From positions 5,020-52,804 of the forward strand of contig NZ_JAAHHG010000029.1 of the NCBI RefSeq assembly GCF_010692555.1: a stretch of 47,785 nucleotides of DNA, read 5' to 3'. The notes below the pieces were generated by a model, which worked only from the letters and a program-made list of their open reading frames with translations, did no database searches and had not been told where the DNA came from. Of this stretch, positions 1 to 47,785 are shown piece by piece. How positions within the stretch are numbered: the first letter of the stretch is position 1; the number at the start of each line of letters is the position of its first letter. A program made the translations under genes and the position numbers. Origin of the DNA: Okeania sp. SIO3B5. Its GTDB lineage: Bacteria; Cyanobacteriota; Cyanobacteriia; Cyanobacteriales; Microcoleaceae.

Positions 1-3000
1 TTTATATTCCTGGAGGAAGCTTTATGATGGGTTCCCCAGAAAACGAAGTTCAAAGACTTAATAATGAAAGTCCTCAACATCAAGTAACTCTCCAACCTTT
101 TTATATGAGTAAATACCCTATTACTCAAAACCAATATCAAGCAATTATGGGAGAAAATCCTTCTAACTTTAAAGGAGGAAACCGTCCAGTAGAAAAAGTG
201 ACATGGCATAACGCCACAGAATTTTGTCAAAGACTCTGTGAAAAAACTGGGAAAATTTATAGACTACCCAGTGAAAGTCAGTGGGAATATGCTTGTCGTG
301 CAGGAACAACCACACCATTTTATTTTGGAGAAACTATAACGTCTGAGTTAGTTAACTACAATGGCAACTATATTTATGGCAAAGCTCCTAAAGATAAATA
401 TCGAGGAGAAACAACTAATGTGGGAAGTTTTCCTCCAAATTCTTTTGGTTTATACGATATGCACGGCAATGTCTGGGAATGGTGTCTGGATATTTGGCAC
501 ATTAACTATGATGGTGCGCCTAATGATGGAAGTGCTTGGGAAACTACAGGAAATAGTAACATAAAAGTCCTTCGTGGTGGTAGTTGGTCTAACTCTTCTT
601 GGAATTGTCGGAGTGCCAGACGTTACGACAACTATAGCAACAACCTTATCTACTACAAAGGTTTTCGGATTGTCTGGTATACCCCCGAAGTAACAAATTC
701 TTTGGATAAAATGATTGTGGGTAAAACTAACAAAATATTTCAAAATCCTGGGGAAATTTCCTCCCTTATTAATCAGACTTATCCAACGGAAAAAAAGTTA
801 ACCCCTCCACCACAAATATCTCAAAAATTAACAGCACCACCCGTTATTAATCAAACTTCTACACCAGAAACATTTCCAGAATTAATACCAGAATCAGAAA
901 TAGGAGAAATATTTACTTTTGAAGTAGTAACTGTCAATAATTTTGGCAAAATAATCACTCGTACTCCTGGTAATGCCAGACAAAAAATAGAAGATTTAGG
1001 TAATGGTATTAAATTAGAAATGGTTTATATTCCTGGAGGAAGCTTTATGATGGGTTCCCCAGAAAACGAAGTTCAAAGACTTAATAATGAAAGTCCTCAA
1101 CATCAAGTAACTCTCCAACCTTTTTATATGAGTAAATACCCTATTACTCAAAACCAATATCAAGCAATTATGGGAGAAAATCCTTCTAACTTTAAAGGAG
1201 GAAACCATCCAGTAGAAAAAGTGACATGGCATAACGCCACAGAATTTTGTCAAAGACTCTGTGAAAAAACTGGGAAAATTTATAGACTGCCCAGTGAGAG
1301 TCAGTGGGAATATGCTTGTCGTGCAGGAACAACCACACCATTTTATTTTGGAGAAACTATAACGTCTGAGTTAGTTAACTACAATGGCAACTATATTTAT
1401 GGCAAAGCTCCTAAAAGTAACTATCGACAAGAAACAACAAATGTAGGAATTTTTCCTCCTAATGCTTTTGGTTTATATGATATGCACGGCAATGTCTGGG
1501 AGTGGTGTCTAGATACTTGGCATGACAATTATAATGGTGCTCCTAATGACGGAAGTGTTTGGGAAAGAGGAGAAAGTATTAATCAAAGAATTATCCGTGG
1601 CGGTAGTTGGAACAATAATCCTAATCATTGCCGGAGTGCCTTCCGCTTTAACAACTATATTGACAACTGCATTATGAATTTTGGTTTCCGCGTTCTCTTG
1701 TTGCCTGATTTTCAGAAAAAGTTTCAAAATACAGGGGAAATATCGTCAGTTATGAACCAGACTTATCCAACAGAAAAAAAGTTAACCCTTCCACCACAAA
1801 AATCTCAAAAATTAACAGCACCACCCGTTATTAATCAAACTTCTACACCAGAAACATTTCCAGAATTAATACCAGAAGCAGAAAGAGGAGAAAGATTTAC
1901 TTTTGAAGTAGTAACTGTCAATAATTTTGGCAAAATAATCAACCGCACCCCCGTTAGTGCCAGACAAAAAATAGAAGATTTAGGTAATGGTATTAAATTA
2001 GAAATGGTTTATATTCCTGGGGGAAATTTTCTCATGGGTTCCCCAGAAAACGAACAGGGAAGAAGCTCTGATGAAAGTCCGCAACATCAGGTTACTCTCC
2101 AACCTTTTTATATGAGTAAATATCCCATTACTCAAGAACAATATCAGGCTATTACTAGAGAAAATCCTTCTCACTTTAAAGGAAAAAGTCGCCCAGTTGA
2201 AAATGTGAAATGGCATGAAGCAGTAGAGTTTTGCCAAAAGCTTTCTGAGAAAACTGGAAAAATTTATAGACTGCCAAGCGAGAGTCAGTGGGAATATGCT
2301 TGTCGTGCAGGTACGACAACTCCTTTCTATTTTGGAGAAACTATAACGTCTGAGTTAGTTAACTATAACGGTAATTATCCTTATAGTAATGCCCCTAAAG
2401 ATAAATATCGACGAGAAACAACCGAAGTGGGAAGTTTTCCTCCCAATGCTTTTGGTTTATACGATATGCACGGCAATGTTTGGGAATGGTGTCTGGATAT
2501 TTGGCACAATAACTATGATGATGCGCCTCATGATGGAAGTGCTTGGGAAAGTGGAAGATATAGTTTTAGAAGGGTGTTCCGTGGTGGGAGTTGGCTCAAA
2601 CGTTCTAGGAGTTGCCGGAGTGCCTGGCGTAGCTACTACTATAGCGTCGAATTTGGCATAAGTGTGGGTTTTCGGATTGTCTGGTATACCCCCGAAGTAA
2701 CAAATTCTTTGGATAAAATGATTGTAGGTAAAACTAACAAAAAATTTCAAAATCCTGGGGAAATATCCTCCCTTATTAATCAGACTTATCCAACAGAAAA
2801 AAAGTTAACCATTCCACCACAAAAATCTCAAAAATTAACAGCACCACCCATTATTAATGAAACTTCTCCACCACAAAAAATTCTCACATCAATACCAGAA
2901 GCAGAAAGAGGAGAAATATTTACTTTTGAAGTAGTAACTGTCAATAATTTTGGCAAAATAATCACTCGCACTTCTGGTAATGCCAGACAAAAAATAGAAG

Positions 3001-5651
3001 ATTTAGGTAATGGTATTAAATTAGAAATGGTTTATATTCCTGGGGGAAATTTTATGATGGGTTCCCTAGAAAACGAACAGGGAAGAAGCTCTGATGAAAG
3101 TCCGCAACATCAAGTGACTCTCCAACCTTTTTATATGAGTAAATATCCCATTACTCAAGAACAATATCAGGCTATTACTAGAGAAAATCCTTCTCACTTT
3201 AAAGGAAAAAGTCGCCCAGTTGAAAATGTGAAATGGTATGACGCAGTAGAGTTTTGCCAAAAGCTTTCTGAGAAAACTGGAAAAATTTATAGACTGCCAA
3301 GCGAGAGTCAGTGGGAATATGCTTGTCGTGCAGGTACAACTACTCCTTTTTATTTTGGAGAAACTATAACGTCTGAGTTAGTTAACTATGACGGTAATTA
3401 TCCTTACAGTAATGTTCCTAAAGATAAATATCGAGGAGAAACAACTAATGTGGGAAGTTTTCCTCCAAATTCTTTTGGTTTATACGATATGCACGGCAAT
3501 GTTTGGGAATGGTGTTTAGATATTTGGCACATTAATTATGATAGTGCGCCTAATGATGGAAGTGCTTGGCAAACTAGGGGAGATAGCAACATAAAAGTCC
3601 TTCGTGGTGGTAGTTGGTACAACTATTCTTGGAATTGTCGGAGTGCTAAACGTTACAACAATGATGGCAACAACCTTATCTACTACAGGGGTTTTCGGAT
3701 TGTTTCGTCTACCCTGGAAGTCAGAAATTCTTTGGATAAAATGATTGTAGGTAAAACTAACAAAAGATTTCAAAATCCTGGGGAAATATCCTCCCTTATT
3801 AATCAGACTTATCCAACAGAAAAAAAGTTAACCCCTCCACCACAAAAATCTCAAAAATTAACAGCTCCATTAGTTATTAATGAAACTTCTCCACCAGAAA
3901 CATTTCCAGAATCAATACCAGAATCAGAAATAGGAGAAAGATTTACTTTTGAAGTAGTAACTATCAATAATTTTGGCAAAATAATCAACCGCACCCCCGG
4001 TAATGCCAGACAAAAAATAGAAGATTTAGGTAATGGCATTAAATTAGAAATGGTTTATATTCCTGGCGGAAGTTTTCTCATGGGTTCGCCAGAAAATGAA
4101 GCTGAAAGACTTAATAGTGAAAGTCCCCAACATCAGGTTACTCTTCAACCTTTTTATATTAGTAAATACCCTATTACTCAAAACCAATATCAAGCAATTA
4201 TGGGAGAAAATCCTTCTCACTTTAAAGGAGGAAACCATCCTGTAGAAAAAGTGACATGGCATAACGCCACAGAATTTTGTCAAAGACTCTCTGAGAAAAC
4301 TGGGAAAATTTATAGACTACCCAGTGAAAGTCAATGGGAATATGCCTGTCGTGCAGGTACAACTACTCCTTTCTATTTTGGAGAAACTATAACGTCTGAG
4401 TTAGGTAACTACAATGGCAACTATATTTATGGCAAAGCTCCTAAAAGTAAACATTTAGAAAAAACAACCGAAGTAGGAATTTTTCCTCCCAATGCTTTTG
4501 GTTTACATGATATGCACGGCAATGTCTGGGAATGGTGTCAAGATGTTTGGCGCAATAACTATAATGGTGCGCCTACTGATGGAAGTGCCTGGGAAAGTGA
4601 AGGAGATAGTAGTCAACGACTTCTTCGTGGTGGCTGTTGGAATATCCATCCTCGGTTTTGTCGGAGTGCCCGCCGTATCAGGAATAATGCCGACTACTAC
4701 GGCAGCTACTGGGGTTTCCGCCTTCTCTTGTTGCCTGATTTTCAGCAAAAGTTTCAAAATACAGGAGAAATATCATCAGTTATTAACGAAACTTCTCCAC
4801 CACAAAAATTTCTCACATCAATACCAGAATCAAAAATAGGAGAAATATTTACTTTTGAGGTAGTTACTGTTAACAACTCTGGCAAAATAATCAACGGCAC
4901 CCCTGGTAATGCCAGACAAAAAATAGAAGATTTAGGTAATGGTATTAAATTAGAAATGGTTTATATTCCTGGGGGAAGTTTTATTATGGGTTCGCCAGAA
5001 AATGAACTACACAGATATGATGCAGAAAGCCCTCAGCATCAAGTAACCCTAAAACCTTTTTATATGAGTAAATACCCCATTACTCAAAACCAATATTTAG
5101 CCATTATGGGAAAAAATCCTTCTGACTTTAAAGGAGAAAACTGCCCAGTAGAAAGAGTAACATGGCATAACGCTAAAGAGTTCTGTCAAAAGCTATCTGA
5201 GAAAACTGGGAGAATTTACAGACTGCCCAGTGAGAGTCAGTGGGAATATGCTTGTCGCGCCGGGACAACTACTCCTTTCTATTTTGGAGAAACTATAACG
5301 TCTGAGTTAGCTAACTACAACGGCAACTATGCTTATGGCAAAGCTCCTCAAAGTAAGTATCGACAAAAAACAACCGAAGTAGGAATTTTTCCTCCCAATG
5401 CTTTTGGTTTATACGATATGCACGGAAATGTCTGGGAGTGGTGTTTAGATATTTGGCACATTAATTATGATGGTGCACCTACTGATGGAAGTACTTGGGA
5501 AAGTCAAGGGAGTAGTAATAAACGAGTACTTCGTGGTGGTTGTTGGTGCAACCTTACTAGGAGTTGTCGGAGTGCCTGTCGCCATAGCTTCTATTCCTAT
5601 GAACGTAATTCCCGGGGTGGTTTTCGTATTGTTTGTTTACCGAGTTTTTAG
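1..5651 (+). CDS. Hexa-repeat FGE-sulfatase/C-type-lectin-fold protein, 5' end outside window
   Basis: The reading frame is already open at base 3 (codons for YIPGGSF precede the first ATG at 24), so the true start lies upstream. Six copies of a formylglycine-generating-enzyme-like domain follow one another. Each runs from MVYIPGG through PITQNQYQ, YRLPSESQWEYACRAGT, GLYDMHGNVWEWC and RGG(S/C)W to CRSA and GFR. Equivalent methionines lie at 27, 1050, 2034, 3057, 4080 and 4986. Linkers contain FTFEVVT and ARQKIEDLGNG. Of the two catalytic cysteines of true FGEs (pattern GGSxxCxxxxC), only the second is kept, so sulfatase activation is unlikely and a binding role is more probable. Backbones are nearly identical at the DNA level (domains 1 and 2 differ at only a few of the first ~370 bases), whereas the stretch between RGGSW and GFR differs strongly. 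This fits C-type-lectin targets of diversity-generating retroelements. No reverse transcriptase or template repeat lies in the window. Confidence 0.9.
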   Translation, partial: YIPGGSFMMGSPENEVQRLNNESPQHQVTLQPFYMSKYPITQNQYQAIMGENPSNFKGGNRPVEKVTWHNATEFCQRLCEKTGKIYRLPSESQWEYACRAGTTTPFYFGETITSELVNYNGNYIYGKAPKDKYRGETTNVGSFPPNSFGLYDMHGNVWEWCLDIWHINYDGAPNDGSAWETTGNSNIKVLRGGSWSNSSWNCRSARRYDNYSNNLIYYKGFRIVWYTPEVTNSLDKMIVGKTNKIFQNPGEISSLINQTYPTEKKLTPPPQISQKLTAPPVINQTSTPETFPELIPESEIGEIFTFEVVTVNNFGKIITRTPGNARQKIEDLGNGIKLEMVYIPGGSFMMGSPENEVQRLNNESPQHQVTLQPFYMSKYPITQNQYQAIMGENPSNFKGGNHPVEKVTWHNATEFCQRLCEKTGKIYRLPSESQWEYACRAGTTTPFYFGETITSELVNYNGNYIYGKAPKSNYRQETTNVGIFPPNAFGLYDMHGNVWEWCLDTWHDNYNGAPNDGSVWERGESINQRIIRGGSWNNNPNHCRSAFRFNNYIDNCIMNFGFRVLLLPDFQKKFQNTGEISSVMNQTYPTEKKLTLPPQKSQKLTAPPVINQTSTPETFPELIPEAERGERFTFEVVTVNNFGKIINRTPVSARQKIEDLGNGIKLEMVYIPGGNFLMGSPENEQGRSSDESPQHQVTLQPFYMSKYPITQEQYQAITRENPSHFKGKSRPVENVKWHEAVEFCQKLSEKTGKIYRLPSESQWEYACRAGTTTPFYFGETITSELVNYNGNYPYSNAPKDKYRRETTEVGSFPPNAFGLYDMHGNVWEWCLDIWHNNYDDAPHDGSAWESGRYSFRRVFRGGSWLKRSRSCRSAWRSYYYSVEFGISVGFRIVWYTPEVTNSLDKMIVGKTNKKFQNPGEISSLINQTYPTEKKLTIPPQKSQKLTAPPIINETSPPQKILTSIPEAERGEIFTFEVVTVNNFGKIITRTSGNARQKIEDLGNGIKLEMVYIPGGNFMMGSLENEQGRSSDESPQHQVTLQPFYMSKYPITQEQYQAITRENPSHFKGKSRPVENVKWYDAVEFCQKLSEKTGKIYRLPSESQWEYACRAGTTTPFYFGETITSELVNYDGNYPYSNVPKDKYRGETTNVGSFPPNSFGLYDMHGNVWEWCLDIWHINYDSAPNDGSAWQTRGDSNIKVLRGGSWYNYSWNCRSAKRYNNDGNNLIYYRGFRIVSSTLEVRNSLDKMIVGKTNKRFQNPGEISSLINQTYPTEKKLTPPPQKSQKLTAPLVINETSPPETFPESIPESEIGERFTFEVVTINNFGKIINRTPGNARQKIEDLGNGIKLEMVYIPGGSFLMGSPENEAERLNSESPQHQVTLQPFYISKYPITQNQYQAIMGENPSHFKGGNHPVEKVTWHNATEFCQRLSEKTGKIYRLPSESQWEYACRAGTTTPFYFGETITSELGNYNGNYIYGKAPKSKHLEKTTEVGIFPPNAFGLHDMHGNVWEWCQDVWRNNYNGAPTDGSAWESEGDSSQRLLRGGCWNIHPRFCRSARRIRNNADYYGSYWGFRLLLLPDFQQKFQNTGEISSVINETSPPQKFLTSIPESKIGEIFTFEVVTVNNSGKIINGTPGNARQKIEDLGNGIKLEMVYIPGGSFIMGSPENELHRYDAESPQHQVTLKPFYMSKYPITQNQYLAIMGKNPSDFKGENCPVERVTWHNAKEFCQKLSEKTGRIYRLPSESQWEYACRAGTTTPFYFGETITSELANYNGNYAYGKAPQSKYRQKTTEVGIFPPNAFGLYDMHGNVWEWCLDIWHINYDGAPTDGSTWESQGSSNKRVLRGGCWCNLTRSCRSACRHSFYSYERNSRGGFRIVCLPSF
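573..677 (+). other. Putative DGR variable region, domain 1
   Basis: Segment from RGGSW to GFRIV. Variable residues SNSSWN and then RRYDNYSNNLIYYK surround the constant CRSA. Variable codons are mostly AAC/TAC/TCT-like, as expected when adenines of an AAC-rich template are replaced. Confidence 0.55.
1596..1697 (+). other. Putative DGR variable region, domain 2
   Basis: Segment from RGGSW to GFRV with variable residues NNNPNH and FRFNNYIDNCIMNF. It has the most AAC/AAT codons of the six and may be closest to the template. Confidence 0.55.
2580..2683 (+). other. Putative DGR variable region, domain 3
   Basis: Segment from RGGSW to GFRIV with variable residues LKRSRS and WRSYYYSVEFGISV. Domain 4 has a closely similar N-terminal backbone but a different sequence here. 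Confidence 0.55.
3603..3706 (+). other. Putative DGR variable region, domain 4
   Basis: Segment from RGGSW to GFRIV with variable residues YNYSWN and KRYNNDGNNLIYYR. It is most like region 1; most base differences between the two have adenine on one side. Confidence 0.55.
4626..4728 (+). other. Putative DGR variable region, domain 5
   Basis: Segment from RGGCW to GFRLL with variable residues NIHPRF and RRIRNNADYYGSYW. The serine of GGS is cysteine here (AGT to TGT, a change at an A). Confidence 0.55.
5532..5636 (+). other. Putative DGR variable region, domain 6
   Basis: Segment from RGGCW to GFRIV at the C-terminus, the usual site of a DGR variable region. Variable residues are CNLTRS and CRHSFYSYERNSRG. 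Confidence 0.6.
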
Positions 5652-6279
5652 TGTCCTGTTCTTCCCTCTTTCATTCATTCTCGCCTCAGCAAGTGACGAT
5701 TTTTTTTGAGAAAGCTATCTCCTTGATTCACAGCTATAGCAATGAGCGCTCAGGTATTTACAATGTCCAGCTTAAAATGCAGTTTAGAAAAGCTGTACAA
5801 AAAATAATGTGTAAATATGCCAGCGCACATTGCTATACCTTCTTTTCATTGTGTGAAGCTTCAAAAGTGTCGCGCCGGGAGTAAAATCAGCTTGCCTTCT
5901 CCCAAAAATTGTGATAATATCTGTACCATAAGGTGTTGTTCGCATATGTATATGATTTTTTAGTCAATACTAATAAAAGTAGCTAACATCAATTTAATCA
6001 AGTTATTGAAGAGTAGAAAAAATTCTCAAAAGAGCGATCGCCTCTCAAAATAAGCTGCAATAACGTTGAGAGTAGGATAGAAAACAAGCACAAAATATTG
6101 ACCCCGTCAGTTGTACCACATTAGTCTAAAATCTGCCCTAAATTGCATTTATATCTATATTAATAGCGATCGCCCTGTTAAACTATTTTTTCCTACATTT
6201 TGCAGTTCCGAATTTGGGTTATATTTATTGAATTCTATGTAGAAACACAAACCTTAAGTTAGATATGGATAAAAAGCCT
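5652..6279. other. Intergenic region after the hexa-repeat gene
   Basis: Noncoding. It holds a family A element (5734-5837), HIP1 sites near 6034 and 6166, and a stretch near 5930-5975 that resembles 40115-40155 (AAGG, then TTCGC/CTCGC, then ATGATTTTTTA). No promoter or terminator could be fixed. Confidence 0.5.
5734..5837. mobile_element. Family A palindromic MITE-like element
   Basis: Ends are inverted copies: TATAGCAATGAGCGCT on the left and AGCGCACATTGCTATA on the right, each next to a GGTATTTACAA / TGTAAATATGCC motif. Other copies lie near 9703, 13962 and 45937. Confidence 0.6.
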
Positions 6280-6556
6280 AATTAGGGTTTGCTGATTAAA
6301 TCTAAAAGTATTTACAGATAAAGGTAAGTGCCTTTTTGGGGCCTTTAAAAAGTGCCTGGTTTTCAGCTCTTCACGCTCATGCATGGAGCGTATTTTGGCG
6401 CATAGTTGGGCAGAAAAATCAAGGAACAATTCTTACTCCTACCTCCTCGCTCATTCCCCTGACTCCTATCCCCCTCCTGGGAGGGGGAGGGGCGAGGGGT
6501 GGGTTGTCTCCTGTTTCCTACCCTCACCCATAAGACTTTTTCAGCAAACCCTAATT
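6279..6556. mobile_element. Family M MITE, copy 1
   Basis: Terminal inverted repeats AATTAGGGTTTGCTGA and TCAGCAAACCCTAATT bound about 277 bp without coding capacity. The interior shows TTTTGGCGCATAGTTGGGCAG and a pyrimidine-rich block. The right end runs into the stop codon of ctpA at 6555-6557. Confidence 0.8.
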
Positions 6557-7793
6557 AAACTGCATTTGCTAACACAATTTCAGATGTAAGAAGTTCTACT
6601 GCAGCTTGATATTGTTTGTCATCTTCTGTAGTAACTTGGTAAGGCAAAATCGGGTCTTGTTCCACCACAATATCAGGCATAATTCCCTGTTTATTAATAT
6701 CTGTATGGTTTGGTGTTTCATACTTAGCCACCGTCACAGCCAATCCCGAACCATCAGACAAATCAAACAAAGACTGAATTAACCCTTTACCAAAAGTTCT
6801 TTCACCCACTAACAAAGCACGGCCATTATCCTGAAGAGCACCTGCAAGAATTTCACTAGCACTAGCAGTTCCCTGATTAGTCAATACCACTAACGGAGCA
6901 TCAGTTATCGCTAGTCCATCAGCAGAAAAACTACCAATAAACCTTTGTCTGTTAACCGTGTAAACAATAGTACCATCATCCAACCATAGACGAGCAATTT
7001 CTATGCCAGCTTGTAATAGTCCACCTGGATTATTGCGTAAATCAAGCACATAACCAATAACCCCTTGCTGTTCAAAACTTTCCACTGCCTGGCTGACTTC
7101 TGTCGCCGCATTAGCATTAAATTGACTCAGACGAATATAACCAATCTTTCCTGTTTCCGGGCCAGACTTCAATTCAGCATAAACTGGGTTAATCTCAATA
7201 GTATCCCTAATTAGGGTGATTTCTTCAGGTTGGTTGCTGCTTTCTGTCAAAATTGTCAATACTACAGAAGAGCCAACGGGACCTCGCATTCTATTAGCAG
7301 CTTCATCCAAAGTAAATTCTGAAGTTAGTTGGCCATCAATTTTGATTACGCGATCGCGAGGTTGAATACCAGCAGCTTCAGCAGGAGAACCCTCCAGAGG
7401 AGAGATGACTATTAATTCTCCTGTTTGAGGATCTAAAGCAATTTGTAAACCCACTCCTGTTAATTCTCCAGAGGTATTAACCTGCAAATTATTGTATTGT
7501 TCTGGTTTGAGAAGTCTGGTGAAGGGGTCATCCAGACTGGCCAACATTTCCTGAATGGCATTATAAGTATCGTCTCTGCTCTTTAGGGGTTTCTTAATCA
7601 ATTTTTGACGTACAAACCACCAATTCTGATGATTGAAAGAATCATCAACATAAGCCAAGTTAACTATCCGCCAAGCTTCGCCCAATAAACTCTGTTCCTC
7701 TGTCAATGCTGATGCAGATGATGTCCAAAGTCCACAACTCAGAATCACTGGTAATATTAAGAGAAATATAATTCGGATAAATCTTTTTTTCAT
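6555..7793 (-). CDS. ctpA: Carboxyl-terminal processing protease CtpA (D1 maturation, S41)
   Basis: 412-residue serine/lysine endopeptidase of family S41. In cyanobacteria CtpA trims the C-terminal extension of photosystem II D1 on the lumenal side of the thylakoid. The first ~29 residues form an export signal ending in SASA; a weak lipobox (ILSC) is an alternative reading. A PDZ domain spans about residues 95-185 (LTGVGLQIAL, SPAEAAGI, RMRGPVGS). The catalytic domain contains YVLDLRNNPGG, the nucleophile serine in GTASASEI and the general-base lysine in GERTFGKG. The length fits the family. The gene is divergent from petB, a neighbourhood often seen in cyanobacteria. The stop codon lies in the end of a MITE, so insertion happened exactly at the 3' end. 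Assignment as CtpA rather than CtpB or CtpC rests on context and overall resemblance. Confidence 0.9.
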   Translation of the reverse strand: MKKRFIRIIFLLILPVILSCGLWTSSASALTEEQSLLGEAWRIVNLAYVDDSFNHQNWWFVRQKLIKKPLKSRDDTYNAIQEMLASLDDPFTRLLKPEQYNNLQVNTSGELTGVGLQIALDPQTGELIVISPLEGSPAEAAGIQPRDRVIKIDGQLTSEFTLDEAANRMRGPVGSSVVLTILTESSNQPEEITLIRDTIEINPVYAELKSGPETGKIGYIRLSQFNANAATEVSQAVESFEQQGVIGYVLDLRNNPGGLLQAGIEIARLWLDDGTIVYTVNRQRFIGSFSADGLAITDAPLVVLTNQGTASASEILAGALQDNGRALLVGERTFGKGLIQSLFDLSDGSGLAVTVAKYETPNHTDINKQGIMPDIVVEQDPILPYQVTTEDDKQYQAAVELLTSEIVLANAV

Positions 7794-8109
7794 AAATACA
7801 AAACTTCTTGCCTTATAGGATGATTGGGTAAAATTTATAGTGTAAATGAAAAATACTTAAGATTTCAAACTTGATCAAAGCTGAAACCTTGATGAAAATT
7901 CTCCACAAGTTATGTTAAATTTTATAACTGGAGGGTAGGCAAGTAATGAATATATATTTCCTAAGTTATAGTAGACTTGTCTCTGAATTCCTTTGCCAGT
8001 TGGTATCATACTCATATTGCTGGTCAAAAGTTTGAGGTAAGTATATCTTCCTAACTACCCCAAAACATCGATTAAAAAACAGCAATATTCATCTAGGATT
8101 TTTGGCTTC
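7794..8109. promoter_or_regulatory. Divergent ctpA/petB intergenic region
   Basis: 316 bp between divergent starts, free of recognised repeats, so it must hold both promoters. AT-rich -10-like stretches are present (for example TTATAGTAG near 7966), but none can be fixed with confidence. petB has no strong Shine-Dalgarno beyond AGGA about 11 bases before the ATG. Confidence 0.4.
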
Positions 8110-8778
8110 ATGTTCACAAAACAGGTAACTGATTCAGCAACTTATAAGTGGTTCGATGAGCGCTTAGAAATTCAAGCGATATCCGACGATATTTCTAGCA
8201 AATATGTTCCACCCCATGTAAATATTTTTTACTGCTTGGGTGGTATTACTTTGGTTTGCTTCCTGATCCAGTTTGCTACTGGGTTTGCGATGACTTTTTA
8301 CTACAAGCCAACAGTAACAGAAGCACTGGCATCAGTTCAATACATTATGACTGAGGTTAACTTCGGTTGGCTAATTCGTTCTATCCATCGTTGGTCTGCC
8401 AGTATGATGGTGCTGATGATGATTCTTCATGTTTTCCGAGTTTATCTCACAGGCGGTTTCAAGAAACCCCGGGAACTTACTTGGGTAACAGGTGTAGTTA
8501 TGGCTGTAATTACTGTTAGTTTTGGTGTTACAGGTTATTCTCTACCTTGGGACCAAATTGGTTACTGGGCTGTGAAAATTGTTTCTGGTGTACCTGATGC
8601 AATTCCATTTGTTGGTCCATTCATTGTAGAACTAATGCGTGGTAGTACAAGTGTTGGTCAAGCAACTCTAACTCGCTTCTACAGTCTTCATACTTTTGTA
8701 CTACCTTGGCTAATTGCAGTATTTATGCTACTGCATTTCTTGATGATTCGTAAGCAAGGTATCTCTGGACCTTTGTAA
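8110..8778 (+). CDS. petB: Cytochrome b6 (PetB)
   Basis: 222-residue haem-b subunit of the thylakoid cytochrome b6f complex, carrying electrons from plastoquinol toward plastocyanin or cytochrome c6. Family-typical parts are visible: the N-terminal [10 protein letters not shown], a first membrane helix near residues 35-55, haem-ligand histidines in RSIHRWSA and [10 protein letters not shown] (helix B) and in [11 protein letters not shown] and [11 protein letters not shown] (helix D), and the cysteine in YCLGG that takes the extra haem c. YSLPWDQ and the C-terminus GISGPL are canonical. It is followed 105 bp later by petD, almost certainly in one transcript. Confidence 0.98.
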
Positions 8779-8883
8779 GTTAAGCTATAAGGCAAGAATC
8801 TCCCACTATAATATTTGATTTAGTGGTGAGAGTGTCAAAAATAATCAAATACTATCTATCAGTGATTACGGAGAAGAAAAAAT

Positions 8884-9366
8884 ATGTCCACTTTAAAAAA
8901 GCCGGATCTGAGCGATCCTCAATTAAGAGCTAAGTTAGCTAAAGGTATGGGTCACAATTATTATGGTGAACCTGCTTGGCCTAACGACTTACTCTATATA
9001 TTTCCAGTAGTAATTGTTGGTACATTTGCTTTGTGTGTAGGTTTAGCCGTACTAGATCCTGCTATGGTTGGTGAACCAGCAGATCCATTTGCTACTCCTC
9101 TGGAAATTTTACCTGAGTGGTATTTCTGGCCAGTGTTTCAAATCCTGCGTACTGTACCTAATAAGTTGTTGGGTATTGTAGCAATGGCTTCTATTCCTCT
9201 AGGATTAATATTGGTTCCTTTCATTGAAAGTGTAAATAAGTTCCAAAACCCTTTCCGTCGTCCAGTAGCTACTGCTGTATTCCTATTTGGTACAGCAGTA
9301 ACTCTGTGGTTGGGTATTGGTGCTACTTTACCAATTGAAAAATCCTTGACTTTTGGTCTATTCTAA
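8884..9366 (+). CDS. petD: Cytochrome b6f complex subunit IV (PetD)
   Basis: 160-residue three-helix subunit that, with cytochrome b6, corresponds to the C-terminal half of mitochondrial cytochrome b and helps form the plastoquinol-oxidising Qo site. Recognised by [32 protein letters not shown]-type N-terminal sequence, the PEWY motif ([15 protein letters not shown]) and the FQNPFRRP segment. The start is supported by a purine-rich GGAGAAG stretch before the ATG. It is the last gene of the petBD operon; a strong intrinsic terminator begins 69 bp after its stop. Confidence 0.98.
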
Positions 9367-9434
9367 GACTTCAGATATCTACATTGTAAGACTTGGATAT
9401 CTCAAATATTTACAAAAAAAATTGGTTTAAACCT

Positions 9435-9458
9435 CCGCCCTTCTAGGGCGGTTTTTTT
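9435..9458 (+). terminator. Rho-independent terminator of petBD
   Basis: Perfect 7-bp stem CCGCCCT / AGGGCGG with a TCT loop, followed at once by seven Ts. Confidence 0.92.
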
Positions 9459-9988
9459 CTATTTTCAAGTGGCGGATAATGGCGTTATACCAATTTGATA
9501 AATATTTGCTACAAATAGTTAGGGTATTTATTTTAATGCGCCAATTTAGAATTTAGAATGCACTTGGGGATAGATTTAATACCATTTTTGATGTTGCAAA
9601 TTACCTTTTTCGTGAAACAGACTTTATCTGAAAGTCTTTTTATGGTGCTTATTATTCGTAACATTCTTTTTTCAAAATGGTATTAGTGAATATAGAATTA
9701 TTATATAGCAATGAGCGCTGGTATATTTACAAATTGCAGGAAGGGCTAAATAGCTAAAATCTTATATCTCGAAATCATATCCAACCCATTCACAGACGAG
9801 ATGGATAAAATTACTCATTTTGAGTAGATTTTTTCTAAGAGTAACTCAAATCAATCATGGGACTATCATGGCGTTGGGTTAAGCAAGAAGTAGAAGTATT
9901 ATAGCCACGAACCTTTCTTTGTTTGATCTTGCCTAATCATAGTTTCCTACTGTTTCAATAATTTCCAAGTTTAAAGTTATTTTTAGTT
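9459..9988. other. Intergenic region with repeat fragments
   Basis: Noncoding. About 9640-9690 (TTATTATTCGTAACATTCTTTTT...GGTATTA) recurs at about 29115-29150. The left half of a family A element starts near 9703 (TATAGCAATGAGCGCTGGTATATTTAC). The rest shows no clear signal. Confidence 0.5.
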
Positions 9989-11791
9989 ATGAATATGAAT
10001 GATACTAACTTCTCGGAAATTGTAAATTATTTACAACGTAATAGTCATAGAGAGTTTCTCAGTGTTTGGATAATTTCTCTGACTATCGTGATTGTTTTTG
10101 CTGTTATTTTTGACTCTAATAATTCAACTTCATTAAAACAAGTTCATCCTATTTTTAATCAGAGAAATAATATTTCTCAAAATTTAAGTAAGAATTACTT
10201 TCTGTATTTAGGAAGCATCTGTTTCTTAATATTTGTATGTATATATATTTATCTCATATTTAATAAAGCTGAATTTGCCTACTACGATCACGATCAATTT
10301 ACATTTTTTTCGTTACAAGGTAAGTTTTATAATATGCCAATTTGGTCGAAATCAGGTAGATATTGGCCTTTAGGGCTTCAGGAATATAATATCATTAGTA
10401 TTTTCAACAAAACTCCTCTAGCATATCATTCTTTTTCAATCTTTCAATTACTGGTTACAATTATTCTTTGTTTGTCAATCTTACCGCAAATTAAATTGAG
10501 CCATAAAATTATTTTGGCTACTCTGCTCTTAGCACTACCTAGCTTTGTTGTTTCTTTTTTTGGTCTCATTTATCCTGAAAGAAACATAATTTTCTGGTTG
10601 GCAATTTTCATTTTTTGTTTGGAGAAACTGGAGAAGCACAAATCATTATTTTATCTTTGTGGAATTTTTATTGCTACTCAATTTTTACTTTACTATAAAG
10701 AACCTATTTTTCTGTTAATAATAGGGTTTGCTGGTAGCAGATTAATAATAACAGCATTTAATGATCGACTTTGGCATAAGTTACAGCAAAGAATATTTGG
10801 ATTTGTCAAAAATAATTGGCTCGATTTAGGTTTAATTATTCTCTCCTTAGTATTTATGTATTTATACATCTCAAATACTTATGGTCAAGTTGGAACTTCT
10901 TATGCTAGCGCACACGCAAGAGATAGTAGATTATCTACTTTTGTTAATTATCTAAAAGCGAATCCAATTTTATTAATCTTTCTTCTAGTATTCATTGGTC
11001 GAATCCGTGGGTTAATTTTAGGAAAATATCGTCTCAATTTAATATGGGATACTTTAGCAATTGGTAATTTATTATATTTTTTAGCTTATATTAAGCTTAA
11101 CATTTTTACAAATTATTATACCGCTCCAGTAGATTTTATTGCCACTTTATATTTAGCAAATATCTCTTCAAAAGTTTTGATTAATAAGCAAAGGTATAAG
11201 GTATTAGGCATTGTTTTCTTGGTTATTATTATATTTATAAACAATATACACTATTCTTCTTTTTTCATTTTAGCTCGAAAAAAAATGATAGATGGAAAAG
11301 TACAAACAACCCATTTTCTAGAACGGTATATTAGTAACAATAACTCTCATAATATTGACTTATTTTTTCCTGAAAATTCAGGGTATAGGATGATGCAATT
11401 TTCTGCTTTTCTAAATTATAAAAACTTTCCTATTTTAATCCAGGATAATAAACCGTTTAGAGATGGCTTTTTAGTTATGAAAGCTAAAAAATCATTCCCT
11501 GATAATTTATGTACTCCTTATCGCCCCTTTAAATGTTTTTATTCTGCTCAACCAGAACCAAGTAATTTGATTATTATTTTTCTTCCCGAAAAACCTTTTA
11601 CTGGAAAAGAACCTCTTACTCGTAGAGAGTTAATTAATAAATTTGAAAAAAATTCAGTTCAACTATTTCACTATCAACCAGAATTTCAAGGAATAGAAAG
11701 TATACTTTACTTTTTTTGTAAAGATAGAATTGATGAGATATGGTTAAATGCGTATGTTTTTACTGACTTTAATCCAGGTAAAACTAGGTAA
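9989..11791 (+). CDS. Polytopic membrane protein, possible GT-C-type transferase
   Basis: Not recognised as a named family. 600 residues with about ten hydrophobic segments (for example near residues 27-44, 70-92, 153-171, 182-215 and 223-250), then a soluble C-terminal part from about residue 430. An acidic DHDQF motif lies in the first large loop after the second helix, where GT-C enzymes carry their catalytic acidic residues. This, together with the glycosyltransferase 0.3 kb downstream, suggests a role in lipid-linked sugar transfer. That remains inference. The DNA is notably AT-rich. The start has no convincing Shine-Dalgarno, and a second in-frame ATG two codons later is equally possible. 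Confidence 0.75.
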   Translation: MNMNDTNFSEIVNYLQRNSHREFLSVWIISLTIVIVFAVIFDSNNSTSLKQVHPIFNQRNNISQNLSKNYFLYLGSICFLIFVCIYIYLIFNKAEFAYYDHDQFTFFSLQGKFYNMPIWSKSGRYWPLGLQEYNIISIFNKTPLAYHSFSIFQLLVTIILCLSILPQIKLSHKIILATLLLALPSFVVSFFGLIYPERNIIFWLAIFIFCLEKLEKHKSLFYLCGIFIATQFLLYYKEPIFLLIIGFAGSRLIITAFNDRLWHKLQQRIFGFVKNNWLDLGLIILSLVFMYLYISNTYGQVGTSYASAHARDSRLSTFVNYLKANPILLIFLLVFIGRIRGLILGKYRLNLIWDTLAIGNLLYFLAYIKLNIFTNYYTAPVDFIATLYLANISSKVLINKQRYKVLGIVFLVIIIFINNIHYSSFFILARKKMIDGKVQTTHFLERYISNNNSHNIDLFFPENSGYRMMQFSAFLNYKNFPILIQDNKPFRDGFLVMKAKKSFPDNLCTPYRPFKCFYSAQPEPSNLIIIFLPEKPFTGKEPLTRRELINKFEKNSVQLFHYQPEFQGIESILYFFCKDRIDEIWLNAYVFTDFNPGKTR

Positions 11792-11794
11792 TTT

Positions 11795-12010
11795 CAGTTA
11801 TCAGTTAGCCTCCTATCGGAGGAACTTTCCTACGGAATGCTACGCAAACGTTAACAGTTATCAGTTAGCCTCCTAACGGAGGAACTGCGTTAACAGTACC
11901 TCTGGCTGTTTGCGCAGCATGAACTAGGAAACCCAAAGGCTTGACATAAGGAATATTCTCTTTATTTTATCCCCTTAAAAGGGGAGGCTTTAGACATTTT
12001 TTTTTGGTAA
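11795..12010 (-). mobile_element. Family B palindromic element (IS200/IS605-derived), copy 1
   Basis: Contains CCCCTTAAAAGGGGAGGCTTTAGAC and ends in GGTAA, the complement of the TTACC left boundary. Inside are CAGTTATCAGTTAGCC heptamer-like repeats with CTCCTATCGGAGG hairpins. The copy at 15921-16093 is closely similar and inverted. Confidence 0.6.
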
Positions 12011-12116
12011 TGAAGTTTACGACTAAATAGTTTAAGATATAACTAAAGAATGAGTGGATGGAGGGTATCAAACTCTTTGTGAATTTTCTTAATAATCTAA
12101 ACAATTGGAGATAAAA

Positions 12117-13268
12117 TTGGATCAAAAAATTGATAAAAAAAAGGGAAATATATTCGTTTTTCTGGAAATTTTATCTCGTGAAGGTGGCATTCAATCTTAT
12201 GTTAGAGATATTTTTCAGGCTTACCAAGACTTAACAAATTCTACAAATGCTTCTGATTCGGTTCTAGATACTGATATATTATTACTTAGAGATGGAGTAG
12301 AATGTGAAAATCCCTATCAGTCGAAGAATATAAATTTCTATTATTTAAAAACTCAGCCTATTTGGTTAGGGCGTTTTAGGTTAGCAACAACATTATTATG
12401 GTGTTTACTAACAAAACAACCTCAACAAGTTTTTTGTGGTCATATTAATTTAGCTCCATTAGTTCAAACTTTCTGTGTACCTCTCGGCATTCCCTACACA
12501 GTTTTTACTTATGGTAAGGAAGTGTGGGAACCACTGCCAAATAAATATCAACAGGCATTAAAAAAAGCAGCTAGTATTTTAACTATTAGCCGTTATAGTC
12601 GCGATCGCTGTTGTGAAAATAATTATCTAGACCAAGAAAAGTTTCAATTGTTACCTTGTATGGTAGATGAGAATATTTTTATTCCTCAGCCTAAACCTCA
12701 AGATTTGATTGAGAGTTACAATCTGGAAGGGGCAAAGGTGTTAATGACTGTAGCTAGACTTTGGTCAGGAGACCCCTATAAAGGTGTTGATGTTACTATC
12801 CGAGCTATACCTATTATACTACAAATATTCCCAGAAGTAAAGTATTTAGTCATTGGCAGAGGAGATGATCAACCCCGCTTGGCCAAGTTAGCTGAAGATT
12901 TAGGGGTGGAGAAACAAGTTATATTTGCTGGGTTTGTGCCTACAGAAGATTTGGTTAGACATTATCAAGTAGCTGATGCTTATGTGATGCCTTCTCAGGA
13001 AGGGTTTGGTATTGTGTATTTAGAAGCAATGGCCTGTGGAATACCAGTTTTATCGGGTGATGCGGATGGATCGGCAGACCCCTTACAGGATGGAAAATTA
13101 GGATGGCGCGTACCCTATAGAGATCCAGAAGCAGTAGCTAATGCTTGTATTGAGATGTTGAAGGGAGAGGACCAAAGATGTGATAGTAATTGGTTGCGAG
13201 AAGAAAGTGTAAAAGTGTTTGGTAGGTTTGCCTTTACTGAAAGGGTAAAACAACTTTTAAATTTGTGA
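12117..13268 (+). CDS. GT4-family glycosyltransferase
   Basis: About 384-residue retaining GT-B glycosyltransferase (family GT4, often called group 1). The N-terminal half has the acceptor-domain SREGGIQSYVRD motif. The C-terminal half has LMTVARLWSGDPYKGVD, LVIGRGDD, VIFAGFVPTEDL, ADAYVMPSQEGFGIVYLEAMACGIPV with the family's E-x7-E motif, and a terminal wrap-around helix. No ATG is available. TTG at 12117 is preferred because a GGAG Shine-Dalgarno sits six bases before it; TTG at 12105 would overlap that site. The substrate is unknown. It likely acts on cell-surface polysaccharide or glycolipid, possibly with the membrane protein upstream. Confidence 0.88.
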   Translation: MDQKIDKKKGNIFVFLEILSREGGIQSYVRDIFQAYQDLTNSTNASDSVLDTDILLLRDGVECENPYQSKNINFYYLKTQPIWLGRFRLATTLLWCLLTKQPQQVFCGHINLAPLVQTFCVPLGIPYTVFTYGKEVWEPLPNKYQQALKKAASILTISRYSRDRCCENNYLDQEKFQLLPCMVDENIFIPQPKPQDLIESYNLEGAKVLMTVARLWSGDPYKGVDVTIRAIPIILQIFPEVKYLVIGRGDDQPRLAKLAEDLGVEKQVIFAGFVPTEDLVRHYQVADAYVMPSQEGFGIVYLEAMACGIPVLSGDADGSADPLQDGKLGWRVPYRDPEAVANACIEMLKGEDQRCDSNWLREESVKVFGRFAFTERVKQLLNL

Positions 13269-13309
13269 TTAGGATATAAGTAAGGATGGATATTTAAGGA
13301 GATAATGAA

Positions 13310-13705
13310 GTGAATCAAGGCAATTCAAAAGTATTTAAATTAACACTGGCCAGTATTGGTAATTGGCTAATTGTTTTAGCTGTTGTTTGGTTTTTAGGGT
13401 CTATAGGTTTGGGATGGTTAGTTAATTCTGTTTTGATATTAATTGGTTTTATATTGATTACACCTATAATTGCATTTATTGGGTTACGTTGGTGGTTAAA
13501 TCGTAATTTAATTATAGATAAATGTCCTGTTTGTAGTTATGAATTTACTGCTTTAAATCAGACTCAATTTCAATGTCCTAGTTGTGGAGAACCACTTAAA
13601 GTTGAAGGGGGGAATTTTAGCAGGTTAACTCCTCCTGGTACTATTGATGTGTCTGCTGTGGAGATTAATGCACAACAAATTGAAGACTATAAGTCAAAAA
13701 ATTGA
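13310..13705 (+). CDS. Small membrane protein with zinc-ribbon
   Basis: 131 residues; family not named. Two adjacent hydrophobic helices (about residues 10-32 and 37-58) are followed by a C4 zinc-ribbon (CPVC, then CPSC 17 residues later) and an acidic tail. The start is GTG, supported by AAGGAG eight bases upstream; the nearby ATG is out of frame. It lies 41 bp after the glycosyltransferase in the same direction, so the two may share a transcript. Cyanobacteria carry similar short helix-plus-zinc-ribbon proteins of unknown role. Confidence 0.75.
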   Translation: MNQGNSKVFKLTLASIGNWLIVLAVVWFLGSIGLGWLVNSVLILIGFILITPIIAFIGLRWWLNRNLIIDKCPVCSYEFTALNQTQFQCPSCGEPLKVEGGNFSRLTPPGTIDVSAVEINAQQIEDYKSKN

Positions 13706-13767
13706 TTTATTTAATATTAATTTGATAGTGGAACTAAGTTCAACAATTAATAATTAATAATTAATAA

Positions 13768-13863
13768 TTACCTCTCCTTGAAAAGAAGAGGATTGAAGCT
13801 TAAGGAAAATTATTTCTTTTTTCTCCTTTAAAGGAGAGGCTTTAAACCTTAATTATTAGGTAA
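13768..13863 (-). mobile_element. Family B palindromic element, copy 2
   Basis: Bounded by ATTACCTCTCC on one side and GGCTTTAAACC...GGTAA on the other, with hairpins CCTCTCCTTGAAAAGAAGAGG-type and CTCCTTTAAAGGAG. A TTAATAA heptamer run lies beside it (13742-13767). Confidence 0.6.
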
Positions 13864-13961
13864 AAATTTTTCTATGAAAGAAAAACATAAGATATTGGTT
13901 AACTAAAATATACTTATTTTCTTTGAGCTAATTTTAAAAATTAATATTGAGTTTTTTCAGT

Positions 13962-14091
13962 TATAGCGCTGTGCGCAGGCAACAGGCAACAGGCAACAGG
14001 CAACAGGGGGAATAAATTGCCGATAATAATAAGACTTTTAGCTATTTGGCCTCTCCTGCAATTTGTAAATATACCAGCGCTCATTACTATA
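13962..14091. mobile_element. Family A MITE-like element with nested heptamer repeat
   Basis: Ends TTATAGCGCTGTGCGC and ATACCAGCGCTCATTACTATA. The heptamer AGGCAAC is repeated four times just inside the left end. The copy at 45937-46086 has the same architecture. Confidence 0.65.
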
Positions 14092-14203
14092 CATTGATTT
14101 TGTTGATAGAGATAAATTTTGGGTAGTTTTGTCACGGTAGCGATATTGGTTGGTATATATCCTTAGTTATTAAGGATAAGGAGTAATCTGCAAAAATCAC
14201 TAC

Positions 14204-14460
14204 TTAGGGTTTGCGCTCAAAAGTCTTTTAGTAGGGGTAGGAGACAGCTATACTGGAGACAGGAGACAGGAGAAATTGGAATCAGCGAGGAGGTAGGAGC
14301 GGGCGTTTTGTCCCTTAATTTTTCTGCCCAAGTCTTGCCTAAAATACTAACTTTTTGAGCATAAAGAGCTGAAAAATTTGCACTGCAATTCGACACCAAA
14401 AAGACTAAAGCCTTTATATGTCAATGCTTTTAGATTAGATCGGTCACGCCCTACTTAATT
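14204..14460. mobile_element. Family M MITE, copy 2 (degenerate right end)
   Basis: The left end TTAGGGTTTGCGCTCAAAAGTC and interior (GGAGACAGGAGACAGG, CTAAAATACTAACTTTTTGAGC) match family M. The right inverted repeat is eroded. Confidence 0.65.
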
Positions 14461-14767
14461 TAATACAAAATGAAAGAGGCAATATTGACTTAAGATGATA
14501 AGTTAATAGCTTTTTATTCTGGTTTAACTAATGCGAATTTGCTATGAAGTCAATAAAAATTTAGATTTAGATTTAGATAATGAATATAAGCTTTCTTCTG
14601 TTGTAGGAAAAATTCATTGGAAACGGAGCATAAAACTGAATCTTGTATCATGTTCGGTTGAAGACTTATAAATAAATAAATGATTAGGGAGTAGGGATAA
14701 AAAGAGATTTGCGATCGCTAGTGACAGGATAGTTTTTTTGATAACTAATTATCCGGGCATGATATTA
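14461..14767. other. Intergenic remnant region
   Basis: A 46-codon frame (14531-14671, plus strand, with LDLDLDN and a final VEDL) may be a remnant of a larger gene, but no family is recognised. A HIP1 site lies near 14711. Nothing else was seen. Confidence 0.3.
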
Positions 14768-15829
14768 TTAATTTCCTGATTTGCTAATCAATAAATCTGT
14801 AATTAAAGGTAGATGATCTGAACCTAAATTTAAACCTGAATTAGCTTTTGTCTTAACATTTACAACTTGAATTTCTGAACTGATTAAACAATGATCTATG
14901 GGAATTGGAAAAAATCTAGATAAAATATACAAGACTAAAGAGTTATTAAATCTTGCAGGCCAAGTAGGAAGAATGCCAAAGCCTAAACGACTATTTCTTA
15001 ATCCAGTTTCCTGTTCTAATTTTTGATAATAAGGAGACCACATTGTTATATTCAAATCTCCTGCAAGAATAACTGGATGATTTAATTTTTGAATATATTT
15101 ACTAAGTTTTTCTAATATTTGATTGCGTTGTTTAAAAGTGTTTCTATATATAGGAACAGTAGGATGGGTTGCTATTAAATAAATGGTTTGTTGATTAATG
15201 TTGAAGTTAGTAATAATAGTAGGTTTGTTCGGAGCAAAAAATTTTATTGAGTAATCATTGATAGGAAATTTGCTGTAAACTGAAACAATTCCATAGGGAG
15301 GAATTCCATAGGTAGACTGAGAGGCAATTGAATTAGGTAAAATATCAGATAATGTTTGTAGATTTTGAAACCAGGTATTAGTAGGTTCTAAAAAAATTGC
15401 TATATCTGGATTTTCTTGTCTTACCATCTCGATAACTTGTGAATATTGAGAATTTCTGCCTCCATAAAGGTTATAAACTAAAATTCGCAAGTTAGGAGTT
15501 TCTTGGCTAATACCATTTCTATGAATATACCAAGGTAAAATTGGGGTGAGGTTAATAATTGTGCAAAATATGCCTACTAATAATAATCTCTTTTTGCCTG
15601 TTATACCTAAGCAACACAACAAAATTAAGCTGATTACAAAATATTGAACTTTAAAATGAGAGATTAGCTCGAAAATGATTCCTTTTTGCCAATAACCTCC
15701 TAGGGAAAACAGAGTAGTAATAATAATTCCTGTGGTTAATAAATAACTGAATATTTTTTTTAGTCGATCAAACCAGGGTATTTGCATATAGGCTTTAGAA
15801 TATCCTACTTTTATTGAATAAAGAATCAT
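14768..15829 (-). CDS. Membrane-anchored endonuclease/exonuclease/phosphatase-family protein
   Basis: 353 residues. The N-terminal ~105 residues carry three hydrophobic segments. An EEP-fold catalytic domain follows from about residue 113. Its metal-dependent motifs are visible: LVYNLY, IAIFLEP, IATHP, AGDLNITMWSP (general-acid region), PIDHCLIS and the terminal GSDHLPL with the catalytic Asp-His pair. This layout matches bacterial EEP proteins whose active site faces away from the cytoplasm and which act on phospho-ester substrates; the substrate cannot be told. A methionine 14 codons downstream (MQIPWFD) is an alternative start. Inverted copies of a family B element lie on either side of the 12-16 kb block. 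Confidence 0.82.
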   Translation of the reverse strand: MILYSIKVGYSKAYMQIPWFDRLKKIFSYLLTTGIIITTLFSLGGYWQKGIIFELISHFKVQYFVISLILLCCLGITGKKRLLLVGIFCTIINLTPILPWYIHRNGISQETPNLRILVYNLYGGRNSQYSQVIEMVRQENPDIAIFLEPTNTWFQNLQTLSDILPNSIASQSTYGIPPYGIVSVYSKFPINDYSIKFFAPNKPTIITNFNINQQTIYLIATHPTVPIYRNTFKQRNQILEKLSKYIQKLNHPVILAGDLNITMWSPYYQKLEQETGLRNSRLGFGILPTWPARFNNSLVLYILSRFFPIPIDHCLISSEIQVVNVKTKANSGLNLGSDHLPLITDLLISKSGN

Positions 15830-15920
15830 GCTGATAGGCGCTCACCACCTAGTACAGTAACTATATTACAAGAATTGTAATATTAGGTTTGGTGATTAAA
15901 GAAGCTACCTTTGTTAGTAG

Positions 15921-16093
15921 TTACCGAAAAATTGTGGGTATGCGCCTCCCCTTTTAAGGGGATAAAAAAAGAACATATTCCTTATTTCAAGCCTCCTTAT
16001 TGCAGAGGTACTGATAACTGATAACTGTTAACGTTTGCGTAGCATTCCGTAGGAAAGTTCCTCCGATAGGAGGCTAACTGATAACTGAAATAA
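15921..16093 (+). mobile_element. Family B palindromic element, copy 3
   Basis: Starts TTACCGAAAAATTGTGGG, then GCCTCCCCTTTTAAGGGG, matching the left end of the IS200/IS605 remnant at 36316. It ends in CAGTTAGCC-type repeats with a CCTCCGATAGGAGG hairpin. Confidence 0.65.
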
Positions 16094-16158
16094 CAGTGGG
16101 TTTTATCCTGAATTGTAGGATAACTAGCTGATAATCTAATTTCTAATAATAATATATA

Positions 16159-16403
16159 AATAGGGCTTGCTGAAAAGGTATTTTAGTAGGGGTAGGAGAC
16201 AGGAGACAGGAGACAGGAGAAATGGTATGGGAGCGAGGAAGTTAGGAGCAAGAATTGTTCCTGAGTTTTTCTGCCCAACTATGCACCTAAAATACTAACT
16301 TTTTGAGCGTTTTAGACGTGATACCAGGTACTTTTTAAAGGCCCCACAAAGGCTAAAATCTTTAATATGTCAATGCTTTTATATTTAATCAGCAAGCCCT
16401 AAA
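16159..16403. mobile_element. Family M MITE, copy 3
   Basis: Ends TAGGGCTTGCTGA and TTAATCAGCAAGCCCTA. The interior has AGGAGAC heptamers, CTAAAATACTAACTTTTTGAGC and TATGTCAATGCTTTTA. Confidence 0.8.
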
Positions 16404-16500
16404 TAGTAGCGATCGCTTTTCAATATTATCAGAAACATTACAGCATTTTTTCGAGTCTAGCAGGTACAAATTTTTAAACTTTAGGGAATAAAGAAAGGAT

Positions 16501-16977
16501 ATGTTAAGCATAGCTGAAAAAGAGCAAAAACTATTATGGAGAATATTCTTAACTGTAATAAATATTTCATTTCCAATTGCAGTGAATTATTTATCTAGTA
16601 ACAATAAATTACCGAAATACCTGCCTTCTATTATTCTGTTTATTTAAGTTATAGTCGTAATTTACTTATTGTTTTCTTGGTTGATAAAGTTTTACAAGAC
16701 TAAGGATACATTCTGGCGTTTATTAACAGCAAGAGAGAAAAAAGTCATTGACAATTATCTAGATGCTGTAAACCATGAAATAGAATTTGAACTTGGATTT
16801 AATCTAAACAATGATTATGTAACTTTATCCGGAGAACCAGGAAATCTAAATGGTCTGATGTCCCAAGAAGCTTATGAAGAAAAAGGAGGTAGTCAGCGAA
16901 CTCCTTACTCCCTAAAAGTATCAATGTATGTACCTCATAACGCGCGGAAACTGCTGTATGTTGATGATGAACCGTAA
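16501..16977 (+). pseudogene. Small two-helix membrane protein gene interrupted by one TAA
   Basis: One frame runs from ATG 16501 to the stop before 16978, broken only by TAA at 16645-16647. The first part ends in a hydrophobic helix (LPSIILFI). The frame continues after the stop with VIVVIYLLFSWLIKF and a soluble domain containing LLTAREKKVIDNYLDA and a tail ending YVDDEP. The layout (two N-terminal helices, then LTxxEK...) recalls superinfection-exclusion-B-like proteins, but this is only a resemblance. The 3' part alone could start at TTG 16669, leaving a product without its first helix. Confidence 0.55.
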
Positions 16978-17605
16978 GACAGAGAAATACTGTTCCCACT
17001 ATTTCCCTATAATTCATCTTTTAATCTGACGATACCCCAGAAATTATACCATTTCTCAAAAACTTTTCTACATTTTGTTGAGCAGGGAACCCACCCCTCG
17101 CCCCTCCCCCTCCCAGGAGGGGAAATAGGGGAGTAGGGGAGTAGGGGAGAAGCAAAAATAAGAATAATTAACATTAATTTAGCTGAAATTAGCAAAAAAA
17201 TTTTTTGCTTGTACTGATTAGTTGACAACTGAAGTACTGCCCAAGTATAGCAATACAGCGCTTTTCAAATTGATGAACCACATTTTTACACATCAAACCT
17301 TGTAAGGAGGTTCCATGGAACGTCCCTACTGTGGTTTACCCAAATGAAAACCGCTGTAATGCATGGGAATTGGTATTACATATTCGATCCAAATGTTGTA
17401 GGGCATGGACATTTGATGAAATGTCCCTAAGTTCTTTTGCGGAGATATCTATAGAAACTATATAAAAACTATTTAGTATTTTTGCTCGCAGTATGGGTTT
17501 TTGACAAAGGAGTCATAACTCAGAACTGAGGAGCTAGAGAAATAGAATAGTGGAAATTTGCCTCCACACTCCCCATCTCCCCAAATTCCACTCCTGGGAG
17601 GGGTT
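16978..17605. other. Intergenic repeat mosaic
   Basis: Noncoding. Contains part of a family C element (ACCCACCCCTCGCCCCTCCC with an AGGAGGGG stem, about 17089-17125), an AGTAGGGG octamer repeated three times (about 17128-17150), and an imperfect palindromic stretch 17245-17385 with ATAGCAATACAGCG near the left and CCGCTGTAATGCATG near the right. Confidence 0.45.
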
Positions 17606-17733
17606 ATATCATGTCCGGTTGAATAATTAGACAATGGTTGTCCGAAGGCAGGAGGCAGGAGGCAGGAGGCAGAAGGTTTTCTTTCATTGTCACCTTAACT
17701 TTATACACGCTCCGGTGCTACCGGACATGATAT
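17606..17733. mobile_element. Family D MITE, copy 1
   Basis: 128 bp with 14-bp perfect inverted ends ATATCATGTCCGGT / ACCGGACATGATAT. The centre holds the heptamer AGGCAGG in tandem. The copy at 27455-27582 has the same length. Confidence 0.85.
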
Positions 17734-18240
17734 TAGGGGTAGGTTCCCACACTCCCTTGCACTATATCTGCACACATTTATCGATGCCTAATATGCGATC
17801 GCTGACCTTGGAGTTAATGTCGCAAATGTTACTATTTTGTATTCCGTATCTTGAATTGAGATAAGATTTTTTTTCTACTGAATAACACTTAGCTTTTAAG
17901 TATAAAAAATAATTTAAGGTTTAAGTGCTTGCACGATTGATACTATTTTTTTACGCTTCTAGTATAGATTGATGGTTAAATATTATTTCCTTAAAAACCT
18001 TTCACAGCAAGGCTTATAAAACATTTTTCTTATTGCATATACATTATTTTATTTAAAAAACAGCGATCAATATCACTTATAGCAATGATTTTAATCACAG
18101 TATAAAGCTTTCTATTTGAATAAAAATAGATACAGGAATACAGGCAGGGCATCTACAATACAAAAGTAGGTCATCACTAAAAAATGGCCTGAATACAAAT
18201 TTAAAAGTAGCTAATTACACACACAGACTAACGAATACTT
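17734..18240. promoter_or_regulatory. Upstream region of the PEP-CTERM pair
   Basis: AT-rich and free of clear repeats apart from a HIP1 site near 17797. About 18187-18240 (TGGCCTGAA...AGCTAATTACACA...GAATACT-ATG) is repeated before the second PEP-CTERM gene at 19073-19129 and is probably a shared 5' leader or promoter. Confidence 0.5.
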
Positions 18241-18978
18241 ATGATTAACAGCCTAATTAACTCTAAATTCTTTGCAGGTCTAACTGCTACAGTTGCATTT
18301 ACTGGCGTAATGACTAATGCTGGCATTGCTAACGCTCTGGTCAAAACATATACAGACACCTTTGAGCTAGCACCAACAGATATTACGGATGCCCTATTAT
18401 CAGTTCAAAAATTTGATGGTAATCTTGGTGAACTTCAAAGTGTGACGATCGGCTTTGATGGACAGATCGTTGGCGATGCCTTAGTAGAAAGTCTGGATGC
18501 GCAAGCCCAAACTCTAACTTTTACTCTTGGAGGTACTTTGACCTTACTTGGGGATGAGATTCTTAATAACCCTTTGTTTGAAGAAGCAGTGAGTGCATCA
18601 GCTTCATTTGAAGCAACTGCTTTTGATGGTGTTATGGATTTTTCAGGTACTTCTGGTAAAAGCTTTGAGGGACTAATAGCTACATTAAGTGGAGAGAACC
18701 TCTATGATGACCAAGCTGTATTAGATTTCTTCACTGGTGCTGAAAATGTAGAGTTTTTATTCTCTGCTAGCACTGATTCAAAAGTAACAGGTGCAGCTAA
18801 CATATTTGCTGGTATTACTACCCAGGCTGGAGCAAGTGTTTCAGTGACATACGCATATGAAGTGATAGATGGTGATGTTTTGTCTGAAAGAGTACCCGAA
18901 CCTTCTGCAATACTTGGTTTAGGTTTATTTGCTGGGGCAGGCTTTTTATCAAAGAGGAAGGTAAGCAGTAAAGCTTAA
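18241..18978 (+). CDS. PEP-CTERM sorting-domain exported protein
   Basis: 245 residues. A signal peptide covers the first ~32 residues (hydrophobic core AGLTATVAFTGVMTNAGIA, then NALVK). The mature part is a beta-rich, low-cysteine region of no recognised family. The C-terminus is a PEP-CTERM sorting signal: VPEPSAI, a hydrophobic stretch, then RKR. PEP-CTERM proteins are recognised by an exosortase and cut and released or anchored at the cell surface; in cyanobacteria they are linked to extracellular matrix. The first 32 residues are nearly identical to those of the next gene although the mature parts differ. Confidence 0.85.
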   Translation: MINSLINSKFFAGLTATVAFTGVMTNAGIANALVKTYTDTFELAPTDITDALLSVQKFDGNLGELQSVTIGFDGQIVGDALVESLDAQAQTLTFTLGGTLTLLGDEILNNPLFEEAVSASASFEATAFDGVMDFSGTSGKSFEGLIATLSGENLYDDQAVLDFFTGAENVEFLFSASTDSKVTGAANIFAGITTQAGASVSVTYAYEVIDGDVLSERVPEPSAILGLGLFAGAGFLSKRKVSSKA

Positions 18979-19129
18979 ATCAAAAAGCAAGATTTAATTA
19001 AAATAGGACTTACGCATAAATGCTATGGGTAGGATGTGTTGGTAGTAGTGTAACTGACCAAAACCCTAAACATGGCCTGAAGGATAGATTTAATACTAGC
19101 TAATTACACATACAAACAGGGTGAATACT

Positions 19130-19777
19130 ATGATTAACAATCTAATTAACTCTAAATTCTTTGCAGGTCTAACTGCTACAGTCGCATTTACTGGCGTAAT
19201 GACTAATGCTAGCATTGCTAACGCTGCTCTAATTGGGGAATTTCAATTTGCTGGTCTTGGTGTTGCTGAATTTACAAAAGACTACTTGAATTTCAATCCA
19301 AATCCAAGTGTTCTTTTTGTTAGTCCCCTTGCTGCAACAGGCAGTTTTCAGCAATTTACTGGTATTACCACTACTATCCACGGACCTGTAGAATTCGATC
19401 CATTTTCAGCACCTGTTCCATTCATAGATTTTGGTGGTGGTAATGAATTTGACCTACAACAAGCTTCTATAGGAGAAATTATTCAGAGTGGAGATAATGC
19501 ATCCCTAGATATACACCTCTTTGGAACATTTTTGAGCGCAGATGGCGATCAAAATAAGGGTGCAGGTAACATAACACTTCAATTTAACGATACATTGGCA
19601 AGCACAATTGAGCAACAGCTTGATGCTGGTAACACACTTACAGCTCAATTCTCTGGTGCTGTGTTTTCTACTACTGCTTCTACTCCTGAACCAACTGCAT
19701 TATTCGGTCTGGGTGTAGTTACTACAGGTTTAGTTGCTAGTCGCAAGAGAAATAAAGACTCCAAAGCAAAAATCTAG
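19130..19777 (+). CDS. PEP-CTERM sorting-domain exported protein
   Basis: 215 residues from the ATG chosen here. An in-frame GTG at 19121 would add three residues, but the homologous upstream gene starts at the matching ATG. The signal peptide is almost the same as in the preceding protein (NLINSKFFAGLTATVAFTG). The mature region is unrelated to its neighbour and to any family I recognise; it is rich in F, G and D and lacks cysteine. The C-terminus is TPEPTALFGLG...SRKR, a PEP-CTERM signal. The 5' leader also matches that of the preceding gene, so both may respond to the same control. A terminator lies about 0.2 kb downstream. Confidence 0.85.
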   Translation: MINNLINSKFFAGLTATVAFTGVMTNASIANAALIGEFQFAGLGVAEFTKDYLNFNPNPSVLFVSPLAATGSFQQFTGITTTIHGPVEFDPFSAPVPFIDFGGGNEFDLQQASIGEIIQSGDNASLDIHLFGTFLSADGDQNKGAGNITLQFNDTLASTIEQQLDAGNTLTAQFSGAVFSTTASTPEPTALFGLGVVTTGLVASRKRNKDSKAKI

Positions 19778-19984
19778 TGATGGGGCGATCGATACCTTTA
19801 CTCTAATTGATCGTAGTGATATTAGAGTTAGTATCAGAATATTCTGAGAGAGCTTTGACTTAATCAAAGAATCACAATATAAGTAGTTGATAGATTCTTT
19901 CCATCAACAAAGACTTGTTCTAACTGTGGTTACGTCCAAGATATGCCATTAAATCTAAGGACTTATTCAAAATTCTATTATGAG

Positions 19985-20015
19985 AGAGCTTCTTGGTTAT
20001 AAGAGGCTCTTTTTG
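19985..20015 (+). terminator. Putative rho-independent terminator
   Basis: Ten-base stem AGAGCTTCTT / AAGAGGCTCT (one G-T pair), loop GGTTAT, followed by a run of Ts. It lies between the second PEP-CTERM gene and the convergent phosphodiesterase gene. Confidence 0.7.
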
Positions 20016-20046
20016 TTATTTTTAAACAGATATTAATAGCTGAATA

Positions 20047-20763
20047 CTAATTCCCATCAAATAACTTCAAAGCTAAATCTGGTCTATCTGTAATTAATGC
20101 AAATGCTCCTTGTTTGACAATTTTAACCATTAATTTTTCATCATTAATCGTCCAAACATAGATATTCTGATTAATCAATTTCATGCGCCAGACAAAACCA
20201 AATTTTATCAATTGATAATTAGGTGAAACAAAGTCAGCTTTAGTTGTAAACAAACGAAATTCAGGAAAGATTTCTGATAATCTAGTAGCGATTAAATTTT
20301 TGGGTTTACTAAGTCCTAATAACAGACCAGTTGTAATTCGATTATCTATTTGTTTAACCGTAATAATAGCAGCATCAAGAAAAGATTTAATCACATAATC
20401 TTGGTAATCTAAATATTTTTTGACTAAATTAACTATCTCCAATTCATATCCCACTTCTTTCAATTCAATATCAAGTTTAATTTTCCCCCGACACAACTTC
20501 AACACATCCTCTACCAATGGCACATCAAAACCTTTTTGCCGAGAAATATCCAAAAGTTGTTGATAACTCAAATCACTAATATTCATCCCATCAATTGATT
20601 CATCATGAAACGTAATGAACAAATTATCCTGAGTTTTTCTCACATCAAACTCCACCATTGGTACACCCAATTCAATAGCTTTTTCAAAAGAAGCTAAAGT
20701 ATTTTCAAATTCCACCAAGCCAGATGCGCCCCGGTGAGCAATAATTAATGGTTTAGTAGTCAT
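20047..20763 (-). CDS. ugpQ: Glycerophosphodiester phosphodiesterase
   Basis: 238-residue TIM-barrel enzyme (GDPD family) that splits glycerophosphodiesters into glycerol-3-phosphate and an alcohol, recovering phosphate and glycerol from lipid breakdown. The family motifs are in order: IIAHRGASG with the catalytic HRG, ENTLASF, MVEFDVRKTQD with metal-binding acids, FHDESIDG with the second catalytic His, KLDIELKE, and VWTINDE near the end. There is no signal peptide, so it is the cytoplasmic UgpQ type. The symbol is by family resemblance. It is transcribed toward the PEP-CTERM genes and shares no operon. Confidence 0.9.
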   Translation of the reverse strand: MTTKPLIIAHRGASGLVEFENTLASFEKAIELGVPMVEFDVRKTQDNLFITFHDESIDGMNISDLSYQQLLDISRQKGFDVPLVEDVLKLCRGKIKLDIELKEVGYELEIVNLVKKYLDYQDYVIKSFLDAAIITVKQIDNRITTGLLLGLSKPKNLIATRLSEIFPEFRLFTTKADFVSPNYQLIKFGFVWRMKLINQNIYVWTINDEKLMVKIVKQGAFALITDRPDLALKLFDGN

Positions 20764-20798
20764 TTCAAGAATTTAGAATTTAGAATTTAGAATTTAGA

Positions 20799-20909
20799 AT
20801 TACCTCTTCTTAATAAATATAAATAAGAGGATTGGATAAAAGGATTTTTTTTCTTCTCTTGGTCGATTGGATATAATGACCCTGCTTTAAACCTTAATTA
20901 TTCGGTAAG
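20799..20909 (-). mobile_element. Family B palindromic element, copy 4
   Basis: ATTACCTCTTC at one end and GCTTTAAACC...CGGTAA at the other, with an interior TCTTGGTCGATTGGATAT shared with 22777 and 36180. An AATTTAG heptamer run (20768-20798) lies between it and the ugpQ start. Confidence 0.6.
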
Positions 20910-20924
20910 TACCTAAAATACCAC

Positions 20925-20995
20925 TTTTAACTTTTAACTTTTAACTTCTAATTTTTGACTTCTAACTTTTGACTTCTAACTTTTGACTTCTTCCT
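20925..20995. repeat. Short tandem repeat ACTTTTA/ACTTTTG type
   Basis: Seven- to nine-base units of CTTTTAA / CTTTTGA / CTTCTAA repeated about eight times before the SLH-protein gene. Confidence 0.7.
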
Positions 20996-21046
20996 TTTCT
21001 CCCTAATCGTAGTCTAATCTAGAGCTGTCACTATATAGCTATAACA

Positions 21047-22390
21047 ATGACAAATATACCTCCGAACCCACCTTCACGGCCAAGGCCAGTGGAACGTGAT
21101 GAGTGGATTGCAATATTTGTAGCCTTAGCAACTCTTGGCAGTGTATTTTTCTGGACAACGACTAGAGGAAATAATGGGTTTAATTTATTCTCTAAACCTA
21201 TTCTTTCTTCATCTGAATCTGAAATAGTTGATAGTCCAGATGTTAGTACAGAGGAGTCAATCTTTAGCTTAGGCACACCACAACTTAATACCCTGACTGG
21301 CGAACCAGCATCAAATTTTGGTCAAGCACTTTCTTCTTCTGAAGAGTTAGAAACAAGTTTGGCTACTCTGACTCCTATTAATGATACTTTTGAGGAGTTA
21401 GAAACAAGTGTTACAGGTTTGAATCAAGCTAATACTGAGACTGAGACAACACTCGAATTAGCCAAACCGCCAAAAGTCCCACAAGTAGGCAAGAATTTGG
21501 CCACATTGGGTATTGGAAGTATGTTATCTGGATCTCCAATGACAACTCCACCTTTACCTGTGGCCCCCCCTATTCCTAGTTTAACAACAGAGTCACCCAC
21601 GGCAACTTCTCCTTCTCCAGAGGAGATAACTTTCAAGTCACCTGGAGCAAGTGAAACAGCTACTTCTCCTCCTCCAGAAGCAGAAACTACTGACTCATTC
21701 ACGGCAACTTCTCCTTCTCCAGAGCAGGCAACCTCTGAAGTTCCGTTAGCTGGTACAACAGCGCCATCTCCTGAAACATCTCCTCCTATTGGCAAAGTTA
21801 AATTTTCTGATGTTCCGGATGATTTTTGGGCCAGTAATTTCATTCAACCTTTGAGAGAAAGTGATATTATTGCTCAAGTTGATAGTGATAAATTCGAGCC
21901 AGATAAACCTGTAACACGAGCTGAATTAGCTACTCAAATTCCTAAAGTATTTGAGGAAAAATCAACAGGAAGTACTGTTAAATATAAGGATGTACCAGAA
22001 GATTTACCAACTCAAGAAGGAATTCAAAGAGCTACTAAATCTGGCTTTTTGAGTGGGTATCCAGGAAATGTTTTTCGTCCAGAACAAGAAGTACCAAAAT
22101 TACAGGTATTAGTTGCTTTAGCTAGTGGCTTAAATCTGGAAATTCCATCAAATCCTGATAAAGTTTTAAGTATTTATAAAGACAAAGAAAAAATACCTGA
22201 TTGGGCTAAGGAAAAAGTAGCAGCAGCTACTGCAACTGGATTGGTAGTAAATCATCCAGATGTAAAAATTTTGAATCCAGATAAACCTGCTACTCGTGCT
22301 GAAGTTACAGCAATATTTCATCAGGCTTTAGTAAGATTAGGAAAGGTAGAACAGGTTTCATCAGAATATATTGTGACTCCAAAAAATTAA
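21047..22390 (+). CDS. SLH-domain cell-surface protein
   Basis: 447 residues. One membrane helix near residues 17-36 (WIAIFVALATLGSVFFWTTT) follows a short proline-rich cytoplasmic tail. A long S/T/P/E-rich linker runs to about residue 245, with repeated ATSPSPE motifs. Surface-layer-homology units follow from about residue 250: FSDVPDDFWASNFI, KPVTRAELATQI, YKDVPED, GFLSGYPGNVFRPEQ and NPDKPATRAEVTAIF. SLH domains bind pyruvylated cell-wall polymers. Cyanobacterial SLH proteins anchored by a single helix may link membrane and wall. It appears monocistronic. Confidence 0.85.
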   Translation: MTNIPPNPPSRPRPVERDEWIAIFVALATLGSVFFWTTTRGNNGFNLFSKPILSSSESEIVDSPDVSTEESIFSLGTPQLNTLTGEPASNFGQALSSSEELETSLATLTPINDTFEELETSVTGLNQANTETETTLELAKPPKVPQVGKNLATLGIGSMLSGSPMTTPPLPVAPPIPSLTTESPTATSPSPEEITFKSPGASETATSPPPEAETTDSFTATSPSPEQATSEVPLAGTTAPSPETSPPIGKVKFSDVPDDFWASNFIQPLRESDIIAQVDSDKFEPDKPVTRAELATQIPKVFEEKSTGSTVKYKDVPEDLPTQEGIQRATKSGFLSGYPGNVFRPEQEVPKLQVLVALASGLNLEIPSNPDKVLSIYKDKEKIPDWAKEKVAAATATGLVVNHPDVKILNPDKPATRAEVTAIFHQALVRLGKVEQVSSEYIVTPKN

Positions 22391-22458
22391 AATTTGCTGT
22401 CCTTTTTCATGAACAGTTTTTCTCTAAATATTTACCCTAAATAATCAATCTCTAAAAC

Positions 22459-22484
22459 ACCCGGTTTCTTCTAGAGACCGGGTT
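22459..22484. repeat. CCCGGTTTCT-type hairpin
   Basis: Stem ACCCGGT / ACCGGGT around an 11-base loop, 70 bp after the SLH gene. There is no T-run, so it is more likely a small dispersed palindrome than a terminator. Confidence 0.5.
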
Positions 22485-22497
22485 GCTAATATTAAGG

Positions 22498-22540
22498 AAG
22501 AGGGAAGAAGGAAGAAGGAAAAGGGAAGAAGGAAAAATCT
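22498..22540. repeat. Heptamer repeat GAAGGAA type
   Basis: Purine-only units GGAAGAA / GGAAAAG repeated about five times. Confidence 0.7.
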
Positions 22541-22730
22541 TGATTTTGCTTTCCCTTTTTTGATTTTGCTTCTAAGGCTAATTACTTGATTTCATTAATA
22601 TAAAAAATTTTATGTTATACTAATTTGAAAAAAATAATACTAGACTTAAGTAACATTTCAATTATTAAGTAATTAACATATACTGAATAATTTTTTGTTC
22701 ATCAATGGATAATGGATAATGAATAATGGA

Positions 22731-22916
22731 TAATTACCTCTGGTTAAAACCGAGAGGATTGAATATAAGGAAATCTGATTTCTTCTCTTGGTCGATTGGA
22801 TATGGTTAGGAAACCCATCCATCCCTCGACCGCTTTTTTCTCCTTAAAAGGAGAGGCAATAAAGCCGAATGGATTAATTATCAATTATCAATTATCAATT
22901 GTTAATTATCCATTGT
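22731..22916 (-). mobile_element. Family B palindromic element, copy 5, with flanking heptamers
   Basis: TAATTACCTC at one end; interior TCTTGGTCGATTGGATATGG; hairpin TCTCCTTAAAAGGAGAGG. ATAATGG heptamers lie just before it and AATTATC heptamers after it. Confidence 0.55.
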
Positions 22917-23015
22917 AATTATTAACCAGTTATTGTTAACTATTCTTATTTTTACTCCCCCACTCCCTGACCTATCCCTGTATCCGTGCCATAATCAGTG
23001 TGAGCCACTCTCCTT

Positions 23016-24461
23016 ATGCTCCAAAAAGTACAAGATTTATTATTACAACTAGCTCAAATGTTTACAACTCCCCTACTATTTGTCGGGGATACTTATATAT
23101 CTTTAAGTTTACTTTTAAAACTATTTTTATATTTAATTGTAGTTATTTTATTCGGTAGAATCTTCAAAAATTTACTCAAAAAAATATTTTTAGTAAAACT
23201 AGGTATAGATGAAGCTAATAGAGAAGCAATATCTACAATATTTAGCTATGGAATAAGCACGTTGGGTGTGATAGTTATTCTACAAACACAAGGTTTTAAT
23301 GTCTCTTCATTAGCAGTTTTAGCCGGGGGTTTAGGTGTAGGTATTGGTTTAGGATTTCAGAATATTACTAAAAACTTTATTAGTGGTTTGAATGTACTGA
23401 TAGAAAGACCAATAAAAATAGGAGATTTTATTGAATTAGATAATGATTTAGGTTTTGTAGAAGAAATTGGTTTGCGTTCAACAAGAATTAGAACATTACA
23501 GGGTAGTCATATAATTATTCCTAACGGCATTTTAATAGAAGGAAAAATACATAACTTAAGCTACGATAGTTTTCAAGGTAGGATTGAACTTGATATTTTT
23601 GTCTCTGACGATAGTGATCCAGTATTAGTTACAGAAACGATACTAATGTCTGCTTATATGGAACCTGTAGTATTACGAGAACCACCTCCAAAAGTTTTGT
23701 TTCTGGGGTTTGAAGATAACGCTTTTAAGTTTCAATTATGGGTATGGGTAAAGAAAATTTATAATCAACCAGTTTATATGAGTTCTTTACGGTTTATTAT
23801 CTACAATAACTTACATCAACAAGGTATTTTAATTCCTTGGGACCATTTTAATATATACCTCCATAATCCACAAGAATCACAACATTTAGAATCATCTCAA
23901 AATACTGTTCTTCATGGGGTAAGAAACCATCAGTCTATACCGAGTAAACCTCTATCAGCGAGGGATTTATTATTAGAAGTTACTTATTTTGAAAACTTTA
24001 CTGATGTTGAGTTACGAAAATTGATAGAAGTAGGGTATAGAAAACGTCTTAGACCATTAAAAATTTTATTTCATGAAGGAGATCCTGGTGATACTTTTTA
24101 TATTATTCTTTCAGGTTCAGTAGAGGTATTTGCTGAAAAAATTAATAAACATTTGACTACTCTAAAAGCTGGAAATTTTTTTGGAGAATTAGCTTTAATG
24201 TTAGGTATTCCTCGTACTGCTTCAGTCAGGGCCCTTGAAGATACAATTTTATTTGCTATTCATAAAAAAGGCTTTGAGAAAATATTACATGAAAATCCAG
24301 AATTAGCAGAGGTAATTGTGCAAGAGTTGGGTAAACATCAAGAAGAATTATCTGAACGTCAAAATGAACTTAGAAGATTGGGATTAGTTAATGCAGAAGA
24401 AGATGATAAAAATCCTGTGGTTTGGGTTAGAAATCGTCTGAAAAATCTGTTTAATTTATAA
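23016..24461 (+). CDS. MscS-type channel fused to cyclic-nucleotide-binding domain
   Basis: 481 residues. Hydrophobic segments lie near residues 26-45 and 66-84, followed by the pore-lining helix with alternating Gly/Ala (SSLAVLAGGLGVGIGLGFQN) and the MscS beta domain (IERPIKIGDFIEL, IIIPNGILI, ending near 280). The C-terminal part from about residue 325 is a cNMP-binding domain with a complete phosphate-binding cassette, FFGELALMLGIPRTASVRA, including the conserved Glu and Arg. Such bCNG-type proteins are membrane channels that may open on binding cAMP or cGMP; many respond poorly to tension. It ends in a charged coiled stretch. The stop codon overlaps the end of a family M MITE. Confidence 0.88.
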   Translation: MLQKVQDLLLQLAQMFTTPLLFVGDTYISLSLLLKLFLYLIVVILFGRIFKNLLKKIFLVKLGIDEANREAISTIFSYGISTLGVIVILQTQGFNVSSLAVLAGGLGVGIGLGFQNITKNFISGLNVLIERPIKIGDFIELDNDLGFVEEIGLRSTRIRTLQGSHIIIPNGILIEGKIHNLSYDSFQGRIELDIFVSDDSDPVLVTETILMSAYMEPVVLREPPPKVLFLGFEDNAFKFQLWVWVKKIYNQPVYMSSLRFIIYNNLHQQGILIPWDHFNIYLHNPQESQHLESSQNTVLHGVRNHQSIPSKPLSARDLLLEVTYFENFTDVELRKLIEVGYRKRLRPLKILFHEGDPGDTFYIILSGSVEVFAEKINKHLTTLKAGNFFGELALMLGIPRTASVRALEDTILFAIHKKGFEKILHENPELAEVIVQELGKHQEELSERQNELRRLGLVNAEEDDKNPVVWVRNRLKNLFNL

Positions 24462-24690
24462 TTAGGGTTTGCTGATTGAAGAAGGAGTCAGGAGACAGGA
24501 GACAGGAGACAGGAGAAATGGGAATTATAGAGGAGATAGTCGGAAAAATTGTCCCAAGATTTTTCTGCCATAATCATCCCAAAATACTAGCTTTTTGCAG
24601 CTTTTTGAGCTGAAAAGCTGGCACTTTTTTCTACAAAAAAATGTTAAAACCAATATCAGTCAATACTTTGATATTTAATCAGCAAACCCT

Positions 24691-24694
<4 letters not shown>
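24460..24694. mobile_element. Family M MITE, copy 4
   Basis: Ends AATTAGGGTTTGCTGAT and ATCAGCAAACCCTAATT; interior AGGAGAC heptamers. First of a near-contiguous cluster. It touches the stop codon of the channel gene. Confidence 0.85.
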
Positions 24695-24940
<246 letters not shown>

Positions 24941-25004
24941 TTCATTATTAATTGCTGTTTGCGTAGCATTCCAAAGGAATAGCTGACTGCTAATGGCTGA
25001 ATGC

Positions 25005-25100
25005 TTACCGAGAAATTGTGGTTTAAAGCCTCCCCTTTTAAGGGGAAAAAAGAAAAAAAATTTCCTTTGAGTCAATCCTTTTTTTTCAAGGAGAGGTAAT
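25005..25100 (+). mobile_element. Family B palindromic element, copy 6
   Basis: TTACCGAGAAATTGTGG, then TTTAAAGCCTCCCCTTTTAA at the left, and CAAGGAGAGGTAAT at the right. It sits between two family M copies and shows the TTACC left end most clearly. Confidence 0.7.
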
Positions 25101-25340
25101 AATTAGGGTTTGCGTATGGAAAGTCTTTTGCTAGGGGTAGGAGACAGGAGACAGGAGACAGGAGAAATGGAAATTATAGAGGAGGAAGTCGTAAAAATTG
25201 TCCCAAGATTTTTCTGCCATAATCATCCCAAAATACTAGCATGCATGAGCTTTTTAGACCGAAAACCTTGCACTTTTTTAGACCAAAAAAGGCTGAAACC
25301 AATATCTGTCAGTGCTTTGATATTTAATCAGCAAACCCTA

Positions 25341-25344
<4 letters not shown>
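25101..25344. mobile_element. Family M MITE, copy 6
   Basis: Ends AATTAGGGTTTGCG and TTTAATCAGCAAACCCTAATT. The interior resembles copies 4 and 5 but is more diverged. Confidence 0.85.
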
Positions 25345-25592
<248 letters not shown>

Positions 25593-25614
25593 ATTCATTA
25601 TTCATTATTAATTA

Positions 25615-26754
25615 TTAATTATCAAAAATATCTTTAATTCTCTCAATTGTACGCTGATTTTCTTCAGGAGTTCCTACCGTAATTCTTAAACCACCACCTG
25701 TATGACGAATTAAAGTCCCCTGATTTTTAAGTTGCTGCATCAAATTATTTAAACCTTCTTCCTGAGACAAATTTTCTCCTAATAAACTCAACCCTTTATC
25801 CGTAAGTCTGGCATAAAAGAAATTAGCCGTACTTTCCCAAACTTGTAGAGCTGAAATTTCCCCAAAACTATCAAATAACTTAGTTCTTTCTGTCAAAATT
25901 TCCGGTATAAAAGATAGAACCTCTTGTCTATAGGTAAGCACTAATTTAGCAGCAGCTTGAGAAAAACTTGGTAAATTATAAGGAAGGCGAACTTTTTCCA
26001 AATTAATAATAACTTCTGGATGAGCGATCGCATATCCTACCCGGAGAGAAGCTAATCTAAAAGCTTTAGAAAATGTTCTTAAAATTACCCAATTAGGATG
26101 TTGGTTTAATTGCTCAACCACAGTAGTCTGACTAAACTCAAAATATGCTTCATCAATGACTACCATAATTTCTTCAGGCAAACTAAGTAACCATTCTAAT
26201 TCTTGAGCAGTTAAAGCATTAGCTGTAGGAGAGTTTGGATTAACAACAAATACCACTTTTACAATCGAATTGTTTGTTTGATTAATAGCATCCTGAGCAG
26301 CAGAAATATCTATTTCAAAATTTGCCTCACTTCTACCAATATTGACTATGGAAATACCAAGAGTTTTGGCAATAATAGAATACATAGAAAAAGTAGGAGT
26401 AGCAGTTAAAATAGAACCTTCTCCCCCTAAACAAGTAGCAATTAAAATAGAACGAATTAACTCATCTGAGCCATTACCAACAGAAATATTATTGGCAGAA
26501 ATATTAACTGATGGAGTTGCTTCATTCACATATTGAGCTATAGCTTCTTTAAGTTGAAAATGACTGCCATCTGGATAACGGTTTGTTTCAATTAACTCTT
26601 GATAATTTCCAGCTAACTTTTGTTTTAAATTATCCGATAAATCATAAGGACATTCATTAGTATCCAGTCTATCTAAAGGAATTTCTGAACTGCCACCAGG
26701 ATGAGGTGTATAAGCTTTAAGATTACTAAGGTCTGAACGAATAAAAGAAAACAT
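25615..26754 (-). CDS. hisC: Histidinol-phosphate aminotransferase
   Basis: 379-residue PLP-dependent aminotransferase (fold type I) that converts imidazole-acetol phosphate and glutamate to histidinol phosphate in histidine synthesis. Visible features: N-terminal LDTNECPY substrate-binding motif, [20 protein letters not shown] (cofactor contact), [11 protein letters not shown] with the Asp that pairs with the PLP ring, [18 protein letters not shown] with the Schiff-base lysine, and a C-terminal [14 protein letters not shown] with the carboxylate-binding Arg. The length fits the family. It stands alone rather than in a his operon, as is usual in cyanobacteria. Confidence 0.93.
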
Positions 26755-27244
26755 AACTTGATTGAATAATTTTTGCTTATTAATTAAAGCATATCATTGA
26801 TTATAGACTTCACGGGATTATTCAGAAAATTAAACTACAATAAATAATACCAAACCAGATTATTATAAGCTGATTATGCAGTGAGGTCATTTTAGTTATC
26901 AGTTCTCAGTACCTCTGACGCTCACCCAGAGCCTTGACATAAGGAATATTCTCTTTTTTTATCCCCTTAAAAGGGGAGGCGCATACCCTTTTTTTTTGGT
27001 AAAAAGTAAGCCTTAATAGGCAATAGAGGGAATATATAATTAGCTTTTCTAAACCGGATTTGGTATTATTTCTCTAGTTTTATGCCAAAATATATTCTTT
27101 CTCTACAAAACAAAATCTTACAACGCTGCACCTGCTAAAACGAACCTTCTATTGCTGCCATCTTTGGTAGCAATGGAACGAAAACCTATGCTAAGGCTGT
27201 CGGTGATATATACTTTCTTAGAGTATTGTATTTAAAGTTTTAAT
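26755..27244. other. Intergenic region with a family B element
   Basis: The family B element at 26893-27002 is the only recognised feature. About 27118-27225 shows no recognisable gene in any frame. A gene upstream of the pseudogene cannot be supported. Confidence 0.4.
26893..27002 (-). mobile_element. Family B palindromic element, copy 7
   Basis: GCCTTGACATAAGGAATATTCTC and CCCCTTAAAAGGGGAGG match the element at 11795-12010. It ends in GGTAA, the complement of TTACC. Confidence 0.6.
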
Positions 27245-28162
27245 ATGACAGATTTACAACTTGTATGACAGAAAATAATAGACAAATTAGAATTAGTCTC
27301 TACAAAGGCATTATTTCAACATTGTGCAAAATTGATCGATTTAGATTTTGACAAAAAGAGAGCAATTATTTTTGTTGAAAAGTTCTTAAAAATGGCCGAA
27401 AGTCGGTATAGCAAATTAGAAAAAGCTGTTTCTGAAGCATTAGGAGAAGACTTTATATCATGTCCGGTTGAATAATTAGATTTTGGTGGAAGGAAGGCAG
27501 GAGGCAGGAGGCAGGAGGCAGAAGGTTTTCTCAAGAGTGTCACCTTGATTTTATACACAAACGATGCTACCGGACACGATATTAAACCAATTTTAACAGA
27601 CAATCAAAGCCTACCTTATAAAAATCGTTATGAATTTTCAGATGAATTTTCAGATGAAGATTTAGATTTAGATTTAGATTCAAATTCATCTAATTTAGTA
27701 AGTCTAACAGTTGAGGATTTTCAAGAAAGAAAACTTAAAATTCTACGCCAAATTGAACTTTAAAATAATAGTACAAATGTAGAACCATTAAATAACTGTA
27801 GATTTAAAGATAATCCTATTAAATGGAAAAATTTGAATTTTCGTTCTCAATCAGAAGTAAAAATAGCAGAAGAACTTGACAAAAGAGGTATATGTTTTTT
27901 CCCAAATAGCGCCCTGAGATTGACAACCAAAAAAGGTCGTGAAAATAAAGAACCAGATTTTTTTGTCTTGTATAATAAAAAATATGCAATACTTGAAGTA
28001 GATGGGATATCTCATACATCTGAAAGACGAGTAGAAAAACAAGAAAGAGAAAGAGATTTTGAAATAAATGGCATGAGGATTTTCCGTTTTGATTCAAATC
28101 AATGCTATAACAATCCAAGTTTAGTTGTTGATGAATTTTTAGAACTTCTGAATAATATTTAA
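27245..28162 (+). pseudogene. DUF559-like nuclease-fold gene broken by a MITE and two further stops
   Basis: A single frame from ATG 27245 to the stop ending at 28162 reads through as one protein of about 264 residues once the MITE is removed. It is interrupted by TGA at 27266, by the family D MITE (27455-27582, which brings a TAA after four codons) and by TAA at 27761. The first part (KALFQHCAKLIDLDFDKKRA, FVEKFLKMAESR) is alpha-helical. The middle is an acidic DLDLDLD spacer. The C-terminal part (SEVKIAEELDKRG, KEPDFFVL, YAILEVDG, EINGMRIFRF) has the E...D...ExD layout of PD-(D/E)XK-fold DUF559 proteins. The 3' part alone could start at TTG 27833. No frameshift has occurred, so decay is recent. 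Confidence 0.7.
27455..27582. mobile_element. Family D MITE, copy 2, inside a gene
   Basis: 128 bp, ends ATATCATGTCCGGT / ACCGGACACGATAT, with AGGCAGG heptamers inside. Excising 126 bp restores the host reading frame, consistent with a two-base (AT/TA) target duplication. Confidence 0.85.
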
Positions 28163-28223
28163 AGTTAAGATCAACATTAGTTATTCAAGTTTAGACATAA
28201 AATATAAATACTCAAAATTTGTA

Positions 28224-28919
28224 TTAATAGCTAATAGCTGATGGCTGAATGCTTATCATTTGATTACCTCCTTTTTGAAATTCATAATCTACTTGCCGAA
28301 TTTCTGTTCTATATCCTTTAGTCGATAATTTATCAATTATTGGCATTAATAATGGAGATATTTTTCCAGAAAGTTCTAACACAGGAAAAATGCGTATTTG
28401 TTTAGCAACTCGACACATTTCTAAAATTGATTCTAGATGAAATTCTGCTGAGAGACGATCAGAATATAAAAATAGAAAATGGCTGCATAAAGCTAAATCA
28501 AATTTGTGATTATCAAAAGGCAGTTTCGGCAGTTCAGCAGTTAAATAACGTTTTTGCTGAAACCCATGAGGAAAGTCTAATAAAAATTTTTCCATTGTTG
28601 CCATTCTGACTTTTAGTAGATTTTCTGGCGACTGTAGATTTTGCCAAACAAAAGTATCATAATTTGCTTTTGCTTGGTCAATCATATTTTGAGAAATTGC
28701 CTGAATACGTTGAGAAATTTCATCAGCATTGAACTGATATATTGGGTCGCAGGAAATGACGTTATATCTTTGAAAAGTCATTTCATAATTAAAACTTGAA
28801 GGTCCTCCTGCACAGTCGAGAATTTTTAATTTCTTCTCTTCTGGAGTAAGGTCGAACATAGAAATATATTCGTCAATATTTCGACCCCAAGGTACTATTT
28901 TTTCTAGTTTAATTGTCAT
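28224..28919 (-). CDS. Class I SAM-dependent methyltransferase-like protein
   Basis: 231 residues. The Rossmann-fold SAM-binding motif I is ILDCAGGPSSFNYEM near residues 33-47. Later motifs are VISCDPIY (acidic end of the second strand), LPFDNHKFDLALCSHFLFLY (motif IV/post-IV) and IRIFPVLEL. The substrate is unknown. The last residues (MISIQPSAISY) and the stop are encoded by the dispersed AGCTGATGGCTGAATGCTTA repeat, so the original C-terminus was probably replaced. It starts at ATG 28919. Confidence 0.8.
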   Translation of the reverse strand: MTIKLEKIVPWGRNIDEYISMFDLTPEEKKLKILDCAGGPSSFNYEMTFQRYNVISCDPIYQFNADEISQRIQAISQNMIDQAKANYDTFVWQNLQSPENLLKVRMATMEKFLLDFPHGFQQKRYLTAELPKLPFDNHKFDLALCSHFLFLYSDRLSAEFHLESILEMCRVAKQIRIFPVLELSGKISPLLMPIIDKLSTKGYRTEIRQVDYEFQKGGNQMISIQPSAISY

Positions 28920-28929
28920 AGTTATTTCT

Positions 28930-29090
28930 TAGGAGTCAGGAGTCATAACGAAGTCAGAAGTCAGCAAGTCAGAAGTCAGAAGTTAACCCACCCCTCGCCC
29001 CTCCCCTCCTGGGAGGGGAAGTAGGGGATGCGTGAGCAACTCTCCAAAAATATTACGCCTTAAAAGGCGGGGTTTTAGACCCATGTTATT
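28930..29090. mobile_element. Family C palindromic element, copy 1
   Basis: AGTCAGA heptamers, then TTAACCCACCCCTCGCCCC with a CCTCCTGGGAGG stem, and a right part ACGCCTTAAAAGGCGGGGTTTTAGACCC resembling an IS200/IS605 left-end hairpin on the minus strand. A close copy lies at 44276-44390. Confidence 0.6.
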
Positions 29091-29154
29091 TTGATAAAGT
29101 ATTTTAATTTCTCTTATTATTCGTAACATTCTTTTTCCAAATTGGTATTACCCA
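29091..29154. repeat. Dispersed fragment shared with 9640-9690
   Basis: TTATTATTCGTAACATTCTTTTT and GGTATTA are shared by the two sites; a degenerate repeat. Confidence 0.5.
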
Positions 29155-31280
29155 CTACACCCCTCAAATTTTGGTACTTCACAAAATGATTTGACTATTG
29201 CGGCATACATAATAGAGAGAGGAAGTAGATATTTCTGTACAACACACTCTAAAGTTATGCGCTTCACAAAATGACTTGACTATTGCGGCATACATAATAG
29301 AGAGAGGAAGTAGATATTTTCCCACTACACACTTTAAAATTATGCGCTTCACAAAATGACTTGACTATTGCGGCATACATAATAAAGAGAGAGGAAGTAG
29401 ATATTTCTGTACAACACACTCTAAAATTATGCGCTTCACAAAATGACTTGACTATTGCGGCATACGCAATAAAGAGAGGGAAGTAGATATTTCTGTACAA
29501 CACACTCTAAAGTTATGCGCTTCACAAAATGACTTGACTATTGCGGCATACGCAATAAAGAGAGGGAAGTAGATATTTCTGTACAACACACTCTAAAGTT
29601 ATGCGCTTCACAAAATGACTTGACTATTGCGACATACATAATAAAGACAGAGGAAGTAGATATTTTCCCACTACACACTTTAAAATTATGCGCTTCACAA
29701 AATGAAACGACTATTGCGGCATACGCAATAAAGAGAGGGAAGTAGATATTTCTGTACAACACACTCTAAAGTTATGCGCTTCACAAAATGAAACGACTAT
29801 TGCGGCATACGCAATAAAGAGAGGGAAGTAGATATTTCTGTACAACACACTCTAAAGTTATGCGCTTCACAAAATGAAACGACTATTGCGGCATACATAA
29901 TAAAGACAGAGGGAAGTAAATATTTTCCCACTACACACTCTAAAGTTATGCGCTTCACAAAATGATTTGACTATTGCGGCATACGCAATAAAGAGAGGGA
30001 AGTAGATATTTCTGTACAACACACTCTAAAGTTATGCGCTTCACAAAATGATTTGACTATTGCGGCATACGCAATAAAGAGAGGGAAGTAGATATTTCTG
30101 TACAACACACTCTAAAGTTATGCGCTTCACAAAATGATTTGACTATTGCGGCATACGCAATAAAGAGAGGGAAGTAGATATTTCTGTACAACACACTCTA
30201 AAGTTATGCGCTTCACAAAATGATTTGACTATTGCGACATACGCAACACAGAGGAAGTAGATATTTCTCTACGACACACTCGGAAATTATGCGCTTCACA
30301 AAATGATTTGACTATTGCGGCATACACAATAGAGAGAGGAAGTAGATATTTTTCCACTACACACTCTAAAGTTATGCGCTTCACAAAATGAAATGATTAT
30401 TGCGTATGCCGCAATAGAGAGGGAAGTAGATATTTCTGTACAACACACTCGGAAGTTATGCGCTTCACAAAATGAAATGATTATTGCGTATGCCGCAATA
30501 GAGAGGGAAGTAGATATTTCTGTACAACACACTCGGAAGTTATGCGCTTCACAAAATGAAATGATTATTGCGTATGCCGCAATAGAGAGGGAAGTAGATA
30601 TTTCTGTACAACACACTCGGAAGTTATGCGCTTCACAAAATGAAATGATTATTGCGACATACGCAACACAGAGGGGAAGTAGATATTTTTCTACAACACA
30701 CTCTAAAGTTATGCGCTTCACAAAATGATTTGACTATTGTGGCATACGCAACACAGAGGAAGTAGATATTTTTCCACTACACACTTTAAAGTTATGCGCT
30801 TCACAAAATGACTTGACTATTGCGGCATACGCAACACAGAGGGGAAGTAGATATTTTTCCACTACACACTTTAAAGTTATGCGCTTCACAAAATGACTTG
30901 ACTATTGCGTATGCCGCAATAGAGAGGGAAGTAGATATTTCTCTACAACACACTCGGAAGTTATGCGCTTCACAAGATGAAATGATTATTGCGGCATACA
31001 TAATAAAGAGAGGAAGTAGATATTTTTCTACAACACACTCTAAAGTTATACGCTTCACAAAATGATTTGACTATTGCGGCATACACAACAGATAGGGGAA
31101 GTAAATATTTTCCCACTACACACTCGAAAATTATGCGCTTCACAAAATGATTTGACTATTGCGACATACACAATAAAGAGAGGAAGTAGATATTTCTCTA
31201 CGACACACTTTAAAGTTATGCGCTTCACAAAATGATTTGACTATTGCGACATACACAATTAAAGAGAGGAAGTAGGTATA
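29155..31280. repeat. Minisatellite: about 25 units of 82-89 bp with a hairpin core
   Basis: Each unit has TTATGCGCTTCACAAAATGA, a core TATTGCGGCATACGCAATA, a purine run (AAAGAGAGGGAAGTAGATATTT) and CTACACAC-type sequence. Anchor motifs (CTTCACAA) recur from 29169 to 31223. The core can fold as a hairpin (ATTGC / GCAAT). In the units near 30403, 30481, 30563 and 30908 the core GCGGCATACGC is replaced by its exact reverse complement GCGTATGCCGC. The unit length varies and is not always a multiple of three, so it does not code consistently. It fills the gap between a methyltransferase gene and larE. Confidence 0.93.
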
Positions 31281-31389
31281 GTAGTCCCCAAGACATTTAG
31301 GAAATAAAAGGCAAATATAGTCTTGGCAGAGCAAGTGTGGCCGCTATTCGCCTAATTATGGAAATAACCCAATTTCTAGAAAATCTACC
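31281..31389. other. Gap between minisatellite and larE
   Basis: 109 bp of unique sequence with no recognised signal. Confidence 0.3.
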
Positions 31390-32217
31390 CTAAACTTTTC
31401 CCCCCAATACCTCCGGCGACAAAACCCGATTTAACTTCCCACTCCGGTATCCTTCTAAATCTAAAGTGACATAAATAAACCCAAACTCTTTAAACCTTTC
31501 TACCAACTGAGGCAAATTTATTGTCAACACAAACTCTTTGATTTGTTCAGGGGGAAGTTCAATTCTCGCAGTATCTTTTTCCGAACGAACTCGTAAATTT
31601 TTTAATCCCAAATTCCGCAAATATCTTTCCCCACGACCAACTCTTTGTAACTTTTCAAAAGTAATTTCTTCCCCATAAGGAAAACGGGAACTTAAACAAG
31701 GTTGAGCTGGTTTATCCCACCAAAGCAAACCCAATTCCTTAGCAAGTTGTCTAACTTCAAACTTACTAATTCCTAATTCTGCTAAAGGCGATCTAGCTCC
31801 TCTTTCTTTTGCTGCTTGAATACCAGGACGATAATCTCGTAAATCATCTGCATTTACCCCATCAACTACATAAGAATAACCCCGCTTTAAAGCCAAAGGT
31901 TTGAGAGTATCATGCAATTCACTTTTACAAAAATAGCAACGATTTATAGGATTAGAAGTATAATTAGGATTCTCCATTTCATTAGTTTCTACCTCTTCAT
32001 GAGAAATACCAATTACTGCCGCTTGAATACGAGCATCTTCTAAATCTTCAGGTAATAAAGAAGGAGAAATAGCAGTTATAGCTAAAGCTTTATTTCCCAA
32101 AACATCATAAGCGACTTTTGCTACTAAAGTACTATCTATGCCGCCGGAGTAAGCAATCAAAGCTTTCTCCATTTCTGAAAATATTTTTTTCAGTTCTTTT
32201 AGTTTTTTTGTTAACAT
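31390..32217 (-). CDS. larE: ATP-dependent sacrificial sulfur transferase LarE-like protein
   Basis: About 275-residue PP-loop pyrophosphatase. LarE adds sulfur to pyridinium dicarboxylate mononucleotide for the nickel-pincer cofactor of lactate racemase and related enzymes. The PP-loop SGGIDST lies near residues 24-30. NRCYFCKSEL, GVNADDLRDYRPG, SPLAELGISKFEVR and PAQPCLSSRFPYG are family motifs. The CxxC pair plus the Cys of PCLSSR form the three-cysteine set of LarE versions that hold a [4Fe-4S] cluster. Two ATGs stand in a row; the second is preferred because the GAGG Shine-Dalgarno lies five bases before it and only two before the first. larB, larC and larA are not in the window. Confidence 0.88.
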   Translation of the reverse strand: MLTKKLKELKKIFSEMEKALIAYSGGIDSTLVAKVAYDVLGNKALAITAISPSLLPEDLEDARIQAAVIGISHEEVETNEMENPNYTSNPINRCYFCKSELHDTLKPLALKRGYSYVVDGVNADDLRDYRPGIQAAKERGARSPLAELGISKFEVRQLAKELGLLWWDKPAQPCLSSRFPYGEEITFEKLQRVGRGERYLRNLGLKNLRVRSEKDTARIELPPEQIKEFVLTINLPQLVERFKEFGFIYVTLDLEGYRSGKLNRVLSPEVLGGKV

Positions 32218-32220
32218 CAT

Positions 32221-32779
32221 TTCCTCTATTTATGTAAGCATTCAGCAGTCAGCTATCAGCTATCAGCTATTTGTTATTTGTTATTAACTCATGTCATACT
32301 AGAGGGGAATTATCTACCCAAGAGAATTAAAATTCCACTATTTGAAATTGGCTATAACTTAACCTCAGTTCTTGCTTGAATATGTTCATGCATCTGATGG
32401 CTGTTTGCGGAGCATGACCTAGGAAATGCTAATAGCTGAATGCTTACCTATTTATTGATTTTTACTGTTGTTAATTTAATTCTTATTGATTATAGCAATT
32501 ATAGAAGGAAGAAGGAAGAAGGAAGGAGGAAGAAGGAAGAAGGAAAGAGGAAGGAGGAAGATTGATATTCTGTTTTTTTTAGATATTCTATAAATCAAGA
32601 GTAGTAATGGCAGTTCCTATAGGTGCTAGTATAGTACGGTGGAAATACAGATATTATTTTTATTAAATACTCATTGTCAGATTTTTTGGGGAAATTATCA
32701 ATTCCCAACAATTCCTGGAATTCGCTATTAGCTCAAACTTTCTCACTTACACCCTTAAATTTTTCTCTAGTTAATTGAC
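32221..32779. other. Intergenic region with short repeats
   Basis: Holds GTAAGCATTCAGCAGTCAGCTATCAGC-type heptamer repeats next to the larE start, a GGAAGAA purine repeat (32504-32560), and from about 32690 a diverged copy of the 191-bp repeat that follows. Confidence 0.5.
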
Positions 32780-33254
32780 TTGAGAAAAACCAAACGGGCA
32801 AGATGCCCATTCCACATAAATTATTCTTTCAAATTATATACGGAACAGGCAAGATGCCCATTCAACGTCAGATTTTGTGGAGAAATTATCAATTATCTGA
32901 CATTGCTGAAATTAATTATTAATCCAAACTTTCTCAACTACAACCTCAAAGTTTCCTCTAGTTAATTGACTTGAAAAAAACCAAACGGGCAAGATGCCCA
33001 TTCCACATAAATTATTCTTTCAAATTATATACGGAACAGGCAAGATGCCCATTCAACGTCAGATTTTGTGGAGAAATTATCAATTATCTGACATTGCTGA
33101 AATTAATTATTAATCCAAACTTTCTCAACTACAACCTCAAAGTTTCCTCTAGTTAATTGACTTGAAAAAAACCAAACGGGCAAGATGCCCATTCCACATA
33201 AATTATTCTTTCAAATCATATACGGAACGGGCAAGATGCCCATTCCACAAACCG
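32780..33254. repeat. 191-bp tandem repeat, two and a half units
   Basis: Units start at 32780 and 32971 (nearly identical) and 33162 (partial, ending at 33254). Each carries two CGGGCAAGATGCCC-like hairpins (GGGC...GCCC) and the segment TCAATTATCTGACATTGCTG. The open frames inside (about 61 codons, in each unit) are by-products of the repeat. The array ends just before the fraE stop codon. Confidence 0.9.
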
Positions 33255-33262
33255 TCTTAAAT

Positions 33263-34036
33263 TCAAAACTCTCGCCGAGCAAAAATAGCTATAGTAATAG
33301 ATAAAATCAACATTGTATAAAGCAAAGCATAACCAAAATTAGTAACTAAAGTAGCTATACTTGGCAGTAGACCATATACAGCATCATTTTTCAAATCTAA
33401 CCTGCTTAAATCTGGTAATACTACATATAATCCCATCATTAACTTTCTAACTCCAGGATTATCACTTAACTCACCCAACTTAACCAAATCTCTACTTAAA
33501 TTCCCCATTAAATAAACGCCAAAAGTAAATAATGTCGCTAATAGAGAACTGGTAAATACACCAAACAAAATTGCTACCGCAGTAAGTAAAGACAACTGAA
33601 TAAAAATAAATATTACTGCTACTAAAATACTAACCATAGGATATGAAATCCCACTGAAATGCAGAATTAATCCATATATTATTGTCATAGTCAACAATAA
33701 AACAGCCAAAACTGCTGATAAACCAATATACTTACCAATAATTAATTCCGAACGACTTAACGGTTTAGCAATCAAAACATAAACAGTGCGTTTTTCAATT
33801 TCTTTATTCACCAAAGCAGTACCAATAAAAACCGTCACTATCAAACCTAAAACACTAATAACTGCCAACCCAAAATCTAAAATTATTTTATCCTCCGTAC
33901 CTACAGATAATTCTGGAATTAATCTAATAGCAGCAATCATTAATAAAGCAAAAAAAATAATTAAATAAAGGATGCGATCGCGAATTACTTCCCAAAATAC
34001 ATTTTGAGAAATTGCCAGAATTCTCCCTAGATTCAT
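33263..34036 (-). CDS. fraE: ABC-2 type permease, FraE-like
   Basis: 257 residues with six hydrophobic segments; ABC-2/NosY-type permease. The conserved segment after the second helix, NKEIEKRTVYVLIAKPLSRSELIIGKYIG, is typical. In Anabaena the third gene of the fraC-fraD-fraE operon codes for such a permease, needed for filament integrity and heterocyst function. The same order and direction here support the name, although the gap to fraD is 475 bp and filled with repeats. The ATP-binding partner is not in the window. A general ABC-2 permease is the alternative. Confidence 0.75.
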   Translation of the reverse strand: MNLGRILAISQNVFWEVIRDRILYLIIFFALLMIAAIRLIPELSVGTEDKIILDFGLAVISVLGLIVTVFIGTALVNKEIEKRTVYVLIAKPLSRSELIIGKYIGLSAVLAVLLLTMTIIYGLILHFSGISYPMVSILVAVIFIFIQLSLLTAVAILFGVFTSSLLATLFTFGVYLMGNLSRDLVKLGELSDNPGVRKLMMGLYVVLPDLSRLDLKNDAVYGLLPSIATLVTNFGYALLYTMLILSITIAIFARREF

Positions 34037-34511
34037 AAAATGTTTCCTAACCTTCTATTTCTACTTATTTTTTATCTTTTCTTTTGCAGGTTTAATACCC
34101 CACTATAAACCTATCCCTTGGGTGCATCTCAATGCGTGAATAAAGCCAAAAATTTATGGCTTTTAGGCAACAGGCAACAGGCAACAGGCAACAGGCAACA
34201 GGCAACAGGCAACAGGGAATAGGGAATATATAGGAAAAAAGTCTTTTTGCAAATATGAGATGCACCCTATCCCTTCTTGTAGATGGGGGGGTGGGGAGAT
34301 GGGAAGATGGGGAAAAAAGCCTCTAATTAAATACGTTTACTCTCCCGGAATACCCATTGAATGGCTAACAAATAAATTCTATCTTTTGTCAAGTTTTATG
34401 TTAAGTAAAGATGTTTATAAAGCATAACTATTAACAGGGGTGCTTAAAATTAATTTAGGGTTTGAATCCCACCCATGCTATTTTCCCTTCTGCCTTCTGC
34501 CTTCTTCAACT
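34037..34511. other. fraD-fraE gap with heptamer repeat and conserved leader-like block
   Basis: AGGCAAC is repeated seven times (34163-34216). About 34386-34430 (TTGTCAAGTTTTATGTTA...AAAGCATAACT) matches the leader block of the PPC gene at 37597-37650. GGGTTTGAATCCCACCC near 34457 looks like a tRNA T-arm, but no tRNA can be folded around it. Confidence 0.5.
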
Positions 34512-35552
34512 CTAAATTTTTTTCACATCTTCTGACTGGTTTTCTGACTTAACAAGTTTCTTTTCTACAGCACCACATTCAACATTTCCAACTCTAATTG
34601 GTACTGCTTGATTTTGTGAAGTAGTACCAGATCTTCTTTGCCCTACTCTTTCCTCGATTTTACAATTCTTACTAAGATAATAACTTTCATCTTTTGCTGT
34701 AAGTCCTTTCCAAAATAATTTTAACTCTACCTGATATCCAGACTGATTAGCAACTATTGGTGTCTCTAACTTCCAGAAATTATCTTCTTTAACTTCAGAT
34801 ATTTCTTTAGTCGCCTCATCTTTAATACTTTGCAGTTTCAACTTCATATTAGGTACTGATAAATCCACTCTTTGAGTTCCTAAATCATTGTTCAGTCTCT
34901 CTTCCATTAAATTCAGAATTTTTGCACCTCTATAATCATTTATTGAAGGAGTTATCAACCGATAAACAAATGTACTTTTACTTAAATCATCTTCTCCCAT
35001 TGTCGGATATTCTTGCACTATTCCCTGAATCATAAAATATAATCCCAACCAACAACTAACCAAAAAATTGACCAAAACTAAAATAACAAAACTCGGCTTT
35101 GACAATACATCAACTTTTTGATTCGTTGATTCTTCCGGAGTATTCAACACTAAAATTACCGCTGCTATACACACAGCAATTACTGGCCAAGACACTATAG
35201 CAACATATTTCAAATTGCTCTCTAATTTTTCATATAAAAGAAAGCAAATTAACCCTGCTGTAATCCAGGGACTTAAACTTATACCTCGAAATACAAATGG
35301 TTTCTGAGTAGTTAACCATCCGACAGAAAATGTTAAAAATAACCAACTTAAAACAGAAATAAAATCAACTTCTACTTGCCTATTACCATCAATTTCAGCC
35401 ACAGCTATTGACACCAGTAATAACATTCCACTCAACAATAAAAATGTTTTCCAATGCCAAAACTTAGGAGGAAGTAATAAATTTAGTAGATTCTTTAAAA
35501 TGTCAATAAGACCTTTAAACAGATCGGTAAAACTTTTCCAAATTGCTTTCAT
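34512..35552 (-). CDS. fraD: Septal protein FraD (DUF5357-type)
   Basis: 346 residues, close to the ~343 of Anabaena FraD. An amphipathic N-terminal stretch (WKSFTDLFKGLIDILKNLL) is followed by five hydrophobic segments between about residues 37 and 180, then a soluble C-terminal domain of about 160 residues. FraD sits in the septa between cells and is part of the septal-junction channels that let molecules pass along the filament. Its start overlaps the stop of the upstream gene by four bases (ATGA), so the two are translationally coupled. The name rests on length, topology, gene order and overall resemblance. Confidence 0.8.
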   Translation of the reverse strand: MKAIWKSFTDLFKGLIDILKNLLNLLLPPKFWHWKTFLLLSGMLLLVSIAVAEIDGNRQVEVDFISVLSWLFLTFSVGWLTTQKPFVFRGISLSPWITAGLICFLLYEKLESNLKYVAIVSWPVIAVCIAAVILVLNTPEESTNQKVDVLSKPSFVILVLVNFLVSCWLGLYFMIQGIVQEYPTMGEDDLSKSTFVYRLITPSINDYRGAKILNLMEERLNNDLGTQRVDLSVPNMKLKLQSIKDEATKEISEVKEDNFWKLETPIVANQSGYQVELKLFWKGLTAKDESYYLSKNCKIEERVGQRRSGTTSQNQAVPIRVGNVECGAVEKKLVKSENQSEDVKKI

Positions 35553-36052
35553 ATTAATTTAAACCTCTGCAGAAATAAAATAAATACTATTGCTAAATGA
35601 CTGCAAATATGAGCCAGTGTAATCACTAAAAACGTTGGCGTTCTTAATTGTCCTAATGCTTGTGATAAATTCATACTAGCACCACTATTTTTAGATTTTT
35701 TATTCCATCGATTTTCACACCAATTAAAACCGATAAACTTCACAATTAGAGAAATAAAAAAACTAAGAAATATGAAAAGTATAAATATAGGATAAATCGT
35801 GCCAATCTTACCAAATAAAATATAAGCTACGACTTCTTTTTCCCAGATATTTGGCACAATACTTACTATATAAAAAAAGAATATCCACCCTATACAAGTA
35901 GAAACTAAATTCATTACAGTTGCATACTGAACACTAACTTTTGGAATGAATTTAAGTCGATATTGAAGAAAAAATGATTCAATGGCAATTACTAATAATA
36001 ATATTAAAGAGCCAGAGACAATAGCCCTCAAAGGCAAAATAGTTAAGTTCAT
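35549..36052 (-). CDS. fraC: Filament integrity protein FraC
   Basis: 167-residue membrane protein with four hydrophobic segments (about residues 8-28, 45-65, 88-110 and 138-160). FraC of Anabaena (about 179 residues) is an integral membrane protein at cell junctions that is needed for long filaments and for placing SepJ at septa. Motifs such as IESFFLQYRLKF, VMNLVSTCIGWIFF and LSQALGQLRTPTFL fit that family. It is the first gene of the coupled fraC-fraD pair. A family B element and heptamer repeats lie directly upstream, so the promoter must be close to the ATG or inside the repeat. Confidence 0.8.
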   Translation of the reverse strand: MNLTILPLRAIVSGSLILLLVIAIESFFLQYRLKFIPKVSVQYATVMNLVSTCIGWIFFFYIVSIVPNIWEKEVVAYILFGKIGTIYPIFILFIFLSFFISLIVKFIGFNWCENRWNKKSKNSGASMNLSQALGQLRTPTFLVITLAHICSHLAIVFILFLQRFKLI

Positions 36053-36104
36053 ATAGCAATCCTATTTAAGTCGTAATATTTTAGTGGTGGTTAGGAGTCA
36101 AGAG

Positions 36105-36274
36105 TCATTTCAGTTATCAGTTATCAGTTATCAGTACCTATAGTTAAAGTCAAAGGCTTGAAATATTGAACTTGATTTTCTCTTGGTCGATTGGATATGG
36201 TTAGGAAACCCATCCATCCCTCGACCGCTTTTTCATCCCCTTGAAAGGGGAGGCTTGATACCTTATTTTTTGGT
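36105..36274 (-). mobile_element. Family B palindromic element, copy 8
   Basis: CAGTTAT heptamers, interior TCTTGGTCGATTGGATATGG, hairpin CCCCTTGAAAGGGGAGG. It lies in the presumed fraC promoter region. Confidence 0.6.
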
Positions 36275-36311
36275 CAGAAGTCAGATAGGGGATATTATAT
36301 ATAATAATTCA

Positions 36312-36685
36312 GGACTTACCGAAAAATTGGGTTTAAAGCCTCGCCCATAAGCGGGCGACTTTACTATAATTGCGCTATAATGAGACCGGTTATGTACCCG
36401 CCTTGTCTCATAAATACTGTAGAAAAGAAGATTAGGTCGAAACTCCTTCAGTTGAGAGCAGAACAAGGGAAGCTTTCAGGTCAATGAGCAGCTAAAAAGA
36501 GAAGGCACAGATAAACCCTATAAGAATTCTTGATAAGTCGCGGGAGGGCATTCCGAGACTCTAAGCGGACGCGGAGGCAAGTGTAAGACTAGCGCCAAGG
36601 TAGCGACAGCCTGTGAAACGTCAACCCACCGAGGAGCTACGGCTCGGCAGGAATCCCCGTGCCTTTAGGCCGGGGAGGATGTCAA
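36312..36685 (+). mobile_element. Non-autonomous IS200/IS605-like element
   Basis: The left end begins after TTAC with CGAAAAATTGGG, then TTTAAAGCC and a hairpin TCGCCC / GGGCGA. The right end has hairpins CCGAG / CTCGG (36630-36647) and CCCCG / CGGGG (36655-36675), finishing GGAGGATGTCAA at 36685. A short frame starting at ATG 36392 ends after about 31 codons. No Y1 transposase or TnpB remains. The right end has the form seen downstream of tnpB in cyanobacterial elements, where it acts as guide-RNA scaffold. Confidence 0.7.
36535..36685 (+). ncRNA. Putative omega-RNA (TnpB guide scaffold)
   Basis: GC-rich, hairpin-dense block in AT-rich surroundings: GCGGGAGG, GCGGACGCGGAGGC, CCGAG/CTCGG and CCCCG/CGGGG stems, ending GGATGTCAA exactly at the element end. 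In IS605 elements the bases that follow (here ACATAACCACC...) act as guide. Inferred from form only. Confidence 0.5.
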
Positions 36686-36733
36686 ACATAACCACCTTGT
36701 ACTCTTTAAACCTACATTCCACACGACAAAACG

Positions 36734-36778
36734 TAGCATAAAAGTCAAAAGTCAAAAGTCAGAAGTCAAAAGTCAGAA
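36734..36778. repeat. Heptamer/octamer repeat AAAAGTC type
   Basis: AAAAGTC / AGAAGTC units repeated about six times. Confidence 0.7.
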
Positions 36779-36829
36779 GAAAATTATAGTGGTTAATAGA
36801 AATCAAAAATTCAGTAAGTATTTATCAAC

Positions 36830-36915
36830 AGGACTTACACAAATTTACCTTAAACGCTATATGTAGGGAGAATGGCATTCGCCCTCACTTTATTTAGTTT
36901 CTGTGCGTAAGTCCT
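36830..36915. mobile_element. Family E 86-bp palindromic MITE
   Basis: Ends AGGACTTACACA / TGTGCGTAAGTCCT. Single ends of the same family occur near 19003 and at 36310. Confidence 0.7.
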
Positions 36916-37138
36916 GAATAATATAATTAGCGATCGCTAAAAAAATACACACTTGACTCTTTTTGTCAAGTTTTATGTTAGGAAAGATATTGTTCATAAA
37001 GCATAGCTTTCCAAGGGAGGCTGAGAAATTCAGACACAAAGGTTAAAAAGGAATTTGAAAAACCTGCCTTTGATAACCGGATTGACAATTATAATTAACG
37101 CCAAATATTTTAACTTTTAAAATTAAGAGGTACAAACA

Positions 37139-37177
37139 ATGAGTGGTTTTAGGCGAGTAGGTAATATCTTAAGTTAA
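37139..37177 (+). pseudogene. Truncated 12-codon copy of the PPC gene start, copy 1
   Basis: Reads MSGFRRVGNILS and then TAA; the intact gene reads MSGFRRVGNILVSSG. A GAGG Shine-Dalgarno-like site precedes the ATG as in the real gene. Further downstream sequence (GACACAGTAATACCATCATC) still matches the gene. Confidence 0.75.
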
Positions 37178-37458
37178 TTATCGAAAAGAAGACACAGTAA
37201 TACCATCATCAAAAATAGAGCGAGAGTACATCTTACAATAATATAATTAGCGATCGCTCCAAAAATACACACTTGACTCTTTTTGTCAAGTTTTATGTTA
37301 GGAAAGATATTGTTCATAAAGCATAGCTTTCCAAGGGAGGCTGAGAAATTCAGACACAAAGGTTAAAAAGGAATTTGAAAAACCTGCCTTTGATAACCGG
37401 ATTGACAATTATAATTAACGCCAAATATTTTAACTTTTAAAATTAAGAGGTACAAACA

Positions 37459-37497
37459 ATGAGTGGTTTTAGGCGAGTAGGTAATATCTTAAGTTAA
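37459..37497 (+). pseudogene. Truncated 12-codon copy of the PPC gene start, copy 2
   Basis: Identical 12-codon frame and same upstream sequence as copy 1. Confidence 0.75.
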
Positions 37498-37589
37498 TTA
37501 TCGAAAAGAAGACACAGTAATACCATCATCAAAAATAGAGCGAGAGTACATCTTACAATAATATAATTAGCGATCGCTCCAAAAATACA

Positions 37590-37778
37590 CACTTGACTCT
37601 TTTTGTCAAGTTTTATGTTAGGAAAGATATTGTTTATAAAGTATAGCTTTCCAAGGGTGGCTGAGAAATTCAGACACAAAGGTTAAAAAGGAACTTGGAA
37701 AACCTGCTTTTGATAACCAGATTAACAATTATAATTAACGCCAAATATTTTAACTTTTAAAATTAAGAGGTACAAACA
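37590..37778 (+). promoter_or_regulatory. Structured leader candidate of the PPC gene
   Basis: Contains TTGTCAAGTTTTATGTTAGG and, further on, a stem of GGTTA/TAACC type (37681-37718) before AAGAGG and the ATG. The same block is present in all three copies and part of it recurs at 34386, so it may be a functional RNA or promoter element. Confidence 0.4.
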
Positions 37779-38879
37779 ATGAGTGGTTTTAGACGAGTAG
37801 GTAATATCTTAGTCAGTAGTGGAACACAAGAGACAGTAATACCATCATCAAAAGTTGAATCTGACCAACCTTTAAAGGTGACAGTATTTTCAATTAGCTC
37901 TAGGGAGGGTGGCAATGCTCTTCATAAGGTTGGATTAAGGTTGAAAGGAAATGCACCAAACTTACCACTTCCTTCTCAGGGCTTTAGAAATTTTAGTAAC
38001 GTTGAGCAACTTGTTTACGATCCGGTAGAAACAGATATAAACTATACTAATGTAGTAGGAATCTATGCCGGTACTGGACTTTATTTGTTAGAAGTTAGCT
38101 CAGAAGATGTCAGTAATGATGTGTCCACCACTGCAGTTTCTATTGGTAACGTCTCTAATAAACCATCAGTTGATGGCTTTGTTGGCCGTAGTGACACAGA
38201 TGATTGGTTTAAGTTTGAAGTATCCAACAACAGTCAAGTTAGAGTTACACTAGACCCTATCATGGACAACGCTAAATTAGAGCTATATGACAGAGGTCTA
38301 AATCCCATAGACTCAGCAAAAGCCGAAGCAACAAATAACGGAGTAATCAACCAAAGTCTTTCTGCTGGAGATTACTTGGTTAGAGTAACACCTGCCGACC
38401 GTAGTGCAAATATTCCTGATGGAAGAAAAGCCTCTACAGATTATATATTGACTGTCCAACAAGTTAGTGGTAATTCTGGAGCTGGCAACCCCGGAGGTAG
38501 CAGCTTTAGCAGTAGTTCTCAAAGTGTAGAGCGCTTCTGGAACTTTACAGCACTACCACATATTTCTACAGGTAATCAGATTGAGATAAATAATTTCACA
38601 GGTCAACCTACTCTCTTCCGACCAGAAAGTAACGAATTTGATGTACCAGTCAGCGAAGGCGAGCCAGTCTTTTGCTATGTTAATACAACTACGGAAAGTA
38701 CCTTTTTATCATTTGAAACTGGAATAGAAAACTCCCTCCCACAATTCATAAATACAGGTGTAGCATTTAATTCCTACAGACCAGTAGGCAAAACAGAGAT
38801 TAGACCAGCAGATGCACCCGAAACACAATACCCGTTTACCAACCGACCAACTTGGACGCTGAACAAGCAAACCCTTTAA
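37779..38879 (+). CDS. PPC-domain protein
   Basis: 366 residues. A bacterial pre-peptidase C-terminal (PPC) beta-sandwich spans about residues 122-227: VDGFVGRSDTDDWFKFEV, VRVTLDPIMDNAKLELYD, SLSAGDYLVRVTP, TDYILTV. A Ser/Gly-rich linker (GNSGAGNPGGSSFSSSS) leads to a second, unnamed C-terminal domain. No protease domain and no classical signal peptide are present, although PPC domains usually occur in secreted proteins. The N-terminal domain is not recognised. The start is supported by AAGAGG eight bases before the ATG. Its leader is present in three tandem copies, so expression may have been altered. Confidence 0.85.
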   Translation: MSGFRRVGNILVSSGTQETVIPSSKVESDQPLKVTVFSISSREGGNALHKVGLRLKGNAPNLPLPSQGFRNFSNVEQLVYDPVETDINYTNVVGIYAGTGLYLLEVSSEDVSNDVSTTAVSIGNVSNKPSVDGFVGRSDTDDWFKFEVSNNSQVRVTLDPIMDNAKLELYDRGLNPIDSAKAEATNNGVINQSLSAGDYLVRVTPADRSANIPDGRKASTDYILTVQQVSGNSGAGNPGGSSFSSSSQSVERFWNFTALPHISTGNQIEINNFTGQPTLFRPESNEFDVPVSEGEPVFCYVNTTTESTFLSFETGIENSLPQFINTGVAFNSYRPVGKTEIRPADAPETQYPFTNRPTWTLNKQTL

Positions 38880-38932
38880 ATATTCTATTACTCACCTTTA
38901 TACTTACGATCAAAATAATAGGTAGGTAGTGC

Positions 38933-39208
38933 TTGACCAAAAAATCAGGTCAATAGCCTCCCCTTGGCTGCGCCGCGAGCTACCGCTCTACAAGAGGATG
39001 AAAAAGCGCTCGTTTTGCTGGCGCATAACTTACGTTAACGCTACGCGACATGAAAAGCGCAGCTTCCCGAAGGGTGGGATGGCGAAGTCCCCTCGCTGTC
39101 CGACCATCGACCAAGAGAAAATCGAGTTCAACATTTCAATCCCGATACTTTCCTGCGGAATGCTGCGCAAATAGCCAGAGAGAGGTACTGATAACTGATA
39201 GCTGAAAT
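38933..39208 (+). mobile_element. Family B palindromic element, copy 9 (expanded)
   Basis: Starts with GACCAAAAAATCAGGTCAAT and GCCTCCCC. It contains GC-rich inserts with CGCTCG and GCTACCGCTC, the reverse of TCGACCGCTTTTTC found in copies 5 and 8, and ends in ACTGATAACTGATAGCTGA repeats. Confidence 0.5.
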
Positions 39209-40005
39209 GACAAACTTGCTCTATCTGCAATAAAAATTTCATCCTCCATCTCCGGAAGCTTCAGTAAATGAAACTACTATTGTTCAATAGTCATAAAAGG
39301 GAAATTTTCCATCCTCCACCTCCAGGAGCTTCAGCAAATGAAACTAACTATTGTTCAATAGTCATAAAAGGGAAATTTTCCATCCTCCACCTCCAGGAGC
39401 TTCAGCAAATGAAACTAACTATTGTTCAATAGTCATAAAAGGGAAATTTTCCATCCTCACCTCCAGGAGCTTCAGCAAATGAAACCACTATTGTTCAATA
39501 GTCATAAAAGGGAAAATTTTCCATCCTCACCTCCAGGAGCTTCAGCAAATGAAACTAACTATTGTTCAATAGTCATAAAAGGGAAATTTTCCATCCTCAC
39601 CTCCAGGAGCTTCAGCAAATGAAACTAACTATTGTTCAATAGTCATAAAAGGGAAAATTTTTCATCCTCACCTCCAGGAGCTTCAGCAAATGAAACTAAC
39701 TATTGTTCAATAGTCATAAAAGGGAAATTTTCCATCCTCCACCTCCAGGAGCTTCAGCAAATGAAACTAACTATTGTTCAATAGTAATAAAAGGGAAAAT
39801 TTTCCATCCTCCACCTCCAGGAGCTTCAGCAAATGAAACCACTATTGTTCAATAGTAATAAAAGGGAAATTTCCATCCTCACCTCCAGGAGCTTAAGTAA
39901 ATGAAACTAACTATTGTTCAATAGTAATAAAAGGGAAATTTCCATCCTCACCTCCAGGAGCTTAAGTAAATGAAAACACTATTGCTCTATCCGCAATAAA
40001 AGGAA
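39209..40005. repeat. Tandem array of eleven 68-72-bp hairpin units
   Basis: Each unit has the perfect palindrome ACTATTG-TT-CAATAGT-like stem (CTATTGTTCAATAG), then AAAAGGGAAATTTTCCATCCTC and ACCTCCAGGAGCTTCAGCAAATGAAA. Palindromes start at 39277, 39348, 39420, 39488, 39560, 39630, 39700, 39771, 39842 and 39911. The outermost half-units on both sides have TTGCTCTATC(T/C)GCAATAAAA instead. No stable coding frame is present. Confidence 0.93.
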
Positions 40006-40273
40006 AAAATTCCATCATCCATTATTTTCATTTTCTGAGAGCTAATAAAAATAATCGTCACGCCAAAGGATTTTCGGTTGCATCCTCACAAAAACTGTGA
40101 TAGGATAGAAACTATAAGGGGTTACTCGCCTATGCACATGATTTTTTATTCAACGAAAAATAGTATTGTTTTTCAGGGATAGGGGGACCTTCCGCTTTTC
40201 TAAAGTCTGAAAAACTGTATATTACTAAGTTAGATAACCAAAATCAAAAATCACCAACTCCAAACAACTACCT
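40006..40273. other. Upstream region of the adenosyltransferase gene
   Basis: Noncoding. 40080-40155 (CTGTGATAGGATAG, AAGGGGTTACTCGCC, ATGATTTTTTATTCAA) resembles 5905-5975. No cobalamin-riboswitch B12 box was recognised. Confidence 0.4.
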
Positions 40274-41407
40274 ATGAGAAGAAACGGCATTGGTATACGC
40301 ACCGCACAAGCCATGTCAGAAAGAATTGTGGGACAAATTCATGTTTACGATGGCTCCAGTAAAGGTAAATCTCAAGCAGCATTAGGAGTAGTTTTACGTT
40401 CCATAGGTTTAGGGATACATTCTGACTCTCCAACTAGAGTATTACTACTGAGATTCCTCAAAGGACCTGACCGCTCTTATGACGAAGATGCTGCCATAGA
40501 AGCCTTACAAAAAGGCTTTCCTCATCTAATAGACCAAGTACGCACTGGTAGAAGTGAATATTTTGGCCATGATGAAATTATTACATTTGACCGTCAAGAA
40601 GCCCAACGGGGTTGGAATGTCGCCAAAGGAGCGATCGCTTCTGACTTATACTCAGTTGTAGTCTTGGACGAACTAAATCCAGTTCTAGACTTAGGTCTAT
40701 TACCAGTGGATGAAGTCATCCACACTATAAAGGATAAACCAGAACAGTTAGAAATTATTGCGACAGGTCGTGCAGCTCCTCCAGCATTGTTGGACATTGC
40801 CGACTTACATTCAGAAATGAAACCCCATCAACACCCAACTGCTCAAGCTCATGGTATTACAGGGATTGAAATTTATACAGGTGCTGGTAAGGGTAAATCT
40901 ACCAGTGCTTTGGGTAAAGCATTACAGGCCATAGGTAGGGGTATTAGTCAAGACCAATCTCATCGAGTCCTAATTATACAATGGCTCAAAGGAGGTATTG
41001 GTTATACAGAAGATGCAGCGATCGCCGCCTTACGTCAAAGCTATCCAAATTTGGTGGATCATCAACGTTGTGGTGGAGATGCTATTGTGTGGCGAGGACA
41101 ACAAAAAGAAATAGATTTTGTCGAAGCAGAAAGAGGTTGGGAAATAGCTAGGGCGGCTATAGCTTCTGGTTTATATAAGACTATTATTTTAGATGAACTT
41201 AATCCTACTGTAGATTTAGAATTATTAGAAGTAGAACCAATAGTTGAAGCTTTATTACGCAAGCCAAAAGATACGGAGATAATTATTACTGGTCGTTGTC
41301 TTAATCCACCAGCATATTTTGATTTGGCTAGCGTTCATTCAGAGGTTTTCTGTCATAAACATTATGCTAATCATGGGGTAGAATTAAAACGTGGAGTTGA
41401 TTTTTAA
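40274..41407 (+). CDS. Double-domain cob(I)alamin/cobyrinate adenosyltransferase (CobO/BtuR family)
   Basis: 377 residues holding two CobO/BtuR-like P-loop domains in tandem. Domain 1 (about 17-185) has GQIHVYDGSSKGKSQAALG, VLLLRFLKG, RGWNVAKGAI, VVLDELNPVLDLGLL and IIATGRAAPPALLDIADLHSEM. Domain 2 (about 195-372) has TGAGKGKSTSALG, VLIIQWLKGG, ERGWEIARAAI, IILDELNPTVDLELL and IIITGRCLNPPAYFDLASVHSE. Family members attach adenosyl from ATP to Co(I) corrinoids and are normally single domains of about 200 residues that dimerise. Domain 2 has the standard P-loop; domain 1 has a modified one (DGSSKGKS). The fused form may be an internal dimer with one weakened site. The nearest usable start after the ATG is M14. 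Confidence 0.85.
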   Translation: MRRNGIGIRTAQAMSERIVGQIHVYDGSSKGKSQAALGVVLRSIGLGIHSDSPTRVLLLRFLKGPDRSYDEDAAIEALQKGFPHLIDQVRTGRSEYFGHDEIITFDRQEAQRGWNVAKGAIASDLYSVVVLDELNPVLDLGLLPVDEVIHTIKDKPEQLEIIATGRAAPPALLDIADLHSEMKPHQHPTAQAHGITGIEIYTGAGKGKSTSALGKALQAIGRGISQDQSHRVLIIQWLKGGIGYTEDAAIAALRQSYPNLVDHQRCGGDAIVWRGQQKEIDFVEAERGWEIARAAIASGLYKTIILDELNPTVDLELLEVEPIVEALLRKPKDTEIIITGRCLNPPAYFDLASVHSEVFCHKHYANHGVELKRGVDF

Positions 41408-42031
41408 GGAATTAGGGAATAGGGAAGTAATAAAATGTTTTTAGCAATTATTTGTATGAAGTAAAGATATCTTATTCGTTATTTGGTTACTCCCTACTCT
41501 TTGCCTTCAAGAAGATGTAGCAAAAATGCGTGAATTTGGTATTAGATATATACTGAAACGACAGAAAAATACAATTTCAAAGAGGATTTAAACCTAAACT
41601 GATAGCTGAAAACTGTTAGCCCAGAGCTAGTTATAGCGCTACGCAAATATGTTAAGATTTTCCTCTGTTTCCTGTTCCCTATTCCCTTACAACTAAAATT
41701 TATTGTCCTAACCAAAATACATCTCCAATAATAAAAAATAAAATCAATTATCGCACTCTTATTCATCAATTCTTTCTCCCTACTCCCTCTTTTCTGGAGA
41801 TGCCTAAAAGACTTCAATAATTGATAATTGATAATGGATAATTGATAATTACCTCTCCCTAAAAACGGATAGGATTGAATAAAAGGAAAATTTTTTCTTG
41901 TTTCCCCTTGAAAGGGGGAGGATTTTTACCTGAATTATTTAATTAATAAAGTAAAAAATCAAAAAACTCCCAGCTTTGAGTAATTGGAAGTACTAGAGAA
42001 AATTATTTGCTTCCTATGGCAAGAAAGAGAA
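41408..42031. other. Intergenic region with repeats
   Basis: Holds GGAATAGGGAA / TCCCTATTCCC-type short repeats, a family A end fragment (TTATAGCGCTACGC near 41632) and a family B element (41848-41942). No gene was seen. Confidence 0.45.
41848..41942 (-). mobile_element. Family B palindromic element, copy 10
   Basis: ATTACCTCTCCC at one end, CCCCTTGAAAGGGGGAGG hairpin at the other, with TGATAAT heptamers (41819-41847) beside it. Confidence 0.55.
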
Positions 42032-42457
42032 TTATTTGACCAGAGAAATTTCTTTTTCAGCTTGCTCAGATACAACTTCATTATCTTCAACTAAGTCTAG
42101 CTCGCCACCTGGTGCTTCAGGATGCTGTTGAACAAGTGTTTCTTCTGTTGGTACTTCCATAAACTCATTCCCAGCATCAACATCAGCTTCTGCTTTACGA
42201 GCAATATAACGACTAGCAGAAAAAGCACCTAATCCCATTAAACCTACTGTACCAGTAGCAATACCAGCAATAGCAAAGTCAGACTTACCGGGAAAATTTT
42301 TGCTTAACCAAGAACTTAGTGGAGCTAATGGTGTTTCCGATGTTAAACTTTTACCCTTGTTGCTGAAAATACAAGCTTCTGCGGTACTAGAAAAAAGTAC
42401 ACCACCAGCGATCGCTACAGTAGACAAAACACTGGCCATAATATGATGTTTTTTCAT
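42032..42457 (-). CDS. Small exported protein with one internal helix
   Basis: 141 residues, not recognised. A signal peptide covers about the first 28 residues (MASVLSTVAIAGGVLFSSTAEA, then C). A second hydrophobic Gly/Ala-rich segment lies near residues 62-82 (FAIAGIATGTVGLMGLGAFS), followed by an acidic tail rich in E and V. A type I membrane protein with an acidic cytoplasmic tail, or a periplasmic protein anchored by this helix, would both fit. It lies in the same direction as the next gene upstream, 142 bp away, with a heptamer run (TTAATTA, 42548-42585) between them. Confidence 0.7.
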   Translation of the reverse strand: MKKHHIMASVLSTVAIAGGVLFSSTAEACIFSNKGKSLTSETPLAPLSSWLSKNFPGKSDFAIAGIATGTVGLMGLGAFSASRYIARKAEADVDAGNEFMEVPTEETLVQQHPEAPGGELDLVEDNEVVSEQAEKEISLVK

Positions 42458-42544
42458 TGTTTTTTAGTAAAGTAGCTTTTGATTAAGGGATCTTAACAGC
42501 ACTTTCTAAAAGTAGCAACTAAGTAGGAGAGTGAGGGAATGTTC

Positions 42545-42588
42545 AACAATTAATTATTAATTATTAATTATTAATTATTAATTATTAC
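42545..42588. repeat. Heptamer repeat TTAATTA
   Basis: ATTAATT / TTAATTA in six consecutive units next to the stop codon of the upstream minus-strand gene. Confidence 0.8.
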
Positions 42589-42599
42589 CTCTTCCTTCT

Positions 42600-43163
42600 T
42601 TAATCTGGAGAAATATCACTGATTTTCGCATCGGGATTGAGACAATTAGATAATAATTCTTCTGTAGTTAATCCAACATTAGCACTTAAACCAACCACAC
42701 AAAAAGAAAAACGTTTTGGCAGTAAACTTAGACGACAACTTTCTAAAATAGCAGCTTCATTAGACTTATCTTGAACTGATTTATTAATTTTTTCTACACA
42801 AGTTCCCAATTCATCAAATCTTCTGACTCGTTGACAATTAAATAAAATATCTTCTGCTGAAAGTTCTTCTGTTGTATTATCATAAATTTTTGTCACGCAT
42901 CTTGATAAACCTCTAGGTTTGAGAGCTGCACCACAAGCATTAGCTACTTCTGCCTCAGATAAACCTACACTTAGTAAATCTTCAGAGCAAATTTTAAAAG
43001 ATTTTTTATTTGCTTGAGCTACTGCTACTTGAGGAGTAGCTATTAACAAACCATAACTAAAAACTCCTACTAAATAAATCCAGCGCCAATGACGGAATTT
43101 AATAGATCGAGGAAACTTTTTCAGGAATAAATTAGAAAAGTTAATATTAGGAATATTAGGCAT
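42600..43163 (-). CDS. Cysteine-patterned exported protein of unknown role
   Basis: 187 residues, not recognised. A positively charged N-terminus (KKFPRSIKFRHWRW) precedes a hydrophobic signal segment near residues 28-48 ending in AVAQA. The mature part is about 135 residues in three to four helical repeats, each starting and ending with a cysteine: CSEDLLSVGLSEAEVANAC, CVTKIY...EDILFNC, CVEKIN...AAILESC, CVVGLS...TEELLSNC. The regular spacing suggests disulfide-linked helical hairpins in the periplasm. Confidence 0.72.
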   Translation of the reverse strand: MPNIPNINFSNLFLKKFPRSIKFRHWRWIYLVGVFSYGLLIATPQVAVAQANKKSFKICSEDLLSVGLSEAEVANACGAALKPRGLSRCVTKIYDNTTEELSAEDILFNCQRVRRFDELGTCVEKINKSVQDKSNEAAILESCRLSLLPKRFSFCVVGLSANVGLTTEELLSNCLNPDAKISDISPD

Positions 43164-43194
43164 AATAAATAAATTAAATTAATGGATTTACTAC

Positions 43195-43440
43195 TAGGTA
43201 AGCATTCAGCCGTCAGCTATCAGCCATCAGCTATTACTTTTAATTTTAGATAAAAGCTTTATTAATTCTATTACTATAAAAGTTTGCTCCCTTGCCCTTA
43301 AAGTCTATATTAATTTAAACACTATCCTGTATAAGAGAGTCTTATTGCTGTTAACGCAGTTCCTCCGTAGGAGGCTAGCTGACAAGCTAATAGCTGTTTG
43401 CGCAGCATTCCGTAGGAAATGCTTACACTGCTAAAGAAAA
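43195..43440. other. Repeat-rich region before rpsD
   Basis: Contains GTAAGCATTCAGCCGTCAGC-type repeats, a CCTCCGTAGGAGG hairpin and GCTGTTTGCGCAGCATTCCG, all fragments of the family B flank. Confidence 0.45.
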
Positions 43441-43445
43441 GCTAA

Positions 43446-43476
43446 TTGACAAAACAACGCTTAAGTAGTATATAAT
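43446..43476 (+). promoter_or_regulatory. Sigma-70-type promoter of rpsD
   Basis: TTGACA (43446-43451), then TATATA at 17-bp spacing or TATAAT at 19-bp spacing (43469-43476), about 40 bp before the start codon. Confidence 0.75.
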
Positions 43477-43516
43477 ATAAGATTGTGGTTAAATTTGATG
43501 TTAATGAGGAAATTAT

Positions 43517-44125
43517 ATGTCTAGATATAGAGGCCCACGCTTAAGAATAGCGCGTCGTCTCGGTGACTTACCAGGACTAACTCGTAAAAGTCCCAGACGT
43601 GCTTATCCCCCCGGTCAACATGGTCAAAATCGGAGGAAGCGCTCAGAGTACGCAATTCGACTAGAAGAGAAGCAAAAATTACTTTATAATTATGGTCTTC
43701 GCGAACGACAACTCCTACGTTATGTAAAAAAAGCTCGTCGTGCAGCAGGTTCCACTGGACAGGTATTATTGCAACTACTAGAAATGCGTTTAGATAATAC
43801 TGTATTTCGTTTAGGAATGGCACCAACTATTCCCTCAGCACGACAGCTAGTTAATCATGGTCATGTAACAGTAAATGGTAAGGTTGTGAGTATTGCTAGT
43901 TATCAGTGTAAACCAGGAGAGGAAATTGGTGTTAGGTCAAAAGAGGCATCTCAGGAATTGGTAAAAACTAATCTTCAATATCCTGGTTTAGCGAATATTC
44001 CTAGCCATTTAGAATTTGATAAAAATAAACTTGTTGGTAAGGTTAATAGTATTGTGGAACGGGAGTGGGTGGCACTTCAAATTAACGAACTATTAGTAGT
44101 GGAATATTATTCCAGACAAGCATAG
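43517..44125 (+). CDS. rpsD: 30S ribosomal protein S4
   Basis: 202-residue primary 16S-rRNA-binding protein of the small subunit. The N-terminal part [22 protein letters not shown] and YPPGQHG are typical of cyanobacterial and plastid S4. The S4 RNA-binding domain spans about residues 92-155 ([32 protein letters not shown]). The C-terminus ...EYYSRQA matches the family. GAGGAAAT before the ATG is a good ribosome-binding site and a consensus promoter lies just upstream. It is a lone gene, as in other cyanobacteria. Confidence 0.98.
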
Positions 44126-44192
44126 AGATTTTTGTTTTTTATCTGAATTTTTAATTCATTAGTTTTTAGTTTTGTGGAATGGGTTTTGTGGA

Positions 44193-44210
44193 ATGGGCCT
44201 CTGGCCCGTT
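44193..44210. repeat. GGGCCTCTGGCCC hairpin
   Basis: AATGGGCC / GGCCCGTT stem with a TCT loop, about 70 bp after rpsD. It could slow or stop transcription but has only a weak T-run. Confidence 0.4.
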
Positions 44211-44275
44211 CTTTCCTCATTCTTCCCTGATATTTGCCAAACAATTTTAAGCACCCCCGTTGTTAACGAAGTCAG

Positions 44276-44390
44276 AAGTTAGAAGTCAGAAGTTAACCCA
44301 CCCCTAACCCCTCCCAGGAGGGGAAGTAGGGGATTTGAGCAACTCTCCAAAAATATTGTGCCTTAAAAGGCGGGGTTTTAGACCCATGTT
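44276..44390. mobile_element. Family C palindromic element, copy 2
   Basis: Nearly the same as 28966-29088: AGTCAGAAGTTAACCCACCCC, CTCCCAGGAGGGG, AACTCTCCAAAAATATTG and CCTTAAAAGGCGGGGTTTTA. Confidence 0.6.
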
Positions 44391-44532
44391 CTTTTGATAA
44401 CTGATAGCTGATAACTGAATATAGCGCTACGCATTAAAGTGTTTAACATTTCTAAATCCTGAAACCCTTTAACAGTTTACTATTGCCTATTGCCTATTCC
44501 CTATTCCCTAGCGCGTAGCGCCATAACTGATT

Positions 44533-45519
44533 TCACCCACCAATTTGTGACATAGTTCGACCATAACTTCCAGTAGTGCCAGACTCTCTTTGCTTAAAAT
44601 TAATTTCTGGTTTAATACCCAACAAACATTCTACCTGCTGCCGTAACTCCTCAACAGAAACCCCACTACGCAGCGCACTTTTTAAATCTATTTGACCCAT
44701 TTCATTCAAAAGGCAAGGTCTTAACCATCCATCCGCTGAGAGACGCATTCTATTACAGCGATCGCAAAAACATTCTGACATTTGACTAATAAATCCCAGT
44801 GTCCCTTTTGCTCCAGGAATCTGAAAGACATCGGCAGGCCCATTTCCTCTAACAGAAGATTCTGTCAAACCCCATCGTTTCCTAATTTTTTGCCGTAATT
44901 CTTCCGAAGATATCCAACCTCGGTCGTCAAATAATTTATCATTACCAATAGGCATAAATTCAATAAATCTAACGTGCCAATTACGGTCAATAGTTAAAGC
45001 TGCTAAGTCTAAAACTTCATGGTCGTTAACCCCAGGAATTACCACTACATTTATTTTTAAAGGGTCAAAACCTAAATCATAAGCAGCTTGAATACCATTC
45101 CAAACCAGTTGCCAACGACTACGACCTCGATTACCAATAATTATATTAAAAGTATCTGAGTCTAGAGAATCCAAACTAATATTAACTCTTCTCAAGCCAG
45201 CTTTATATAAATCTTTTGCCATACCCGCCAACAAAAATCCATTGGTGGTCATTGATAGGTCTTGAGTCTCTGGGAAAGAGGCGATCGCTTCTACTAAATC
45301 TATCACACCAGGACGTAATAAAGGTTCGCCTCCTGTTAACCGAAACCTAGTAAAACCTACAGGAATAAAAACTTCTTTTAGTAGGGTTAGTAATTCATTA
45401 TGAGTTAGTAAGTTTTGTTGTAATACATAGTTAATTTCTGCACCTTCTGGCATACAATATTGACATCTAAAATTGCAACGATCTATCAGACTAATTCTTA
45501 AATAATCAACTTTATTCAT
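44533..45519 (-). CDS. moaA: GTP 3',8-cyclase MoaA
   Basis: 328-residue radical-SAM enzyme that starts molybdenum-cofactor synthesis by cyclising GTP. The N-terminal cluster motif is CNFRCQYC (CxxxCxxC) within residues 14-22. [13 protein letters not shown] contacts SAM, and MTTNGFLL follows. The C-terminal cluster is [20 protein letters not shown] (CxxC and a third Cys). The protein ends in the Gly-Gly tail needed for activity. Both cysteine triads are complete. The length fits the family. moaC and other cofactor genes are not adjacent. Confidence 0.96.
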
Positions 45520-45555
45520 ATTAAAAATATTCTATTTCAACAATTAATAATTAAT

Positions 45556-45806
<251 letters not shown>

Positions 45807-45810
45807 AATA

Positions 45811-45905
45811 ATTACCTCTCCTTGAAAAGAAGAGGATTGACTCAAAGGAAATTTTTTTTCTTTTTCCCCTTAAAAGGGGAGGCTTTAAACCACAATTTAT
45901 CGGTA
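45811..45905 (-). mobile_element. Family B palindromic element, copy 11
   Basis: ATTACCTCTCCTTG at one end, then CCCCTTAAAAGGGGAGGC, AAACCACAATTTATCGGTAA at the other. Nearly a copy of the element at 25005-25100, inverted. Confidence 0.65.
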
Positions 45906-45936
45906 ATACAATTTTATATTATACTGAATAGCTAAA

Positions 45937-46086
45937 TATAGCGCTGTGCGCAGGCAACAGGCAACAGGCAACAGGCAACAGGGGGAATAAATTGCTGTTT
46001 GCGCAAGCATTCCGTAGGAATCATATAAGACTTTTAGCTATTTGGCCCATCCTGCAATTTGTAAATATACCAGCGCTCATTGCTAT
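45937..46086. mobile_element. Family A MITE-like element with nested heptamers
   Basis: TATAGCGCTGTGCGC at the left, AGGCAAC four times, an inserted GCTGTTTGCGCAAGCATTCCG piece, and ATACCAGCGCTCATTGCTATA at the right. Confidence 0.65.
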
Positions 46087-46394
46087 ATTTACCAGTTATG
46101 GCATTTTTTTGACCAAAAAATTAAGAAAGTATAATTTTGACCAAAATTTTCAGTAGCTTGCATAGATAAATATACCTTTTTAGCGATTTCAGAAAACCCT
46201 AATTAGCCATGAATTTCGTATTATTGATCAATTTATGAATATCTTTACTTGATATTAAATAGCAGATTTTTCAATTTGATAATTCACCAATAAAAAATAT
46301 TAAATTATCAAATTAATCTAATTTAAAATATAGCAAAAAACGAGTTACTTAGGGCGTATAATGATGATGAAGTTTAGGCAGATAAATGTTTTTC
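46087..46394. other. AT-rich intergenic region
   Basis: Only a partial family M end (AACCCTAATTAG near 46195) was seen. No gene or clear regulatory site. Confidence 0.4.
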
Positions 46395-47072
46395 CTACTG
46401 TTCCCTGTTCCCTGTTCCCTGTTCCCTCCCATAACACAGAAGCGCATAAATAAAGACAACAACTCCTAACATTTCAAGTAATTCTTCAATTGTTACCAAT
46501 ATTTCATAAAAAAAGTTATTAGTATCATATAAATAAGCGTAATATCCACCAACCATTTCCATACCAATTCCACCTCCAACATAAAATATTCCAGCGAGAA
46601 AAAATAGATATTTTATTTTTCTAGGCAGAGATTGAAGAAACTTTAGATAAATAAATAGAACAGTCATAACTAATATTAATCCTGGAATTACCCAAGTGTA
46701 ATAAAAAATTCCCGTCGCATTCAGCATATCTCGCAAAGGATGAATTAGTTGTTCGTGTAAGCTAATTGTTTCATCAAGTCCTAGATAGAAAAATATTACA
46801 GATAAACCTATCCACTTCCAAAGATATTTATCATTTTGTTGCCATTTTTTATGAGAAATTATCCCCAGAATGATACAGCAAAAAAATAAAGAAAAAGATG
46901 AAAATAATGAAGGAATAGTATATTCTCCATCTACATTAAATTTATCAATCAATTCGGTAGAATTAGAGAAACCATAATATTGAAAAAACTGCCCGGTAAT
47001 ACTGGCAATAGTCAAGCCAATAACAATAAATATCAGAAATATAATGGTTTTTTTTGGAGATAAATAAATCAT
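46395..47072 (-). CDS. Polytopic membrane protein with repeat-derived C-terminus
   Basis: 225 residues, family unknown. About six hydrophobic segments (near residues 9-29, 55-73, 85-101, 120-145, 152-172 and 190-212). A conserved-looking DETISLHEQLIHPLRD loop with acidic and His residues lies near the middle and could bind metal or substrate. The last residues REQGTGNREQ and the stop come from a GGGAACA heptamer repeat, so the native C-terminus was overrun. The start at ATG 47072 seems fine. Confidence 0.7.
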   Translation of the reverse strand: MIYLSPKKTIIFLIFIVIGLTIASITGQFFQYYGFSNSTELIDKFNVDGEYTIPSLFSSFSLFFCCIILGIISHKKWQQNDKYLWKWIGLSVIFFYLGLDETISLHEQLIHPLRDMLNATGIFYYTWVIPGLILVMTVLFIYLKFLQSLPRKIKYLFFLAGIFYVGGGIGMEMVGGYYAYLYDTNNFFYEILVTIEELLEMLGVVVFIYALLCYGREQGTGNREQ

Positions 47073-47115
47073 ATAGTAATTCCCATACTGGTGAGGTACA
47101 AAATTCGTTGATTTT

Positions 47116-47158
47116 AGGGAGTAGGGAGTAGGGAGTAGGGAGTAGGGAGTAGGGAGTA
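47116..47158. repeat. Heptamer repeat AGTAGGG
   Basis: Six consecutive AGTAGGG units about 45 bp before the start of the membrane-protein gene. Confidence 0.85.
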
Positions 47159-47413
47159 GTAATTCGGGAAACAGAGGATAGAAAATAAGAAAAATAACTG
47201 TATCTCACTAATTTGAGAAACGCTATATTAAGGAAGAAGGTATTAGGTTTTAGGTATGGAATTATATCATATCTGATTGAATACCGAAGGATAATACAGT
47301 TTCATAATCATAAATATTGGCTACAAATATATATATAATTTTTATGATAATTGCTCTGTTGTTGTCAAAAATTATCAATCTAATTGAGCGTTCTAATATT
47401 AGCCAGTTAGTAT

Positions 47414-47660
47414 TAATTAGGGCTTGCTGATTAAATATCAAAGCATTGAAATATAAAGAATTTAGCCTTTTTGGTGTCTTTAAAAAGTGCCTAGTTTTCA
47501 GCTATTAATGCTCAAAAAGTTAGTATTTTAGGCACATAGTTGGGCAGAAAAATTATTCTTACAATTCTTACTCCTACCTCCTCTAAGCACCCATTTCTCC
47601 TGTCTCCTGTCTCCTGTCTCCTACCCTCACCCATAAGACTTTTTCAGCAAACCCTAATTA
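47414..47660. mobile_element. Family M MITE, copy 9
   Basis: Ends AATTAGGGCTTGCTGATT and TTTTCAGCAAACCCTAATT; CTCCTGT heptamers and the TTAGTATTTTAGGCACATAG motif inside. Confidence 0.85.
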
Positions 47661-47785
47661 GGGTTTGCTGAATAAATTGGTTGGTGGGGTAGGACACGGG
47701 GACGCGGAGACGCGGGGACGCGGAGATGGGGGCACAGGCAAGGGTTTCGGCCATTTTATGTGAAGAAATTTTCGTGAATTTCAGC
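47657..47785. mobile_element. Family M-related element, cut by window end
   Basis: Begins AATTAGGGTTTGCTGAATAA by sharing AATT with copy 9, then GACGCGG heptamers. Whether it is complete cannot be seen. Confidence 0.5.

Follow-up and report, generated by a model that had tools for sequence, protein, structure and literature searches.

A kinase gene with six tandem FGE modules in Okeania: hypervariable loops of likely DGR origin, fixed and reshuffled between species

The closest described relatives of the gene reported here are the kinase–CLec ‘remote variable proteins’ of cyanobacterial DGRs, which are dispersed away from the reverse transcriptase (RT) (PMC7517822). That paper stresses 3′-terminal cis features, recognises remote DGR targets by a template identity above 50%, and suggests that, once the diversification parts have been lost, favourable variants may be conserved. 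Our gene shares with these proteins a Ser/Thr kinase N-terminus and a C-terminal CLec/FGE part with a variable region (VR) remote from the RT. It differs in having six tandem modules, frozen and reshuffled across species, where one C-terminal CLec is described in the portion of PMC7517822 available. Thiohalocapsa PB-PSB1 likewise combines several C-lectin VR domains in a single polypeptide: the vWA proteins of its DGR 4/5 have three in tandem (PMC10907252). Their N-terminal part is vWA instead of a kinase, and their VRs were seen diversifying in natural aggregates. Kinases fused to CLec are thus already published, as are dispersed variable proteins and CLec VRs in tandem. Our literature search found no report of a tandem frozen-loop array reshuffled between species beside single-copy targets that are still changing, and nothing on DGR modules of Okeania that are frozen and reshuffled. 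Among solved structures, PvdO and formylglycine-generating enzyme (FGE; PDB 5hha, 1y1e and others) belong to the same family as the modules; PvdO is the best homologue (E 1.6e-39), and no tandem array is evident among the chains listed. TvpA, Treponema denticola variable protein 1 (PDB 2y3c), which we take to be a DGR protein, is homologous in sequence to the module (E 3.5e-24); its alignment ends inside the loop, and the homology covers the module, not variable-region correspondence.

The window, meaning the whole stretch of 47,785 nucleotides that was analysed, is C212:5020-52804 of the Okeania sp. SIO3B5 genome (G000; 11.06 Mb, 789 contigs, 96.9% complete). Its open frame at 3-5651 (+) contains six PF03781 FGE-sulfatase (C-lectin-like) stretches, scoring 1081.5 bits together. 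The features are as follows, in window coordinates except where C212 is named.

3..5651, + strand: 3′ part of a Zn-ribbon/Ser-Thr kinase gene with six tandem FGE-sulfatase modules; TAG stop at 5649-5651
C212:3640-4919, upstream of the window, across a 100-N gap: kinase part of the array gene
1..183, + strand: exact repeat of 1024-1206; its first 127 nt also stand directly ahead of the upstream N gap
3..1025, + strand: module D1, loop type 1, with a linker holding a copy of the kinase C-tail
588..659, + strand: D1 hypervariable loop
1026..2009, + strand: module D2, loop type 2; 3/360 nt different from D1 over the first ~120 codons
1611..1682, + strand: D2 hypervariable loop
2010..3032, + strand: module D3, loop type 3, the same in protein sequence in G003 and G004
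2595..2666, + strand: D3 hypervariable loop
3033..4055, + strand: module D4, loop type 4
3618..3689, + strand: D4 hypervariable loop
4056..4961, + strand: module D5, loop type 5, linker shortened
4641..4712, + strand: D5 hypervariable loop
4962..5651, + strand: module D6, loop type 6; loop DNA 0/72 nt different from module 4 of G003
5547..5618, + strand: D6 hypervariable loop

The same 127 nt stand on both sides of the N gap, which resembles a contig break left by a de Bruijn assembly, and the true gap size is therefore probably nil. With this overlap removed the gene is open for 2267 amino acids from MTQCL, a length that holds only if the gap is closed. The exact 183-nt D1/D2 block lies at the gap, so extra D1-type copies are possible. 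The first-pass annotation, which had described one frame over 1-5651 with six variable regions, was right about the single open frame, but the gene extends upstream into the kinase and the count of six could be exceeded. The order along the protein is a CxxC motif, the kinase and the six FGE modules. The kinase domain (PF00069, E 2.1e-37) has a G-loop, the VIK lysine, HRDIKPEN and DFG, which we take as the catalytic motifs of Hanks-type kinases. The most hydrophobic 19 residues of the array protein (mean 1.49) are located in the kinase, and the array kinase appears to be without an obvious membrane segment. Successive modules start 1023, 984, 1023, 1023 and 906 nt apart, and the interval from RGG(S/C)W to GFR is exactly 24 residues (72 nt) in all six. 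Both the kinase C-tail (LDKMIVG.T.K.FQNPGEI) and the linker after the kinase reappear in the linkers between modules, in a shortened form in D2 and D5. The repeated unit would thus be kinase tail, linker and FGE, and the repetition of the kinase tail suggests unequal recombination starting inside the kinase end. An AlphaFold model of D3 (15 rows) had a mean pLDDT of 38.3, too low for the model to be of use.

The first-pass annotation had mentioned reports of DGRs in Trichodesmium. The host is not Trichodesmium but a relative within Okeania, as judged by a genome scan with the kinase half of the gene. The best four loci in that scan were in the Okeania MAGs SIO2C9, SIO2B3, SIO1I7 and SIO2F4, at 88–93% identity; after these, among the best 80 of 355 matches, came Okeania, Hydrocoleum, Trichodesmium and other genes at no more than 75%. 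What had been said of the sequence itself was confirmed. Comparing loops of different type within the same genome (28 pairs, types 1–6, in G000, G001, G003 and G004), 904 of 2016 loop sites differ (44.8%) against 2434 of 15960 in the backbone (15.3%), which bears out the contrast of near-constant backbones and strongly differing loops in six domains of one frame. The near-identity of the 5′ parts of D1 and D2 was also correctly seen, with no difference in the first 180 nt and three in the first 360, as was the constancy of the RSA-coding CGGAGTGC, which is unchanged across all six modules.

It had further been claimed that the changes cluster at adenine sites. With the template of a sister species (G003) as reference for the A-sites, variation among the six window loops amounts to 233/420 (55.5%) at template A and 98/300 (32.7%) at non-A codon positions 1+2, so the claim is upheld for the six loops together. 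Invariant columns make up 4 of the 28 template A positions and 10 of the 20 non-A positions (Fisher p 0.009, permutation p 0.016). Third positions in the loops have diverged among the window modules as well (142/360, 39.4%). Taken one at a time against the template, the loops are changed at 8–17 of 28 A-sites, 3–9 of 20 non-A codon positions 1+2 and 6–10 of 24 third positions, and the bias is significant only for D3, D5 and D6 (p 0.010–0.015), not for D1, D2 and D4 (p 0.32, 0.93 and 0.37); the test covered modules of suitable length, which set aside module 3 (type Y) of G001. Every window loop stands in ungapped register with the G003 template, equal in length over 84 nt and 61–76% identical to it. 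The nearest non-array sequences to the window loops are 20–29/72 away; a template is nearest or tied-nearest among them for D1, D4 and D5, and the templates are nearest or second-nearest among non-array VRs for five of the six loops (ties counted). Template identity alone, at the threshold of >50% used in PMC7517822, would count these frozen loops as targets, as all six pass.

The same fold family and place, the ungapped match to a sister-species template and the adenine bias (present over the six loops together, and in three of six singly) make a DGR ancestry of the array loops likely, though not proven. The window loops may be read as old DGR products that have since drifted. We think it probable that they are DGR-born binding modules, now fixed, which evolve by recombination. 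On this account the loops would first have been diversified by mutagenic retrohoming from a CGGAGTGCC-class template at ordinary 3′-terminal targets, the unit of kinase C-tail, linker and FGE would then have multiplied via unequal recombination, and loss of the 3′ tail may be one reason why homing stopped. Each loop could retain a useful ligand specificity. Fixed and differing loops on one kinase suggest a multi-specific or multivalent sensor, which agrees with what has been proposed for kinase–CLec proteins (PMC7517822) and might be retuned by swapping frozen modules.

Against a DGR ancestry count the lack of bias in D1, D2 and D4 singly and the drift at third positions, and the template A sites coincide with positions where any ligand loop might vary. 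These points lead to the alternative that the modules were never DGR targets, but FGE paralogues of long standing, their ligand loops diverged in function and their backbones alike through recombination only. Homogenisation of the backbone is indeed real, as D1 and D2 show over their first 180 nt, and the divergence of loop third positions would suit this alternative too. It has to contend, however, with the ungapped match to real templates of the genus, the adenine-column bias over six loops, the rank of the templates among non-array relatives and the resemblance of single-copy relatives in the same genome to DGR targets, and we regard it as unlikely.

Module order differs between genomes. 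With modules named by loop type, the arrays read 1-2-3-4-5-6 in G000, 5-3-4-6 in G003, 5-3-4-2-X in G004 and 1-2-Y in G001. In SIO2F4, types 2 and Y at least are present around a gap, with frame breaks. Next to purD, O. hirsuta carries no more than the X kinase with its one module. In G003 and G001, X follows the array as a gene of its own, and in G004 it closes the array as the final module. In 16 of 16 modules the loop had its nearest relative among loops of its own type from another genome; for the first 40 codons this held in just 9 of 16 (ties counted) and for three linker segments in 2–4 of 14. The first 180 nt of D2, which are those of D1, differ at 30–31 positions from type 2 in G004 and G001. 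Modules have thus been gained, lost and reordered, and their 5′ ends and linkers exchanged. The alternative proposed in the first-pass annotation, that diversified domains are being copied in tandem, came close to these data, except that the loops are fixed and the modules reshuffled. Module number and order could instead be chimeras made in assembling a repeat-rich gene, a suspicion raised by the 100-N gap with its 127-nt overlap at the 5′ end, the 183-nt exact D1/D2 repeat and a 152-nt exact repeat in the G004 array. In the stretches checked, however, the G003 array has no exact repeat above 93 nt and that of G001 none of 90 nt or more, and the orders still differ; the same loop identities also recur in separate assemblies, which makes such an artefact very improbable.

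Every loop type of the window was found again in other Okeania species: the D3 loop protein is identical in G003 and G004, and the D6 loop is identical in G003 at the DNA level. Across genomes, loops of the same type differ at 50 of 1008 nt (5.0%) and the backbone at 438 of 7980 (5.5%); purD of G000 is 94.8–95.7% identical to that of three relatives (4.3–5.2% different). The changes between same-type loops fall on 9/392 template A positions (2.3%), 8/280 non-A codon positions 1+2 (2.9%) and 33/336 third positions (9.8%), that is, with no excess at template adenines in the between-species variation of the four genomes. Since the species separated, the loops have changed at the background rate and under constraint, and they are conserved even in G003, which has an RT and templates. 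This provides an orthologue-level view of what may become of DGR-made binding sites after homing stops: here they persist at the background rate.

A second comparison concerns the 3′ tail. In CGGAGTGCC-class targets a template-like tail runs from GFR to the stop codon. Scored against template tails, all six window modules reach 14, where the 95% level of shuffled sequences is 16–21, and 15 of 17 single-copy VRs score 39–80, the exceptions being C268 (first gene) and C189; the 17 do not include the templates themselves (two from G003, one from G010). Among the frozen families, C189 and C684 are without the tail and X has a weak one at most (18–32). The C44 and YSYSRN genes are frozen yet have good tails (60–63), so tail loss fits the array and does not explain all frozen genes. 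VRs with 75–78-nt loops, the changing C219 family included, score at the shuffled level; C219-type VRs belong to another template class, for which the tail comparison is uninformative.

A template repeat and a DGR RT had been named as things to seek in the host's own genome. Neither was found in the assembly, and both exist elsewhere in the genus, in G003. The RVT_1 profile gave 55 matches in G000, and none of the 17 read resembles a DGR RT: 14 have a group II-type PQG motif, one has PKGG (C590), one is degenerate (C301) and one is half of a split RT without the motif. The best match (C1) and 13 others were rejected as DGR RTs on account of the group II-type motif. Two loci that fit a loose DGR motif fail a DGR-RT protein search; one (L031) has the group II motif too and the other (L034) is half of a split RT. 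With the G003 DGR RT as query, G000 yielded a single match at E 1e-10 or better (C73), at 23% identity; as the assembly is 96.9% complete, the absence of a DGR RT applies to the assembly. A match in C198 was chance-like. In G001 the weaker RT matches (E 3e-29 and 4e-20) are an RT fused to a part that we recognise from its sequence as presumably Cas1-like and a similar fragment, with a PQG motif. For the template, the best match in G000 to a template-like query was 86% identical and coding (C268), where the real templates of G003 reach 91–92%; of two pattern scans of G000 one was empty and the other gave six places, none of which read as a template. The candidates in C212, C268, C503, C219 and C778 are coding VRs, that in C503 being of class I, and the one in C223 is a fragment. 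No template for class I VRs was found in Okeania.

Among 23 genomes searched, DGR RT matches at E <1e-100 occur in G003, G010, G024, G026 and G031; both copies in G010 contain stops, and G003 is the only one of five genomes of the genus with such a match. The G003 cassette has the order target gene, TR1, a 119-aa ORF, a 365-aa RT and TR2. The RT has LPLGNLTSQ and YVDD, which we read as DGR RT motifs, and the 119-aa ORF may, by its position, be a candidate for Avd, whose usual place it occupies. TR2 belongs to the CGGAGTGCC class, and all six window loops match it in length. The cassette VR differs from TR1 solely at A (9 of 28, against 0/20 non-A codon positions 1+2 and 0/24 third positions), and a G010 VR differs from TR2 at 12/28 A, 0/20 non-A codon positions 1+2 and 1/24 third positions.

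Two further observations were made in G000 on the way. In contig C305 a relic of the 3′ end of a DGR repeat, 37 nt long (L081:2199-2235), lies next to an apparent IS200/IS605 end. The ORF with which the contig starts resembles that which follows TR2 in the G003 cassette, and this is perhaps what remains of a lost DGR. In at least 11 contigs (C215, C374, C134, C311, C335, C667, C591, C481, C498, C259 and C446) the RVT_1 match is broken in two at much the same point, with the halves seemingly in different frames, which suggests split or interrupted RTs.

The window loops are not current retrohoming targets. The first-pass annotation had offered, as one possibility, that each region is a retrohoming target, and this is not supported: the loop types recur nearly unchanged in other Okeania species, they lack the template-like 3′ tail, and neither a DGR RT nor a template was found in the assembly. 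That the six loops are still being rewritten, by an RT and template absent from the assembly only, could appeal to the incompleteness of the assembly (96.9% in 789 contigs), to the DGR with a same-class template in the sister species G003 and to other G000 VRs that changed after the species separated, but it is very improbable given loop types kept at the background rate in four genomes without adenine excess, even in G003, no template tail in any of the six modules, drifted third positions, and changes at non-A codon positions 1+2 that are lacking in the two cassette VRs.

The preferred reading, of DGR-born modules now fixed, can be set beside the single-copy VRs. Six of seven tested in the host's own genome are near the DGR pattern (0–3/20 changes at non-A codon positions 1+2 and 1–5/24 at third positions), and C189 departs from it (4/20 and 12/24); the genes in C623 and G002 C89 and the second gene of G004 C88 lie outside the single-copy VR and tail sets. 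Some other targets have kept changing, over the same separation of species, in the genomes in which the array loops persist. Between C219 and its G001 and G004 orthologues, backbones are 94–97% identical and loops differ at 21–23 of 75 nt, and the second C268 gene has a backbone 96% identical to that of its G003 counterpart and a loop different at 17/72. The four changing pairs are all the reciprocal-best pairs of equal loop length with a backbone of at least 93.5% and a loop change above 20%; two further pairs of this kind were excluded for unequal loop length (C433/G004, and the array-end modules Y and X). They differ at 73 of 198 codon positions 1+2, compared with 17 of 672 in 14 array pairs, and their upstream divergence by ungapped count is 9.2%, compared with 4.8% for the array pairs.

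The orthologue comparison covered 91 VRs from fetched loci, a subset of the FGE domains, and gave 93 reciprocal-best pairs, 83 of them with equal loop length. Of these 83, 41 (one of them template against template) have a loop difference of 0–12.5%, none falls between 12.5 and 22%, and 42 lie at 22% or above; many in the last group, with backbones of only 83–90%, may not be true orthologues. Frozen loops occur outside the array too, in the C189, C684, X, C44 and YSYSRN families; the tail-bearing C44 gene differs from that of G001 at 2/72 and the YSYSRN gene at 1/72 between G004 and G016. The 11 pairs classed as other frozen ones were chosen by us, and the present set of frozen and changing VRs, with and without a 3′ tail, is small and includes tail-bearing frozen genes. 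A more speculative extension, which we hold to be possible though doubtful, is that single-copy DGR targets invent specificities and that useful loops then enter a homing-dead kinase array, a ‘write-protected memory’ kept by purifying selection and recombined species by species. If so, hypermutation and module shuffling would act in series.

Several other FGE genes were noted in passing. At a cutoff of E 1e-20, G000 has 32 FGE-domain matches, several of them tail-bearing single-copy targets of DGR type. In G016 C35 and G004 C88 (L079 and L080) kinase–FGE genes adjoin one another; one loop is protein-identical across two GTDB genera and the loop of the next gene is strongly different. A second tandem FGE family is represented by a 2418-aa frame with five modules and differing loops in G001 C228 (L183:4423-11679) and by a 1615-aa relative with three FGE modules and different loops in G002 C401 (L184:3509-8356); its N-terminus looks vWA/macro-like by eye. 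Finally, several FGE genes show the same +1 frameshift allele at one position, GAATATGCGCGCCCGTGCAGG instead of the usual GAATATGCTTGTCGTGCAGG, with the downstream part staying open. It is present in C456 (L023, L039), C433 (L024, L044), SIO2F4 (L108, two modules) and Hydrocoleum (L113); it may have spread by conversion or be a programmed frameshift.
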